From the NCBI GenBank assembly GCA_949293335.1, contig CASFDA010000011.1, forward strand, positions 1 to 55,962: a DNA stretch of 55,962 bases. The letters are read 5' to 3'. The translations under genes were made by a program, and so were the position numbers. This DNA comes from an uncultured Spirochaetales bacterium. Its GTDB lineage: Bacteria > Spirochaetota > Spirochaetia > Sphaerochaetales > Sphaerochaetaceae. The notes under the pieces are model-generated. The model ran no database searches. It had not been told where the DNA came from and was given only the letters and a program-made list of their open reading frames with translations. This document shows positions 1-55,962 of the stretch, piece by piece. The stretch's first letter is position 1, and the number at the start of each line of letters is the position of its first letter.

Positions 1-142
1 TGGCTCCATCTGATGATGGGTCCTTCACAAACTCCCTCGCATAGCCACCGGCTCCTGACTCCGTCGAGTCAAGATTACCATCGATACTGCATCTCTGTAA
101 TTCAGACCTTCCTGACTTACGGGCTCAGTGTATTTTTCTTTA
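1..142. other. left-edge stretch, no gene assigned
   Basis: This short edge region lies beyond the stop of the PII-like gene. On the minus strand one frame stays open to the window edge, but it has no ATG, GTG or TTG start within the stretch after its last stop. A small hairpin GACTC-GACG-GAGTC is present, and AGTCAGGA occurs twice on the minus strand. I see no tRNA signature and no convincing terminator. It may be the edge of a further element to the left. Confidence 0.3.
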
Positions 143-820
143 TCAGCCGATGCCTTCGATATCTGCAATCGGAACGGAAAACACTATTCCCTGTGCATCA
201 CTGGAAATTCCGCAGGAAGCATTTATAGCCTCCATGATCTCTTTTTTCCTGCTGTTGCGCGCAAGGATCATTACAACTTCCCTCTCCTCCTGGATCGAGA
301 TGCCAAGCAGTTTTGTCGCCGTTTCGTTTCCGAGCCTCCTGGAGTGGAATACAGTCCCTCCTGTAGCTCCTGCCGGACGTGCGGCTTTCATTACATCGTC
401 ACTTGATCCCTGATTGACAATTGTCAGTATCATGCAGGAGTCTCTTCCTTCTTCTGCCATATTTCCACCTCCGCTTTCTTCTTCACTTTCGATATCATTG
501 ACCAATGAAAAGATGCTTTCGACCCCACCAGAGATAGGAATCGTGAATGCAATGCCTGTATTTGGCATTCCCAGATAAAGTCTCTTCCTGAAGCTTCTGA
601 GCATATGTGATGCACTCTTATCTGATGCAAGCATTGCTATCATAGTCTTGTCGGAAGTTCCCAGTCCGAACATGTTCATGATGTCACTCGATGCAGTTCC
701 CTGCACATTCATTCTGTACTGGATGTGAGCATCGATTTCTGAAAGGTACCTTTCGGCCTTCTCCGCAACATCCGGATTCGCGATCAGAATTACGATTCTG
801 TAGAGTTTCTTCTCAGGCAT
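143..820 (-). CDS. tandem PII-like signalling protein
   Basis: The 225-residue protein consists of two related PII-like (ferredoxin-fold) halves, about residues 5-108 and 126-225, joined by an acidic Glu/Gly/Ser-rich linker. Each half starts with a hydrophobic strand (YRIVILIAN and SCMILTIVN) and ends with a VFSVPI/AFTIPI-type strand, as in GlnB/GlnK-like domains. Canonical PII proteins are about 112 residues, so this is a duplicated, fused form. It overlaps the end of the DUF1538 membrane gene by 8 bases and is surely co-translated with it. PII-like proteins commonly gate a neighbouring membrane transporter in response to a small effector; by analogy this one probably binds the DUF1538 protein. 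I do not see the classical uridylylated T-loop tyrosine. Effector and partner are inferred. Confidence 0.7.
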   Translation of the reverse strand: MPEKKLYRIVILIANPDVAEKAERYLSEIDAHIQYRMNVQGTASSDIMNMFGLGTSDKTMIAMLASDKSASHMLRSFRKRLYLGMPNTGIAFTIPISGGVESIFSLVNDIESEEESGGGNMAEEGRDSCMILTIVNQGSSDDVMKAARPAGATGGTVFHSRRLGNETATKLLGISIQEEREVVMILARNSRKKEIMEAINASCGISSDAQGIVFSVPIADIEGIG

Positions 821-2336
821 ACCATTCCTCCTCGAAGAGAAGTATAGAGGCCTTCTTTTCCTCTTTCTTCTTTTCTGTCTCGCCGCTTATCTTGATCTTG
901 TATGAGAGACCCATGATCTGGATTGCGATCAGAGGAGTGAGCGCGACGAGTGCAACGACTCCGAATGCATCTGTCATTATGTTGCCGCCGACTCCGTTGC
1001 ATGCTCCGATACTCAGAGGAAGGAGGAACGTCGTGGTCATCGGACCGCTGGCAACTCCACCTGAGTCGAATGCGATACCGATGAAGATCTTCGGTACGAA
1101 GAATGAAAGAGTGAGGGCGATTATATAGCCTGGTATGATGATGTAGTAGATCGGGATGCCTGTGATGACACGGAACATGGCAAGGCCTACGCTTATTGAT
1201 ACACCTATCGACATGCATGCGTTCATCGCACTGGCAGAGATAGCACCGTTTGTAACACCATCTACCTGCTTGTTGAGGATCTGGATAGCAGGTTCTGCCT
1301 TCACGATGTAATATCCGATCAGCATTCCGATAGGGATCAGCAGCCATTCACTCGCTCCGGCAGAAGCGAGCATCTCTCCGATCGAGGAACCGACAGGAGC
1401 GAAGCCGACATTCACTCCGCAGAGAAAAAGGACAAGACCGAAGTAAGTGTATACAAATCCGATTACGAGCCTTATTGTCTGTATTCTCTTGTATCTTCTT
1501 GTGATGAGCTGGAATACTGCAAAGACGGCAAATACTGGCATGAGGGAGATTGCGACCTCGCTGAAATATCTCGGGAATCCGGAAAGGAATTCCGCGGCCG
1601 CATCCATCGTAGTCGTTATGTGGTTCATCGTCGCAACTTCATATACAGTATCCTGCGGGGTATAGAAGATTCCAAGCAGGAGGACGGCAAGAATAGGGCC
1701 GATCGATGATAGCGCTACAAGGCCGAAGCTATCGCTTGCTGCGTTCTTGTCACTTCTTACAGAAGCCAATCCGACACCCATTGCCATGATGAATGGAACA
1801 GTCATCGGTCCGGTTGTGACTCCACCTGAGTCGAATGCAACTGCGATGAAGCTTCTCGGAACAAAGAAAGAAACTCCGATCGTGAAGATATAGCAGATGA
1901 CAAGAATCGTGGAAAGCCGTATCTGCAACAGGATTCTCAGGATGGCGATTGCAAGGAATATGCCGACTCCGATGGCGACTGTAATTATCAACGTGAAGTT
2001 CGGAATCGCAGGAACCTGCTCTGCAAGCACCTGAAGATCAGGCTCGCTTATCGTTATGATGGTTCCCATGAGAAAACCTATTACTGCAATGGCGATGACG
2101 TGTTTGCAGTGCGACATTGTCGCTCCGATGCCTTCTCCCAATGGAGTCATCGACATCTCTGCACCCAGCTGGAAGAAGCCCATCCCAATTACAAGAAGTA
2201 CTGCTCCGGCCAGAAAAACTGACATGGCTCCTATATCTATCGGTACGAGGATTATGCTCAGCAACAGCACTATGAGCGTGATCGGAAGGACCGCTGTCAG
2301 GGATTCATGCATTTTCTCTTTCAATTTAGGATTCAT
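813..2336 (-). CDS. DUF1538 family membrane protein, two internal repeats
   Basis: A 507-residue polytopic membrane protein made of two homologous halves of about 240 residues. Each half carries the same block: FFVP(R/K)xFI(A/G)(V/I)AFDSGGV, then GPMT, then FG(L/V)VAL. These match the DUF1538 family, presumed transporters of unknown substrate. The conserved acidic FDSGG motif within a membrane region suggests an ion or solute site. The protein starts MNPKLKEKMHE in a short cytoplasmic tail. A PII-like gene follows with an 8-base overlap. A candidate promoter lies just upstream at 2348-2376. Family assignment is from recognised motifs; transport function and substrate are inference. Confidence 0.8.
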   Translation of the reverse strand: MNPKLKEKMHESLTAVLPITLIVLLLSIILVPIDIGAMSVFLAGAVLLVIGMGFFQLGAEMSMTPLGEGIGATMSHCKHVIAIAVIGFLMGTIITISEPDLQVLAEQVPAIPNFTLIITVAIGVGIFLAIAILRILLQIRLSTILVICYIFTIGVSFFVPRSFIAVAFDSGGVTTGPMTVPFIMAMGVGLASVRSDKNAASDSFGLVALSSIGPILAVLLLGIFYTPQDTVYEVATMNHITTTMDAAAEFLSGFPRYFSEVAISLMPVFAVFAVFQLITRRYKRIQTIRLVIGFVYTYFGLVLFLCGVNVGFAPVGSSIGEMLASAGASEWLLIPIGMLIGYYIVKAEPAIQILNKQVDGVTNGAISASAMNACMSIGVSISVGLAMFRVITGIPIYYIIIPGYIIALTLSFFVPKIFIGIAFDSGGVASGPMTTTFLLPLSIGACNGVGGNIMTDAFGVVALVALTPLIAIQIMGLSYKIKISGETEKKKEEKKASILLFEEEWYA

Positions 2337-2347
2337 TTAATTATTGA

Positions 2348-2376
2348 TAATAATTGATTGTTATGCTTAGCACAAT
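2348..2376 (-). promoter_or_regulatory. candidate sigma70 promoter of the DUF1538-PII operon
   Basis: Read on the minus strand, TTGTGC (2376-2371) is followed after 17 bases by TATTAT (2353-2348), in an AT-rich gap directly ahead of the DUF1538 start. The -10 is 5/6 to consensus and the -35 is weak. Confidence 0.4.
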
Positions 2377-2443
2377 TGAAAAAACCACTTGTTGCATAAA
2401 GTGTTTTGAAAAAAAGTTTTCTGAAATTTGTGCCTTTGAAAGG

Positions 2444-2478
2444 GAAGGGCCAAGGAAGATGATTTCCTCAAGCCCTTC
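2444..2478 (-). terminator. stem-loop after the alcohol dehydrogenase
   Basis: GAAGGGC (2444-2450) pairs with GCCCTTC (2472-2478), with an inner AGGAA/TTCCT helix around a short loop. It lies 12 bases past the stop of the minus-strand dehydrogenase. The following U-tract (CCTTTC) is poor, so termination is likely but not certain. Confidence 0.5.
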
Positions 2479-2489
2479 TCTTTTAATGC

Positions 2490-3665
2490 TCACTGTGCGA
2501 TTTCGTAGATCTTCTTCATATCCTCTCTCTTGAGGTTATGGAAAATCCCCAGTGTTCTCGTATTGTTGTTTGTCAGCTTGTCCAGAAGTTTTTCCATCGT
2601 CTTCTCATCAAGCGTGATGTTCATCTCTGAAAGATGGACTGGCATATTGATGGAGGAGAAGAATTCCTCGAATTTCTCTATTGTTTCGAGTGCGACTTTC
2701 TCATTGTCCCCCTCAAGTCCGAATACGAGATTTCCGAGTTTTGCAAAACGCTCTGCGTGAGCTTTGTATATGTACCTTGCCCAGGCAGGGAAAACAACTG
2801 AAAGTCCTGCCCCGTGTGCCACATCAAACATTCCTGAAAGCTCGTGTTCGATCTGGTGACAGCTCCAGTCCCCTCTGTTCTCATTTCCAACCTGCATCAG
2901 GCCATTGTGCGAGATGCTGGATGCCCACATGATCGAGGCTCTTGCCTCATAGTCCTCGGGATTCTCAAGTACTTTCTTGCCACTAACCATGACAGTCTTG
3001 ATCAAGGCTGCTGCAAGATTGTCTGTAAGGGAAATGCCATAGCCGCTATGGAAGAACCTCTCGAGAGTGTGCATGATGATATCAACGGTGCCACATGAGC
3101 TCTGGTAAGGTGGAAGGGTGAATGTGTATGTCGGATCCATGATGGCAAATTTTGCACGGCATACATCGCTGTTGCATCCTCTCTTGAGCCATCCATCCTC
3201 ATCATTTGTAATGACAGAACTGTCGCTCATTTCGCTTCCTGCGGCAGAGATGGTCAGGACTACGCCGACACCGACAGAAGCCACAGGCTTCGCCTTTCCG
3301 GAATAGAAATCCCAAACGTCCCCGTCATATTTCAAGCCATATCCGATCGCTTTGGAACTGTCGATCACAGAACCTCCGCCGAGGGCGATGATGAAATTCA
3401 CACCTTCTTTCTTTCCAAGTGCGATTCCTTCTCTGACCAGAGAAAGCCGGGGATTTGCCTTTACGCCAGGAAGCTCTACATGTGCGATATTGCTTTCGTC
3501 GAGTATTGAAATCACTTTGTCGAGAAGGCCAGATTTCTTTGCGCTTGATCCACCGGTATGGAGAAGTACTTTGGTTGCATTTTGCAACTTGAGTTCAGTT
3601 TTAAGTTCGCTTATAGCGTCTTTGCCAAAAACGACACGGGTCGGTGTGTAATAGGAAACAGGCAT
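2490..3665 (-). CDS. iron-containing alcohol dehydrogenase
   Basis: The 391-residue protein belongs to the group III iron-dependent alcohol dehydrogenases of the YqhD/butanol dehydrogenase type. It would reduce aldehydes to alcohols with NAD(P)H in fermentation. The dinucleotide motif GGGSVID is at 96-102. Metal ligands fit D195, H199, H270 and H284; H270 and H284 are 14 apart as in FucO. The start has a strong ribosome site (AGGAGG, minus strand near 3673-3679). It sits 15 bases after the receiver/PEP-synthase-like gene, so the two are probably co-transcribed. A stem-loop follows the stop. Substrate range and NADH versus NADPH preference cannot be read from the sequence. Confidence 0.9.
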   Translation of the reverse strand: MPVSYYTPTRVVFGKDAISELKTELKLQNATKVLLHTGGSSAKKSGLLDKVISILDESNIAHVELPGVKANPRLSLVREGIALGKKEGVNFIIALGGGSVIDSSKAIGYGLKYDGDVWDFYSGKAKPVASVGVGVVLTISAAGSEMSDSSVITNDEDGWLKRGCNSDVCRAKFAIMDPTYTFTLPPYQSSCGTVDIIMHTLERFFHSGYGISLTDNLAAALIKTVMVSGKKVLENPEDYEARASIMWASSISHNGLMQVGNENRGDWSCHQIEHELSGMFDVAHGAGLSVVFPAWARYIYKAHAERFAKLGNLVFGLEGDNEKVALETIEKFEEFFSSINMPVHLSEMNITLDEKTMEKLLDKLTNNNTRTLGIFHNLKREDMKKIYEIAQ

Positions 3666-3680
3666 TTCCTTTCCTCCTTT

Positions 3681-6644
3681 TCAGATGGAAATGATCGCTT
3701 CGGATGTACGTGCACTTACCTTTATCGTGAGATCCTTTCTCGTATAAAAATGCAGGAAGTGCTTGGTTTCTCCGGCGATCTCCAGTTTTTCTAATTTGTC
3801 ATAGGTGAACATTCCATCCCCATGGATTGGATTTATGTTCATGTAGATTGTACCAAGGCTGGTGAGATTTTGGAAGAAATGGGTACCCTGGCTTGGCTCT
3901 GTGTCCATTTCCCTGATCCCAGTCTCGACTATTACCCTGGCTTTTGATATCTGACTCCAGATACATGGAATTCCAAGCCATCTGTCGCTGGACCCAAGTC
4001 TTCCTGCGACGATAAGCAGGTATTCTGAATTGATCTCTTCGTTGATGAGTTCAAGTTCCTTTGCCATCTCCAGTGTCTCTTCTTTCCTGAATGCATCCAG
4101 TTTTATGGCAACTATGTCGCGCAGACCTGATATGATGCCGTTCCCCATTATTGTCTTTGCGTAGACAAAGGCATTCTTCCTGTCGTTTTCGGTTATTTCA
4201 ATGTCAGCTCCTCCGGGAGATGAGGAGATCGGCCTTATCTGGAGAATCACGATATTGGCTTCTCCGTCCCTGTCTTCGACGGCAAACTCGATCTCAACAG
4301 GCTCTGCCATTGCTTTTTGTCCGAGCCTGAGCATGTCAAAAACTACTTTTGCGAGAGGGAACATGTCATATTTTATGATTCCGTTGAATGTGAGAATCTT
4401 TTCTCCAGATGCACTCCTGCTTTCGCTCAGCATCCCTGTCGAGCTTTCGATAGTCGAGAATGTTCCCTTCTGCACATCCTTGTAGTTCAGTATCTCTTCC
4501 AGCGGAATAGATACTAGATTGTCTGTATTCTCGAGTGGATTGAATTTTCTTTCCATGTCGAGAGCATAGAAACTATCCTGAGGGCTTTTGCTGATTCCCT
4601 GTGTTATTACTGCGGGTTTTTTAGGTTTCCCAGGAGAGAATCTGAAGGCCCTTCCACCGTCTACTATAGTCTTTCCGAAGCCGAGGGCAAGAAGGGCAAT
4701 CCCGTCTTCCTGGCTTTGCCCTGGAGTGGGGTAATAGTTGAGGCTTCTCGCAACTCCACTTATCCACGGGAAGAAATACCTTCCCCTCCGTTTTCCCACA
4801 GCCTCCTCGATGATCACGGACATCTTCTCCTCCTCAAGTCCGTGTTCCGTTCTCTCCAGATATTCTCTTGCCCCTTTTGAATATGTGCTTGCCCAGACGG
4901 TTTTCACCGCCTTCTCAAGATCTTCAAGACGGTCCTCGAAACTTCCTATGTTTGGAATCATGGAAGTCTGGTAGACACCTGCAAATGGCTGGAAATGTGA
5001 ATCTTCCAGCAGCGATGATGATCTGACTGACAATGGATATGATGTGAACTTGATGACTTCGCTCAGCTCCTCAGAGAGGCGCTTTGGCAAGTTTTTCGAT
5101 AAGAACAACTTCAATATTTCTTCATCGTTGTTTTTTATGAAATAAAGCGACAGAAGATCATTTTCCTGCATGAACTGATCGAAGTATTCGGTTGTCACGA
5201 CGACAGTGCGCGGTACAGATAAGGTATAGGAGGGGAATTTGCCGCTTGCCTTGTTCGCATGCATCTCCATTGAGATGAATGCAAGCCCGCGCCCTTTTCC
5301 TCCAAGAGAACCTTTCCCTATCCTTGAGAAGTGGAGAGTCTCGTCATAGTGGTCCTTTGAGAATGTTGCGATTATTCCTTTTGATCTCTCGCTCCGGTAG
5401 TCCCTAATAGTATTGTAAAGCTTCAACCTCGTCTCTTCGCTGCTTTCCTTGTCGTTGAGGTTTATGCCTTTGATCATTGATGCCAGACGATAGAGAGACT
5501 GAGCCCTCAGCCATCGGGAGAAATCATTTCTCCTGCTGTGGTAGACAAAGGATTCGATTGGTATCGTCTTCAGATACCGTTGCACTTCCTTCATCGTCTC
5601 GGCCCTTCCTATTTCTTTTCCTGTTGCAGGATCTTTGAATATGAAAGGACCGAAGTTGTAGAACTCCAGAAAATACTTCTCAAGATCCATGAAGAGGGAA
5701 GGGGAGAGCTTCCAGATGAATTCAAGCCCATAAAACTTCGCTTTTTCCTGATGTTGTTTTTCTCTCGACTGGATGAGAATAGGAACTTCCTTGCTCCGTT
5801 CCCTGATCATCGCGCTCAGCTCGAATCCCGCTTCCTCCTTTCCGCTCTTTCCTGGAAAAGAGACATCAGAGATCACACCAAGTACATTCTTCTCGTACTT
5901 CAGGTAAAGCTGCCATGCCTCTCCGAGGTTCTGGGCCAGCACGATCTTCGGCCGCCCGCGCATTCTCAGAGTCTTTCCCCATTCGTTCATCGCTTCAAGT
6001 ATGCTCGTCCTGTTCTGATGGATGAGGCATGTATATATCTGAGGCAGATATGATGATATGAAGCGTACAGAATCTTCTACCAGTATTATCACCTGTACGT
6101 CAGCCTCTTTCGTATCATGATCAATGTTCATCTGATCTTCGATAAGTTTGATCATCGCAAGAAAAAGTGAAGGTGAGCCCTGCCAGTAGAACATGTAATC
6201 TATGTAGGGGCAGTTTGTCCCTTTCAGCTCTTTTGCCTTCCTGTGGTCTGGCGAAGGAGAGAGCACTATGAATGGCATTCTCGAGTCAAGTTTCTTGACA
6301 TCTTCTGCGAGTTTCTCAACTTTTCCGCTTTCGAGGTCCAGCATCGAGATTACAAGATCGAACTTGAGTTTTCTCAAAGCTTCAAGCGCCTCGTTCTCAT
6401 TGTTCACATGGGTTATCTTCGGAGGATTTGAAAGCCCCAGATCTGTGTATTCGTTATATAGTTCCTCTTCAACTCTTCCGTCCTCTTCAAGCATGAACCT
6501 GTCGTAGTCGGAGCAGATGAGCAGGACATTGTAAATATGCCTTAGCATGAGGTTTGAAAAAGGAACCCAGGTCTGATCAAGTAGATACATAGTATGGATT
6601 TTAGCATCAATGATTTTCATTGACGACTCAACTTTTGACATCAT
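3681..6644 (-). CDS. receiver-domain protein with PEP-synthase/PPDK-like nucleotide-binding region
   Basis: A large soluble protein of about 987 residues. The N-terminal third looks like two response-regulator-type receiver folds. The second begins near VIILVEDS and has an ISDVSFPGKSG segment with a plausible phospho-acceptor Asp, followed by PILIQS and a conserved Lys. The middle and C-terminal parts resemble the ATP-grasp region of PEP synthase and pyruvate phosphate dikinase: SLGGKGRGLAFI and YPLSVRSSSLLEDS followed by FAGVYQTSM. I see no phospho-histidine swivel domain or PEP-binding TIM barrel, so full dikinase activity is doubtful. ATGs at 6644, 6641 and 6620 are all possible and none has a clear ribosome site; a TTG at 6674 would overlap the divergent gdhA. 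The alcohol dehydrogenase follows 15 bases downstream. Function unknown. Confidence 0.7.
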   Translation of the reverse strand: MMSKVESSMKIIDAKIHTMYLLDQTWVPFSNLMLRHIYNVLLICSDYDRFMLEEDGRVEEELYNEYTDLGLSNPPKITHVNNENEALEALRKLKFDLVISMLDLESGKVEKLAEDVKKLDSRMPFIVLSPSPDHRKAKELKGTNCPYIDYMFYWQGSPSLFLAMIKLIEDQMNIDHDTKEADVQVIILVEDSVRFISSYLPQIYTCLIHQNRTSILEAMNEWGKTLRMRGRPKIVLAQNLGEAWQLYLKYEKNVLGVISDVSFPGKSGKEEAGFELSAMIRERSKEVPILIQSREKQHQEKAKFYGLEFIWKLSPSLFMDLEKYFLEFYNFGPFIFKDPATGKEIGRAETMKEVQRYLKTIPIESFVYHSRRNDFSRWLRAQSLYRLASMIKGINLNDKESSEETRLKLYNTIRDYRSERSKGIIATFSKDHYDETLHFSRIGKGSLGGKGRGLAFISMEMHANKASGKFPSYTLSVPRTVVVTTEYFDQFMQENDLLSLYFIKNNDEEILKLFLSKNLPKRLSEELSEVIKFTSYPLSVRSSSLLEDSHFQPFAGVYQTSMIPNIGSFEDRLEDLEKAVKTVWASTYSKGAREYLERTEHGLEEEKMSVIIEEAVGKRRGRYFFPWISGVARSLNYYPTPGQSQEDGIALLALGFGKTIVDGGRAFRFSPGKPKKPAVITQGISKSPQDSFYALDMERKFNPLENTDNLVSIPLEEILNYKDVQKGTFSTIESSTGMLSESRSASGEKILTFNGIIKYDMFPLAKVVFDMLRLGQKAMAEPVEIEFAVEDRDGEANIVILQIRPISSSPGGADIEITENDRKNAFVYAKTIMGNGIISGLRDIVAIKLDAFRKEETLEMAKELELINEEINSEYLLIVAGRLGSSDRWLGIPCIWSQISKARVIVETGIREMDTEPSQGTHFFQNLTSLGTIYMNINPIHGDGMFTYDKLEKLEIAGETKHFLHFYTRKDLTIKVSARTSEAIISI

Positions 6645-6665
6645 ATTCTGAAAATGGAGGTACTT

Positions 6666-8003
6666 ATGTATCAACTGGACAGCTTCATCTCTTATCTGGA
6701 GAGGAAGAATCCGGCAGAGCCGGAGTTCATTGAGGCAGCAAAGGAGGTCCTTTCAAGCGTTATCGATGTCGTGAATGACAATCCTTATTATCTGAAGAAC
6801 AGGGTACTTGAGAGGATTACCGAGCCAGATCGTGTCGTCTCGTTCAAGGTCGAATGGGAGAATGACGAAGGAGAGATAAACGTCAATCGGGGCTGGCGCG
6901 TACAGTTCAATAATGCACTTGGCCCATACAAAGGAGGTCTCAGGTTCCATTCATCTGTTACAGAGGGATCGTTGAAGTTCCTTGCTTTCGAGCAGATATT
7001 CAAAAACAGTCTTACTGGACTTCCGATGGGAGGGGGAAAAGGAGGTTCAGATTTCTCTCCGAAAGGGAAAAGTGACGATGAGATAAGAAGATTCACGAAA
7101 GCATTCATGCGTGAATTGTACAAATATATCGGACCGGATATGGATGTCCCTGCGGGAGATATAGGGGTTGGCAGCAGGGAGATAGGATATCTCTTCGGTG
7201 AATACAAGAGACTTACGGGCCGGCATGAAGGTGTCCTTACTGGAAAGGGAATCGGGTACGGTGGTTCCGAGACGCGTGCAGAGGCAACTGGATACGGAGC
7301 TCTGTATTTTGCCCGGGAGATGCTCTCTGATATGGGCGTTTCGATTTCAGGAAAGAGAATCGCTCTTTCTGGATTTGGCAATGTGGCTTGGGGTGCTGCC
7401 ATGAAGGCAACCGAGATGGGCGCCAAAGTTGTCACCCTTTCCGGACCTGACGGATATGTGCTTGACGAGGATGGTGTTTCTACAAAGGAGAAATGGGCGT
7501 ATATGCTCTCCCTCCGCTCAAGCAATCAGGATGTGGTTGAGCCTTATGCACACAAATTCGGGGCAAAATTCTTCCCCGGCAAAAAACCATGGTGTGAGAA
7601 AGTTGATCTGGCTCTTCCTTGTGCGATTCAGAACGAACTTCTTCTCGAGGATGCGAAGATGTTGAAAGAGAATGGAGTGAAGGCCGTTGTAGAAGTGTCT
7701 AACATGGGATGTTCGAATGAAGCTTCAGACTATCTGATACGTAATCACATTCCGTTTGCTCCCGGCAAGGCAGCAAACGCAGGAGGTGTTGCCGTCTCTG
7801 GTCTCGAGATGAGTCAGAACGCGGGGCATATTTTCTGGTCAGGAAGAGAAGTTGACGATCGACTTTGTGTTATAATGAAAAACATCCATGCCTCTTGCCT
7901 TAAAGAAGGTATGGATGCGGATGGATATATCAACTACCGGAAGGGGGCGAATATAGCAGGATTCAAGAAAGTTGCAGATGCCATGTGTGCTCTTGGGTAT
8001 TGA
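6666..8003 (+). CDS. gdhA: NADP-type glutamate dehydrogenase
   Basis: This 445-residue enzyme interconverts 2-oxoglutarate plus ammonia and glutamate. Its length and motifs match the hexameric bacterial family: GPYKGGLRFH, LPMGGGKGGSDF with the substrate lysines, PAGDIGVG, and a Rossmann segment ALSGFGNVAWG. The C-terminal part has the expected NAGGVAVSGLEMSQN block. The start at 6666 is chosen because GGAGG lies at 6656-6660, five bases ahead; the ATG at 6654 overlaps that site. The divergent receiver/PEP gene begins only about 20-45 bases away. A second glutamate dehydrogenase lies at 33988-35346. The small helix-turn-helix gene follows 38 bases downstream. Confidence 0.95.
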   Translation: MYQLDSFISYLERKNPAEPEFIEAAKEVLSSVIDVVNDNPYYLKNRVLERITEPDRVVSFKVEWENDEGEINVNRGWRVQFNNALGPYKGGLRFHSSVTEGSLKFLAFEQIFKNSLTGLPMGGGKGGSDFSPKGKSDDEIRRFTKAFMRELYKYIGPDMDVPAGDIGVGSREIGYLFGEYKRLTGRHEGVLTGKGIGYGGSETRAEATGYGALYFAREMLSDMGVSISGKRIALSGFGNVAWGAAMKATEMGAKVVTLSGPDGYVLDEDGVSTKEKWAYMLSLRSSNQDVVEPYAHKFGAKFFPGKKPWCEKVDLALPCAIQNELLLEDAKMLKENGVKAVVEVSNMGCSNEASDYLIRNHIPFAPGKAANAGGVAVSGLEMSQNAGHIFWSGREVDDRLCVIMKNIHASCLKEGMDADGYINYRKGANIAGFKKVADAMCALGY

Positions 8004-8041
8004 ATTTATTTTACTGAATGATAGCAAAGGGGAGAGAGGAA

Positions 8042-8248
8042 ATGTATCGGACAGTAAGGGATATTGCAGACGAGATGGGTGTCTCTGTTGCATCCATATC
8101 TGCGAAACTTAAGAAAAAGGGTCTTAAGAAGACGAACGGAAGGTATCGAGTCGATGAGGCTACCTACTCTTGGCTCAAGGAAAGGCGGGGTAAGTCAGGC
8201 CGTCCATGGAATGTCGATATCTACAAAGAAGCTGGAGGGGGACTTTGA
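8042..8248 (+). CDS. small helix-turn-helix protein
   Basis: A 68-residue basic protein starting MYRTVRDIADEMGVSVASI. Residues 2-35 form a typical MerR/excisionase-like helix-turn-helix (DIADEMGVSVASISAKLKKKG) and the rest is a short wing and tail. The ATG at 8042 is preferred over one at 8018 because GGGGAGAGAGGA sits immediately upstream. It lies between gdhA and nifJ on the same strand and could regulate either; no operator is evident. The small size leaves no room for an effector domain. No specific family recognised. Confidence 0.65.
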   Translation: MYRTVRDIADEMGVSVASISAKLKKKGLKKTNGRYRVDEATYSWLKERRGKSGRPWNVDIYKEAGGGL

Positions 8249-8273
8249 GCCCCTTTCAGCTCTTTAAAATAAT
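8245..8273 (+). promoter_or_regulatory. possible nifJ promoter
   Basis: TTGAGC (8245-8250), 17 bases, AATAAT (8268-8273). A second -10-like TATTAT at 8316-8321 sits inside a small CGGC/GCCG hairpin. Either could serve nifJ; the call is weak. Confidence 0.3.
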
Positions 8274-8353
8274 GAACCATTGGTATATTCTATCTTTAAC
8301 TGAACTGACTCGGCTTATTATGCCGTGCCAATAAAAATAGGAGCGTAACAGGA

Positions 8354-11300
8354 ATGGCTGAAAAGAAAATGGTCACAATTGACGGAAATACCGCTGCCGC
8401 GCATATTGCGTATGCCTTCAGCGACGTTGCCGCCATCTACCCGATCACGCCTTCATCTCCGATGGGAGAGTATGCAGAGCAGTGGTCAAGTACAGGCCGT
8501 GAGAACCTTTGGGGCAAGAAAGTAGACATCATGGAGATGCAGTCTGAGGCAGGTGCCGCAGGAGCTGTACATGGTGCCCTCGCCGCTGGAGCACTTACGA
8601 CCACGTTCACGGCATCACAGGGCCTTTTGCTCATGATTCCGAACATGCACAAGATTGCAGGTGAGATGATCCCTACTGTCTTCCATGTATCGGCCCGTAG
8701 CCTTGCGGCTCAGTCCCTTTCGATCTTCGGAGATCATTCTGACGTGATGGCATGTAGGAATACTGGTTTTGCAATGACATGTGCATCCAGCATTCAGGAG
8801 ACAATGGACATTGCTCTGGTAGCCCACCTTGCTACACTTGAGTCTCAGGTTCCATTCCTCAACTTCTTCGATGGTTTCAGAACAAGCCATGAGATCCAGA
8901 AGGTTGAGGAGATCAGTTACGATGACATCAAGAAGATCGTAGACGAGAAATACATCGAGCGCTTCCGCTCTCGCGCACAGCGCCCAGAGCATCCGAAGAC
9001 AAAAGTTGCAGCTCAGAACGAAGACGTCTACTTCCAGGGAAGAGAGACTGTAAACAAATATTATGATGCTCTTCCTGAGATCGTGCAGAAGTACATGGAC
9101 AAGGTTGCAGGTCTCACAGGCAGACAGTATCACCTCTTCGATTATGTCGGTGCAGCAGATGCAACAGATGTCGTAGTCGTAATGGGTTCTGCAGCAGATA
9201 CATTCGAATGGGTAGTTGACTATATCAACAAGAAGGGCGGCAAGGTTGGCCTTCTCAAGGTCCGTCTCTATCGTCCGTTCAGCGCAAAGCATCTTGTTGC
9301 TGCTCTTCCTGAGACAGTAAAGAGGATCGCAGTACTTGACAGGACAAAGGAGCCAGGCAGCCTTGGCGAGCCTCTCTATCTCGACGTAGTTGCAGCTCTT
9401 GACCTCATGAAGAGAACTGGAATCAAGGTTATTGGTGGAAGGTATGGCCTTTCCAGCAAGGACTTCACACCTACACATGCAAAGGCAGTTTATGACTTCC
9501 TTGCTAAGGATGATTCCTTCCATAACTTCACTGTCGGTATCGACGATGATGTTACACACAGGTCAATTCCTGTTGGCGAGCCAATCGACGTAACGCCAAA
9601 CGGAGTAGTATCCTGCATGTTCTGGGGCCTTGGCTCTGACGGTACAGTCGGTGCGAACAAGAACTCCATCAAGATCATCGGAGACAACACCGATCAGAAT
9701 GCTCAGGCATACTTTGCATACGATTCAAAGAAGTCCGGTGGTGTAACAATTTCTCACCTCCGTTTCGGCAAGGGCAAGCTCGATATGCCATGGCTCATTG
9801 ACCACGCTGACTTCGTCGCATGCCATAACCCTGCATACATTGGCCGCTATGATATGCTTTCTGCGCTCAAGGAAGGCGGAGTATTCCTCCTCAATTCCCA
9901 GATTCCTTCAGATGAGGTATTTGAGCACCTTACAAGGAAGGAGCAGGAGCAGATCATCAACAAGCACATCCACTTCTACAACATCAACGCTTTGGAGATC
10001 AGCGAGAAGGTAGGTCTTGGCACAAGGATCAATACTGTCATGCAGGCAGCATTCTTCAAGATCAGCCGCATCCTTCCTGAAGATGAAGCTATCGCATTGA
10101 TCAAGAAGTACATCAAGAAGACCTTCCTCAAGAAGGGCGAGGATGTTGTCAACAAGAACTGGGCAGCTGTAGACGCAGCAAGTGCAGCTCTTGTAGAGGT
10201 AAAGGTTCCTGAGAAGATCACAAAGAGCTATGAGCCGAAGAGGCTTATCGCTGACGATGCAGATGAGTTCACAAAGAACATCATCGAGCCGATCATGCAC
10301 AGACAGGGAGACAACATTCCTGTATCCCATATGTCTTTTGACGGATCTCTCCCGACAGGAACAGCAAAGCTCGAGAAGAGAGGCGTAGCTGCATTTGTTC
10401 CTCACTGGGACAGCACAAAGTGTATCCAGTGCAACCAGTGCGTACAGTCATGTCCTCACGCAGCTATCAGGGCAAAGCAGATCCTGCCAAGTGATCTCAA
10501 GAATGCTCCAGAGGGATTTGTTACAATCAAGAGCAATACAAAGAACGACAAGGACCTCCAGTTCAGGATTCAGGTATATCCTGAGGACTGCCAGGGATGT
10601 GGCGTATGTATTGAAGCTTGTCCTGCAAAGGAGAAGGCTCTTTCCTTCAGCCCACTCCAGAAAGAGAGGGAAGCTGGCGAGACAAAGAGAAGCGAATTCT
10701 TCGAGAGCCTCACATATGACAATCTCGACGGTCTCAACATGAACACAGTCAAGGGTCTGCAGTTCAAGCAGCCGCTCTTTGAGTTCAGTGGTGCATGTGC
10801 AGGTTGTGGTGAGACACCATATGTCAAGCTTCTCAGCCAGATTTGCGGAGAGAGGGCAATCATTGCAAACGCAACTGGATGTTCCTCAATCTACAGCGGA
10901 ACATTCCCGACTATCCCTTATACAAAGAGGGCAGATGGAAGGGGACCAGCTTGGGGCAACTCACTTTTCGAGGATAATGCCGAGTATGGTCTTGGAATGC
11001 GCCTTGCTGTCGATTCCAACAGGAATCTCCTGAAGATCAAGGCTGATGAGCTCATGGCTGCCGGATGCTCTGACGAGCTGAAGAAGGCTATCGAGAAGTG
11101 CTATTCTCTCTGGGACAACGATGGAGAGGAAGGCATTGCAGCTCAGAAGGAAGTTCAGGCTGTTCTCAAGAACGAGAAGGCAACAGAGGCCAACAAGGCT
11201 GCTCTCGAGAAGGTTATCGAACTCCAGGATTACTTCACAGACAAGGCTGTCCTTATCATTGGTGGTGACGGATGGGCATACGATATCGGATACGGTGGTG

Positions 11301-11893
11301 TTGACCACGTTGTTGCTTCCGGCAAGAACGTTACTATCCTCGTTCTCGATACCGAGGTTTACTCCAACACAGGTGGACAGGCTTCCAAGAGTACTCCTAT
11401 CGCTGCTGTCGCTAAGTTCGCTAATGCAGGTAAGCAGGTTGGAAAGAAGAACATGGGCTTCATGTGCATGAGCTATGGCCACGTGTATGTAGCATCCATT
11501 GCTCTCGGATACAACAGGCTTCAGGCTCAGAAGTGCCTCCAGGAAGCAGTTGCCTACAAGGGTCCTTCTATCGTCTTCTGCTATGCCCCATGTATCAACC
11601 ATGGAATCAACATGCGCTATTCGCAGGTTGAGGCAAAGAAGGCTGTTGAGGCAGGTTACTGGCCGCTTTACCACTTCAATCCATCCCTTCCGGAAGGACA
11701 GAAGTTTGTTTGGGAGACCAAGCCAGCAACAGGTGACTATGAACAGTTCATCAAGGGAGAGGTCAGGTATTCTTCTCTCTACAAGACCAATCCAGAGCAT
11801 GCAGATGAGCTCTTCGCTAAGTCTGCAGAGGATGCAAAGGCACGTCTCAAGTTCTATGAGGAGTGCGGAAAGGTACTTGGAGAAATTCTCTGA
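8354..11893 (+). CDS. nifJ: pyruvate:ferredoxin (flavodoxin) oxidoreductase
   Basis: The 1179-residue single-chain PFOR oxidises pyruvate with CoA to acetyl-CoA and CO2 and reduces ferredoxin, the central step of anaerobic fermentation. Order of parts: N-terminal pyruvate-binding/transketolase-like domain (YPITPSSPMGE near residue 30), the gamma-type domain, two 4Fe-4S motifs (CIQCNQCVQSCP and CQGCGVCIEACP, about residues 690-760), and the C-terminal thiamine-diphosphate domain with CAGCGE and GGDGWAYDIGYGG. Length is normal for the fused form. The codon choice is strongly biased, as expected for an abundant protein. AGGAG at 8339-8343 precedes the start. An intrinsic terminator follows at 11917. 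Its reduced ferredoxin would feed the hydrogenases at 47-52 kb. Confidence 0.97.
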   Translation: MAEKKMVTIDGNTAAAHIAYAFSDVAAIYPITPSSPMGEYAEQWSSTGRENLWGKKVDIMEMQSEAGAAGAVHGALAAGALTTTFTASQGLLLMIPNMHKIAGEMIPTVFHVSARSLAAQSLSIFGDHSDVMACRNTGFAMTCASSIQETMDIALVAHLATLESQVPFLNFFDGFRTSHEIQKVEEISYDDIKKIVDEKYIERFRSRAQRPEHPKTKVAAQNEDVYFQGRETVNKYYDALPEIVQKYMDKVAGLTGRQYHLFDYVGAADATDVVVVMGSAADTFEWVVDYINKKGGKVGLLKVRLYRPFSAKHLVAALPETVKRIAVLDRTKEPGSLGEPLYLDVVAALDLMKRTGIKVIGGRYGLSSKDFTPTHAKAVYDFLAKDDSFHNFTVGIDDDVTHRSIPVGEPIDVTPNGVVSCMFWGLGSDGTVGANKNSIKIIGDNTDQNAQAYFAYDSKKSGGVTISHLRFGKGKLDMPWLIDHADFVACHNPAYIGRYDMLSALKEGGVFLLNSQIPSDEVFEHLTRKEQEQIINKHIHFYNINALEISEKVGLGTRINTVMQAAFFKISRILPEDEAIALIKKYIKKTFLKKGEDVVNKNWAAVDAASAALVEVKVPEKITKSYEPKRLIADDADEFTKNIIEPIMHRQGDNIPVSHMSFDGSLPTGTAKLEKRGVAAFVPHWDSTKCIQCNQCVQSCPHAAIRAKQILPSDLKNAPEGFVTIKSNTKNDKDLQFRIQVYPEDCQGCGVCIEACPAKEKALSFSPLQKEREAGETKRSEFFESLTYDNLDGLNMNTVKGLQFKQPLFEFSGACAGCGETPYVKLLSQICGERAIIANATGCSSIYSGTFPTIPYTKRADGRGPAWGNSLFEDNAEYGLGMRLAVDSNRNLLKIKADELMAAGCSDELKKAIEKCYSLWDNDGEEGIAAQKEVQAVLKNEKATEANKAALEKVIELQDYFTDKAVLIIGGDGWAYDIGYGGVDHVVASGKNVTILVLDTEVYSNTGGQASKSTPIAAVAKFANAGKQVGKKNMGFMCMSYGHVYVASIALGYNRLQAQKCLQEAVAYKGPSIVFCYAPCINHGINMRYSQVEAKKAVEAGYWPLYHFNPSLPEGQKFVWETKPATGDYEQFIKGEVRYSSLYKTNPEHADELFAKSAEDAKARLKFYEECGKVLGEIL

Positions 11894-11916
11894 TCTTTCG
11901 ATTCAGACTGAAGAAT

Positions 11917-11945
11917 GGGGAGGGCATGAAAGCCCTCCCTTTTCT
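11917..11945 (+). terminator. rho-independent terminator of nifJ
   Basis: GGGAGGGC (11918-11925), loop ATGAAA, GCCCTCCC (11932-11939), then TTTTTCT. A perfect 8-bp GC-rich stem with a U-run 24 bases after the stop. Confidence 0.9.
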
Positions 11946-11993
11946 ATTGCCCTTCCATCCTTTTTTTCTATATCTTTCCTGTAGGAGGTTCCT

Positions 11994-12956
11994 ATGTTTT
12001 TTAGACCGCTTCCGAAGAGCAGGGAGATGCTTGAGGACGAAGTGCTTGAAGTGGATCTGGATCAGAGTCTTGAGTGTGGCAATGTCTCTCTCGGGCGCGT
12101 TGCAATCTATATATCCGGAAAAGGGAAGAAGAATAAGTTCTATATCCCGTACTCTGCTATTTCAAAGGCCTTCAAGAAAGAAGACAGGAAAGCTAAAGGC
12201 GATAAATTCTATCTGGAGATTACATATGACGGCAGTACTCCGCTAGTTGTGGATATGAACTATGAAGAGGATATAGATATCGTCATTGCATATCTCGCTT
12301 ATAATTTCCCCGAGATAAGGACTGTTACGGAAAAAGATGAGAAACTGGCTCTCAAAGCAAGACATGAAGTAGACAGGAAAGCGCTCAGGAAACTCAGTGA
12401 TTCAGCACTAGAGGGGGTGAATGAACTGAGGAAAGAAAAGAATTTCATGGAGGAAAATGGATTCCTTTTCTCATACCGGCTATCGTTGCGGAGCCTGGCT
12501 ATAAGGAAAAGCAAGAACAGGATCGCTTTTTTCTTTCTGTTCATCCTGGGGCTTCTGATGAGCCTGTTCTCGCTCTATTTCCTCACGTTATCGTATTCAG
12601 GCAACATGCTTTTCTCTATGCTGATAGGCATCCTGCTGATATATATTGTTTTTGCATATGAGATCCTTCCGACAAAGAGGAACAGGAGGAAGTTTGCAAA
12701 GAAAGAGGGAGAAAAAGTGAATAGCGAAATCAAAGTTCTCCTCGATTCATACGATGGAACTTTCCAACTTCCTCCGGATAAGGCCCATCCGCTAGTTGCG
12801 GACATGATGATCTCCATTCTTCGCCTGGGAAAGGCAGAATCGATACACGAGGCTTTGGAGATTTTGTCTTTTTCCCTTGATTCTGACACAGCGAATGAGT
12901 ATGCAGACAAAATCAAGAAATACGTTTCCCCTCTATTTTCAGAAGGAAAAAGATGA
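11994..12956 (+). CDS. uncharacterised membrane protein, two TM helices
   Basis: This 320-residue protein is not one I recognise. An N-terminal soluble part of about 175 residues, rich in beta-type segments, is followed by two close hydrophobic helices (IAFFFLFILGLLMSLFSLYF and MLIGILLIYIVFAY, about residues 183-225). A charged C-terminal domain of about 90 residues comes last. The hairpin-TM layout would place both ends in the cytoplasm. GTAGGAGG stands ahead of the start. It overlaps the patatin-like gene by 4 bases (ATGA), so translation is coupled and a shared membrane role is plausible but unproven. Confidence 0.75.
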   Translation: MFFRPLPKSREMLEDEVLEVDLDQSLECGNVSLGRVAIYISGKGKKNKFYIPYSAISKAFKKEDRKAKGDKFYLEITYDGSTPLVVDMNYEEDIDIVIAYLAYNFPEIRTVTEKDEKLALKARHEVDRKALRKLSDSALEGVNELRKEKNFMEENGFLFSYRLSLRSLAIRKSKNRIAFFFLFILGLLMSLFSLYFLTLSYSGNMLFSMLIGILLIYIVFAYEILPTKRNRRKFAKKEGEKVNSEIKVLLDSYDGTFQLPPDKAHPLVADMMISILRLGKAESIHEALEILSFSLDSDTANEYADKIKKYVSPLFSEGKR

Positions 12957-13798
12957 AAGTCGGAATCATAGATGTTGGCGGGGGAATGAAAGGGGCTTTC
13001 AGTTCCGGTCTTTATGATTATCTGATGGATGAGAACATCATGATAACAAAAGGATATGGAGTCTCCGCAGGTGCTGCCAATCTCGTCACATATCTTTCCG
13101 GACAAAGAGGAAGAACGCTCAGGTTCTACACCATCTATCCAAAGCGAAAGGAATATATGGGGATCTCCCAGTTTTTGAAGACTGGATCGTTCTTCAATCT
13201 CAAGTATGTCTACCGCACTCTTTCCTACACAGGTGGAGAGGACGCTTTTGACTTCGATGCATATAAATCAAGTGAGATGGAAATGGAATTTGTAGCGACG
13301 AATGCGCTTACAGGAAAGCCTGTATATTTTCCGAAAGACTCGATAAGGACCAACGATATGCTGTCCCTTGAAGCATCGGCAACACTTCCTGTCCTCAACA
13401 GGCCTACTGTCATCGATGGTATTCCATATTTTGATGGCGGACTCTCTGATCCAATTCCTTATGAGAAGGCTTTTGAGGAAGGTATGGACAGGGTAGTCGT
13501 TGTCCTGACGAGAAACAGGTATCTCGAAAGGAGGGCGAAGAAGGACAGATTTCCTGCTTTCCTGCTCAATTTCACTTATCCTGAAGCTGCCAGGGCACTG
13601 AAAAGTCGTGCAGAATTGTATAACAGCCAGATAAGAGGAATGGAGTGTTATGAAAGAAATGGACAGCTTCTTTGTGTCTATCCTGACGACACCGATGGGG
13701 TGACTACAACCCGTTTTGAGGAAGAAGATATCCTCAAGTTGTATCAGAGAGGGTATGACAAGGGATCTGAAGTTGCTGCTTTCATAAAGGGAAAATGA
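12953..13798 (+). CDS. patatin-like phospholipase
   Basis: A 281-residue patatin/RssA-type serine hydrolase. The oxyanion-hole glycine loop GGGMKG is at residues 9-14, the nucleophile motif GVSAG has Ser38, and the catalytic Asp is D161 in DGG. These give the Ser-Asp dyad of the family, which hydrolyses acyl ester bonds in lipids. There is no signal peptide, so action at the cytoplasmic membrane face is likely. It is closest to the bacterial YjjU-like patatin group by general layout. It overlaps both neighbours by 4 and 4 bases. Substrate unknown. Confidence 0.9.
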   Translation: MKVGIIDVGGGMKGAFSSGLYDYLMDENIMITKGYGVSAGAANLVTYLSGQRGRTLRFYTIYPKRKEYMGISQFLKTGSFFNLKYVYRTLSYTGGEDAFDFDAYKSSEMEMEFVATNALTGKPVYFPKDSIRTNDMLSLEASATLPVLNRPTVIDGIPYFDGGLSDPIPYEKAFEEGMDRVVVVLTRNRYLERRAKKDRFPAFLLNFTYPEAARALKSRAELYNSQIRGMECYERNGQLLCVYPDDTDGVTTTRFEEEDILKLYQRGYDKGSEVAAFIKGK

Positions 13799-14274
13799 TG
13801 ATTAGACATCCAATCCCTCCTGTATTTGACAAAGACTCCGAGATACTCATCCTAGGCTCTTTCCCTTCTCCAGTCTCAAGAGAGGTCGGGTTCTTCTATG
13901 GCAACAAGCAGAACAGATTCTGGCCCCTGATGGAGAGGCTGTTTTCTGTCGAGCTCGATAGCATAGCAGACAAGATCTTGTTCCTCCACAGTCATCATAT
14001 CGCGCTATGGGATGTGGTCGGATCGTGTGAAATCCATGGTTCTGGAGATGAGACCATAGAAGATGTCTCAGTAAATGATATCGGGAAGCTGATTGAAGAG
14101 ACCAGGATAAGGAGAATATACACAAACGGACAGAAGGCAAGTGCCATTTATCGTAAGAAAATTTATCCGGATACCAGGATATTAGATTATCCTCTGCCTT
14201 CCACAAGTCCACGTAATGCAGGATGGAATTTTGACAGACTTCTTTCCTCCTGGACGGCAATAAAAGAGTCTTGA
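13795..14274 (+). CDS. hypoxanthine-DNA glycosylase (UDG superfamily family 6)
   Basis: The 159-residue protein matches the DNA-deoxyinosine glycosylase group of the uracil-DNA glycosylase superfamily. Near the N-terminus is ILGSFPS followed by GFFYGNKQNRFWPLM, and near the C-terminus LPSTSPRNA. These are the family's water-activating/base-binding and DNA-intercalation motifs. It would excise hypoxanthine made by adenine deamination. Its start overlaps the patatin stop (ATGATG). Location after a lipase is probably an operon of convenience. Two hairpins lie in the gap downstream. Confidence 0.88.
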   Translation: MMIRHPIPPVFDKDSEILILGSFPSPVSREVGFFYGNKQNRFWPLMERLFSVELDSIADKILFLHSHHIALWDVVGSCEIHGSGDETIEDVSVNDIGKLIEETRIRRIYTNGQKASAIYRKKIYPDTRILDYPLPSTSPRNAGWNFDRLLSSWTAIKES

Positions 14275-14501
14275 GAAAGCCATGAAGAGAGCTACCTGAA
14301 AAGAGGTAGCTCAGCAAAGGGGGTGTGGAATTGTCCCATCCACAATTCAATACTAATCCTTAGAATTAAACAATGCAATGGAAATTGGAAGAATATTTTT
14401 CTTTTTCTCGATAAGATAAGGAAAAAGATGAAAAAAGTAAATATTTAATCCCTGTCTTTTAAATATTTAAAATCCTCAAAATAGACGCTATTTCGCGGAT
14501 T
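14275..14501. other. convergent intergenic region with two hairpins and AT-palindromes
   Basis: Between the glycosylase and the opposite-facing WYL gene lie a 9-bp hairpin (14289-14297 with 14304-14312, GAGCTACCT/AGGTAGCTC) and a 7-bp hairpin (14328-14334 with 14342-14348, GAATTGT/ACAATTC). Neither has a clean U-tract on the plus strand. Further right, TAAATATTTAA occurs at 14438 and again at 14460, 22 bases apart. They may act as bidirectional terminators or RNA ends. Confidence 0.5.
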
Positions 14502-15464
14502 TCAATAGTTAATCTGGTATATTGAGATTATTCCTTGCAGATAGGAGAGGAATTTTTTCCTGAAGGAGTAGGGATAGACGATTTCAATGCTTTTCCCGCT
14601 CTTTACAATCCCGAGGAGCAGATCTATCGAATTCTCTGCTTCCAGAGAGCAAATGAAAGTGCCATCCCGCTCTTCTTTCATGGACACATCTCCATGAATG
14701 AGCGAGGCGATGCTGTTGAGTGCAGAACGTTCCTTCAGTCTGAGTGTGAGTGGAATCATGTCGACAGTGCTCTGCTTGCTCTTTTCCATATTCCTGCCAA
14801 ATGGTCTGAGATTATCTGGAATCGTATATGTCTCGTCGAGCATCACGGCCTCCTTTATCTCAGATAATGGGATTGTGGCTATATCCTGGGTATGCCTGAT
14901 ACGTCCTGTGACGGAAATAGGATTCCTGCCCCCGCTTTCTTCCTTGAAGCCGATGAAATATGGGGCGATCTCTATCTCCTCATTCATGCTCTTTATCCTT
15001 GCAATGTTTCCGGAAACCCAGCAGTCGATCAGGACTTCCATGATTTTGTTGTATGTCTCTGTCATGTGTCTGTTCTTCTCGACAGAGAGGTCTATCTCAT
15101 CAGCGATCTGGAGTATGTTCTCACTGATTTTCGGAGCATAGGAGAACATGTTTGAGGCTATTTTCCTCAGCCCTGATGCAAGATGGGGGTTCTGTATCTT
15201 CTGGCTGCTGACAAGAGCCTCTGCGCTCATATTGAATGCAAGAGTCTCATAAAGGCTCAGAACTTCCTTCTCCTCATCCTCTTTTGCCTTTATTTTTATC
15301 AGGCCATCCTCTTCGTACAGGTCTATCTTTGATGATAACTCTTCGACATAACGTGATATCGTAGATCTGTGCAGCCCAAGTTTGCGGGCGATCTCGACCC
15401 GTCTGAGACCCTCCGGATGACTTATGAGCAGAAGTTCGAGCTGTGCAATTCGTTCACCTTTCAT
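14502..15464 (-). CDS. HTH plus WYL-domain transcriptional regulator
   Basis: A 320-residue regulator. Residues 1-60 form a DeoR-like winged helix (EIARKLGLHRSTISRYVEEL). Residues from about 130 onward resemble the WYL ligand-sensing fold and its C-terminal extension, with a central IAPYFIGFKE segment in the WYL-strand position. Such proteins commonly bind nucleic-acid or nucleotide ligands. The start ATG is at 15464. It diverges from the SlyX-like gene across 79 bases, so the two promoters may interfere. Its target is unknown and it is not in an operon here. Confidence 0.75.
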   Translation of the reverse strand: MKGERIAQLELLLISHPEGLRRVEIARKLGLHRSTISRYVEELSSKIDLYEEDGLIKIKAKEDEEKEVLSLYETLAFNMSAEALVSSQKIQNPHLASGLRKIASNMFSYAPKISENILQIADEIDLSVEKNRHMTETYNKIMEVLIDCWVSGNIARIKSMNEEIEIAPYFIGFKEESGGRNPISVTGRIRHTQDIATIPLSEIKEAVMLDETYTIPDNLRPFGRNMEKSKQSTVDMIPLTLRLKERSALNSIASLIHGDVSMKEERDGTFICSLEAENSIDLLLGIVKSGKSIEIVYPYSFRKKFLSYLQGIISIYQINY

Positions 15465-15505
15465 CTATGACTCCATGTGACAGGATAGCAGATTTTCCAA
15501 ATATG

Positions 15506-15534
15506 TTGCATTGCCGGCGGACGGATAAGATAAT
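15506..15534 (+). promoter_or_regulatory. strong candidate promoter of the SlyX-like gene
   Basis: TTGCAT (15506-15511), 17 bases, GATAAT (15529-15534). Predicted transcription start near 15541 is only about three bases ahead of the ATG at 15544, and no Shine-Dalgarno sequence exists, which suggests a leaderless mRNA. Confidence 0.5.
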
Positions 15535-15543
15535 CTCTCTTGT

Positions 15544-15744
15544 ATGGAAAACGAGATTGAAAAGCTGGAAGTGAAAATAAGCTATCTGGAGAAACAGAAT
15601 GAGGATCTGAGTGATATGATCTATTCACTTGAAGAAGATCTGAAAAGAGAGAAGAAGAGGGTAGACTTCCTTGAAAGGAAGATCGGAGACCTCATCGAAG
15701 AACTTTCTCCGGACAGGCCTTCAAGGAAACCTCCGCACTATTAA
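15544..15744 (+). CDS. SlyX-like coiled-coil protein
   Basis: This 66-residue protein is almost wholly a heptad coiled coil (IEKLEVKISYLEKQNEDL onward) and ends in RPSRKPPHY, the Pro-Pro-His-Tyr tail typical of SlyX-family proteins. Function of SlyX is unknown in the family. It has no ribosome site and appears to be expressed from a leaderless transcript. It converges on the thioesterase gene with a 39-base gap. Confidence 0.75.
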   Translation: MENEIEKLEVKISYLEKQNEDLSDMIYSLEEDLKREKKRVDFLERKIGDLIEELSPDRPSRKPPHY

Positions 15745-15783
15745 CGCTTGTGACAACTCTCCTGCCTGAAGACAATTGATCTT

Positions 15784-16569
15784 CTAAATTTTTTCCTTCC
15801 AGACAGAGAATGCCTCGAAGCACTCCTTCATGCTTCCGTCTTCCTTCTCTTTGAGTACTCTGTGGATGATCCTTGTCTTTTCTCCTTTCTCAACGAACGC
15901 ACTTTCGACAGAGACATGGTTATCTTCGAATGTCTGGCTCAGCCAAGCGACATCCATCTCATCGATCACATGAGTTTCCAGAAATTCATCGGGAAGGGAT
16001 GAAAGCACCCAGCGTATATATACGACATTGTTTATGTGTTTGTTCAGATCCACGTCGTAATAACTGCACTCGGGCGCATAGGAAGGGAGGATTTCAAGCT
16101 TCTTTACATCATCCCAGTCTGGCATCTTCCCCAGTTCCGGGTCTTTCCTGATGCTTTCATCAGGAATCGGGAAATCGAGCGTTGATGGCCTCAGCGGCCT
16201 TTTTCGTGCGATATCAAAGAGTACCCAGTGTGTCATTGCCTCGAAAACAGGCTCACCATTATCTGTGTATCCATTGATCACCCGCGGAAAGAACAGATGG
16301 AAACTGGGCTGAGCCCATGTCTCGACTTTGATAGTGTCCCCAAGATGAGGTATTTTATGAAAACGGATCCGGCTTCTCAGTATCATCCAGGTCCAGTTGT
16401 GCTTTCCCATCAATTCCTCTGCGGAGAATCCGAAAAGGCCTGCATGGAATCCTCCCGCATCCTGACAGATCGAGAAGAAGAACGGAATTGAGGCATCGTT
16501 GAATCTGTCTGTATCCGCGCCTCGGATAAGTATCTTCTCCTCTCCTGTGTTTCTCTCTGTGACGATCAT
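15784..16569 (-). CDS. acyl-ACP thioesterase
   Basis: The 261-residue protein is a double-hotdog acyl-[acyl carrier protein] thioesterase of the FatA/FatB-related bacterial group, releasing free fatty acids from acyl-ACP. The C-terminal hotdog has DVDLNKHINNVVYIRW (172-187), carrying the Asn176/His178 catalytic pair. The N-terminal hotdog has the WTWMILRSRIRFHKIP segment. It starts ATGATC and overlaps the end of rsmD by 4 bases (ATGA), making it the last gene of the long minus-strand run. Chain-length preference is not readable. Confidence 0.9.
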   Translation of the reverse strand: MIVTERNTGEEKILIRGADTDRFNDASIPFFFSICQDAGGFHAGLFGFSAEELMGKHNWTWMILRSRIRFHKIPHLGDTIKVETWAQPSFHLFFPRVINGYTDNGEPVFEAMTHWVLFDIARKRPLRPSTLDFPIPDESIRKDPELGKMPDWDDVKKLEILPSYAPECSYYDVDLNKHINNVVYIRWVLSSLPDEFLETHVIDEMDVAWLSQTFEDNHVSVESAFVEKGEKTRIIHRVLKEKEDGSMKECFEAFSVWKEKI

Positions 16570-17114
16570 ACTGTTTCTTTCCTCCTGTAGAACCTTAACA
16601 TTGAGCGACCATACTTTCTTTTGTCTGTAAGGAAAAGCTTTCCTTCAAGTTCATCTGGCCACAAACAATCCTCTTCGGAAGGGATGTGGATTATATATAG
16701 TCCTTCGCTTTTTACAAGTGGAGAAAGGGCTATCTTCCTGCTCATGCCTATCTTGTCTTCCATGTTGAAAGGTGGATCGGCATAGACTATCGAATAGCTA
16801 TTTGGGCATGTGGAGATAAAACGCATTACATCTGTCATGTAAAGCCTTTTCTCCTCCTCTACGAATGAAAGATTTTTCTCTATTGTTGTTTTCTTTCCCC
16901 TGTCCATCTCCACTAGGTCGATCCTGTCTGCACCTCTGCTCGCAGCTTCTATTGCAACAATGCCGCTTCCGCTGAATAGATCGAGAAAGGAAAGTCCGGA
17001 AAGATCTCCCAGGATTGCAAACAATGATTCCCTCATCCTGTCCATTGCTGGCCGGATGACTCCTGGTGGACATATTATTTTACGTCTCAAGTACTTGCCG
17101 CCTGTGATGCGCAT
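16566..17114 (-). CDS. rsmD: 16S rRNA (guanine966-N2)-methyltransferase
   Basis: A 182-residue Rossmann methyltransferase. It opens MRITGGKYLRRKI, carries the SAM-binding LDLFSGSGIVAIEAASRGA block and the catalytic YADPPFN (NPPY-like) motif. All are typical of RsmD, which methylates G966 of 16S rRNA in the 30S subunit. Length is normal. It follows recG after 117 bases and overlaps the thioesterase. Confidence 0.93.
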   Translation of the reverse strand: MRITGGKYLRRKIICPPGVIRPAMDRMRESLFAILGDLSGLSFLDLFSGSGIVAIEAASRGADRIDLVEMDRGKKTTIEKNLSFVEEEKRLYMTDVMRFISTCPNSYSIVYADPPFNMEDKIGMSRKIALSPLVKSEGLYIIHIPSEEDCLWPDELEGKLFLTDKRKYGRSMLRFYRRKETV

Positions 17115-17231
17115 AGTCTAAACGATAAATCAGAAATGGATTTTTTTGCAACCTTTGACACGATGTGTCTTCTGGATGAAAGAATGTTTTTCCTGGCATT
17201 CGAACAAGCGGGAAGGAATGGAGAGTATCCA

Positions 17232-19247
17232 TCATCTGAGAGATGCTTCTATCGCCTTTCTCAGGTTCTGATTCTCTCCTTTCAGAAGTCCCGGATCTCT
17301 CTGGATTATGTCCTCTGCTTCAAGCTGTGCTTTCTCAATCAGATCACTGTCTGTGACAAGTGATGAGAACCTGAGGTGCAGGAATCCGGACTGGCGTATT
17401 CCAGTAATCTCCCCCGGACCTCTGATCAGAAGGTCCTTTTCCGCGATCCTGAATCCATCATTAGTGTCTCTCATTATCTTCAGCCTCTCGATCCCGTCTT
17501 CTGTCAGATTCTTCTGGAAAACCAGGAAGCAGTAAGAGGGAAGCGTTGAGCGTCCGACTCTTCCCCTGAGCTGGTGCAGTGCCGCAAGGCCGAATCTCTC
17601 AGCGTGTTCTATGACCATGCATGTTGCGTTCGGAACGTCAATTCCTACCTCGACGACCGATGTGGAAACAAGATAATTGATCTTTCCATCCCTGAAAAGA
17701 TTCAGTATCTCCATCTTCTCTTCTTCCGGGAGCTTTGAATGTATCATCCGGGATGAATATGAGGGGAAACGCTTTTTGAGTTCTTCATACATGGTGTTCA
17801 CATCCCTGAGCCCATCTTCCTCCTCGCTTTCTATCCGCGGATAGACGAAATATGCCTGATGTCCCCGTATGAATTCAACTTCTATCGAAGATAGCATCTC
17901 CTCCCTTTTCTGTTCTGAGACAAGATGAGTTTTCACAGGAAGCCGGCCTTTTGGCATTGTCTTTATTGTGGAGATATCCAGATCAGCATAGTAGGTGAGT
18001 GCCAGAGTGCGGGGAATGGGAGTTGCCGTCATCGAAAGCACATCCGGCTTTATTCCTTTTCTTTTCAAACTCTCCCTCTGTTCGACACCGAACCGGTGCT
18101 GTTCATCTATGATCACATATGTGAGGTTCTTGAAGCCAACATCGCTTGAGAAAAGCGCATGCGTGCCGATTGCTAGGTCAACGTTTCCTTTCCTGAGTGC
18201 ATCAAGGACCAGAGCCCTTCCTTTTCCCTTCACGTCTCCAGAAAGGAAACATATGCGTATCCCAAGGGGGGAAAGGAGCTTCGCAGCTCCCTCCGCATGC
18301 TGATGGGCAAGAAGTTCTGTGGGCGCCATGAATGCTACCTGTCCGCCTTTTGAAATCGCATGCAGGGCACTGATCCAGGCGACTAATGTCTTTCCCGATC
18401 CGACATCTCCCTGCAAAAGCCTCTCCATCGGGCTCTTTGAATCAAGATCTTTCCTTATTTCGTCCAGGACATTCTTCTGATCTGCCGTCAGATCAAAAGG
18501 AAGGGATGAAATGAGCTTCATCTCCAGAGGAGTAGTTATGCTCTTGCTCTCCTTTTCCCTCTTTCCTCTTTCCCTCTTTGCCTTGATCTCCATCACAAGC
18601 AGTTCTGTAAAGGCAAGTGTTCTTCGTGCCTTCTCGATATCTTCCATGCGCGATGGAAAGTGGATGTCCCTGTATGCCTTGTCGTGATGGATAAAGCCAT
18701 ATTTGATGTAAAGCCGATCAGGAAGTTCATCCGGGAATGGAGAAAGGACGGACAGGGCATAGGAAGAGGCGTTACGCATAATTTTCTCCGTAAGGTTCCC
18801 AGAGAGGGGATAGATAGGCAGTATCTTCCCGATACCTATCTCCTCCTTTCGCCTTTTGAGCTCAAACTGAGATGTGGAGAATCGTCCCATCCTCCTTTCC
18901 ACTGTTGCGTTTATATACCAGACTGAATCCAGATGGAGAACAGAATCGAGGAATTCGCGATTGAAGCACAGTATATCAAGTGGTGTGCCGTTATCGTCTT
19001 CTGCGGTTACTTTGAGCGTCCTCCCACGTCTGGATGGAAAAAAAGATTTTGAGATGATTACAATCCTGCAGTTGATCGAAGGATCTTCTATTGTCGTATC
19101 CTTCAGCAACCTCTCTTCCCTCCGGTCATCATAAGCGCGTGGAGAGAAGAGTACCATGTCGGAAAGTGTTTCTATTCCAAGCCGCTGGAACTCTCTTGCA
19201 GTTACCTTCCCGATTCCGGGGACTGTATCAATTCTCTTTTCATGCAT
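17232..19247 (-). CDS. recG: ATP-dependent DNA helicase RecG
   Basis: The 671-residue protein is the branch-migration helicase that remodels stalled forks. An N-terminal OB/wedge region (about 1-250) contains SINCRIVI-type strands. Helicase motifs follow: GDVGSGKT (Walker A), a DEQH box (IIDEQHRFG), SMTATPIPRT, and RGRVGRS of motif VI. The C-terminal TRG block is present. ATG 19247 is preferred over a TTG at 19268: it overlaps the yggT stop as TGATG, so it is translationally coupled. Length is normal. Confidence 0.95.
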   Translation of the reverse strand: MHEKRIDTVPGIGKVTAREFQRLGIETLSDMVLFSPRAYDDRREERLLKDTTIEDPSINCRIVIISKSFFPSRRGRTLKVTAEDDNGTPLDILCFNREFLDSVLHLDSVWYINATVERRMGRFSTSQFELKRRKEEIGIGKILPIYPLSGNLTEKIMRNASSYALSVLSPFPDELPDRLYIKYGFIHHDKAYRDIHFPSRMEDIEKARRTLAFTELLVMEIKAKRERGKREKESKSITTPLEMKLISSLPFDLTADQKNVLDEIRKDLDSKSPMERLLQGDVGSGKTLVAWISALHAISKGGQVAFMAPTELLAHQHAEGAAKLLSPLGIRICFLSGDVKGKGRALVLDALRKGNVDLAIGTHALFSSDVGFKNLTYVIIDEQHRFGVEQRESLKRKGIKPDVLSMTATPIPRTLALTYYADLDISTIKTMPKGRLPVKTHLVSEQKREEMLSSIEVEFIRGHQAYFVYPRIESEEEDGLRDVNTMYEELKKRFPSYSSRMIHSKLPEEEKMEILNLFRDGKINYLVSTSVVEVGIDVPNATCMVIEHAERFGLAALHQLRGRVGRSTLPSYCFLVFQKNLTEDGIERLKIMRDTNDGFRIAEKDLLIRGPGEITGIRQSGFLHLRFSSLVTDSDLIEKAQLEAEDIIQRDPGLLKGENQNLRKAIEASLR

Positions 19248-19837
19248 CAGAGGGGGATCCTGGAACAAAGAACCAGCAACATTTGGAACAGATTCAGTAC
19301 AAGGATGTAGAGCCCCACGAGAAGGAAGCAGAATACTACATTCATTGTAGAATCACGGAATATTCGGCGCGGAAACAGAAGGCGGAAGAATTTCCTTTCC
19401 ATGTTGTCAATTGAGGCTGTCATGGCATTCATGTTCATTGCAAACCGGGATCCCGGAATGAATGATCCTATAGTCCTCAGAAGCAGCAGAATGCCAAAGA
19501 GGATGAAGAAAAGCTGAACCCCGTAAGACCAGAACATCTGCACAAAAAGCTGCATGATGAGCGAGAGTCTCATTACTCCGTATGTCCCGTATATCGTGAA
19601 TATGGAACGGATGACCTCAAGCAATCCGATTCCAAGAAGCGGAGAGAAATCGAAAAGTCCCATCCTCAGATATTTTGATCTGAACATGTTCAGATAAGGA
19701 TCAACCATCATGGAAAGAAAATATGTTATTGAACCGGGTCTCGGATAGGGAGAGAACCAGCTCATGATTATCCTGATCCAGATTAAAGTAAGGTAGAATC
19801 CTACAATTCTGGATATGAAAAGTGCTACAGTTGCCAT
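19247..19837 (-). CDS. YggT-family membrane protein
   Basis: A 196-residue protein with two YGGT-type repeats: an N-terminal block with IRIIMSWFSPYP and VDPYLNMFR, and a weaker C-terminal one. About five hydrophobic helices are visible. YggT proteins are small membrane proteins linked to osmotic stress or division; no biochemical function is established. It lies 19 bases after dnaE and its stop is coupled to recG. Confidence 0.8.
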   Translation of the reverse strand: MATVALFISRIVGFYLTLIWIRIIMSWFSPYPRPGSITYFLSMMVDPYLNMFRSKYLRMGLFDFSPLLGIGLLEVIRSIFTIYGTYGVMRLSLIMQLFVQMFWSYGVQLFFILFGILLLLRTIGSFIPGSRFAMNMNAMTASIDNMERKFFRLLFPRRIFRDSTMNVVFCFLLVGLYILVLNLFQMLLVLCSRIPL

Positions 19838-19856
19838 AATTCTCCTCGATTAGAAA

Positions 19857-22800
19857 TTAGCAGACCATTACAGAGCTGACAACAGCCAGAGCCTTCAGTT
19901 TTTTTGTCATTTCGTTGGAGTACGCGAGGAAATCATCATAAGATAGCCTCACACCTGTCTTCTCATTCTCCAATTCCAGATATACAGGAATCGAACCTCT
20001 TTCTGCCGACATCACTTCCTTCAGTTCCTCCAACGCTCCCTCTTTCATCACTATGTCATCCTTGAGCCTGATGACTATCTTGCCGATGTTCTCTGGCGTT
20101 ATGTCATCCGGATCGAATACCTCATCGATCGCGAAATTGATTCTTCCATCTTTGTTCGAGAATACTCCCTTGAACGCATACACGCCATCTTCCTCGATCT
20201 TCTCCCCATAGGATTCATATCCTTTGGGGAAAAGGACTGCCTCTGTCTCTCCTTCTTTGGTCTGGAGGACAAAGGATGCCATCTTCAGTCCTGCTTTGCT
20301 TTTCAGCATCCGCTTTGATGCGCAGAGTGCAATGAACTGTGTCTTTCTTCCGTACGGTATTGTCGACTCATCGGACAAGTCCACTCTGACTGCTTCTTTT
20401 ATCTTTTCCGAATATTTGTCGAGAGGATGTCCTGAGATATAGAAGCCGAGGAGTGTTTTTTCGGTCTTCAGCTTCTCTTCCTGTGAAAAATCCGGGACTT
20501 CCTTCATCTTGAAATCGTTCATCACAGTGTCTTCCTCTCCGAAGAGAGCCATCTGCCCGCCTTTTGTTATCTCTTTCCCGGATCTGTCGTACTCGATTGC
20601 TGATTCTAGGTTGGAAAATAGAGTCGCCCTGTTTTCTCCAAGTTCATCAAAGCATCCGGCTCCGATCAAAGACTCAAGAAGACGGGAGTTGAGATTTTCG
20701 GGCATCCTTTCCAGAAAGTTCAGGAAAGAAGTGAAATTTCCTCTCTTCTCCCGTTCTGCGATAATGACCTTGACTATGCTCTCTCCGACATTCTTGATGC
20801 CGGCAAGTCCGTATATGATGTCCCCATTGACGACATTGAAGTGCACATCGGATTTGTTTATCGATGGGGGAAGGACCTTTATTCCCATCTGTGGAGCAAG
20901 GTTGAGATATTCACTGAACTTGTCAGGGCTTCCCATTTCGTTCGTCAGGTTCGCTGCCAGGAACTCAGACGGGAAGTTTGCTTTGAGATAGGCGGTCTGG
21001 TATGCAACGACAGAGTAGGCCACTGCATGGCTTTTATTGAAGCCATAGCCTGCAAAAGGCTCGAGAATATGGAAGATCCGTTCTGCTGTCTCTGCAGAAT
21101 ATCCTTTCTTGACAGCACCGTTGCGGAACTTCACAAGTTCTCCCTCAAGCTTGTCCTTCTCTTTCTTGCCCATGATCCTCCTGAGGATATCGGCCTCTCC
21201 GAGAGTATAACCGGCAATTACCTGGGCAACCTGCATTACCTGTTCCTGATAAACGATGACTCCGTATGTTGTCTTGAGGATGTTCTCGAGATCTGGATGC
21301 GGATATTCTATCTTCCTGACTCCGCGTTTGCTGTCTATGTACTGGTCGATGAACTGCATCGGCCCCGGACGGTAGAGCGCATTCAAGCTTACAAGATCTT
21401 CGATCTCGCTTGGCTCTGCACGCTTCAGGATCCTTCTCATTCCTGCTGATTCGAACTGGAACACGCATGCGCTGTCACCTGCTGATAGCATCTTGAAAGT
21501 TTTCTCATCCTTCTCATCTATCTTGTTGATGTCGAAGGAAGGAATTCTCTTTCGGATCAGATCTTCCGTGTGCTTGATGAGGGTAAGTGTCTTCAGACCA
21601 AGGAAGTCCATCTTCACGAGGCCGCACTTCTCAATCTGCTTCATCGTGTATTGGGTTGCAACTCCACCGGTCTTGGGATCTGTCATCAGAGGAACATAGT
21701 TCTCGAGAGGCTCCCTGCCTATGACAACTCCTGCTGCATGCAGAGATGTATGCCGATGAAAGCCTTCCAGCTTTCTTGAAGTATCAAAAAGTTCTTTGTA
21801 GATTCCGCCGCTTTCGTAGAATTCTCTAAGTTTCTCTTCCTGTTCAAGCGCTTTGTCCACACTCATTCCAGGTTCATCCGGGATAAGTGAGCAGATCTTG
21901 TTTGCCTCGTCGTATGGAATGTCCAGAACGCGTGCGACATCCTTGACGACCATCTTTGTCTTGAGTGTTCCGAACGTGACGATCTGTCCGACCTTCTCTT
22001 TTCCGTAGTGTTCGGTCACATAGTCGATCACTTCTCCACGTCGTTCGAAGCAGAAGTCGACGTCGAAGTCAGGCATCGATACACGCTCCGGGTTCAGGAA
22101 TCGCTCGAAGAGAAGGCTGTACTTTATAGGATCAATATCGGTGATTCTGATTGAATACGCTACAAGGCTTCCCGCCCCGGATCCACGTCCCGGACCTACT
22201 GGAATGCCATGGTTCTTCGCCCAGACTATGTAATCCATGACGATCAGGAAGTAACCAGGGAAGTTCATCTTCTCGATGATGCCCAGTTCATAGTCAAGAC
22301 GGCTCTGAAGTTCGTCGGTTATCACTTCATAGCGTTCTTTCAATCCTTTGTTCGCAAGATATCTCAGATATTCCGCTTCGCTCTGGAATGGTTCCGGTAT
22401 TTCGCACTTTGGCAGGACAGGGCCAGGGAACTTGATCTCTATATTGCATCTATTTGCAAGTTCCGATGTATTTCCAATCGCCTCTGGAATCCAGGAAAAG
22501 AGCTCTTCCATCTCTTGCTGTGTCTTGAAATAGAACTCTTCGGAAGGAAAACGCATCCTGTTCTCATCGTTCTTCTTGCTGTTTGTGCCGATGCAGAGGA
22601 GGGTATCCTGTGCATTGGCATCCTCTTTCTCGATGTAGTGGATATCGTTTGTCGCAATTATTGGGATATCAAGTTCATGTGCGAGGCGTACAAGGATAGG
22701 GTTCGTATACTTCTGTTCTTCCAGTCCATGGTCCTGGAGCTCGATGTAATACCTATCTCCGAACAGTTCCTTGAACCAGAGAGCTCTCTCACGTGCGCTG

Positions 22801-23303
22801 TTGTAATATATCTCTTCTTCTGCCGGCGATGGCTTTACAAATGTCCTTGAGCCTTTTGGCTGTGGTCCCATCAGGATCTGTAATATCTCTCCTGCCAGGC
22901 ATGCAGATGTGCAGATCAGGTCACTGCTGTATTTTCTGAGGCATTCGTCATCGATTCTCGGCTTGTAATAGAAACCCTCCTTGAACGCGATCGAATTGAG
23001 TTTCATCAGGTTGTGATAGCCATTGTCGTTCATCGCTATGAGGATCAGATGATAATATTTGTTCAGGCTGTCCCTGCTTCGTCTGTTCTCGGGGTTTACG
23101 TAGAATTCACACCCGATGAGCGGATTGATCCCGTTGTTCCTGCATTCATCATAGAAATAGAGTGCGCCGAACATGTTTCCGTGATCGGTGATCGCAAGGC
23201 TCTTCATTCCGCAGGAAACTGCTTTCTTGACGTAATTCTTTATTGAGGCAGCTCCATCGAGAAGAGAGAAGTCGGTATGATTATGAAGATGTACAAATTC
23301 CAT
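19857..23303 (-). CDS. dnaE: DNA polymerase III alpha subunit
   Basis: The replicative polymerase catalytic subunit, 1148 residues, close to the usual DnaE1 length. The PHP domain opens with FVHLHNHTDFSLLDG. The polymerase core includes PVGPGRGSGAGS and the catalytic aspartates in MPDFDVDFCFERR. The helix-hairpin-helix and OB regions follow (residues about 800-1060), with LLGFYISGHPLD between them. It begins 10 bases after the FAD subunit gene, so the essential polymerase is probably transcribed with the xanthine-dehydrogenase-like set. Confidence 0.96.
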   Translation of the reverse strand: MEFVHLHNHTDFSLLDGAASIKNYVKKAVSCGMKSLAITDHGNMFGALYFYDECRNNGINPLIGCEFYVNPENRRSRDSLNKYYHLILIAMNDNGYHNLMKLNSIAFKEGFYYKPRIDDECLRKYSSDLICTSACLAGEILQILMGPQPKGSRTFVKPSPAEEEIYYNSARERALWFKELFGDRYYIELQDHGLEEQKYTNPILVRLAHELDIPIIATNDIHYIEKEDANAQDTLLCIGTNSKKNDENRMRFPSEEFYFKTQQEMEELFSWIPEAIGNTSELANRCNIEIKFPGPVLPKCEIPEPFQSEAEYLRYLANKGLKERYEVITDELQSRLDYELGIIEKMNFPGYFLIVMDYIVWAKNHGIPVGPGRGSGAGSLVAYSIRITDIDPIKYSLLFERFLNPERVSMPDFDVDFCFERRGEVIDYVTEHYGKEKVGQIVTFGTLKTKMVVKDVARVLDIPYDEANKICSLIPDEPGMSVDKALEQEEKLREFYESGGIYKELFDTSRKLEGFHRHTSLHAAGVVIGREPLENYVPLMTDPKTGGVATQYTMKQIEKCGLVKMDFLGLKTLTLIKHTEDLIRKRIPSFDINKIDEKDEKTFKMLSAGDSACVFQFESAGMRRILKRAEPSEIEDLVSLNALYRPGPMQFIDQYIDSKRGVRKIEYPHPDLENILKTTYGVIVYQEQVMQVAQVIAGYTLGEADILRRIMGKKEKDKLEGELVKFRNGAVKKGYSAETAERIFHILEPFAGYGFNKSHAVAYSVVAYQTAYLKANFPSEFLAANLTNEMGSPDKFSEYLNLAPQMGIKVLPPSINKSDVHFNVVNGDIIYGLAGIKNVGESIVKVIIAEREKRGNFTSFLNFLERMPENLNSRLLESLIGAGCFDELGENRATLFSNLESAIEYDRSGKEITKGGQMALFGEEDTVMNDFKMKEVPDFSQEEKLKTEKTLLGFYISGHPLDKYSEKIKEAVRVDLSDESTIPYGRKTQFIALCASKRMLKSKAGLKMASFVLQTKEGETEAVLFPKGYESYGEKIEEDGVYAFKGVFSNKDGRINFAIDEVFDPDDITPENIGKIVIRLKDDIVMKEGALEELKEVMSAERGSIPVYLELENEKTGVRLSYDDFLAYSNEMTKKLKALAVVSSVMVC

Positions 23304-23313
23304 TTTGATTAAC

Positions 23314-24201
23314 TTACTTTGCTTCGGCCATCGGTGTCGAGAGGATACGGATGTTTATGTTCCCGACAATTTCTTTCAGAAGTCCCTTTATCCGTTCTGC
23401 CTGAACAGGAGAGAGCTTTATCTCTGAAGAGAGGGACTCCAGTATCATGTTCACCAGTGTCTGCGCCTCCTTCGGATCGAGAGGAAACCTCACTGTCTGC
23501 ATCATGTTGTCTATCTCTCTGAGGGATACGAATGGGGCTGTAGGAATCGAGAAAGAAAAACGCGCATCGTTGATCACGTTCTGGTCCTGATTCGCTACGA
23601 AACTTATCGCGACAGCGCTGTCCCTTTCACGCACGAAAGACCCTGCCGTCTTGAACTCCTGGACATTCCTTTCATATATGGGGATTCGTATTCTGCTTAT
23701 GAGACCATATTGAATGGCGTTTTTCCCGAACAGATAGGAAATAGGATACCATTTCGAGTGAAGCCTCTTTTTCTTGATGGTGCGGACTTCACAGCTGGCA
23801 TCGAGTATAGAAAGAGTACCTGGGATGCTCGACATGGTCTCTCTGGATTTTATCGCACCTCCGATTGTTATCCTTCTGGTAAGTATCTTTCCACCGATCG
23901 ATTCGATATTCCTTACCAGTACTTCAGGTATCACAGTGCGGGCGACAGAGAGGATCTCGTCCAGTGTAACCATTGACCCGAATTCGACTAGGCGGTCATT
24001 TCTCTGGAAACGGCGAAGCTCATCTATCTGTCCCAGGAAAATGATCTCTTCGCTCTTCGAGGAAGGGTATGAGTCCTTTCGTCTCATGAGCGATGTTCCT
24101 CCTGCCCAGAATATCGCGTCCGGATGACTCTGGAGAATCGCTGAAAGCTCGGTTATCGTACTCGGATTATATATGTTCGGGGATCTAAGACCTTCGTACA
24201 C
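23314..24201 (-). CDS. xanthine-dehydrogenase-type FAD-binding subunit
   Basis: The 295-residue protein is a CoxM/XdhB-like FAD subunit. AGGTSLM (about residues 33-39) and TIGGAIK (about 112-118) match the two flavin-binding glycine motifs. The C-terminal CO-dehydrogenase-flavoprotein-like domain is present. It would carry electrons between FAD and the 2Fe-2S partner. The gene overlaps the Fe-S subunit by 17 bases and precedes dnaE. It is intact, in contrast to the altered large subunit upstream. Confidence 0.85.
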   Translation of the reverse strand: MYEGLRSPNIYNPSTITELSAILQSHPDAIFWAGGTSLMRRKDSYPSSKSEEIIFLGQIDELRRFQRNDRLVEFGSMVTLDEILSVARTVIPEVLVRNIESIGGKILTRRITIGGAIKSRETMSSIPGTLSILDASCEVRTIKKKRLHSKWYPISYLFGKNAIQYGLISRIRIPIYERNVQEFKTAGSFVRERDSAVAISFVANQDQNVINDARFSFSIPTAPFVSLREIDNMMQTVRFPLDPKEAQTLVNMILESLSSEIKLSPVQAERIKGLLKEIVGNINIRILSTPMAEAK

Positions 24202-24664
24202 GTCTGCGTCTCCTTATGTTTATTGCCTCCTTGACGATTCGTATCTCGTCAGCAGGATCCATGCATGCGCATGTGAGTGTGGCCATTTCCCTCTTTATAT
24301 CCTCATCTTTTGTGATTCCTCTTGATATGAGGGATTCGAACAGCAGAGTACGGGATTCGAAACAGGCAGGACATGGCCTTATCTTCACGATCTCATATGC
24401 CTTTTCGATGTCCTTGTAGTTTCTTGTCTTCCTGAAACTTTCGAAAGTTATTATCGTTTTGCCGTTTATCTCGAAGGCGGGCACGAGACAGGAAAGCACA
24501 GGCTTGCCGTCCACAAGGGCAATGCAATTCCCGCATCCGTTTCCTTTGCAGCAAGATGAGAATCCGGGAGAACCAATATCATCTGCCAGGATATATGAAA
24601 GAGGTTTGTTCGAGTTCAGTGAGAGGGAAAGGGTTTTTCCGTCCACTATGCATTCTACCCTCAT
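24185..24664 (-). CDS. xanthine-dehydrogenase-type 2Fe-2S subunit
   Basis: A 159-residue protein with two 2Fe-2S sites. The first is plant-ferredoxin-like: C39, C44, C47 and C59 (C-x4-C-x2-C-x11-C, exactly the XdhC/CoxS spacing). The second is C98-x2-C101 and, 30 residues later, C132-A-C134, with the usual CGxC changed to CPAC and CRC to CAC. Both clusters therefore look usable. It overlaps the large subunit by 4 bases and the FAD subunit by 17. Confidence 0.88.
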   Translation of the reverse strand: MRVECIVDGKTLSLSLNSNKPLSYILADDIGSPGFSSCCKGNGCGNCIALVDGKPVLSCLVPAFEINGKTIITFESFRKTRNYKDIEKAYEIVKIRPCPACFESRTLLFESLISRGITKDEDIKREMATLTCACMDPADEIRIVKEAINIRRRRRVRRS

Positions 24665-26628
24665 GCCTGCCCTCCTTTTTCTCTGATGGCTTTCCTCAGG
24701 CTTTCTGAAGTGACAGGAAGGAACGCTTCCTTATCTCCAAGCGCTTCTCTGAGGGCATTTGCAAGCGCACTGGTTGTAAGTGCCCTCACCAGTTCTGAAG
24801 TCGATGCGACTTTCGCGCTGTTCTTGTGGCTGAAAGAGATGGACATCTTGGCATTGTCGCTTATTGTCGCACCCAGTCGCGCTATGGTCTTGAGGATGTT
24901 CTGCTTTATCGAGTTCATGAGCTTCTCTTCCTCTGCGACACTTTCCAGAGAGAACTCTGCCCATAATCTTGTCACTTCCAGGGAAAAGGCACTTTCCTTT
25001 ATCACGACTTCTATTATCATTGCTCCGAAGGAACTTGGATCAAACTCACATGGAGAGAACTTGTTCTCCACGTCGATGATCAGTGAGAACGGCGGTTTCT
25101 CGCTCTCTCTCAGCTGCTTCAGTCTTTTTGCTCCCGATATTAGTTGCTGTGAGAAGTTGCATATGAATCTCGAAAGGATTTTCGGTCCTGAATCCTTCGT
25201 ATCCGGTCCGAAAGGAAGGAAAATTACCTGCTCTTCGCTTTCGAGTCCCATCTCCTCTTTTATCATTGTCTTCCAGAATTTCAATGCAGTTCCATGACTG
25301 AATGCCGATGAGTTGATCTGTACAGTGTTTTTCTGGGTGTATGTCATTACTGCCTGGAATTCATTTTCGGTGATGAACGTAGTAGAGAAGCCGGAAATGC
25401 CGACGCCCGATGCAATACCTATTCCCCTGAGTTTCTCTATCAGACCGAAGTCTCCTCTCTGCTGATGGCATGAAAACCACTTTCTCTCGAAGTATGACTT
25501 CTTTCCTATGTTCTCGAGGACTTTCTTCAGCTCATCGCTTTCAAGTGCGGGAATGTAGTCAGTAAACTTTCTCTTGTCACCTAAAAGGAGAAAACGGTAT
25601 GCCAGAGGACTCATCTTGGCAATCCTTGCCATTTCGGAGATGTGGTATTCGCTGGCACCAAGAGCCTCGGCATACCCGAGGGAGCCGAAAAGAGTTGAAG
25701 GTCTCTCATCGCTGGTTTTTATCTTTATTTCCACTGAAAGGGCCTCGAGCGGGTAATAGGGGATGATGGCTGCCATCGCCTGCCTCTGGTACTCCCTCCA
25801 GAGGTACGGGTATTTTCCAAGCTCTGCCTCAAGCGTTATCTGTTCTGCCAGTGGTTTCCCGTCCTTCATGTATGTTGTGAAGTTGTACTTCACTTCACCG
25901 CGTTCTGAATAAGCACTCTCCCGTATCTCTACAGGGACCTTCAGGCTTTCAGTCGCAAGGGCCGCGATGCATGCGGTCTTTATCGGGGTGAGGAAATATT
26001 CATCGTTTGGCGCATGGTATTCAAGCTGATGGATGACAACGCGTTCAATTCTCACTCCTGTGACTTCCGAAACACACTTTTTCACGAGCATCGGATATTC
26101 AGTCGGAACCATAACGTGAAGGTTTGCCCCTTCGTGCCAGCTTGTAGTCTTGAATATTATGTGAGATGGTGATGTGGTCTTGTTGAGCATATACGAGTGC
26201 TCGAGTTTTACTATGCCATTGCTTTTCTCACTTCCATCATCGTCATTCTCCTTTTCGGAGAACGCAAGTATATTGCCGTATGAGTACTCGTCTTTTCGTG
26301 TCTTTGCAGTTTCCTCTCCTTCCTCTTTATTGACCTCTTCATAGGTTATCTCTGCTTCTCTGGCTAAAATGTCAGCAGTTTCGTAATCACTTGCAAAGAC
26401 GGCAAAGATGGCTTCCCCTTTATAGCCAGTTATTCCTGGGGAGAAAATAGGTATCTTCTCTCCGAATACCCTTATGTAGTTGTTCTCTCCCAAAGTCTCT
26501 GCAGAGAGAGTGAGGTGAGGCCTTTCCATCTCCTTTGCTTCCATACTGGAAATAAGGAGGTTGGCACCATCTGCGTGCCGTATCAGGCCATAGCGCATAT
26601 TGAGGCGGGAAAAGGTAGTTTCAGCCAT
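24661..26628 (-). CDS. degenerate xanthine-dehydrogenase-like molybdopterin subunit
   Basis: A 655-residue relative of the XdhA/CoxL molybdenum subunit, shorter than the usual 750-780. Fold landmarks remain (GYKGEAIFAVFASDYETA near 68-85, LANALREALG near 622-631). The motifs that hold cofactor and substrate do not: the GGGFGGK loop is replaced by HAPNDEYF (205-212), the AFRGFG arginine loop is STLFGSLG (311-318), and the catalytic GxGE glutamate near the C-terminus aligns with ASTS (608-611). I infer either a non-catalytic scaffold or a different chemistry. Reading frame is intact and operon partners are conserved, so it is not an ordinary pseudogene. Alignment was by eye. Confidence 0.7.
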   Translation of the reverse strand: MAETTFSRLNMRYGLIRHADGANLLISSMEAKEMERPHLTLSAETLGENNYIRVFGEKIPIFSPGITGYKGEAIFAVFASDYETADILAREAEITYEEVNKEEGEETAKTRKDEYSYGNILAFSEKENDDDGSEKSNGIVKLEHSYMLNKTTSPSHIIFKTTSWHEGANLHVMVPTEYPMLVKKCVSEVTGVRIERVVIHQLEYHAPNDEYFLTPIKTACIAALATESLKVPVEIRESAYSERGEVKYNFTTYMKDGKPLAEQITLEAELGKYPYLWREYQRQAMAAIIPYYPLEALSVEIKIKTSDERPSTLFGSLGYAEALGASEYHISEMARIAKMSPLAYRFLLLGDKRKFTDYIPALESDELKKVLENIGKKSYFERKWFSCHQQRGDFGLIEKLRGIGIASGVGISGFSTTFITENEFQAVMTYTQKNTVQINSSAFSHGTALKFWKTMIKEEMGLESEEQVIFLPFGPDTKDSGPKILSRFICNFSQQLISGAKRLKQLRESEKPPFSLIIDVENKFSPCEFDPSSFGAMIIEVVIKESAFSLEVTRLWAEFSLESVAEEEKLMNSIKQNILKTIARLGATISDNAKMSISFSHKNSAKVASTSELVRALTTSALANALREALGDKEAFLPVTSESLRKAIREKGGQA

Positions 26629-26712
26629 GTTTTGAGAGTACCATTAATACCGGCATAAGGCAACTTTTGCTCATTCTGGAAAAGTGCTATCAAAGATAGG
26701 TAAGGTAGATTT

Positions 26713-28797
26713 ATGAATAAAAGAGAAGTACGTCAGCTTGTCGATAAACTTCTGGAATACCAGAAGGCATACTACGTGGATGCGCATCCTCTCGTATCTG
26801 ATCTGGAATATGACAGGCTCTTCGATGAGCTTAAAAGGATAGAAAAGAGCGATCCTTCCCTCGTTTTCCCAGATAGCCCGACACTCAGGGTCGGAAGTGA
26901 CCTTTCAAATGATTTTCCTGAAGTGAGGCATACCATTCCTGTCCTCTCTCTCGATAAGGCATACAAGGCTGATGAGGTCCTTTCGTTCTTCGACAAGAAC
27001 ATAAAGAAGGAAAACAACCTACTTTCGTTCGTCGCGGAGGAAAAGATCGATGGGATCTCGATGGTCCTGTATTATGAGAATGGCCTCTTGGTACGTGCGG
27101 TCACCAGGGGAAACGGAGAGGTCGGTAACGATGTGACCAGCAATGTGCGTACAATCGGATCGGTTCCTTTGAGGCTCAGCGAGGATATCTCCATTGCAGT
27201 GAGGGGGGAAGTCTTCATCAGGAAAGAAGACTTCATCAGGATCAACAAGAATCTTCCAGAGGAGGAAAAGAGTGCAAATGCCCGCAATCTTGCTGCAGGC
27301 ACGATACGAAGGCAGAAGAGTGAGGAGGCAAAGCTCGTCCCGCTCGATATCTTCTGTTACGAGGGGTTCTGGCAAAATGAAGACGAGGGGCTATCAGATC
27401 ACCTGCATATTCTGAAGAAACTCAAGGATCTTGGCTTCAAGGTAGATCCTGACTTAGCTTTCTTTGCCTCTACACGGGAAAAGGCAGAGAACATGCTTTC
27501 TGAAGTGGGTTTATCGGGGGATGCATATTCATTTGACGATATGGAGACCTACATCAGGAAGAAGACGGAAGAGAGGAAGGATCTTGAGTATGAGATCGAT
27601 GGCCTTGTCTTCAAAATCAATGAAATTGCAGTCCGCAATCGCCTTGGCTACACAGAACATCATCCCAGGTGGGCAATTGCCTACAAGTTCGAATCTCCGG
27701 AGGCGGTCACGAAACTTCTTGGAATAACAGTTCAGGTTGGCAGGACAGGAAGGATTACCCCTGTTGCGGAACTTCAGCCAGTGTTCCTTGCTGGAACTAC
27801 GATAAAGAGGGCAACGCTTCACAATCAGGAGTATATCGATTCTCTGGAGCTGGCTCTTGGGGATACTGTCTCTATTGTCAGGAGAGGGGATGTCATTCCT
27901 CAGGTCGAAGATGTGATAGAGAAGAATGAACTTGGAAACAATACATACAAGATACAGCACACTTGTCCCTCGTGTTCTTCTCAGCTGAAAGAGGAGGGGG
28001 CACATCTGTTCTGCCCGAACAGAGATTGCCCGGATCAGGTTGTCGGCCGTCTCGTTTTCTTCTCGTCGAGAACTCAGATGGATATCGAGACGCTGGGGCC
28101 AAAGACAATCAGGGAACTCTATGAGAGGGGAATGCTCAGGGAAATCCCAGACATCTACGAAGCCAGGTATGAGACGCTCATCGGAGAACCCGGATATGGA
28201 GAAAAGACAGTCAGCGCGATAATAAAGGGAGTGGAGGAATCGAAAAACAGGCCGTTCAAAGTGCTTTTATCCTCGATAGGCATAAACGATATTGGAAAGA
28301 TGGCCTCATCCTGTTTGGTTGAAGCTGGTTTTGATTCCTTTGAGAAACTTAAAAGCGCGACAAAGGAGGATCTGCTGAAGGCAAAGGCCATAGGGGAACA
28401 GAGTGCAAACAGGATAATCTCGTTCTTCAGCGATGCTAAGGTTCTTGAAATGATCGACAAGCTTGAAGCGTTGGGCCTCCATACATCAAGTGAGATGGAT
28501 CAGGAGGAGAAGATCATTCCCGATGAGAACTTCAAAGATACACTCTGGTGTGTCTCAGGGTCATTCGAACATTTCAATCCACGGACCAAGGCTCTTGAGG
28601 AGATAGAGAGAAGGGGAGGCCGCACAGGATCATCTGTGACAGGAAAGACCACGCACCTTCTTCTGGGCACAGGAGGGGGATCCAAGAAAGAGACAGCACT
28701 CCGCCTGGGTGTGAAAATAGTAAGCGAGGAGGAGTTTCTTGCTCTTCTGGGCATGAAAAATGAAGAGAAAAAGGAAGGACAATTATCCCTCTTCTGA
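26713..28797 (+). CDS. ligA: NAD-dependent DNA ligase
   Basis: A complete 694-residue LigA. The Ia domain begins with YYVDAHPLVSDLEYD. The adenylation motif KIDG puts the nucleophile at K111. The OB fold follows with RTGRITPVAELQP. The zinc finger is CPSC...FCPNRDC, followed by helix-hairpin-helix repeats and a C-terminal BRCT domain (WCVSGSFEHFNPR). It seals nicks in replication and repair. It diverges from the xanthine-dehydrogenase-like operon across 84 bases; weak GGTAAGG-type ribosome site upstream. Confidence 0.96.
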   Translation: MNKREVRQLVDKLLEYQKAYYVDAHPLVSDLEYDRLFDELKRIEKSDPSLVFPDSPTLRVGSDLSNDFPEVRHTIPVLSLDKAYKADEVLSFFDKNIKKENNLLSFVAEEKIDGISMVLYYENGLLVRAVTRGNGEVGNDVTSNVRTIGSVPLRLSEDISIAVRGEVFIRKEDFIRINKNLPEEEKSANARNLAAGTIRRQKSEEAKLVPLDIFCYEGFWQNEDEGLSDHLHILKKLKDLGFKVDPDLAFFASTREKAENMLSEVGLSGDAYSFDDMETYIRKKTEERKDLEYEIDGLVFKINEIAVRNRLGYTEHHPRWAIAYKFESPEAVTKLLGITVQVGRTGRITPVAELQPVFLAGTTIKRATLHNQEYIDSLELALGDTVSIVRRGDVIPQVEDVIEKNELGNNTYKIQHTCPSCSSQLKEEGAHLFCPNRDCPDQVVGRLVFFSSRTQMDIETLGPKTIRELYERGMLREIPDIYEARYETLIGEPGYGEKTVSAIIKGVEESKNRPFKVLLSSIGINDIGKMASSCLVEAGFDSFEKLKSATKEDLLKAKAIGEQSANRIISFFSDAKVLEMIDKLEALGLHTSSEMDQEEKIIPDENFKDTLWCVSGSFEHFNPRTKALEEIERRGGRTGSSVTGKTTHLLLGTGGGSKKETALRLGVKIVSEEEFLALLGMKNEEKKEGQLSLF

Positions 28798-28845
28798 AGA
28801 AAAGGTGTTTTGTGTATCCTTTAGTCGTAATTGTGGAGGAAAGTA

Positions 28846-30141
28846 GTGAACGAACTCGCGCTTGAACTCAATGATGTGCTCCGGTCTTCCGCCTGTTATT
28901 CATTCCTCTCTGAGGAAGGAAAGCGGATGTATTTTCCGAAAGGTATAGTTGCCCAGTCTGCTGAGGCAGGGGAGAAGGCAAAGCTATATAATGCGACAGT
29001 AGGGCTTGCCACAAAGAATGGAGAGCCGATCCACCTCAGCGATATCATGTCTCAGTACAAGGATGGAATTTTCCAGCCTAAAGATATTTTCTCTTACGCT
29101 CCAGGGGGTGGAGACAAAAAACTCAGAGCTATCTGGAAGAGGGAGATGATCAAGAAGAATCCGACACTTGAGGGAAAGAAGTTCGGTGAGCCGCTGGTTC
29201 TCGGTGGCCTTACTCATGCAATAAATGTAGCATCACTTCTTTTCGTGCCATACGGTTCAGATGTAGTCTGCCCGGATCTTTTCTGGGATAACTATGAACT
29301 TATCCTGAAAGATCTGAGGGGAGCTAATATGATCCTCTTCCCGTTCTTCACAGACGATGGCCATTTCAATACTGAAGGTATGAAAGAGGCTCTTCTGAAC
29401 TGTTCGGGAGATGCAAGGCTTATTCTTAATTTCCCGAACAATCCTACAGGTTACTCCCCTTCTGTGAAAGAAAAGGATGAGATTGTAGCCGCACTGAAAG
29501 AAGTTGCTTCCACCAAAAAGGTATTTGTCATTATTGATGATGCATATTTCGGTCTCTTCTTTGAAGCTGAGACGAACAAGGAATCCCTTTTTGCTGATCT
29601 TGTGGATCTGGATGAGAACATATTCGTCGCAAAGGGAGATGCCGCAACAAAGGAGGACATGGTCTGGGGCTTCAGGATAGGCTTCCTCACATTTGGAGGA
29701 AAAGGGCTTACAGATGATGTCTATGATGCGCTTTCCAAGAAAACACTCGGCGCAATCAGATGTACAGTCAGCAACTGTGACCGTCCGGGACAGAGCATGC
29801 TTTTGAAGGCGATAGAGGATGGAAAGAACTACCAGGAGGATAAAGATGACCTCTTCGAAGAGATGAAGGCGAGATATGAAATCCTCCGAGACTCTATCGA
29901 AAAACACAAAGGCGATACATGCCTCTCTCCATATCCTTTCAATTCAGGATATTTCATGGCTTTTTCAACAAATGGACATGACGCGGAGGAGCTGAGGAAG
30001 TATCTTTTGGATAAGTATCAGATTGGGGCTATCAATATTCTCGGCAGAACTTTGCGTCTTGCGTACTGTTCTGTAGAGAAGGAGAGCATTCCCGATCTTG
30101 TGGACCTTGTTTACAAGGCCGCTGGAGAGTTATGGAGCTGA
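28846..30141 (+). CDS. class I/II pyridoxal-phosphate aminotransferase
   Basis: This 431-residue protein is a fold-type I aminotransferase. NFPNNPTGY is the substrate/PLP-Asn motif, DDAYFGLFFE holds the PLP Asp/Tyr, and the catalytic Lys lies in GDAATKED ahead of WGFRIGF. The start is GTG 28846, placed five bases after GGAGGA (28835-28840); a TTG at 28831 lies before that site. Substrate is unknown. The ModE-like gene overlaps its end by 10 bases and the phosphofructokinase follows, making a three-gene operon. Confidence 0.87.
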   Translation: MNELALELNDVLRSSACYSFLSEEGKRMYFPKGIVAQSAEAGEKAKLYNATVGLATKNGEPIHLSDIMSQYKDGIFQPKDIFSYAPGGGDKKLRAIWKREMIKKNPTLEGKKFGEPLVLGGLTHAINVASLLFVPYGSDVVCPDLFWDNYELILKDLRGANMILFPFFTDDGHFNTEGMKEALLNCSGDARLILNFPNNPTGYSPSVKEKDEIVAALKEVASTKKVFVIIDDAYFGLFFEAETNKESLFADLVDLDENIFVAKGDAATKEDMVWGFRIGFLTFGGKGLTDDVYDALSKKTLGAIRCTVSNCDRPGQSMLLKAIEDGKNYQEDKDDLFEEMKARYEILRDSIEKHKGDTCLSPYPFNSGYFMAFSTNGHDAEELRKYLLDKYQIGAINILGRTLRLAYCSVEKESIPDLVDLVYKAAGELWS

Positions 30142-30509
30142 ACATCAAGATTTATCTTGCTGATGATGAAGGCGAGAAGTTCATGGGAATAGGTGTTCTC
30201 TGGCTGCTGGAGGAGATCGGAAAGGAAGGATCTCTCAAGAAGGCCAGTGAGAAGCTCTCTCTTTCGTATTCCAAGTCATATCACATGATCAAGAATGCAG
30301 AAGAGAAGCTCGGCATGATTCTTCTGGACAGAAAAAAGGGGGGTATAGAGCGTACGGGTGCGTCTCTGACCCCCTTTGCTTTGAAATTCATATCCCTCTA
30401 CAGGGATTTCCAGGGCAAGGTCAAGGAACTTGCAAAAGAACCGTATGAAGCGTTCTCCATGGACCTTGCAGCTTTGAAGGAGGAGTTTTCAGATGGAAAA
30501 ACAGTATGA
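30132..30509 (+). CDS. ModE-N-type winged-helix regulator
   Basis: A 125-residue protein resembling the N-terminal DNA-binding domain of ModE: a LysR-like winged helix with GVLWLLEEIGKEGSLKKASE and SYSKSYHMIKNAEEKLGMIL. It lacks the C-terminal molbindin domains that bind molybdate, so metal sensing is doubtful. It overlaps the aminotransferase by 10 bases and the phosphofructokinase by 17, and probably acts on its own operon. Target not known. Confidence 0.75.
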   Translation: MELNIKIYLADDEGEKFMGIGVLWLLEEIGKEGSLKKASEKLSLSYSKSYHMIKNAEEKLGMILLDRKKGGIERTGASLTPFALKFISLYRDFQGKVKELAKEPYEAFSMDLAALKEEFSDGKTV

Positions 30510-31818
30510 TTTTGAAATTGAGACGCTGGGAGAATGCAAGAGGTCCAGCCCTATTATCATGAGCTCAAGACGGGGCGACGGGATATCTGATTATGTTTCA
30601 GACAATGACCGGATCCTCTATGACATAGACACGATGGAGGTTGGCGGCAAGACTGTACCTGTGCATGCGGATGCTGTCCAGCTTGCAGGTCCAAGGGAAC
30701 ATATCTATTTCAATCCAAGCCATGTTCATGCGGCAATCTGCACATGCGGAGGTATTTGCCCAGGGCTGAACAATGTCATCAGAGCTGTCGTGAGATGTTT
30801 CTGGTATCGTTACGGGGTACGCCGGATCTCTGGTATCCAGTATGGCTATCTGGGACTTCTGGAGAACTCTCCGTGGCCGATAATCCCTCTGGATCCAGAT
30901 GTGGTCGATGATATTCAGGAGAAGGGTGGTACTATCCTTGGTTCAGCCAGAGGGGGTGGTAAACAGGTTGAGGAGATCGTCGATTCCCTTGAGAGGATGA
31001 ATATAAACATCCTGATCACGATAGGAGGAGATGGAACACTCCGTGGCGCGTATGACATCGGAGAGGAAATCAAGAGAAGAGGCCTCAAAATCGCAGTTGT
31101 AGGAGTTCCTAAGACAATAGACAATGATCTTTCCTTCATTGATTCCTCTTTCGGTTTTGACACAGCGGTCACATCCGCAGTTCCTTCTGTCCGGGGTGCC
31201 CACGTGGAGGCGAAGAACAGTATCAACGGCATAGGATTGGTCAAGGTGATGGGAAGGGAGTCTGGATTCATAGCGGCTTCCACATCCTTGGCCCAGTCTG
31301 ACGTGAATTTCTGCCTTATTCCTGAATCTCCGTTTGATCTTGAAGGGCCGAATGGACTGCTTGAGAATCTCAGAAGGCGAATACTTGAACGAGGGCATGC
31401 TGTCATACTGGTAGCAGAGGGTGCAGGACAGGATCTTGTTCCGCCTACAGGGGAGACCGATGCTTCTGGAAACGTCAAGTTCCAGGATATCGGACTGTTC
31501 TTGAAGAAAAAGATTGCAGACTACTTCAGGGAACAGGGCATTCCTACTTCAATAAAGTATATAGATCCATCTTATATTATTCGCAGCGCACCGGCAGACA
31601 GCTATGATTCGATCTATTGTGCACGTCTCGGAGCACATGCTGTACACGCGGCGATGGCGGGAAAGACGCAGTGCATTGCAAGCAGGGTCAACAATCAGTT
31701 TGTGTATCTTCCAATCAAAGTGGCAGTATCCAAGAGAAGCCATGTCGATGTCGAAGGGTCCCTCTGGCGCGATGTACTTGAGAATACCAGACAGCCGTTC
31801 TCGATGAAGAATAATTGA
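30493..31818 (+). CDS. 6-phosphofructokinase, TP0108-like
   Basis: A 441-residue phosphofructokinase of the long bacterial/spirochaete group. It has TCGGICPGLNNVIRA (84-98), GGDGT (178-182) and PKTIDND (206-212). The residue pair that sets donor choice is Gly181 with Lys207. Gly at the first position marks an ATP-using enzyme; Lys at the second is the pyrophosphate-type residue. This mixed pair is known in ATP-dependent enzymes of this clade such as trypanosome PFK, so ATP is the expected donor. AAGGAGGAG precedes the start. A terminator follows at 31843. Confidence 0.88.
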   Translation: MEKQYDFEIETLGECKRSSPIIMSSRRGDGISDYVSDNDRILYDIDTMEVGGKTVPVHADAVQLAGPREHIYFNPSHVHAAICTCGGICPGLNNVIRAVVRCFWYRYGVRRISGIQYGYLGLLENSPWPIIPLDPDVVDDIQEKGGTILGSARGGGKQVEEIVDSLERMNINILITIGGDGTLRGAYDIGEEIKRRGLKIAVVGVPKTIDNDLSFIDSSFGFDTAVTSAVPSVRGAHVEAKNSINGIGLVKVMGRESGFIAASTSLAQSDVNFCLIPESPFDLEGPNGLLENLRRRILERGHAVILVAEGAGQDLVPPTGETDASGNVKFQDIGLFLKKKIADYFREQGIPTSIKYIDPSYIIRSAPADSYDSIYCARLGAHAVHAAMAGKTQCIASRVNNQFVYLPIKVAVSKRSHVDVEGSLWRDVLENTRQPFSMKNN

Positions 31819-31842
31819 AGATTGAGAAATCTGAATTGTGAT

Positions 31843-31871
31843 GGGAAGGTCAGATGCCTTCCCTTTTTTTT
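31843..31871 (+). terminator. rho-independent terminator after phosphofructokinase
   Basis: GGGAAGG (31843-31849), 7-base loop, CCTTCCC (31857-31863), then eight T. Confidence 0.9.
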
Positions 31872-32061
31872 GTGCGAAAAGTCAATGAATGAAGGGATTG
31901 CAGAATAGTGTCCGTTTCTATCAAATGTTACATGAATATGGAAACTCTATCTGATGGTCATCAGCGTTACATTGGTTTTGGATTTGTGTTACGGAAAAAC
32001 AGTCAAATAAATATTATCTTCCACTATTTTTCATAAGTCAAACAAAAAATAAAAAATTTTT
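31872..32061. other. AT-rich gene-free stretch
   Basis: No open frame of note. GTTAC occurs at 31927, 31966 and 31988, with GTTACAT at the first two. A strongly A/T-tracted segment (32040-32061) adjoins the small-RNA promoter and could act as an UP element. Confidence 0.4.
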
Positions 32062-32077
32062 TGAAAAGTACTTTTCA
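32062..32077. promoter_or_regulatory. perfect 16-bp palindrome over the -35 of the sRNA candidate
   Basis: TGAAAAGTACTTTTCA is a perfect inverted repeat. Its right edge TTTTCA (32072-32077) is also the candidate -35 box of the downstream RNA. This arrangement is typical of a repressor operator; the binding protein is unknown. Confidence 0.5.
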
Positions 32078-32100
32078 TAACCCTTTAAAACAGTTATATT
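32072..32100 (+). promoter_or_regulatory. candidate promoter of the sRNA
   Basis: TTTTCA (32072-32077), 17-base spacer, TATATT (32095-32100). Predicted start near 32107, exactly at the first base of the 5' hairpin. Confidence 0.5.
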
Positions 32101-32106
32101 ACAGGT

Positions 32107-32201
32107 GGAATCAAGGAAATCACATATCATTCCTGGTTCCCAAACCTCCTTTTGTTCCCCTCAAAGCGGTTTACCTCCTTTTGTCCGCTGAGGGGTTTTT
32201 T
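32107..32201 (+). ncRNA. candidate ~95-nt small RNA with two anti-Shine-Dalgarno motifs
   Basis: Three parts are visible. A 5' hairpin pairs 32107-32118 with 32130-32140 (one bulge, one G-U). A single-stranded linker holds ACCTCCTTTTGT at 32144-32155. A terminator hairpin pairs CCCCTCAAAGCGG (32157-32169) with CCGCTGAGGGG (32185-32195) and ends in six T; its 15-base loop holds a second ACCTCCTTTTGT (32173-32184). Both copies contain ACCTCCTTT, the 16S 3'-tail anti-Shine-Dalgarno sequence, and both are predicted unpaired. It is free-standing between two convergent genes. Known analogues are the C-rich-loop sRNAs such as RsaE/RoxS. Existence as RNA is inferred from promoter, structure and terminator. 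Confidence 0.6.
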
Positions 32202-32400
32202 ATTTATAATGAAATTTGAAATTGGATCGCTGATGATTTCCGCATATTTGCAGCAATTTTGATAGAAAGTAGGAGATGGACAGTTCCTTTGACCATAGAG
32301 AAATGTGTCAGCTTGATGATGGGCTTTTCATTTTTTGTGGCAAAGGAGGATATGTCATATCATGAAACAATGATGCTTTGATCGACTATTAGAAGATGAA
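32202..32400. other. gene-free stretch after the sRNA
   Basis: No protein gene is supported. AGGAGGATATG at 32345-32354 leads only into nine codons with poor spacing. Nothing else recognised. Confidence 0.4.
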
Positions 32401-32446
32401 ATCAGGCTACCTCTTCCGTTGATTTCCAGAGAGAAGATAGCCTGAT
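32401..32446 (-). terminator. possible terminator of the DUF1846-gdhA unit
   Basis: ATCAGGCTA (32401-32409) pairs with TAGCCTGAT (32438-32446) with an inner TCTTC/GAAGA helix, 31 bases past the DUF1846 stop. The U-tract is weak. Confidence 0.4.
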
Positions 32447-32476
32447 CATTTCAGCTTTGGGCCCGCCTCAATTACC

Positions 32477-33988
32477 TCATTTGTAACTGTTCCTGGCAGG
32501 GTACTGTGGATCTGTTGTCACATTTATGCCGAGTTTCCTCAGGCCATCCATATCGCCGGCAGATGGAACGTGCGTGAAGTGCACGTCGCATCCTCTCAGT
32601 TCCTTGAGCGCTTTTGTCGCTTCAGCCGCTTCTTCCTGGAGCGTTCCGCTGATTGATAGGGCGACCAGTATCTCGTCAACGTTGATCGACACACCCTTTC
32701 CTGAGAGGATGTCCCTTTTGAGGAATGTTATTCGTTCGATAACGTCCTTATGGATGAGATCGAGTTCTTTGTCATATCCAAGTATGGCCTTCAAGGCATT
32801 CAGGATCAGAGCAGAACCTGCATGCATCAGGTTTGAGTTATGGCTTGTCACTATGCGTCCGTCTGCAAGCTCGATTGCAGCTGCGCAGACTGTGCCATCG
32901 TCTTTCCCCTTGTGATTCCTGATCGCATCCTCAAGTGCTTTCCTTGCAGGAAGGACGGTGCTTCTCTCTTCTTCCTTCAGTCCTGCTTTGTCGAGAATGC
33001 CGACAGCTCTCTGATAGACTTCCTTCGAGCAGATTCCCATCAGATAGTCGAGCTTTGTATGGAAAACTCTTCTGATTATCTCCTCGTTCGCCGCTTTTCT
33101 GCACACTTCGTCATCGATGATTCCGAAACCACAGCGGTTTACTCCCATGTCGGTAGGGGATTTGTAGACACATTCCCCTGTGATTCTCTCGAGGATCCTC
33201 TTCAAAAGGGGATATGCCTCGAGGTCCCTGGAGTAATTTACTGCAATCTTCCCGTATGCATCGTGATGGAAGTAATCGATCATGTTCACATCACCGATGT
33301 CGACAGTCGCCGCTTCATATGCGATGTTCACAGGATGATTCAGCGGCAGGTTCCAGATAGGGAAGGTCTCGAGTTTTGAATAACTAGGTTTTTCCCCTCT
33401 CTTAGCCTCGTGGTACATCTGATTGAGACAGGTTGCAAGCTTCCCAGAGCCGGGGCCGGGTGCCGTGACAATGACTACGGGGGAGTCCACTTTGATGTAC
33501 GGGTTCTTGCCGTAACCTTCTTCTGAGACGATCACATCGATATCAGTGGGATAGCCCGGGGTTGCTGTATGTGTGTATACACTGATCCCCCTCTGTTCCA
33601 GCTTCCGCTTGAACTGTACAGCAGATACCTGGTTGGCGAATCGGGTTATGACCACCTTGTTGCAGGAAATGCCATAGTGGGCAAATTCATTGATCATTTT
33701 CAGGACATCGTCATCGTAGCTGATTCCGAAGTCACTTCTGATCTTCCTCTGCTCAATGTCGCCTGCGTAGATGCAGATGATGACATCCAGGTGCTCCTTG
33801 AGCGCCTGGAAGACTTTCATTTTGTTGTTCTCATCGAAGCCGGGAAGCACACGGGAGGCATGCTTGTCGTGCAGAAGCTTGCCTCCGCATTCTATGTATA
33901 GTCTTCCCGAGGAAGCATTCACCCTCTCGAGGATGAACTTGGTCTGCTCTTCGATGTATTTCTTGCTGTCAAAACCAACAGAATGCAT
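32477..33988 (-). CDS. DUF1846 (UPF0371) family protein
   Basis: A 503-residue soluble protein matching the DUF1846 family, recognisable from VGFDSKKYIEEQ, YIECGGKLLHDKHASRVLPGF, the P-loop-like TAPGPGSGKLATCL (near residue 175) and NHPVNIAYEAAT. Structures of the family exist but no function is established; the GPGSGK loop suggests nucleotide binding. Its start codon overlaps the gdhA stop by one base (TAATG), so the two are translationally coupled. Confidence 0.88.
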   Translation of the reverse strand: MHSVGFDSKKYIEEQTKFILERVNASSGRLYIECGGKLLHDKHASRVLPGFDENNKMKVFQALKEHLDVIICIYAGDIEQRKIRSDFGISYDDDVLKMINEFAHYGISCNKVVITRFANQVSAVQFKRKLEQRGISVYTHTATPGYPTDIDVIVSEEGYGKNPYIKVDSPVVIVTAPGPGSGKLATCLNQMYHEAKRGEKPSYSKLETFPIWNLPLNHPVNIAYEAATVDIGDVNMIDYFHHDAYGKIAVNYSRDLEAYPLLKRILERITGECVYKSPTDMGVNRCGFGIIDDEVCRKAANEEIIRRVFHTKLDYLMGICSKEVYQRAVGILDKAGLKEEERSTVLPARKALEDAIRNHKGKDDGTVCAAAIELADGRIVTSHNSNLMHAGSALILNALKAILGYDKELDLIHKDVIERITFLKRDILSGKGVSINVDEILVALSISGTLQEEAAEATKALKELRGCDVHFTHVPSAGDMDGLRKLGINVTTDPQYPARNSYK

Positions 33989-35346
33989 TATACGTAGCCT
34001 TGTGCGATCATGGCTCTTGCAACACGGATGAAGCTTGCAATGTTTGCGCCATCAATGAAATTGTCCTTTGTCGAATAGGTCTCTGCTGCTTCGCTGATGT
34101 TCTTGTAGATGTTGTGCATGATGTTCTTCAGCTCGCTGTCGACCTTTTCCCTTGTCCACTGCACACGCTGTGAGTTCTGGCTCATCTCGAGGCCGGAGAC
34201 AGCAACTCCTCCTGCATTCGCTGCTTTTGCAGGAGCAAGCAGCACGCCACTTGATGTGAGGATCGCTTCTGCTTCCTGGGAACAAGGCATATTTGCACCT
34301 TCTCCGACAAGCTTGATTCCATTTCTCACCAGATTGAGAGCATCTTCCTTGAGTATCTCGTTCTGTGTTGCGCACGGGAATGCATAGTCCGCCTTGATAT
34401 TCCAGATCGGATTTGGTTCAGAAGGATTTCTTGGAATGTAGGTGACACCCTTATATTTCTCTGCATATTCCTTGATCCTTCCCCTCTGGACGTTCTTGAG
34501 GACCATTATGTACTTCAGTTTCTCCCTGTCGATGCCATTCTCGTCGTAGATCATTCCTGAAGAATCAGAGAGAGTCACGACTTTTGCGCCAAGGTCAAGA
34601 AGTTTCTCGACTGTATACTGGGCGACGTTTCCACTTCCAGAGACCAGACATGTCTTTCCTTCGAGGGTCATCTTCCTGTCCTCGAGGATCGCATCAGAAA
34701 GATATACCAGGCCATAACCAGTTGCTTCAGGTCTGATCTGTGATCCTCCCCAGTCCAGTCCTTTTCCTGTCAGGACTCCTACGAACTTGTTCTGGATTCT
34801 CTTGTACTGTCCGAAAAGGAAGCCGATTTCCCTTCCTCCGACACCGATGTCCCCTGCAGGAACGTCAGTATCCTCTCCGATGTGTCTCTGGAGTTCAGTC
34901 ATGAATGACTGGCAGAACCTCATGACCTCAAGGTCGCTCTTGCCCTTCGGATTAAAGTCAGAACCTCCCTTTCCTCCTCCCATTGGAAGGCCTGTGAGGC
35001 AGTTCTTGAATACCTGCTCGAATGCGAGGAACTTCATGATGGAAAGGTTTACGGATGGGTGGAATCTCAATCCGCCTTTGTACGGGCCGAGGGCAGATGA
35101 CATCTCGACGCGGAAACCTCTGTTGATTTCAAGTTTTCCCTCATCATTTGTCCAAGGAACGCGGAACATGATCACTCTTTCTGGTTCGACCATTCGCTCA
35201 AGGACCTTGTGATAAGTGACATCGGGAAGTTCGTCGATGATTTTGTCTACAGAGAGAAGGAAGGTGTAGACCGCCTGCTGGAATTCCTTTTCATCAGGAT
35301 CTCTTTTCAGTACTCCCTGATAAATTTGTTCAGTCTGACTATTCAT
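33988..35346 (-). CDS. gdhA: second glutamate dehydrogenase
   Basis: A 452-residue paralogue of the enzyme at 6666-8003 with the same landmarks: GPYKGGLRFHPS, LPMGGGKGGSDF, PAGDIGVGGREIG, VSGSGNVAQYT and NAGGVAVSGLEMSQN. The start at 35346 is preferred to a further upstream ATG because CCAGGAGAAAACA stands immediately ahead. The Rossmann motif is GSGNVA here and GFGNVA in the first copy. Linked downstream by a one-base overlap to DUF1846. The two copies may differ in cofactor or direction. Confidence 0.95.
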   Translation of the reverse strand: MNSQTEQIYQGVLKRDPDEKEFQQAVYTFLLSVDKIIDELPDVTYHKVLERMVEPERVIMFRVPWTNDEGKLEINRGFRVEMSSALGPYKGGLRFHPSVNLSIMKFLAFEQVFKNCLTGLPMGGGKGGSDFNPKGKSDLEVMRFCQSFMTELQRHIGEDTDVPAGDIGVGGREIGFLFGQYKRIQNKFVGVLTGKGLDWGGSQIRPEATGYGLVYLSDAILEDRKMTLEGKTCLVSGSGNVAQYTVEKLLDLGAKVVTLSDSSGMIYDENGIDREKLKYIMVLKNVQRGRIKEYAEKYKGVTYIPRNPSEPNPIWNIKADYAFPCATQNEILKEDALNLVRNGIKLVGEGANMPCSQEAEAILTSSGVLLAPAKAANAGGVAVSGLEMSQNSQRVQWTREKVDSELKNIMHNIYKNISEAAETYSTKDNFIDGANIASFIRVARAMIAQGYV

Positions 35347-35387
35347 TGTTTTCTCCTGGTAAGAGTATTGCACTTGAAAGAGGTTTT

Positions 35388-35423
35388 TGAAAATACAAAA
35401 CAGGGGATGATTTCATCCCCTGT
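35388..35423 (-). terminator. rho-independent terminator of pgi
   Basis: On the minus strand ACAGGGGATG (35423-35414), loop AAAT, CATCCCCTGT (35409-35400), then TTTTGTATTT. A perfect 10-bp stem six bases past the pgi stop. Confidence 0.88.
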
Positions 35424-35429
35424 CGCAAA

Positions 35430-36992
35430 TTAGATCAGTTTTTCCGCAAATGCGGAGAGCACTTTGTCTCCACCGTCACCCTTGAGTACTTTCTTCGCAA
35501 GTACTTTACCGAGCTGTACTCCTTCCTGATCAAAGGAGTTTAGATTCCAGACCAGTCCCTGGAACATGACTTTGTTTTCGAAGTGCGAAAGGAGCGCTCC
35601 GAGAGCTTTCGGTGTCAGCTTTTCTCCATAGATGAGGGAGGATGGCCTTTCCCCATAGAATTTCTTGTTTTCGTCCTCATCGTCTTTTCCAAGAGCAAAG
35701 GCAACGATCTGCGCTGCGAGATTCGCATTCAGTTTTGTCTGGCTGCTAGACCCGTCGGTGATGGTATCAAAGCCATATTGTGAATTTTTAAATCCAATGA
35801 ACTGGAGAGGCACGATGTCTGTTCCCTGATGCAATAGCTGATAGAATGAATGCTGTCCATTCGTCCCAGGCTCTCCGAAGATTATCGGGCCGGTCTTGTA
35901 TGAGATCTTCTCGCCGAATCTGTTAACACTCTTTCCGTTTGATTCCATGTCGAGTTGCTGGAGGTGCGCAGGAAAGCGTGAGAGGGCCTGCGAATACGGA
36001 AGTATTGCTGTCGCCTCATATCCGAGCACGTTCCTGAGGTATACACCGATGAGAGCGTCCATCAGCGCGCCGTTTTTCTCGATATCCTCTTCAAGTGAGA
36101 GCAAATCCTCTTCGTGGGCACCTTCGAGAATCTCATTGAATGTATCAAAGCCATATGCGAGAGAAAGTACTACTGCGCCTACCATCGATGTGCTCGAATA
36201 ACGTCCTCCGATGAAATCATCGATGAAGAAGGACTTGAGCATTGATTCATCATGTGCGAGCGGACTTGTCTTGCTGGTGACTGCCACCATGTGCTTCTTC
36301 GGATCAAGTCCTTTGACTGGAGATGATTCAAGAGTCTTCAGCACCAGATCCCTGTTTGTCAGAGTCTCCTGTGTAGTCCCGCTCTTCGAGACAAGGATGA
36401 ATAGGGTAGTCTCGAAATCAAGTGATTTGATCACTTCAGCCGCATCATCTGGATCTACATTCGAAATGAAGTATGCATCCATCTTCCTCTCGTATCCCTT
36501 CAATGCGATGTAAAGTGCCCTCGGGCCTAAATCGGAACCGCCGATTCCAATCTGACAGACTTGTTTGAAAGCCTTGCCCGTTGAACCTTTTATTTTTCCT
36601 TCGTGAACAAGAGCAGAGAACTCCCTTATCTTTTCAAGTTCGTTCTTGTAGAAATCCTCTTTGTTCTCATCTTTGTAAACAACAGGTACACCCAGTACGT
36701 TTCCTCTTGTGAGATGGTGAAGGACAAGCCTCTTTTCTCCAGTGTTCATCATCTCTCCAGAAAGTATCATCTTGTACTTTCCGATCAGATCCTGCTCTTT
36801 TGCCAGGGCCTTCAGGGCAGAGATGGCCTGATCTCCCACAGGCATCGCCGCATAGGAATAGGTGAGGCCTCCTCCGATTCTGATCTCTTTGCTCTTTACC
36901 CTCTCTTCATCAAGCAAATCATGGAGTTTTTCCCTTTTTGCCCCCATGAGGGTGGAAAACGCCTTCAATTGGTCAAAATTTGCGAATTCCAT
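35430..36992 (-). CDS. pgi: glucose-6-phosphate isomerase
   Basis: The 520-residue enzyme interconverts glucose-6-phosphate and fructose-6-phosphate in glycolysis. Family signatures: GIGGSDLGPRALY, SKSGTTQETL, GGRYSSTSMVGAV, GEPGTNGQHSFYQLLHQG with the catalytic Glu/His region, and the C-terminal SFDQEGVQLGK with the catalytic Lys. Length is normal. It follows argR with a one-base TGATG overlap, an unusual operon partner, so pgi expression may be tied to arginine control. Confidence 0.96.
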   Translation of the reverse strand: MEFANFDQLKAFSTLMGAKREKLHDLLDEERVKSKEIRIGGGLTYSYAAMPVGDQAISALKALAKEQDLIGKYKMILSGEMMNTGEKRLVLHHLTRGNVLGVPVVYKDENKEDFYKNELEKIREFSALVHEGKIKGSTGKAFKQVCQIGIGGSDLGPRALYIALKGYERKMDAYFISNVDPDDAAEVIKSLDFETTLFILVSKSGTTQETLTNRDLVLKTLESSPVKGLDPKKHMVAVTSKTSPLAHDESMLKSFFIDDFIGGRYSSTSMVGAVVLSLAYGFDTFNEILEGAHEEDLLSLEEDIEKNGALMDALIGVYLRNVLGYEATAILPYSQALSRFPAHLQQLDMESNGKSVNRFGEKISYKTGPIIFGEPGTNGQHSFYQLLHQGTDIVPLQFIGFKNSQYGFDTITDGSSSQTKLNANLAAQIVAFALGKDDEDENKKFYGERPSSLIYGEKLTPKALGALLSHFENKVMFQGLVWNLNSFDQEGVQLGKVLAKKVLKGDGGDKVLSAFAEKLI

Positions 36993-37465
36993 CAGTCCTC
37001 CTTTACATCAGGTATCCTCAGCTGGAAGCTTTCCAAAAGGTCATCCTTCGTCATTCCTTCTCTGAGGATAATGAAAATTGTATCGTCCCCGGCGATTGAG
37101 CCCAGTATTTCAGGCAGGCCCAGTACGTCCAGTGCGAAACACACACTGTTGGCATGGCCTGGTCTGGTTTTCACAACGCCAATATTCCCCGAGAACTCAA
37201 TTGAGATGATACCACGCCGGACATCCTGCATGTAGCTTTTTTCATTCTCGCTGACAAAATCATCATCAGGCAGAGAGTAGTAATATCCTGACCATCCGTC
37301 GGAGATTTTACTGACTTTAAGCATCTTGAGATCACGAGAGAGGGTAGCCTGTGTAACGCTGAAGCCCTCCTTCCTGAGCATGTTTAGGAGTGTATCCTGG
37401 TTGTCTATTCGATTGTTCTTTATAAGTTCCTTAACTACAGAAAGCCGGTTATGCCTTTCTCGCAT
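36992..37465 (-). CDS. argR: arginine repressor
   Basis: A 157-residue ArgR/AhrC. The N-terminal winged helix has FSVTQATLSRDLKML, the signature DNA-reading helix. The C-terminal hexamerisation and arginine-binding domain has RPGHANSVCFALD and GSIAGDDTIFIILRE, the latter with the GDDT arginine contacts. Start ATG 37465 follows GGAGGAA. A perfect ARG-box palindrome sits 21 bases ahead, arguing for autoregulation. It overlaps pgi. Confidence 0.95.
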   Translation of the reverse strand: MRERHNRLSVVKELIKNNRIDNQDTLLNMLRKEGFSVTQATLSRDLKMLKVSKISDGWSGYYYSLPDDDFVSENEKSYMQDVRRGIISIEFSGNIGVVKTRPGHANSVCFALDVLGLPEILGSIAGDDTIFIILREGMTKDDLLESFQLRIPDVKED

Positions 37466-37486
37466 CTATTCCTCCAGAAATCAGAA

Positions 37487-37502
37487 TTGCATAAAAATGC
37501 AA
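37487..37502. promoter_or_regulatory. ARG box between argR and the phytol-kinase-like gene
   Basis: TTGCATAAAAATGCAA is a perfect inverted repeat (6-bp arms, AAAA spacer) very close to the known B. subtilis ARG-box pattern. A further TGCAT half-site follows. It lies in the divergent control region, so ArgR may control both directions. Confidence 0.6.
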
Positions 37503-37580
37503 TCAATATGCATCTTAACAGCTCTTCATTTTGTCTTGCAAGTTGCTTTGTATCTTCTTTCTGTATTATCATTTTGCCAG

Positions 37581-38192
37581 ATGAGTGAAAGTATTCTGTT
37601 TTTCCTCTTTTCATTCGCTTTTATCGGAGTTGCATTCCTATTATCTTATGTTTTAAAAGATAAAAATCGTGAATTGGCTAGAAAAAGCGCACACCTTGTT
37701 CTCTCTTTCTGGCCGTTTTGCGTAGTTCTCTTTCCATCTGTCCCGACATGTCTTGTCCTGGCTGGACCATTCGCCTTCTTTTTCATAAATATTCTGTCTC
37801 CATACATAGCGCCACTAGAACATCTGTTTGGACGTGATAGGGCATTGGGGCTTGCCCTCTTTCCTCTTTCGCTCTTTCTGATCACTCTTTTCTACAAAAT
37901 GGGAATGATTGAGTCGAACGTACTCATAATATCCTCACTCGTGATGGGAATTGCAGATACGTTTTCTGCTCTCGGAGGTATGTATTTCGGGAAGCACAGA
38001 ATATTTTCCAAGAGCATAGAAGGCTCTGTTTGCATGTTCATTTCCACATTTCTGATCCTTTCTTCTCATCTTGGCTTTGCATTTTCCCTGCTGTTTTCAT
38101 TTATAATCACCATTGTGGAGCTATTCTCGCCAAAGGGCTGGGACAATCTTACTGTTCCTGTGCTGACGACGTTTCTCCTCTGTTTGGTATGA
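37581..38192 (+). CDS. phytol/dolichol kinase-like membrane protein (VTE5/SEC59 family)
   Basis: A membrane protein of about 203 residues (231 if the ATG at 37497 is used) with about six TM helices. It has the family's ELARKSAHLVLSFWPF basic/His motif near the N-terminus. In the C-terminal half MGIADTFSALGGMYFGKHRIFSKSIEGS matches the GDAxAxLVGxxFGK...KSxEGS signature of CTP-dependent phytol, dolichol and diacylglycerol kinases. ATG 37497 lies inside the ARG-box palindrome, so 37581 is favoured; neither has a ribosome site. TATTAT at 37564-37569 would start RNA a few bases ahead of 37581. The DUF92 gene overlaps its stop by 4 bases. Confidence 0.7.
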   Translation: MSESILFFLFSFAFIGVAFLLSYVLKDKNRELARKSAHLVLSFWPFCVVLFPSVPTCLVLAGPFAFFFINILSPYIAPLEHLFGRDRALGLALFPLSLFLITLFYKMGMIESNVLIISSLVMGIADTFSALGGMYFGKHRIFSKSIEGSVCMFISTFLILSSHLGFAFSLLFSFIITIVELFSPKGWDNLTVPVLTTFLLCLV

Positions 38193-38989
38193 AAGGAATT
38201 GACAGACTGATTTCAGATCTTCCTCAAGGCTTGAGGATTGTTATCTTCTTCATCATCATATTGATAGTCGCAGGCATTGCCATCAGGAAGGGCTATCTGA
38301 CGAAAGGCGGAACGCTTGCAGCTTCCTTTCTTGCCCTTTTCGTGCTTTATGTCCTTGGCCTGAGCGGCCTTTTGCCATTCCTTTTCTTCTTTCTCTCTTC
38401 TTCTGTCCTCACAAAGGCTGCAGAAGGGCAGAAAAGCGGGATGCGGAACTTCTCGCAGGTTCTTGCAAATGGTGTTCCTCCGTTTTCCGGACTCATTCTC
38501 TTCCTCTTCTCGCCATGGCCTGCATTGGGTCTCCTGATGTTCTCTTCTTCCATTGCAGAGATCACTGCGGATACATGGGCGAGTGAAGGTGGTCTGTTTT
38601 CCCATAAGAATCCTCGTTCAATACTTACAGGCACAGAAGTCCCGAAAGGAACCAGTGGCGGTGTGAGCCTGATGGGAATTGCCTTTTCCTTCCTTGGGTC
38701 CCTTTCAATTGCGTTCCTGACGACAGGACTCTTTTCCTTTCCCATTTCCTTTCTTTTCGTCATAACGATATCTGGTATTCTCGGCTCTCTGTTCGATTCT
38801 CTTCTCGGTGCGGTCTTTGAGGCAAGATATAGCACGAAGGATGGGGATGTAACATACTCGAGATATGACGATGAGGGAAATGAGAACTACCGCATCAGCG
38901 GGCTTCCTTTCATGGACAATGATATGATCAACTTCATTTCTTCCCTTTTTTCTGCCTCACTTTCGTTTCTCTTTTTCCTCTTTCTCTGA
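38189..38989 (+). CDS. DUF92/TMEM19 family membrane protein (VTE6-like)
   Basis: A 266-residue membrane protein with about six TM segments and the DUF92 landmarks: GYLTKGGTLAAS, SSSIAEITADTWASEGG, GTSGGVSLMG and GSLFDSLLGA. The plant VTE6 member phosphorylates phytyl phosphate to the diphosphate. The start ATG overlaps the VTE5-like stop (ATGA), so the two are co-translated. Together they could turn an isoprenoid alcohol into its diphosphate in two steps. Substrate in this organism is inference. Confidence 0.8.
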   Translation: MKGIDRLISDLPQGLRIVIFFIIILIVAGIAIRKGYLTKGGTLAASFLALFVLYVLGLSGLLPFLFFFLSSSVLTKAAEGQKSGMRNFSQVLANGVPPFSGLILFLFSPWPALGLLMFSSSIAEITADTWASEGGLFSHKNPRSILTGTEVPKGTSGGVSLMGIAFSFLGSLSIAFLTTGLFSFPISFLFVITISGILGSLFDSLLGAVFEARYSTKDGDVTYSRYDDEGNENYRISGLPFMDNDMINFISSLFSASLSFLFFLFL

Positions 38990-39014
38990 TTGATCTTGCC
39001 GATTGCCGTCTTTG

Positions 39015-39043
39015 TTTATATCTTATTTTCCGTGAATTATAAT
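39015..39043 (+). promoter_or_regulatory. candidate groEL promoter
   Basis: TATAAT at 39038-39043 with a weak TTTATA -35 (39015-39020) 17 bases upstream. No CIRCE (HrcA) inverted repeat is seen ahead of groEL. Confidence 0.4.
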
Positions 39044-39070
39044 CAGCCAAATTAATGGAGGAAAAAACAT

Positions 39071-40699
39071 ATGGCAAAGCAGCTTCAGTTCAATGAGGAG
39101 GCCAGAAAGTCCCTCGTTAACGGTGTGGAAAAGATTTCAAAGGCAGTAATGACCACACTCGGACCAAAGGGAAGGCTCGTACTCCTCGACAAGAAATATG
39201 GCGCTCCGACTGTAACCAAGGATGGTGTGTCGGTCGCACGTGAGATTGAGCTTGAAGATCCGTTTGAGAACATGGGAGCACAGCTTCTCAAGGAAGTTGC
39301 AACAAAGACAAACGATGTAGCTGGAGATGGAACAACAACAGCAACCGTCCTTGCCTGGTCAATTACCAAGGAGGGAATGAAGAGCGTAGCAGCTGGCGTG
39401 AACCCGATGGGAATCAGAAGGGGTATCGATATGGCTGTACGTGATGCTGTCGACTCGATCAAGGGCGAGGCCAAGATGATCGAGGACAAGGAAGAGATCG
39501 CTCAGGTCGCATCCATTTCCGCAAACAACGACAGAACAATCGGTGATGAGATTGCAAACGCAATGGACAAGGTCGGCAAGGATGGTGTCATTACAGTTGA
39601 AGAGAGCAAGACTATCGAGACTACTGTAGACTTTGTCGAAGGCATGCAGTTCGATCGCGGATATCTCTCCGCTTACTTCTGCAACAACAAGGACACAATG
39701 ATCAGCGTCCTTGATAACCCTTATATCCTCATTTACGACAAAAAGATTTCCAATATGAAAGATCTTCTTCCAATCCTCGAGAAGGTCGTGCAGACAAACA
39801 AGCCGCTTCTGATCATCGCTGAGGATGTGGATGGAGAGGCACTTCCTACCCTCGTTGTCAACGCAGTCCGTGGCGCTCTCAATGTGGTTGCAGTAAAGGC
39901 ACCTGGTTTTGGTGACAGACGTAAGGCAATGCTTGAAGATATTGCTATCCTCACTGGCGGTCAGGTCATCACAGAAGAACTTGGCTTGAAGCTTGAGAAC
40001 GCAGATCTCTCGATGCTCGGACGTGCAACAAGTGTAAAGGTAGAGAAGGAGAATACCACAATCATCAATGGCGCGGGCAGCCAGGAAGCGATCCACGACC
40101 GCATCGCACAGATCAAGCTGCAGATAAAGGATTGCACAAGCGATTACGACAGGGAAAAGCTTCAGGAGAGACTCGCCAAGCTCGCTGGTGGTGTTGCAGT
40201 TATCAACGTTGGTGCAGCAACAGAGGTTGAGCTCAAGGAGAAGAAACACCGCGTTGAGGATGCCCTCAGTGCAACAAGGGCAGCTATCGAAGAGGGGGTG
40301 ATCCCTGGTGGTGGCGTTGCTCTCGTACAGGCTGTAAAGGAACTTGAGAAGAAGGATCTTTCTGCCCTTACAGAAGAAGAGAAGATCGGCTATAGGATCG
40401 TCAAGAGAGCTCTTGAAGAGCCAATCCGCCAGATCGCGGAGAACGCTGGCGTAGATGGTTCGATCATCGCAGAGAAATGCAAGAACGAGAAGGATGGCGT
40501 TGGTTTCGATGCCAATAAGATGGTATGGTGCAACATGGTTCAGTCTGGAATCATTGATCCTGTAAAGGTAACACGTTCTGCACTTCAGAACGCAGCATCG
40601 ATCGCATCTCTCATTCTCACAACTGAGTGCGCAGTAACAGATATTCCTCAGAAGGAAGCACCTGCTGCACCGCAGAACCCAGGAATGGGCATGATGTGA
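39071..40699 (+). CDS. groEL: chaperonin GroEL
   Basis: The 542-residue 60-kDa chaperonin. The ATP-binding [11 protein letters not shown], the RRGIDMAV and the DRGYLSAYF segments are all present, and the protein ends in the Gly/Met-rich GMGMM tail. Length is normal. GGAGGAAAAAAC precedes the ATG. No groES is adjacent, so it must lie elsewhere. Codon choice is highly biased, as for nifJ. A terminator follows. Confidence 0.98.
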
Positions 40700-40725
40700 T
40701 GTTGCGGTAAAAACTGCAAATTTTG

Positions 40726-40758
40726 GGGCGGAGTGTTTTTCTCCGCCCTTGTGTTTTT
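40726..40758 (+). terminator. rho-independent terminator of groEL
   Basis: GGGCGGAG (40726-40733), loop TGTTTTT, CTCCGCCC (40741-40748), then TTGTGTTTTT. Confidence 0.88.
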
Positions 40759-40800
40759 CTCTGCTATTTGTCAAGAATATTGACTGATAGGGGATTTCTT

Positions 40801-42057
40801 ATGGCAACAGTAGAAAAGCAGATAAAACTCGCAAAACATAACAGGATAATCAGATTACTGGTCAAATTCATGATAATTGACCTGATTGTCTCCATCATTG
40901 GTAGTATTGTTCATCTCGTTGTAGATAATGATATTTCTGAACTTGCTATGACGATTATCGCATTTCCCTGGATGGCTGTTGTATATGCGATCGCATTTGC
41001 CTTTACGAACGAGATAGCATCAGTGCTTATTTTCAGCTTTTTCATCATCTCATTTCTTTTCCGACTGACAGTCCGGGGGATGTGGAAACTGATAACAAAG
41101 CCATACATGGTCCTGATGATGGCAGCAGGAATATTCCTTGCATATTATTTCCTTCCATACTTCTACGATGAAACTGATCTGTTCTTGACCCTTGGAAGGG
41201 CTGCTGTCTCTCCTTTTGTCCTTCTCAACGAACTTTGCCTATCCTCCTTTGGCCAGACTATTCCATATATCAATTCGTATACCTTCCTCATCAATTACGT
41301 ATCACCTCTGATTGTCTACCTTTTCCTCCTTTCTGTTTTCTGCAGGATAAGGGTTTTCTTGTCCTTCAGACATCTTTCTGTGATCACGGACGAAGGTGTA
41401 CTCTCAGTTCTGAATTCTGTGGTTGATGATTCGAAGAGAGTCTCGCGAAGGGTGCCTAGCAATGTCTACTTCTATCTTGATCCCAGTGACGACTTCAACG
41501 CTTACGCATTTGACTACAACAAGGTTGCTGTCAATCAGGGGCTTCTTGATTCCGATATCAAGGAAGATGAATTCAAGGCGATAATCGCACATGAAATGGG
41601 TCACATAGCACATCAGGATGTGGTTGCAATGAACTATGCGAGCGCAAATTATATGCTCTTGCTTTCAATCATCCTCATTCCGTCGATGATCCTTTACTAC
41701 ATGGGGACCTCTTCAGCAAAAGACAACTCGTCCAGTGGACTTACTGCTATAGCTTTCCTCCTGATGGCGGCAATTGGATTTCTCGGGGTGCTTTCGATGC
41801 GTGTCGTCAATTATATCTGTTACTTGCTTGGGGGAAAAATCAGCGAGCGCGGTGCGGATTTGTTTGCTGTGGAGACCGGACATGGGGAAGGTCTCACGAC
41901 ATTCTTCGCAGATTTCATCGATTCCCCTTCAGGCGGACTTTCTGATCCTCATCCGAGCATGAGAAACAGGCTCAAGTACACAATCAAGGCATTGAAGAAA
42001 AAGGGGAACTCATCGCAGGAACTTATCGCAGCACTCGAGAAAATCGCAATTTCCTGA
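40801..42057 (+). CDS. M48 family zinc metalloprotease
   Basis: A 418-residue membrane protease of the HtpX/Ste24 class. Five or more TM helices fall in two clusters (residues 20-180 and 285-340). Zinc ligands are H264 and H268 in HEMGH, with E349 in the ERGAD motif as the third. The C-terminal HPSMRNRLKY block is typical. It would cleave misfolded membrane proteins from the cytoplasmic side. ATG 40801 follows AGGGGA. It is larger than E. coli HtpX (293), with a longer N-terminal membrane region. Confidence 0.87.
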   Translation: MATVEKQIKLAKHNRIIRLLVKFMIIDLIVSIIGSIVHLVVDNDISELAMTIIAFPWMAVVYAIAFAFTNEIASVLIFSFFIISFLFRLTVRGMWKLITKPYMVLMMAAGIFLAYYFLPYFYDETDLFLTLGRAAVSPFVLLNELCLSSFGQTIPYINSYTFLINYVSPLIVYLFLLSVFCRIRVFLSFRHLSVITDEGVLSVLNSVVDDSKRVSRRVPSNVYFYLDPSDDFNAYAFDYNKVAVNQGLLDSDIKEDEFKAIIAHEMGHIAHQDVVAMNYASANYMLLLSIILIPSMILYYMGTSSAKDNSSSGLTAIAFLLMAAIGFLGVLSMRVVNYICYLLGGKISERGADLFAVETGHGEGLTTFFADFIDSPSGGLSDPHPSMRNRLKYTIKALKKKGNSSQELIAALEKIAIS

Positions 42058-42069
42058 TTTGTGTACATA

Positions 42070-42098
42070 TTGTGTTGTGCATGCGCGGATGCTAGATT
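42070..42098 (+). promoter_or_regulatory. candidate promoter of the yajC-rex operon
   Basis: TTGTGT (42070-42075), 17 bases, TAGATT (42093-42098); predicted start near 42105, ~54 bases ahead of yajC. Confidence 0.35.
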
Positions 42099-42158
42099 CT
42101 TTTAACCAAACATGTTAGTTTTTTCTTCAGTTCAATTTGTATTAAAGGTGGAAGGATT

Positions 42159-42587
42159 ATGAACCCAGTTCTATTGATGGCTGGCGGTTCTGCAGAGCAG
42201 AGCTCCATGACAACAACATTCGTTACATTCATTCTTATCATCCTGATCTTCTATTTTCTTATCATCAGGCCTCAGAAGAAGAGGGATAAGGAAGCAAAGA
42301 AGATGCTTGAGGCAATGAAGAAAGGTGACAAGGTCGTTTCAATTGGAGGAATCCATGGAACAATCGTTGCGGTCAAAGAGCAGACAGTTGTCGTCAAGGT
42401 AGATGATTCTGCCCGCATTGAGTTCTCCAAGAGCGCTATCGCTTCTGTCGTAAGCAAGGACAAGAGTGCTCCTGAGAAAGTGAAGAAAGAAGAGGTCAAG
42501 GTCGAAGAGAAGGCAGATGAAAAAGTAGAGGAAAGGCCGGAACTCGTCCTTGAGAAGACAGAAGAAGAAAAGAAAGAAGAGAACTGA
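42159..42587 (+). CDS. yajC: preprotein translocase subunit YajC
   Basis: The 142-residue YajC partner of SecDF. One TM helix (about 19-38, FVTFILIILIFYFLIIRPQ) is followed by the conserved RPQKKRDKEAKKM and GDKVVSIGGIHGTIVAV motifs. A long Glu/Lys-rich tail of about 40 residues is an extension beyond the usual ~110. AAGGTGGAAGG precedes the start. It heads the yajC-secD-secF-ispH-rex operon, with 2 bases to secD. Confidence 0.93.
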   Translation: MNPVLLMAGGSAEQSSMTTTFVTFILIILIFYFLIIRPQKKRDKEAKKMLEAMKKGDKVVSIGGIHGTIVAVKEQTVVVKVDDSARIEFSKSAIASVVSKDKSAPEKVKKEEVKVEEKADEKVEERPELVLEKTEEEKKEEN

Positions 42588-42589
42588 AA

Positions 42590-44275
42590 GTGAAAAAGAC
42601 TGGCAGGGTGCTGTTGGTCCTACTTGTTCTCGTAGTTAGTACCGCGCTCATCTATCCGACGATTTCGTGGTACTTCTTCACATCTGGGGACATAAAGAGC
42701 CTCGCACTATCATCAAATACTTCAATAAGGGACTACTCGATGAGGGAGTCCCTTAAAATTGTCAATGAGCTGAAAGAGATTGCACTCAGGAGCCGTACGG
42801 AGGAGATCCCTGGTGAGTACAGGTATCTGGGTCGTGGCAGCTGCTATGATGTGCTCTCGTCATATGAAAGTGAACTGGATCTCCAGAATGCGATCGAAAG
42901 CCACATAAGGGGAGAGATATTCCGTGTGAAGAATCTCTCTTCGCGGGCATTGAAGCTGGGGCTTGATCTCCGAGGAGGAATGTCTGTCGTCCTCGAAGCA
43001 GACAGGGATGCATATTCATCGATGCACGAAGGCGCTCAGCTGACAGACCAGGAGGTCTCTTCGCTTGTCCTTCAGGACATGGAGATACTTTCAAGCAGGG
43101 TAGACCAGTTCGGTGTTTCTGAACCAGAGATCAGGGCGCAGGGGACAGACCAGATTGTCCTCGAACTTCCGGGTGAGTCAGATCCTGAAAGGGTTGATTC
43201 GCTTCTCCGCGGACGGGGCGCTCTTTCTTTCCATCTCGCAGATAGTGCGCTGAGCGAGCGTGTGACTTCTTATTTCAGGGCAAATCCGGACGAGATATAT
43301 GACGAGGATGGAAACATTGTTACCCCGTCGTTCGTTCCTGCCGGAATGAAGGTTCTCGGAATATACGAAGAGGATGAGTATGGTCTTGACCGGCTCACTG
43401 GGTATGCTGTGATTGATGAGAGTGTCGTCATCGATGGCACTCACCTTGAGACTGCAAGGAGTGACAATAGCCAGAGGGATGGCCGTCCTGTAGTCACATT
43501 CCGCTTTGACGATGAGGGAGGAGATATCTTCTACTCATTTACTTCAAGGCACATCGGATCGTCACTTGCGCTTGTCCTGGATGACATGGTCAAGAGCGTC
43601 GCGACAATCAATAGCGCGATCTCAAACAGCGTGGAACTTTCCGGAGGCTTCACCCGTGAGGAGGCAGACAGCATAGCCGTTGTTCTCAGAAGTGCATCCC
43701 TGCCGATGCCACTTCACGTGGTTTCTGAGCAGACTGTAGGAGCTTCTCTTGGCGATGATGCGGTCCGCACAGCTCTCTATGCGATCTTCTTCGGGCTCTT
43801 CTTGGTACTCATATTCATGATCATCTTCTACGGACCTGCAGGAATCATTGCAGATATCGCTCTGCTTTTGAATTTCTACATGATGTTGAGTGTGCTCTCA
43901 GCACTTAGCTTCACCCTTACGCTCACATCGATTGCGGGACTTGTCCTCACGCTCGGAATGGCTATCGATGCAAATGTCATCATCTACGAGAGGATGAAGG
44001 AGGAAAAGAGGAACGGACTTTTGCCGTTTGAGGTCGTGAAAAAAGGCTTTTCCGGGGCGTTCTGGACGATCATGGACTCGAACATAACGACGATAATCGC
44101 GGCTTTGGTCCTTTCCGTGTTCGGTTCTTCAAGTGTGAAGGGATTCGCGAACACCCTTGCGATCGGAGTCACATGCTCCCTCTTTACAGCTCTTTTCGTT
44201 AGCCACCTGATCTTTGATTTCTTCGTCAGTGAGAATAGTTTCAGGGGAGTTGCCCTTTCTTGGAGGAGAAAATGA
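42590..44275 (+). CDS. secD: protein translocase subunit SecD
   Basis: A 561-residue SecD, which uses the proton motive force to help protein export. One N-terminal TM helix, a large periplasmic part beginning with LGLDLRGGMSVVLE, and five C-terminal TM helices with GMAIDANVIIYERMKEE. Start is GTG 42590, two bases after yajC. It overlaps secF by 4 bases (ATGA). Confidence 0.95.
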   Translation: MKKTGRVLLVLLVLVVSTALIYPTISWYFFTSGDIKSLALSSNTSIRDYSMRESLKIVNELKEIALRSRTEEIPGEYRYLGRGSCYDVLSSYESELDLQNAIESHIRGEIFRVKNLSSRALKLGLDLRGGMSVVLEADRDAYSSMHEGAQLTDQEVSSLVLQDMEILSSRVDQFGVSEPEIRAQGTDQIVLELPGESDPERVDSLLRGRGALSFHLADSALSERVTSYFRANPDEIYDEDGNIVTPSFVPAGMKVLGIYEEDEYGLDRLTGYAVIDESVVIDGTHLETARSDNSQRDGRPVVTFRFDDEGGDIFYSFTSRHIGSSLALVLDDMVKSVATINSAISNSVELSGGFTREEADSIAVVLRSASLPMPLHVVSEQTVGASLGDDAVRTALYAIFFGLFLVLIFMIIFYGPAGIIADIALLLNFYMMLSVLSALSFTLTLTSIAGLVLTLGMAIDANVIIYERMKEEKRNGLLPFEVVKKGFSGAFWTIMDSNITTIIAALVLSVFGSSSVKGFANTLAIGVTCSLFTALFVSHLIFDFFVSENSFRGVALSWRRK

Positions 44276-45465
44276 AGAAACTGGATGTCATCAGATATAG
44301 GTTTGTAGCTTTTGCCATATCTTTGGCAATCATCGCTCTTGCCCCGGTTTTCTATCTGATCCATGGGGGTTTCAATAAAGGGATCGACTTCGGATCTGGC
44401 TATTCTCTGAATATCGGTATAGTTCCTGTCGGCCTTTATGTCTCTTCTTCTGAGGACGTTGTCCTCTCAACAGAAGAAGGTGCAATCATCGTGACTTTAC
44501 CAGATGGGGAGAGTCGGATAAGTCTCACAGGAAAGAGCATGGAGGATCTCAGCGCGGAACTTGAATCGCTTTCTGTCAGCACACGTGTGGTCACCCCTTC
44601 TTTGAAGGCAGAGAACATTCAGGTTGGCCTCAACTTCCCGATGACGCTCTCTGAAGAGGAGAAGGCCATCAATTTCTCAACAGATACTGTCGATGTCACG
44701 ATACCTGAAGTGCGCGATGCCCTCTCTTCTCTCGATGGTGTTAACGTACAGGCTGTCGGAAACAGAAGTAACGGTGCTTTCCAGATAAGGTTCCCTCTCT
44801 TCGAAGGAATGACAGATGAAGAGACTCTTGAAAGTGTTTATTCACTTTTATATGACGCTTTCGGAACAGATTCAATTGTCGTCTATCAGTCGGATTACGT
44901 CGGCCCGAGATTCTCGAGCCAGCTCATTTCCTCTTCCATCAAGGCGATATTGATTGCCATCGTACTCATCCTCATATACATATCGATACGCTTCAGGCCA
45001 TCCTATGCCATTTCAAGCATACTCGCGCTCATGCACGACGTGCTGGCGATGCTTTCCCTGATCCTCGTCTTTGATCTTGAAGTCTCCTCGACCACGATTG
45101 CGGCCATACTCACGATAATCGGGTATTCGCTCAACAACACTATCGTCATCTTTGACAGGGTCAGGGAGGAGATGAAGATCGATCTGAACAGGAACGTCGA
45201 CGATGTTATTGGAATCGCAGTCTACAAGAGTCTGACCAGGACGATAATAACCAGCCTCACCACGTTGTTCGCAATTGTCCCTCTTGCTATTTTCAGTACA
45301 GGCGGGATAAAGCTCTTTGCGATCAACCTCACTTGGGGGCTTATAGCTGGAACATACTCTTCGAACTTCATTGCCCCAGCACTTTTGCACTATTTCCATA
45401 AACTTTTCCCGATCAATGTCGAGAAGAAAAAGATAGAGAGGGACTATTCCCTGATAGATGACTGA
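44272..45465 (+). CDS. secF: protein translocase subunit SecF
   Basis: A 397-residue SecF with six TM helices, GIDFGSGYSLNI near the N-terminus and the C-terminal YSLNNTIVIFDRVREEM motif. The periplasmic domain after the first helix is larger than in E. coli (323 residues). ATG 44272 is chosen over a TTG at 44260: GGAGGAGAAA lies directly ahead and the codon overlaps the secD stop. Confidence 0.95.
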   Translation: MKKLDVIRYRFVAFAISLAIIALAPVFYLIHGGFNKGIDFGSGYSLNIGIVPVGLYVSSSEDVVLSTEEGAIIVTLPDGESRISLTGKSMEDLSAELESLSVSTRVVTPSLKAENIQVGLNFPMTLSEEEKAINFSTDTVDVTIPEVRDALSSLDGVNVQAVGNRSNGAFQIRFPLFEGMTDEETLESVYSLLYDAFGTDSIVVYQSDYVGPRFSSQLISSSIKAILIAIVLILIYISIRFRPSYAISSILALMHDVLAMLSLILVFDLEVSSTTIAAILTIIGYSLNNTIVIFDRVREEMKIDLNRNVDDVIGIAVYKSLTRTIITSLTTLFAIVPLAIFSTGGIKLFAINLTWGLIAGTYSSNFIAPALLHYFHKLFPINVEKKKIERDYSLIDD

Positions 45466-46277
45466 TGGAAGTTACTGTCTCTGAACGCGCCGGATTCTGT
45501 TTTGGTGTCAGACGTTCGCTCTCTCTCCTTGATGATGCGATAAAGATGTATGGGGATGTCTATCTCTATGGCTCCATAGTCCACAACAAGATCGTCATGG
45601 AGCATTACCTTGGAATGGGAGTGAAGGTTGCAGCAAGAGCTGAGGATATCCCATCGTGCTCGACGGTTGTGATCAGGGCACATGGGATCGGAAGGTGTGA
45701 GAGGGAGAGTCTGGAGAAGAGAGGTGTGCGGATCATAGATACCACATGCCCTTTTGTCGGCCTGAACATCACAGATGCCATGAAGAGCGAAAAGGAAGTG
45801 CTGCTCATAGGACTCAGAGGGCATGATGAGGTCAGTTCGATCGCATTGAACGCACGAAATGGCGTCCATATAATCCAGAATAGAGAAGAGCTTTTGGATA
45901 TTGACCTGAAAAAAGATTATACTGTCATTGTCCAGACGACGTTTCCCGAGAAGGAACTCGATGGCATCCTGGAAGTGCTGGCTTCTTACGGACTCTCTCC
46001 GGAGAGGAAAGTGTGCCTCTCAAGCGTGCGTCAGCGAGAGGAGATAAGGAGACTTGCTTCTTCCTATGATGTCCTCCTTGTCGTCGGGGACCGGTCAAGT
46101 GCCAACACCAGGGCCCTCTATGAAGAGGGGTTGAGCGCGGGAAAGTGTTCGTTCCTGATAGAAAGCAGGAAAGACCTTGATTCGCTGACTCTCCGTGGCA
46201 GGGTTTTCATTACTGCAGGCACGTCGACTCCTCCCGATGTCGTTATGGATGTAAAAAGGGGCGTAGAAAGTTTATGA
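45465..46277 (+). CDS. ispH: 4-hydroxy-3-methylbut-2-enyl diphosphate reductase
   Basis: The 270-residue IspH catalyses the last step of the MEP pathway, giving IPP and DMAPP. The three 4Fe-4S cysteines are C12, C95 and C184. Substrate residues H40, H73, H120 and E122 are in place (HNKIV, RAHGIG, GHDEV). C184 lies in KVCLSSVRQRE. Its start overlaps the secF stop by one base and rex overlaps its end by 4. It shows that isoprenoids are made de novo here. Confidence 0.95.
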   Translation: MEVTVSERAGFCFGVRRSLSLLDDAIKMYGDVYLYGSIVHNKIVMEHYLGMGVKVAARAEDIPSCSTVVIRAHGIGRCERESLEKRGVRIIDTTCPFVGLNITDAMKSEKEVLLIGLRGHDEVSSIALNARNGVHIIQNREELLDIDLKKDYTVIVQTTFPEKELDGILEVLASYGLSPERKVCLSSVRQREEIRRLASSYDVLLVVGDRSSANTRALYEEGLSAGKCSFLIESRKDLDSLTLRGRVFITAGTSTPPDVVMDVKRGVESL

Positions 46278-46933
46278 GCATACCTATTCCGACAGTAAAA
46301 CGTCTTCCCTCATACCTCAGGATACTAACTCAGAGGAAAGAGCTGGGAGAAGATCATATCAGCGCAACACTGCTTGCCGAAGAGCTTGGTCTGAAACCTA
46401 TCCAGGTCCGTAAGGATATCTCCCTGACAGGGATTGAAGGCAAACCAAAGGTGGGTTTTGAGATCGATAAGCTCATAAAGTGCATAATCCATGTTCTTGG
46501 ATGGGATAATACAACCGATGCCCTGATCGTCGGGGCAGGCCATCTCGGCTCTGCGCTTGCACGTTACGATGGTTTTTCTGCCTATGGGCTCAGGATCGTC
46601 GCCATCTTCGACAAGGATCAGGAGAAGATCGGGAAGAAGATAGGGGATCTCCTTGTGCGTCCGATGGAGGATCTCAACTCATATATCGCGGAGAACAGGA
46701 TCTCCATAGCGGTAATTACTGTTCCAGCCCTCCAGGCGCAGGCTGTTTCCGATCTCCTTGTAAAGTGTGGAATCAGAGGTATCTGGAATTTTGCTCCAAA
46801 AGATCTGAAAGTTCCTTGCAACGTAGTGCTTCAGAGGACAGATCTTGCAACTAGTTTCGCAGTCCTTTCTGTAAAGCTAGGCCGCAAGATTCAGGATGAA
46901 GATGAGCTTTTAGATGACTTTGATATGATTTAA
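46274..46933 (+). CDS. rex: redox-sensing transcriptional repressor Rex
   Basis: A 219-residue Rex. The N-terminal winged helix (LAEELGLKPIQVRKDIS) carries the family DNA-reading helix. The Rossmann NAD(H) motif is GAGHLGSALARYDGF, with the expected IWNFAPKDL near the C-terminus. It represses fermentation and hydrogen genes when NADH is low. It is the last gene of the secDF-ispH run and stands directly before the hydrogenase operon, with an inverted repeat between them. Confidence 0.95.
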   Translation: MSIPIPTVKRLPSYLRILTQRKELGEDHISATLLAEELGLKPIQVRKDISLTGIEGKPKVGFEIDKLIKCIIHVLGWDNTTDALIVGAGHLGSALARYDGFSAYGLRIVAIFDKDQEKIGKKIGDLLVRPMEDLNSYIAENRISIAVITVPALQAQAVSDLLVKCGIRGIWNFAPKDLKVPCNVVLQRTDLATSFAVLSVKLGRKIQDEDELLDDFDMI

Positions 46934-46991
46934 TCTGTACTATGTCACATTAAATTGTATTTTGTTCACATATAATCAGGCATATTTCGAG

Positions 46992-47014
46992 TTTAGTGTG
47001 ACATTTTCACTAAA
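46992..47014. promoter_or_regulatory. inverted repeat upstream of the hydrogenase operon, possible Rex operator
   Basis: TTTAGTG (46992-46998), 9 bases, CACTAAA (47008-47014). Inside it, TGTGA...TCAC resembles the TTGTGA-type half-sites of Rex. TTTAGTGT recurs at 47061-47068 within the promoter. The protein that binds is not shown. Confidence 0.45.
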
Positions 47015-47046
47015 ATTCTCTTATTTCTTGCGCTGTAAGGAATTTA

Positions 47047-47074
47047 TTGACTACATTTGATTTAGTGTTGTAAC
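47047..47074 (+). promoter_or_regulatory. candidate promoter of the hydrogenase operon
   Basis: TTGACT (47047-47052), 16 bases, TGTAAC (47069-47074). Alternatively TATAAT at 46971-46976, upstream of the inverted repeat, could serve as a -10. Confidence 0.4.
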
Positions 47075-47100
47075 CTTTTTCAAAAGAGGGAACAAATAAA

Positions 47101-47352
47101 ATGGCTAATGATGGTAAGGTCAAGATCGAGCTTTGCATGGGCTCGAGCTGTTTTGCCCGTGGCAACAGCAGTATTCTTTCGGCTATCGAAAGCTATGCGA
47201 ATGAAAAAGGGGTATCAGACAGAATTGAACTTGAGGGGCATCTGTGTCTTGGCAGATGTAACTCGGGTCCTCATATTTCAATCAACGGGAAGGAGTATTC
47301 CGCGCTTGATGCAGAGAATATAGTTGATTTGATCAGTAAGGAGCTTTCCTGA
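47101..47352 (+). CDS. thioredoxin-like 2Fe-2S ferredoxin
   Basis: An 83-residue NuoE/HoxE-like small ferredoxin: C-x4-C (CMGSSC) and C-x3-C (CLGRC) hold a 2Fe-2S cluster in a thioredoxin-type fold. Such proteins usually carry electrons for hydrogenases. Its stop overlaps the HydS start (TGATG). First gene of the hydrogenase operon; the second small ferredoxin at 50346 is a relative. Confidence 0.85.
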   Translation: MANDGKVKIELCMGSSCFARGNSSILSAIESYANEKGVSDRIELEGHLCLGRCNSGPHISINGKEYSALDAENIVDLISKELS

Positions 47353-49139
47353 TGCAGTATCCGATCTATACAGAAATAACCAGTTGCAGAGACTGCTACA
47401 AGTGCGTCAGGGCCTGTCCTACAAAAGCGATCCAGATCAAGGACGGGCATGCCATGATCATCAAAGAACGATGTGTATTCTGCGGCAAGTGTGTACACGT
47501 CTGTCCCAACAACGCGAAGAAGATCAGGGATGATGTCTCAAGGGTGCGCCTGGCCCTGTCTTCTGGCAAGAGGGCAATCTGCTCGCTTGCCCCGTCCTAC
47601 GCATCTGAGTTCAGAGGGTCTGAGCGAAAGCTTCTGACAGCGATCAAGATGCTGGGATTTTCCGATGTGTCAGAAACAGCTATCGGGGCGCATCTCGTTT
47701 CAGAGGCAATTGACATCTATGTGAAGGAGAATGGGGGAGAGTGTTCATGGATCGGCACAGCGTGTCCGTCCGTTGTCGAGCTTGTAAAGAAGTATTATCC
47801 GGAAAGCGTCGGCCGCCTTGCCCCGGTGCCTTCCCCTCTTGAGGTTCATAGTGCATATCTGAGAAAGCTTTATGGCGATGACATAATCATCGTGTTCATA
47901 GGACCCTGTGCTGCAAAGAAACATGAGGCTGACACATATCCCGGTTATCCTGACTTTGCCCTCACTTTCCAGGAACTTCGCAAATGGATGGAGAGCGCCG
48001 GGATCGATCTTAAGAGTATAAAGGAAGATGAGAGCGTAAGGTTCATTCCAATGAAAGCCGGCCTCTCATCACTCTATCCGATCGAAGGGGGACAGATCGC
48101 CACAAGCGAGATCTGGGGAAAAGACCCAATCCATCCGAAGGCAATTGCACTCTCTGGAATGGATCAGGTGGTCTCTGCCCTTGCCGACAAGCACGAAGAG
48201 ACCGCATTCCTCGAGCTTCTTGGTTGTGATGGAGGATGTGTGAACGGTCCTGGAACTGAAAGGGACTATTCGATTGCCTTCAGGAAAAAAGCCTCGAGTG
48301 ATTACACTGCCTATCGCCTCTCATGTGGAGAAGAGCTCTTCGAGGGAGATGAGGCCTTTGCCCGTGAGATTATCGAGAAAGGATATGGAATCCTTGGCGG
48401 AAGGCAGCCTGGAATTGAGAACGCATTTGCAAGGAAATACTCGGAGGATGATATAAAGAGGGCTCTGGTAGACCTTGGAAAGCTTAGCAAGGAAGACGAG
48501 CTCAATTGCGGAGGTTGTGGTTACAACACATGTCGCGAGATGGCGATTGCATATCTTGATGGAATGGCTGAGATCGAGATGTGCGTGACAAAGATGAGGA
48601 AAGAGGCCCAGAGCAAAGTTGACGTTCTCCTCCGCACGATCCCTATGGGTGTTGTCATTGTTGACAGTGATTTGAAGATCGCCGACTGCAATCTCCAATT
48701 CCTTGAACTCTTTGGGGACATGGAGGAAAGCTTCATGGACCAGAGCGTCCTTGATATGGTGAAGGGGCTCCCTGTTGAGCGTTTTGTTCCTTTTGCTGAC
48801 AAGTTCAGGGATCAGTTCTACCTTTCTCATCCGGGACAGTACCGGATGCATTACAAGGACAAGTTCATCAGAGTGACATTCTTCCTTGTGGACAAGAAGA
48901 GACTTCTCGGTGCAATGTTCAACGACATCACAAATCCGACCATCAGGAGGGAGACTGTTGTCAAGAAGGCAGAGGATGTCATCCAGAAATCGCTTGAGAC
49001 AGTTCAGCAGATTGCATCCCTTCTCGGAGAGAATGCCGCTGAGACTGAGATCATGCTCAATTCCCTCATCGATGCGTTCAGCGTCCATACAGGAGAAGGG
49101 GATGGAAACTTTGCCCTGGAGGATGACGGAGATTCATGA
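47352..49139 (+). CDS. sensory [FeFe]-hydrogenase-like protein with PAS domain (group C, HydS)
   Basis: 595 residues. Two 4Fe-4S motifs (C12-C22, C41-C51) come first, then the H-cluster domain with L1 T136-A-C138-P, L2 GPCAAKK (C186, K189, E192) and L3 C292-x3-C296. A further Fe-S motif follows (C386-x2-C389-x4-C394), then a PAS domain (about 425-530) and a helical tail. The proton-shuttling first Cys of the usual TSCCP is Ala137, as in the sensory HydS group. It is probably an H2 or redox sensor acting through the SpoIIE phosphatase, whose start overlaps its stop (ATGA). Confidence 0.88.
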   Translation: MQYPIYTEITSCRDCYKCVRACPTKAIQIKDGHAMIIKERCVFCGKCVHVCPNNAKKIRDDVSRVRLALSSGKRAICSLAPSYASEFRGSERKLLTAIKMLGFSDVSETAIGAHLVSEAIDIYVKENGGECSWIGTACPSVVELVKKYYPESVGRLAPVPSPLEVHSAYLRKLYGDDIIIVFIGPCAAKKHEADTYPGYPDFALTFQELRKWMESAGIDLKSIKEDESVRFIPMKAGLSSLYPIEGGQIATSEIWGKDPIHPKAIALSGMDQVVSALADKHEETAFLELLGCDGGCVNGPGTERDYSIAFRKKASSDYTAYRLSCGEELFEGDEAFAREIIEKGYGILGGRQPGIENAFARKYSEDDIKRALVDLGKLSKEDELNCGGCGYNTCREMAIAYLDGMAEIEMCVTKMRKEAQSKVDVLLRTIPMGVVIVDSDLKIADCNLQFLELFGDMEESFMDQSVLDMVKGLPVERFVPFADKFRDQFYLSHPGQYRMHYKDKFIRVTFFLVDKKRLLGAMFNDITNPTIRRETVVKKAEDVIQKSLETVQQIASLLGENAAETEIMLNSLIDAFSVHTGEGDGNFALEDDGDS

Positions 49140-50332
49140 ACAACATATTTATCGACGTCGACTATGCCCAGATATACAAGCATGACCAGAAGATAGGTGG
49201 GGATGTGTTCCTCCTTTCCAGGAATCCGGACAATAACCAGATCGTCACCACCCTTTCGGATGGGCTTGGAAGCGGGGTGAAAGCGAATGTGCTTGCATCT
49301 CTTACCGCCCACATGGCGCATAAGCTCTCTTTCTCCCCGATAGACCTCCAGCACTCTGCGAAGATCATAATGGATACTCTTCCTGTCTGTAAGGAGAGGA
49401 AGATAAGTTACTCGACCTTCACTATTGCTGACATCAGGTACAAGGAGAACATGGAGAACATCCTTGTGAACCTTGTTGAGTATGATAATCCGCCAAGTCT
49501 GAGATTCTCCGGTCCAAATCCTATTGCATGGGAGAGGGAGAAGACTGTGCTCCAGAGGGAAAATGCCTTCAAGAAGGAGGAGGTTGCCTATTCCTCCTTC
49601 CCGATGGAGTTCGGAGAGCGTCTTGTGATGTTCTCTGATGGCGTGACCCAGTCAGGACTCGGTAAATCGCTTCCTCTTGGATGGAGGCTGGAAGGAGTGA
49701 GGAAATTCGTCTCTGAAGAGATTGCCAAAGATCCGGATATATCGTCGCGTGAGCTTTCCAGGGCAATTGTTCAGAAGGCATACTCTCTCGACGGGCTTTC
49801 AAGCAAGGATGACATTACATGTGTTGTAGTGTACATCAGGAGGCCCAGACGTACCCTGATTGTCACAGGACCTCCGTTTACAAAGGAAGCGGATGCGATC
49901 CTCGGAGAGAAGATCGCTGCTTTCCACGGAAAGAAGATTGTCTCGGGTGGAACGACAGCACAGATAGTTGCCCGCCTTTTTGGCAAGAAACTCACCGTGG
50001 ATCTCTCCTGCTGGTCACCTGATGTGCCGCCATCTTCCAAAATGGAGGGCATAGACCTCGTGACGGAGGGGATGCTGACGCTATCAAAGGTAGCGAACAT
50101 ACTTGAGAAAAAAGAGAATTTACAGGATCTGCCCAATGATCCAGCGAAGAAGTTCGTTGAAATTCTCCTTGATTCAGATCAGGTGCACTTCATTGTAGGC
50201 ACCAAGATCAACGAAGCCCATCAGGACCCGAACATCCCGGTGGAGATAGGAATCAGGAGGACGATAATCGGACGTCTCCGCCATGCATTGGAAGATATAT
50301 ATCTGAAAGAAACATCACTTGAATATCTGTAG
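49136..50332 (+). CDS. SpoIIE/PP2C-family serine phosphatase
   Basis: A 398-residue protein. The N-terminal ~230 residues form a SpoIIE-type PP2C domain: GGDVFLL, TLSDGLGSGVKAN (metal-binding Asp), LVMFSDGVTQSG and SSKDDITCVVV. The C-terminal ~160 residues form an additional domain of unknown type (TGPPFTKEADAILGEKI). Such phosphatases act on anti-sigma-antagonist or other Ser/Thr-phosphoproteins. Its start overlaps hydS and the next ferredoxin start follows its stop by 13 bases. It is the likely output of the HydS sensor. Confidence 0.85.
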   Translation: MNNIFIDVDYAQIYKHDQKIGGDVFLLSRNPDNNQIVTTLSDGLGSGVKANVLASLTAHMAHKLSFSPIDLQHSAKIIMDTLPVCKERKISYSTFTIADIRYKENMENILVNLVEYDNPPSLRFSGPNPIAWEREKTVLQRENAFKKEEVAYSSFPMEFGERLVMFSDGVTQSGLGKSLPLGWRLEGVRKFVSEEIAKDPDISSRELSRAIVQKAYSLDGLSSKDDITCVVVYIRRPRRTLIVTGPPFTKEADAILGEKIAAFHGKKIVSGGTTAQIVARLFGKKLTVDLSCWSPDVPPSSKMEGIDLVTEGMLTLSKVANILEKKENLQDLPNDPAKKFVEILLDSDQVHFIVGTKINEAHQDPNIPVEIGIRRTIIGRLRHALEDIYLKETSLEYL

Positions 50333-50345
50333 GAGGATCAGTTGT

Positions 50346-50603
50346 ATGAAGAAATCCAAAGTAAAAGTCAGGATTTGTCTTGGTACTGCGTGTTTTGTAC
50401 AGGGAGGGGCTGACTTGCTCCTCTACAATGACTTTCTCGATCCGGAAATCCTTGCCGGATGTGAGATCGAAGGGTGCTCTTGCCTTGAAGAGTGCAAGGT
50501 AGGCGGCGGACAGGCTCCGTTCGTTGAGATCGATGGGAAAGTTTACGATGGAGTAGACCAGGAGAAGTTCGTTAAGCTTCTTCAGGAGGCAGTCAAGGGA
50601 TGA
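50346..50603 (+). CDS. second thioredoxin-like 2Fe-2S ferredoxin
   Basis: An 85-residue protein with C-x4-C (CLGTAC) and C-x3-C (CLEEC), the thioredoxin-fold 2Fe-2S pattern. ATG 50346 follows AGGAGG (50331-50336) at nine bases. It overlaps the group B hydrogenase by 4 bases, suggesting it is that enzyme's electron partner. Confidence 0.82.
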   Translation: MKKSKVKVRICLGTACFVQGGADLLLYNDFLDPEILAGCEIEGCSCLEECKVGGGQAPFVEIDGKVYDGVDQEKFVKLLQEAVKG

Positions 50604-52030
50604 TAGACATCAACAACCAGTATACTCTGATGAAGAGGAGGATTGATACCGAGGTTGTCAGACATTTCTTCAACGGTACACTCGTAGATGAGATCGACAA
50701 GCTCCCGATAAAGATCATTCCGAAGGATCGAGTACCTTCTCGTTGTTGCATCTACAAGGAAAGGGCGCTGGTCCGTTACAGGATCCTCTCGCTCATGGGC
50801 ATTGATCTTAATAACAATGATGATGAGCTCAAGCCTCTTTCCAAGTATTTTGAGGAAGTGATGGAGGAAGGAGAGCCAAAGCTGCCTCTCCTGACGACTA
50901 TCACCTCCGGCTGCTACGGCTGTCCGAAGGATCAGTACAGGATTTCTGATGCATGCAGAGGGTGTTTTGCCCGTCCGTGCATGGCCAACTGCCCGAAGGA
51001 TGCCATTGTATTCCTCAATGGTCAGGCGCATATACAGGAAGACAGGTGCATCAGATGCGGAAAATGCATGGAGGTCTGTCCTTTCCATGCTGTAGTGCAT
51101 ATTCCTGTTCCATGCGAAGAGGCATGTCCTGTCGGCGCGATCAAGAAGAACGAGCAGGGCTTTGTGGAAGTTGATCACTCCAAGTGCATTGGTTGTGGAA
51201 AGTGCGTGCGTTCCTGTCCTTTTGGAGCAATTGCGGAAAGAAGCGAGCTTTTCCATGTCCTCAAGATGCTCAAGAGCGAGAAGAAAGTTGTCGCCATGAT
51301 AGCACCAGCTATCGAGGGACAGTTCCCCGGAAGTCTCGGACAGATCAAGAGCGCGCTCAAGAAAGCCGGTTTTGACGAAGTGTTCGAGGTTGCAGAAGGA
51401 GCAGAGGTCACTTCTATCAAGGAAGGCGAGGAACTGCTTGAGAAGATTCAGGAGAAGAAAGGATATATGACAACATCCTGCTGTTCTTCCTATATGGAAT
51501 TGATCAAGAAGCACCTCCCGTTCCTCTCTGAGCGCTACAGCTCGACACTTTCTCCGATGGCATATTCAGCTGAAATCTGCCGGAAGAAATATCCGGATGC
51601 GTACAACGTGTTCATCGGTCCTTGTCTTGCCAAGCGCGTGGAAGCTGCCAGATATGACAATATTGATGGCGTAATCACTTTCGAGGAGCTTGCTGCTATC
51701 TTCATGGCTCAGGATATTGATGTCCAGCAGATGGAGAAAGATGACATGGGCGTTGTTGATAACTTTGTCGATTGCCGTGAGTATGCGGTCACCGGTGGAG
51801 TCGCTGGCTGTGTCCTCAACAGGGTCGAAGATCCGTCTTCAATAAGGGTCATGAAGATCGATGGCCTGGACAAGAAGACTGTAAGGCTTATGAATACTTG
51901 GCAGAAGAAGGCTCCTGACGTGGACCTTGTAGAGGTCATGACATGTCAGGGTGGCTGTATCGCAGGGCCTGGTGTCATTGTAAAGCCACAGGTGGCCCTG
52001 AGGCTTCGCGAGAAACTCAGAAACTCATAA
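50600..52030 (+). CDS. monomeric [FeFe]-hydrogenase, group B type
   Basis: A 476-residue hydrogenase. An N-terminal region of about 100 residues is followed by Cys-rich Fe-S modules (about 105-180 and 196-206) and the H-cluster domain. L1 is TTSCCSSY with both Cys294 and Cys295, L2 is GPCLAKRVE with C342, K345 and E348, and L3 is C449-x3-C453. It therefore keeps the catalytic Cys that HydS lacks and should turn over H2 using ferredoxin electrons. The TSCCS variant of TSCCP is known in group B. The HydEFG maturases are not in this window. Confidence 0.9.
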   Translation: MIDINNQYTLMKRRIDTEVVRHFFNGTLVDEIDKLPIKIIPKDRVPSRCCIYKERALVRYRILSLMGIDLNNNDDELKPLSKYFEEVMEEGEPKLPLLTTITSGCYGCPKDQYRISDACRGCFARPCMANCPKDAIVFLNGQAHIQEDRCIRCGKCMEVCPFHAVVHIPVPCEEACPVGAIKKNEQGFVEVDHSKCIGCGKCVRSCPFGAIAERSELFHVLKMLKSEKKVVAMIAPAIEGQFPGSLGQIKSALKKAGFDEVFEVAEGAEVTSIKEGEELLEKIQEKKGYMTTSCCSSYMELIKKHLPFLSERYSSTLSPMAYSAEICRKKYPDAYNVFIGPCLAKRVEAARYDNIDGVITFEELAAIFMAQDIDVQQMEKDDMGVVDNFVDCREYAVTGGVAGCVLNRVEDPSSIRVMKIDGLDKKTVRLMNTWQKKAPDVDLVEVMTCQGGCIAGPGVIVKPQVALRLREKLRNS

Positions 52031-52041
52031 TAGATCTGATT

Positions 52042-52061
52042 CGGGCCCGTCTTTGGGCCCG
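52042..52061 (+). terminator. stem-loop after the hydrogenase operon
   Basis: CGGGCCC (52042-52048), loop GTCTTT, GGGCCCG (52055-52061), then TATCTCTT; GC-rich but with a weak U-run. Confidence 0.6.
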
Positions 52062-52067
52062 TATCTC

Positions 52068-52096
52068 TTGAAATAGAGATGAAACTTGGATATCTT
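52068..52096 (+). promoter_or_regulatory. candidate promoter of the thrS T-box leader
   Basis: TTGAAA (52068-52073), 17 bases, TATCTT (52091-52096); predicted start near 52103, just ahead of stem I. Confidence 0.5.
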
Positions 52097-52102
52097 CTAA
52101 CT

Positions 52103-52377
52103 AATAGCTGAGACGAAGAAGAGTAATATCTGATTCTGCCATAGAGAGGGCGTCCGCATTTTCGCGGGTGGAAGATGCCTGGAGATAGGATATGAAAACC
52201 ACTTCCGAGCTGCATGGAGGAAACAGCAGTATTCCATGCCGTTACCCTGCGTTAATGGTCTTGAGTGTCCCCTTTTTGGGGGGAAGCAAGGTGGGACCGC
52301 GGAATTGCAAAAGGCCTTTGCAGTTTCGTCCTTGCGCATAGTTTGCGAGGATGAGACTGGAAAGGCTTTTTCTTTTT
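52103..52377 (+). promoter_or_regulatory. T-box riboswitch, threonine specific
   Basis: Stem I has the AGTA loop-E element (52122-52125), an ATATC/GATAT helix and the specifier codon ACC (52198-52200), a Thr codon, in the expected GAAA-ACC-A context. The 14-base T-box AAGGTGGGACCGCG (52288-52301) is one change from consensus. The antiterminator side TTCGTCCTT lies inside a large terminator (52314-52366, stem of about 21 bp) ending TTTTTCTTTTT. Uncharged tRNA-Thr would favour antitermination of thrS. Confidence 0.9.
52314..52377 (+). terminator. T-box attenuator terminator
   Basis: GCCTTT (52314) pairs with AAAGGC (ending 52366) and CAGTTTCGTCCTTGC with GCGAGGATGAGACTG, followed by TTTTTCTTTTT. 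It sits just before the thrS ribosome site AGGAGGAG. Confidence 0.9.
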
Positions 52378-52387
52378 AGGAGGAGAT

Positions 52388-54124
52388 ATGGTTGATGAGA
52401 CAAGACTAGGGAAGATAAGACATTCGATGGCCCATGTAATGGCAGAGGCTGTCATCGAGATGTTTCCCAGTTGCCAGATAGCAATCGGACCAGCGATTGA
52501 GAATGGCTTTTACTATGACTTTGACCTTCCGCGTCCGCTTACGGAAAGTGATCTGGAAGAGATCACAGAGAGGATGAAGAAGATCATAAGCGAGAACAAG
52601 GAATTCAAGCGAATAGTCGTCTCCAGGGATGAGGCGAAGAAAATCTTCAAGGACCAGAAATACAAGCTTGAGCTTCTGGATGCGATTCCGGAGGGCGAGG
52701 AGGTCAGCCTTTATAATCAGGGGGCATTCACCGATCTTTGCCGTGGCCCTCACGTAGAGTCGACAAAGGAGCTCAACAAGGATGCGTTCAAACTCCTTTC
52801 AATCGCGGGCGCGTACTGGAGGGGAAAAGAGACAAATCCGATGCTTACCCGTATCTATGGAACAGCATGGGAGAATTCCAAGGATCTGCGCCTGTATCTT
52901 GAACACCTCAGTGATATAGAGAAGAGGGATCATAGGAAGATAGGCAAGGAACTCGATCTCTTCAGCCTGCATGAAGAGGCAGGTCCGGGACTCGTGTACT
53001 GGCATCCGAGGGGAGCAAGGATCAGGAACACCATCGAGAACTTCTGGAGAGAAGAGCACTACAAGAACGGATATGAGCTCGTCTATACCCCGCATGTAGG
53101 GCGTTCATGGCTCTGGGAGACTTCAGGACATCTCGGCTTCTATAAAGAGTCAATGTATCCTCCGATGGAGATGGACAAGAGTGACTACTATGCCAAGCCG
53201 ATGAACTGTCCTTTCCATATCATGATCTATCAGAACTCGAAGCACAGCTATCGTGAACTTCCGTTCAGATGGGCAGAGCTTGGAACTGTGTACAGGTACG
53301 AGAAGGCAGGTGCTCTCCACGGTCTGATGAGGGTGCGTGGTTTCACTCAGGATGACGCACATCTGTTCGTAACTCCTGAACAGATGGATGATGAGATTCT
53401 CGAAGTCCTGCGCTTCAGCCTCTATATGCTCCATTCATTCGGTTTTGATGACATCCATGCATACATATCGACAAGGCCCGAAAAGTCTGTAGGGGATGAG
53501 AAGATGTGGGAGGATGCTACAAAGGCCCTGATGAAGGCTGTTGAGAAAGAAGGGCTGAAATTCGACATCGACAAAGGCGGTGGCGCATTCTACGGTCCGA
53601 AGATCGATCTGAAGGTCAAGGATGCGATCGGAAGGGAATGGCAGCTTTCCACTGTGCAGTTCGATTTCAATCTTCCAGAGAGATTCAAGCTCACATTTGT
53701 TGACAAGGATGGAGTTGAGAAGAGGCCATACATGATTCACAGGGCACTTCTCGGCTCGATCGAGAGGTTCTTCGGTGTTCTCATCGAGCACTACGCAGGG
53801 GCATTCCCGCCATGGCTCAGCCCTGAGCAGGTGATGGTTATCCCTGTTGCGGAGAGCACGAACGAGTATGCGAAGGAGATCTTCAGAAAGCTCCGTGCCG
53901 ATGGTTTCAGAGCAGAGATTGATCTGTCGAACGACAGGTTCAATGCAAAGATCAGGAAAGCACAGCAGCTCAAGATCCCATATATGGTCATCCTTGGAGA
54001 GAAAGAGATGAATAGCTCGCTTCTCTCGATCAGGGAAAGAACTGGAAAACAGAAGAACGGCCTCAGCTATGAAGAATTTGCCAAGGCCCTCAAGGAGAAG
54101 ATAGATTCCAAGAAACAGCTTTGA
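52388..54124 (+). CDS. thrS: threonyl-tRNA synthetase lacking the TGS domain
   Basis: A 578-residue ThrRS that charges tRNA-Thr. It begins directly with the editing domain: H12 and H16 in RHSMAH, and C118/H122 in CRGPH. The usual ~60-residue N-terminal TGS domain is missing (typical length 640). The catalytic core has MNCPFH (zinc Cys), FRWAELGTVYRYE and LHGLMRVRGFTQDD; the C-terminal anticodon domain is intact. The start follows AGGAGGAGAT; the terminator ends 10 bases before, leaving no room for an upstream TGS. Confidence 0.95.
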   Translation: MVDETRLGKIRHSMAHVMAEAVIEMFPSCQIAIGPAIENGFYYDFDLPRPLTESDLEEITERMKKIISENKEFKRIVVSRDEAKKIFKDQKYKLELLDAIPEGEEVSLYNQGAFTDLCRGPHVESTKELNKDAFKLLSIAGAYWRGKETNPMLTRIYGTAWENSKDLRLYLEHLSDIEKRDHRKIGKELDLFSLHEEAGPGLVYWHPRGARIRNTIENFWREEHYKNGYELVYTPHVGRSWLWETSGHLGFYKESMYPPMEMDKSDYYAKPMNCPFHIMIYQNSKHSYRELPFRWAELGTVYRYEKAGALHGLMRVRGFTQDDAHLFVTPEQMDDEILEVLRFSLYMLHSFGFDDIHAYISTRPEKSVGDEKMWEDATKALMKAVEKEGLKFDIDKGGGAFYGPKIDLKVKDAIGREWQLSTVQFDFNLPERFKLTFVDKDGVEKRPYMIHRALLGSIERFFGVLIEHYAGAFPPWLSPEQVMVIPVAESTNEYAKEIFRKLRADGFRAEIDLSNDRFNAKIRKAQQLKIPYMVILGEKEMNSSLLSIRERTGKQKNGLSYEEFAKALKEKIDSKKQL

Positions 54125-54133
54125 CGTTCAGCT

Positions 54134-54154
54134 TCCCCCTCCTGAACAGGGGGA
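54134..54154 (+). terminator. hairpin after thrS
   Basis: TCCCCCT (54134-54140), loop CCTGAAC, AGGGGGA (54148-54154), followed by a weak U-tract (CTCTGTTATTGTTGT). Confidence 0.6.
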
Positions 54155-54215
54155 GGCTCTGTTATTGTTGTCTTAATTCCTTGAAGAAACTAAAATGGAT
54201 TAACGGAGAAACGTT

Positions 54216-54812
54216 ATGAATCTGCCAAATAAACTGACTGTACTTAGACTGATACTTGTGCCGGTGTTTTTCATCGCTTACAGCCTTACCGCATGGTTTG
54301 GCCAGTCTGTGGCAGTATTTTCTACAATTTTGATGCTCCTTTGCTATGCGACTGCAGAGCTGACAGACCTGATAGACGGGAAGATCGCCAGGAAATACCA
54401 TCTCGTTACCGATCTGGGGAAGGTGATGGATCCTTTTGCAGATACCCTTTCCCATCTCACGTTCTTCGTCTGCTTCATGGATAAGGGAATAATGCCAGTC
54501 TGGTGTTTCATCATCATCATGTGGCGCGAGTTCTTCATTCTTTTCTTGCGCATGCTGATGATGAAAGTGGGGAAGGCTATGCCTGCAAATATCTGGGGAA
54601 AGAGCAAGACTTGCCTCTATGCGCTCACGAGCATTCTCTCGATTGCATATATAGTCGCGGAGACCTTCCTTTCACTCGGTTCTGCACTTGAGATCTGGAA
54701 GACAGTGCTTTATGTCTTCTTCTCTCTCAGCGCACTGGCATCTCTCCTGAGCTTCGTCACATACATCATCTCGATGCTGAGGGGAAAATATCTTTCAACA
54801 CTGACTAAATGA
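54216..54812 (+). CDS. pgsA: CDP-alcohol phosphatidyltransferase, PgsA-like
   Basis: A 198-residue membrane enzyme with about six TM helices. The family motif DG-x2-AR-x8-G-x3-D-x3-D is complete: D54, G55, A58, R59, G68, D72 and D76, preceded by D51. It most likely makes phosphatidylglycerophosphate. NLPNKLTVLRL at the N-terminus is typical of PgsA. GGAGAAACGTT stands ahead of the ATG. It overlaps the HAD phosphatase by 4 bases; that enzyme could act on a related phosphate, unproven. Confidence 0.9.
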   Translation: MNLPNKLTVLRLILVPVFFIAYSLTAWFGQSVAVFSTILMLLCYATAELTDLIDGKIARKYHLVTDLGKVMDPFADTLSHLTFFVCFMDKGIMPVWCFIIIMWREFFILFLRMLMMKVGKAMPANIWGKSKTCLYALTSILSIAYIVAETFLSLGSALEIWKTVLYVFFSLSALASLLSFVTYIISMLRGKYLSTLTK

Positions 54813-55603
54813 TGAAAATCTTCAGTTCTGAAGATATAGAAGGAAAGAGCCTTTATTACATCGTCAGCGATGTCGATGACACAATAACAAAAAATGGAAG
54901 GCTCTATCCTTCTGCGTTATCTGCCCTGTACAAGGCAGAGGCAAACAATTTCAAGACGATACTTCTCACCGGCGGTTCATCTGGCTGGGCAGACGCATAC
55001 ATCAGGCAATGGCCTGTATCTGCCGTGATCGCAGAAAGCGGCGCTCTTCTCATCCTCAAGGATAATGGGAAGATAAAGTATATAGAAAATAAGAAGCTGG
55101 AAGATGGCTCATATCAGGAGAAGAGGCGAGCTCTACTTTCCGAAACTAAGTCATTTCCTTTTTCTTCAGATCAGTATGCCCGGATTTACGATGTCGCATA
55201 CGAGAAAGCTTTCCTTTCTCCAAAAGACAGGGAGAAGTTAATAAACATCCTTTCTGAGCTATCGCTTCCATATCTGGAAAGTTCCATACATATCAATGTC
55301 CTTATGGGACCATATACAAAGGGAGAGGCGGTACTCGATTTTTTTGAAACACTGAAAGATGAAGATGTCATAAATAGAAAGGAGTCATTTTCTTCATTTG
55401 TTTCAAAGACAGTCGCCTTTGGCGACAGCAGGAACGATGAGTCCGTTTTCTCAATTTTTCCGCTTTCCATCGGAAACAAGAATGTAAAGGAAAAAGATAG
55501 CACTTTCGTGTCCCTGCCCTCATTTTTTATTCCTCTTGAAGGTGGCGATGCCTTCGCTTGTGCACTTGATATATTGTTAAGTCATTGCAACACAAAAGAA
55601 TAA
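54809..55603 (+). CDS. HAD-superfamily (type IIB) hydrolase
   Basis: A 264-residue Cof/HAD-IIB-type phosphatase. Motif I is DVDDTIT (D21 and D23), motif II is ILLTGGSSG, and motif IV is FGDSRNDESVFSIFP. The inserted cap is of the IIB type. Substrate unknown. Start overlaps the pgsA stop (ATGATG; either ATG is possible). Confidence 0.83.
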   Translation: MMKIFSSEDIEGKSLYYIVSDVDDTITKNGRLYPSALSALYKAEANNFKTILLTGGSSGWADAYIRQWPVSAVIAESGALLILKDNGKIKYIENKKLEDGSYQEKRRALLSETKSFPFSSDQYARIYDVAYEKAFLSPKDREKLINILSELSLPYLESSIHINVLMGPYTKGEAVLDFFETLKDEDVINRKESFSSFVSKTVAFGDSRNDESVFSIFPLSIGNKNVKEKDSTFVSLPSFFIPLEGGDAFACALDILLSHCNTKE

Positions 55604-55644
55604 GCTTGATTGAGAAAATTTTGTAAATATTTTTGAAAATTTTG

Positions 55645-55674
55645 TTGACAAATCAATCTGAATTGCGTTAGGTT
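55645..55674 (+). promoter_or_regulatory. rRNA operon promoter with UP element
   Basis: Consensus TTGACA (55645-55650) with TTAGGT or TAGGTT 17-18 bases downstream. A long A/T-tract region (55612-55644) just upstream fits an UP element, as expected for rRNA transcription. The -10 is weak. Confidence 0.65.
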
Positions 55675-55679
55675 AATTA

Positions 55680-55902
55680 GGCGCGCTGAGAACGGCGCAC
55701 AAAGATTTTTGACAGATATATTAGAGAAGGGAAAGAGAAGGAAACATAGGTAACGAAAGTTATCTAGACGGAAGCTTTGTGCTTCCTTAGTCAATTCAGA
55801 ACACGGTGAAGAGAAGGTATAGATCGAGCCATGTTCGTGGAATGCTGGGAGAGAGAATAACAATCTGGAAGATAGCCCCGCGCCTCGTTGCGCGGGGAGA
55901 CC
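55680..55902 (+). other. 16S rRNA leader
   Basis: About 220 bases between promoter and 16S. It holds TAAC-GAAA-GTTA (55751-55762), GGAAGC-TTTGT-GCTTCC (55770-55786), and CCCCGCGC-CTCGTT-GCGCGGGG (55876-55897), a perfect 8-bp hairpin 6 bases before the 16S start. These are likely processing signals. No tRNA is present. Confidence 0.6.
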
Positions 55903-55962
55903 ATGACGGAGAGTTTGATCCTGGCTCAGAACGAACGCTGGCGGCGCGTCTTAAGCATGCAA
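55903..55962 (+). rRNA. 16S rRNA, 5' end, truncated by the window edge
   Basis: AGAGTTTGATCCTGGCTCAG begins at 55910, the universal position-8 priming site, followed by AACGAACGCTGGCGGCGCG, a pattern I associate with spirochaetes. The mature 5' end is placed about seven bases ahead at 55903. The gene continues beyond the window. Confidence 0.95.

Follow-up and report, generated by a model that had tools for sequence, protein, structure and literature searches.

A predicted small RNA with two anti-Shine-Dalgarno motifs next to the phosphofructokinase gene of a spirochaete, and its relatives in the class Spirochaetia

The window analyzed here, a stretch of 55,962 nucleotides from an uncultured Spirochaetales bacterium, contains a gap of 658 bases between the end of a phosphofructokinase gene (31818) and the start of the next open reading frame (32477). 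The initial annotation had described a complete small RNA (sRNA) unit carrying two copies of an anti-Shine-Dalgarno (anti-SD) motif. All the parts of this unit, namely promoter, 5' hairpin, linker and a terminator with six U, were located between 32072 and 32201.

The sRNA unit and its predicted fold

The features of the window referred to in the text are the following.

32107-32201, plus strand: sRNA gene (start estimated from the position of the -10 box, end placed at the U tract)
32072-32100, plus strand: sigma-70-like promoter, TTTTCA at 32072-32077, 17-base spacer, TATATT at 32095-32100, 9 of 12 matches
32107-32140, plus strand: 5' hairpin, predicted in most homologues with a sequence that varies among subgroups
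32144-32155, plus strand: anti-SD motif 1, ACCUCCUUUUGU, in the single-stranded linker
32157-32195, plus strand: terminator hairpin, stem 32157-32169 with 32185-32195, compensatory changes among relatives
32173-32184, plus strand: anti-SD motif 2, ACCUCCUUUUGU, in the terminator loop
32196-32201, plus strand: U tract of the intrinsic terminator, six T
30493-31818, plus strand: pfk, ATP-dependent 6-phosphofructokinase (NF005301), the usual upstream neighbour of the sRNA
31843-31872, plus strand: pfk terminator, between pfk and the sRNA unit
35430-36992, minus strand: pgi, glucose-6-phosphate isomerase, adjacent to the sRNA and convergent with it in several other families
3673-3681, minus strand: ribosome site AAAAGGAGG of an Fe-alcohol dehydrogenase, the target named in the initial annotation

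The sequence ACCTCCTTTTGT was found twice on the plus strand (32144-32155 and 32173-32184) with a spacing of 29 bases, once in the linker and once in the terminator loop, exactly as first described. The only further copy in the 1.92-Mb genome lies on the opposite strand and forms the ribosome site of a gene; the reversed pattern has 0 occurrences in the same genome. Folding of the unit returned an energy of -30.9 kcal/mol (z = -3.0), a value equalled by 0 of 200 shuffled sequences. The predicted probability of being unpaired, calculated per base on the transcript 32107-32201, was 0.68-1.0 for motif 2 and 0.5-1.0 for motif 1, in agreement with the earlier prediction that both copies are exposed; when the start was placed at 32104 (GGU...) instead, the ACC of motif 1 paired with that GGU in the minimum-energy fold. 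A TATATT-like -10 box occurs at the equivalent position in the relatives of the same genus and, because pfk has its own terminator, the sRNA unit looks independent. A small peptide was considered as the product and rejected, as the RNA has no ATG and contains GTG and TTG frames only.

A second RNA element was observed elsewhere in the window, a T-box leader (RF00230, 52101-52336, plus strand, 110.9 bits) directly upstream of thrS, encoding threonine--tRNA ligase (52388-54124). T-boxes are seldom found beyond Firmicutes and some other phyla.

Conservation, distribution and genomic context

A DNA search detected a homologue in 33 of the 35 other Candidatus Ornithospirochaeta genomes, with E values of about 1e-12 or better. 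A strict pattern requiring both motifs and the terminator gave one match each in 97 of 395 Spirochaetia genomes, and its reversed control gave 0 matches among the same 395. The named genomes matched include Sphaerochaeta, Bullifex porci and Ornithospirochaeta, together with many uncultured Spirochaetales; S. halotolerans 4-11 and Sphaerochaeta sp. S2 are among those carrying the RNA, and a looser pattern brought in the treponeme-like genomes of family f24. A covariance model (R1) was built from sequences outside the genus of the window, and this search, which the initial annotation had advised, recovered the window copy with 42.6 bits and an E value of 1.2e-8, the runner-up scoring 13 bits. 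R1 also had matches with E values of up to 0.1 in 46 of 80 additional genomes, most of which lacked a pattern match; many of the weaker matches retain only the terminator hairpin with a ACCUCCUUU loop and are regarded as candidate relatives. Several families carry two or three such RNAs per genome according to R1, which gave no match in four genomes of family f19, three genomes from outside the class, or a 1.1-Mb genome (G111). The plasmid collection contained no match to the sRNA, and no Rfam family reached its gathering score on it.

Pattern matches outside the spirochaetes (L051, L072, L083, L089, L090 and L139) look like chance and were discarded. One of them, on a contig of a Nanoarchaeota MAG (L051, at about 2829, reverse), shows two copies of CCTCCTTT, a C/G-rich hairpin and then a T run, and is probably a chance match or a binning error. 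A record labelled Cloacimonadota (L162) bears the RNA between pfk and pgi-argR in a spirochaete-like arrangement and is probably misbinned.

Alignments of the homologues were then compared with the predicted fold. As MAFFT misaligned the stems in the mixed alignment A1, subgroup alignments were taken instead. In A3, whose 11 ungapped sequences were selected solely on length, 98.3% of the pair cells were standard, five pairs had changed on both sides, and the covariation score was reached by 0 of 500 shuffles. The 18 sequences of A5, drawn from many families, gave 98.9% standard pair cells and six pairs changed on both sides; the 100% pairing of A2 is circular, since this alignment was picked by fold. 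The stems vary, but almost no variation is seen in ACCUCCUUU (motif 1) or CCUCCUUU (motif 2), and motif 2 was predicted to be fully unpaired in the loop of 79 of 81 distinct homologues. A 5' hairpin is predicted for most homologues, with differences between subgroups. In the aligned sequences, both motifs are conserved while everything else in the predicted sRNA changes. Loss of the loop motifs and compensatory stem changes in close relatives had been named beforehand as evidence against the sRNA; in these relatives the motifs proved nearly invariant and the stem changes compensatory, and conservation supports the reading of a putative sRNA with two anti-SD copies. Judged from this conservation, it is near certain that the sRNA gene in the 658-base gap is real.

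Two variants of the architecture were noted. In Sphaerochaeta (L055, L076, L081, L135 and others) the simple 5' hairpin gives way to a strongly conserved 5' part, AGAAAGAGAACGACATGCTTCTG...AAATCGGATTTTTTCTA, in the roughly 90 bases that precede motif 1; some of these leaders contain a short reading frame, which is broken in L052 and was dropped from consideration. In family f8, L380 (reverse) and L381 (forward) show, at about 1440-1560, a tandem of two hairpins whose loops, some 14 bases long, both contain ACCUCCUUU.

The genomic context was evaluated on loci with at least 3 kb of upstream sequence. A pfk gene lies on the same strand, no more than 6 kb upstream, in 49 of 67 distinct loci, and ends within 700 bases in 40 of them. 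Convergent pgi genes were found downstream in 18 of 63 loci, and pgi is the immediate neighbour of the sRNA in 20 loci, which mostly belong to other families or genera; the window differs in having gdhA and a DUF1846 gene between the two. In several families the sRNA sits between pfk and pgi, both genes of glycolysis, which points to a connection with carbon metabolism. Treponeme-like loci keep both motifs outside the pfk/pgi synteny. In one treponeme-like genome a TD-2 RNA (RF03162; L350:868-988, plus strand) was observed about 0.5 kb upstream of the sRNA; it belongs to another sRNA family, already in Rfam, and is a separate element with AYGGAY-type loops that does not overlap the sRNA.

An intrinsic terminator downstream of pfk might be conserved simply as a transcription terminator or 3'-UTR element, with nothing acting in trans, and the model matches from other families that consist of the terminator hairpin with its ACCUCCUUU loop could be read in this way. 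We consider this explanation highly improbable: pfk is followed by its own terminator and a promoter lies in between, a terminator needs neither a fixed loop of 8-10 bases nor a second copy in the linker, and both motifs are kept in treponeme-like and other loci that have no pfk nearby.

Likeness to the 16S tail and candidate targets

The assembly of the window's own genome comes without 16S, and the 16S tail was therefore taken from relatives. In six of them the 3' end is GGATCACCTCCTTTCT, so that each motif copies the ACCUCCUUU stretch of the anti-SD, which is common to the sRNA motifs and the spirochaete 16S 3' end; the initial annotation had made the same identification. Duplexes were then predicted for the 57 genes of the own genome with a strong SD, AAAGGAGG, before ATG. 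The duplex with motif 1 was stronger than that with the 16S tail in 48 of the 57 genes, with energies ranging from -12.8 to -22.2 kcal/mol, and the best one was formed over 14 bases with ACAAAAGGAGGTTT of a kduD-like gene. The Fe-alcohol dehydrogenase first proposed as a target does carry a 9-base complement (3673-3681, minus strand), and its duplex energy falls in the lower half of the 57.

Complements of 10 bases single out a kduD-like dehydrogenase, a dapA-family aldolase, a xylulokinase and a TRAP transporter permease as candidate targets. Within the genus, a start-proximal 12-base complement precedes the kduD-like gene, a sodium-translocating pyrophosphatase and an amino-acid-type ABC ATPase, as well as a putative permease in two species (named by eye only) and two transport-like proteins that have no family match. 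Outside the sRNA, neither the 12-base complement nor AAAAGGAGGT occurs more often than in reversed controls; therefore, no selected target set is demonstrated. A special target set defined by the extended complement was accordingly rejected, the 12-base site being as rare as the reversed control, and kduD was rejected as a conserved target, because its orthologue occurs in one other genome only, where AAAAGGAGG is kept and the extension is lost. The classes of candidate genes partly mirror which genes bear strong SDs. Given this lack of enrichment, and because transport genes often have strong SDs anyway, the genes listed are candidates only.

Fixed motifs would also be expected if the RNA bound a protein, and it might copy the 16S 3' end to sequester one that recognizes ACCUCC-like sequences, such as Era, a ribosomal protein or an RNA chaperone, in the manner of the CsrB-type RNAs for CsrA. 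The finding that extended complements are not enriched speaks for this view. Two identical exposed motifs that stay fixed amid changing stems are typical of protein-decoy RNAs too, and the motif equals the 16S tail. Era binds GAUCACCUCC. However, the bases before ACCUCC vary in the sRNA (AA, CUA, UCG, UUU) where 16S has GAUC, so the Era site is not copied, and the UGUU that follows motif 1 is kept in most of the family, which extends the pairing to ACAAAAGGAGGU and not the likeness to 16S. We regard such titration as unlikely.

A further explanation concerns the breadth of action, since any AAAGGAGG site can pair and the genome contains 73 sites of the AAAGGAGG-N3-10-ATG type versus 24 in the reversed control. 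The sRNA might cover strong SD sites unselectively, as a global brake on translation induced under stress by an alternative sigma factor. The promoters of other families, including the treponeme-like ones, are of interest in this respect: a TGTAAC(C/T)-N16/17-(T/G)GTTT pair was found 56-74 bases before motif 1 in 29 of 124 distinct upstream regions, versus 2.8 expected from shuffles, and resembles an ECF-type promoter, perhaps one read by an ECF-type sigma factor. The pair was seen in families other than f1 (e.g., L034, L035 and L353). However, the promoter in the genus of the window looks sigma-70-like, and the spread of the duplex energies given above means that selectivity is possible. We therefore hold a general brake to be quite improbable.

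Proposed mode of action and relation to known systems

The reading that we prefer, with a probability of roughly 0.7, is that of a trans-acting sRNA with two redundant anti-SD seeds that blocks ribosome binding on strong-SD mRNAs; we infer its expression, its pairing in vivo, its targets and the direction of regulation. The gene looks free-standing, is single-copy, and belongs to a family present through much of the class Spirochaetia. Its two seeds, predicted to be exposed in the linker and in the terminator loop, are each identical to the 16S 3' tail over ACCUCCUUU, with an extra U (and GU in the genus of the window), and each could form a duplex of 9-14 bases with strong SDs of the AAAAGGAGG type. 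Such duplexes would block 30S binding and reduce the translation of a group of strong-SD mRNAs. Several of the candidates are involved in nutrient uptake and carbon catabolism, which fits the place of the sRNA beside pfk and pgi. The seeds would act redundantly and probably without canonical Hfq. A search for canonical Hfq (PF17209) returned no match in 12 genomes, while the identical search was positive in 5 of 14 control genomes; Borrelia has a divergent Hfq (PMC5216591), which the Pfam model possibly misses.

A broader and rather doubtful idea is that the copy of the 16S tail competes with 30S subunits for strong SD sites collectively, or captures a factor handling the 16S tail, which would amount to class-wide translation control without canonical Hfq, with a switch from a sigma-70-like to an ECF-like promoter between families.

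Apart from Borrelia, knowledge of sRNAs in Spirochaetia is scarce, and here one family outside Rfam spans Sphaerochaeta, gut spirochaetes and Treponema-like genomes. As canonical Hfq was undetected in the 12 genomes, the family makes it possible to study base-pairing regulation without it. To our knowledge, an anti-SD sRNA of this kind was not previously known in the spirochaete phylum; the literature on spirochaete anti-SD RNAs and Sphaerochaeta sRNAs that was accessible outside subscription journals contained nothing on this sRNA, and priority is uncertain to that extent.

The sRNA is a new family of a known functional kind. It shares with anti-SD sRNAs as a class a free-standing unit with its own promoter and terminator, recognized here by sequence only, and an unpaired conserved sequence complementary to SD sites. 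RsaE/RoxS RNAs bind SD regions through C-rich single-stranded seeds. The initial annotation had compared the sRNA with them, and the mode of working through C-rich loops holds, whereas the anatomy is closer to that of LhrC and of the cuckoo/alpha-r14 RNAs; RsaE/RoxS gave no Rfam match at the gathering score or at E values up to 5, and differs in motif and phylum. A UCCC motif has been discussed in this connection (PMC4132741). CJnc230 of Campylobacter is also similar, being a 98-nt RNA with two stem-loops around a single-stranded stretch and a putative anti-SD motif (PMC11187230), but it has one short motif (CCUU) and is RpoN-dependent.

LhrC of Listeria (RF00616) was the best, although weak, Rfam match, with 25.9 bits (E 0.032) against a gathering score of 110, and membership of that family was rejected on this basis. 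Its redundant CU-rich sites are distributed over a loop, the linker and the loop of the terminator (PMC4132741), and the sRNA resembles it in its length of about 100 nt and in carrying redundant sites in linker and terminator loop. The motif differs, being CUCCC..UUUU in LhrC and ACCUCCUUUU here, and Listeria has five copies of the RNA versus one in the window's genome.

The cuckoo/alpha-r14 RNAs (NfeR1 in Sinorhizobium, CcsR1-4 in Rhodobacter) likewise repeat an ultraconserved anti-SD motif in unpaired regions between divergent stems, thus providing redundant seeds (PMC10746234, PMC10253847). NfeR1 has three such motifs and silences ntrBC by occluding the ribosome site (PMC10746234), and the CcsR operon is transcribed from an alternative sigma promoter (PMC10746234, PMC10253847). 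Identical motifs kept while stems diverge are equally found in the spirochaete family, and its L380 and L381 members, with two hairpins and ACCUCCUUU in each loop, are cuckoo-like. The differences concern the motif, which is CCUCCUCCC in the hairpin loops of the cuckoo RNAs and ACCUCCUUUU, the full 16S tail, in the spirochaetes, the presence here of two motifs with one copy in the linker, and the lineage, Spirochaetia versus Alphaproteobacteria. The DUF1127 association of CcsR/cuckoo (CIN1 locus) was not found among the neighbours examined in the window, which are pfk and the DUF1846 gene, followed by gdhA and pgi.

Since defining features of cuckoo/alpha-r14 and of LhrC are absent, the sRNA was classified as working like both rather than as a member of either. 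Known here from its sequence and predicted fold, it would act as these RNAs do, and anti-SD RNAs of similar logic (cuckoo, LhrC and the spirochaete sRNA) would then occur in at least three phyla.
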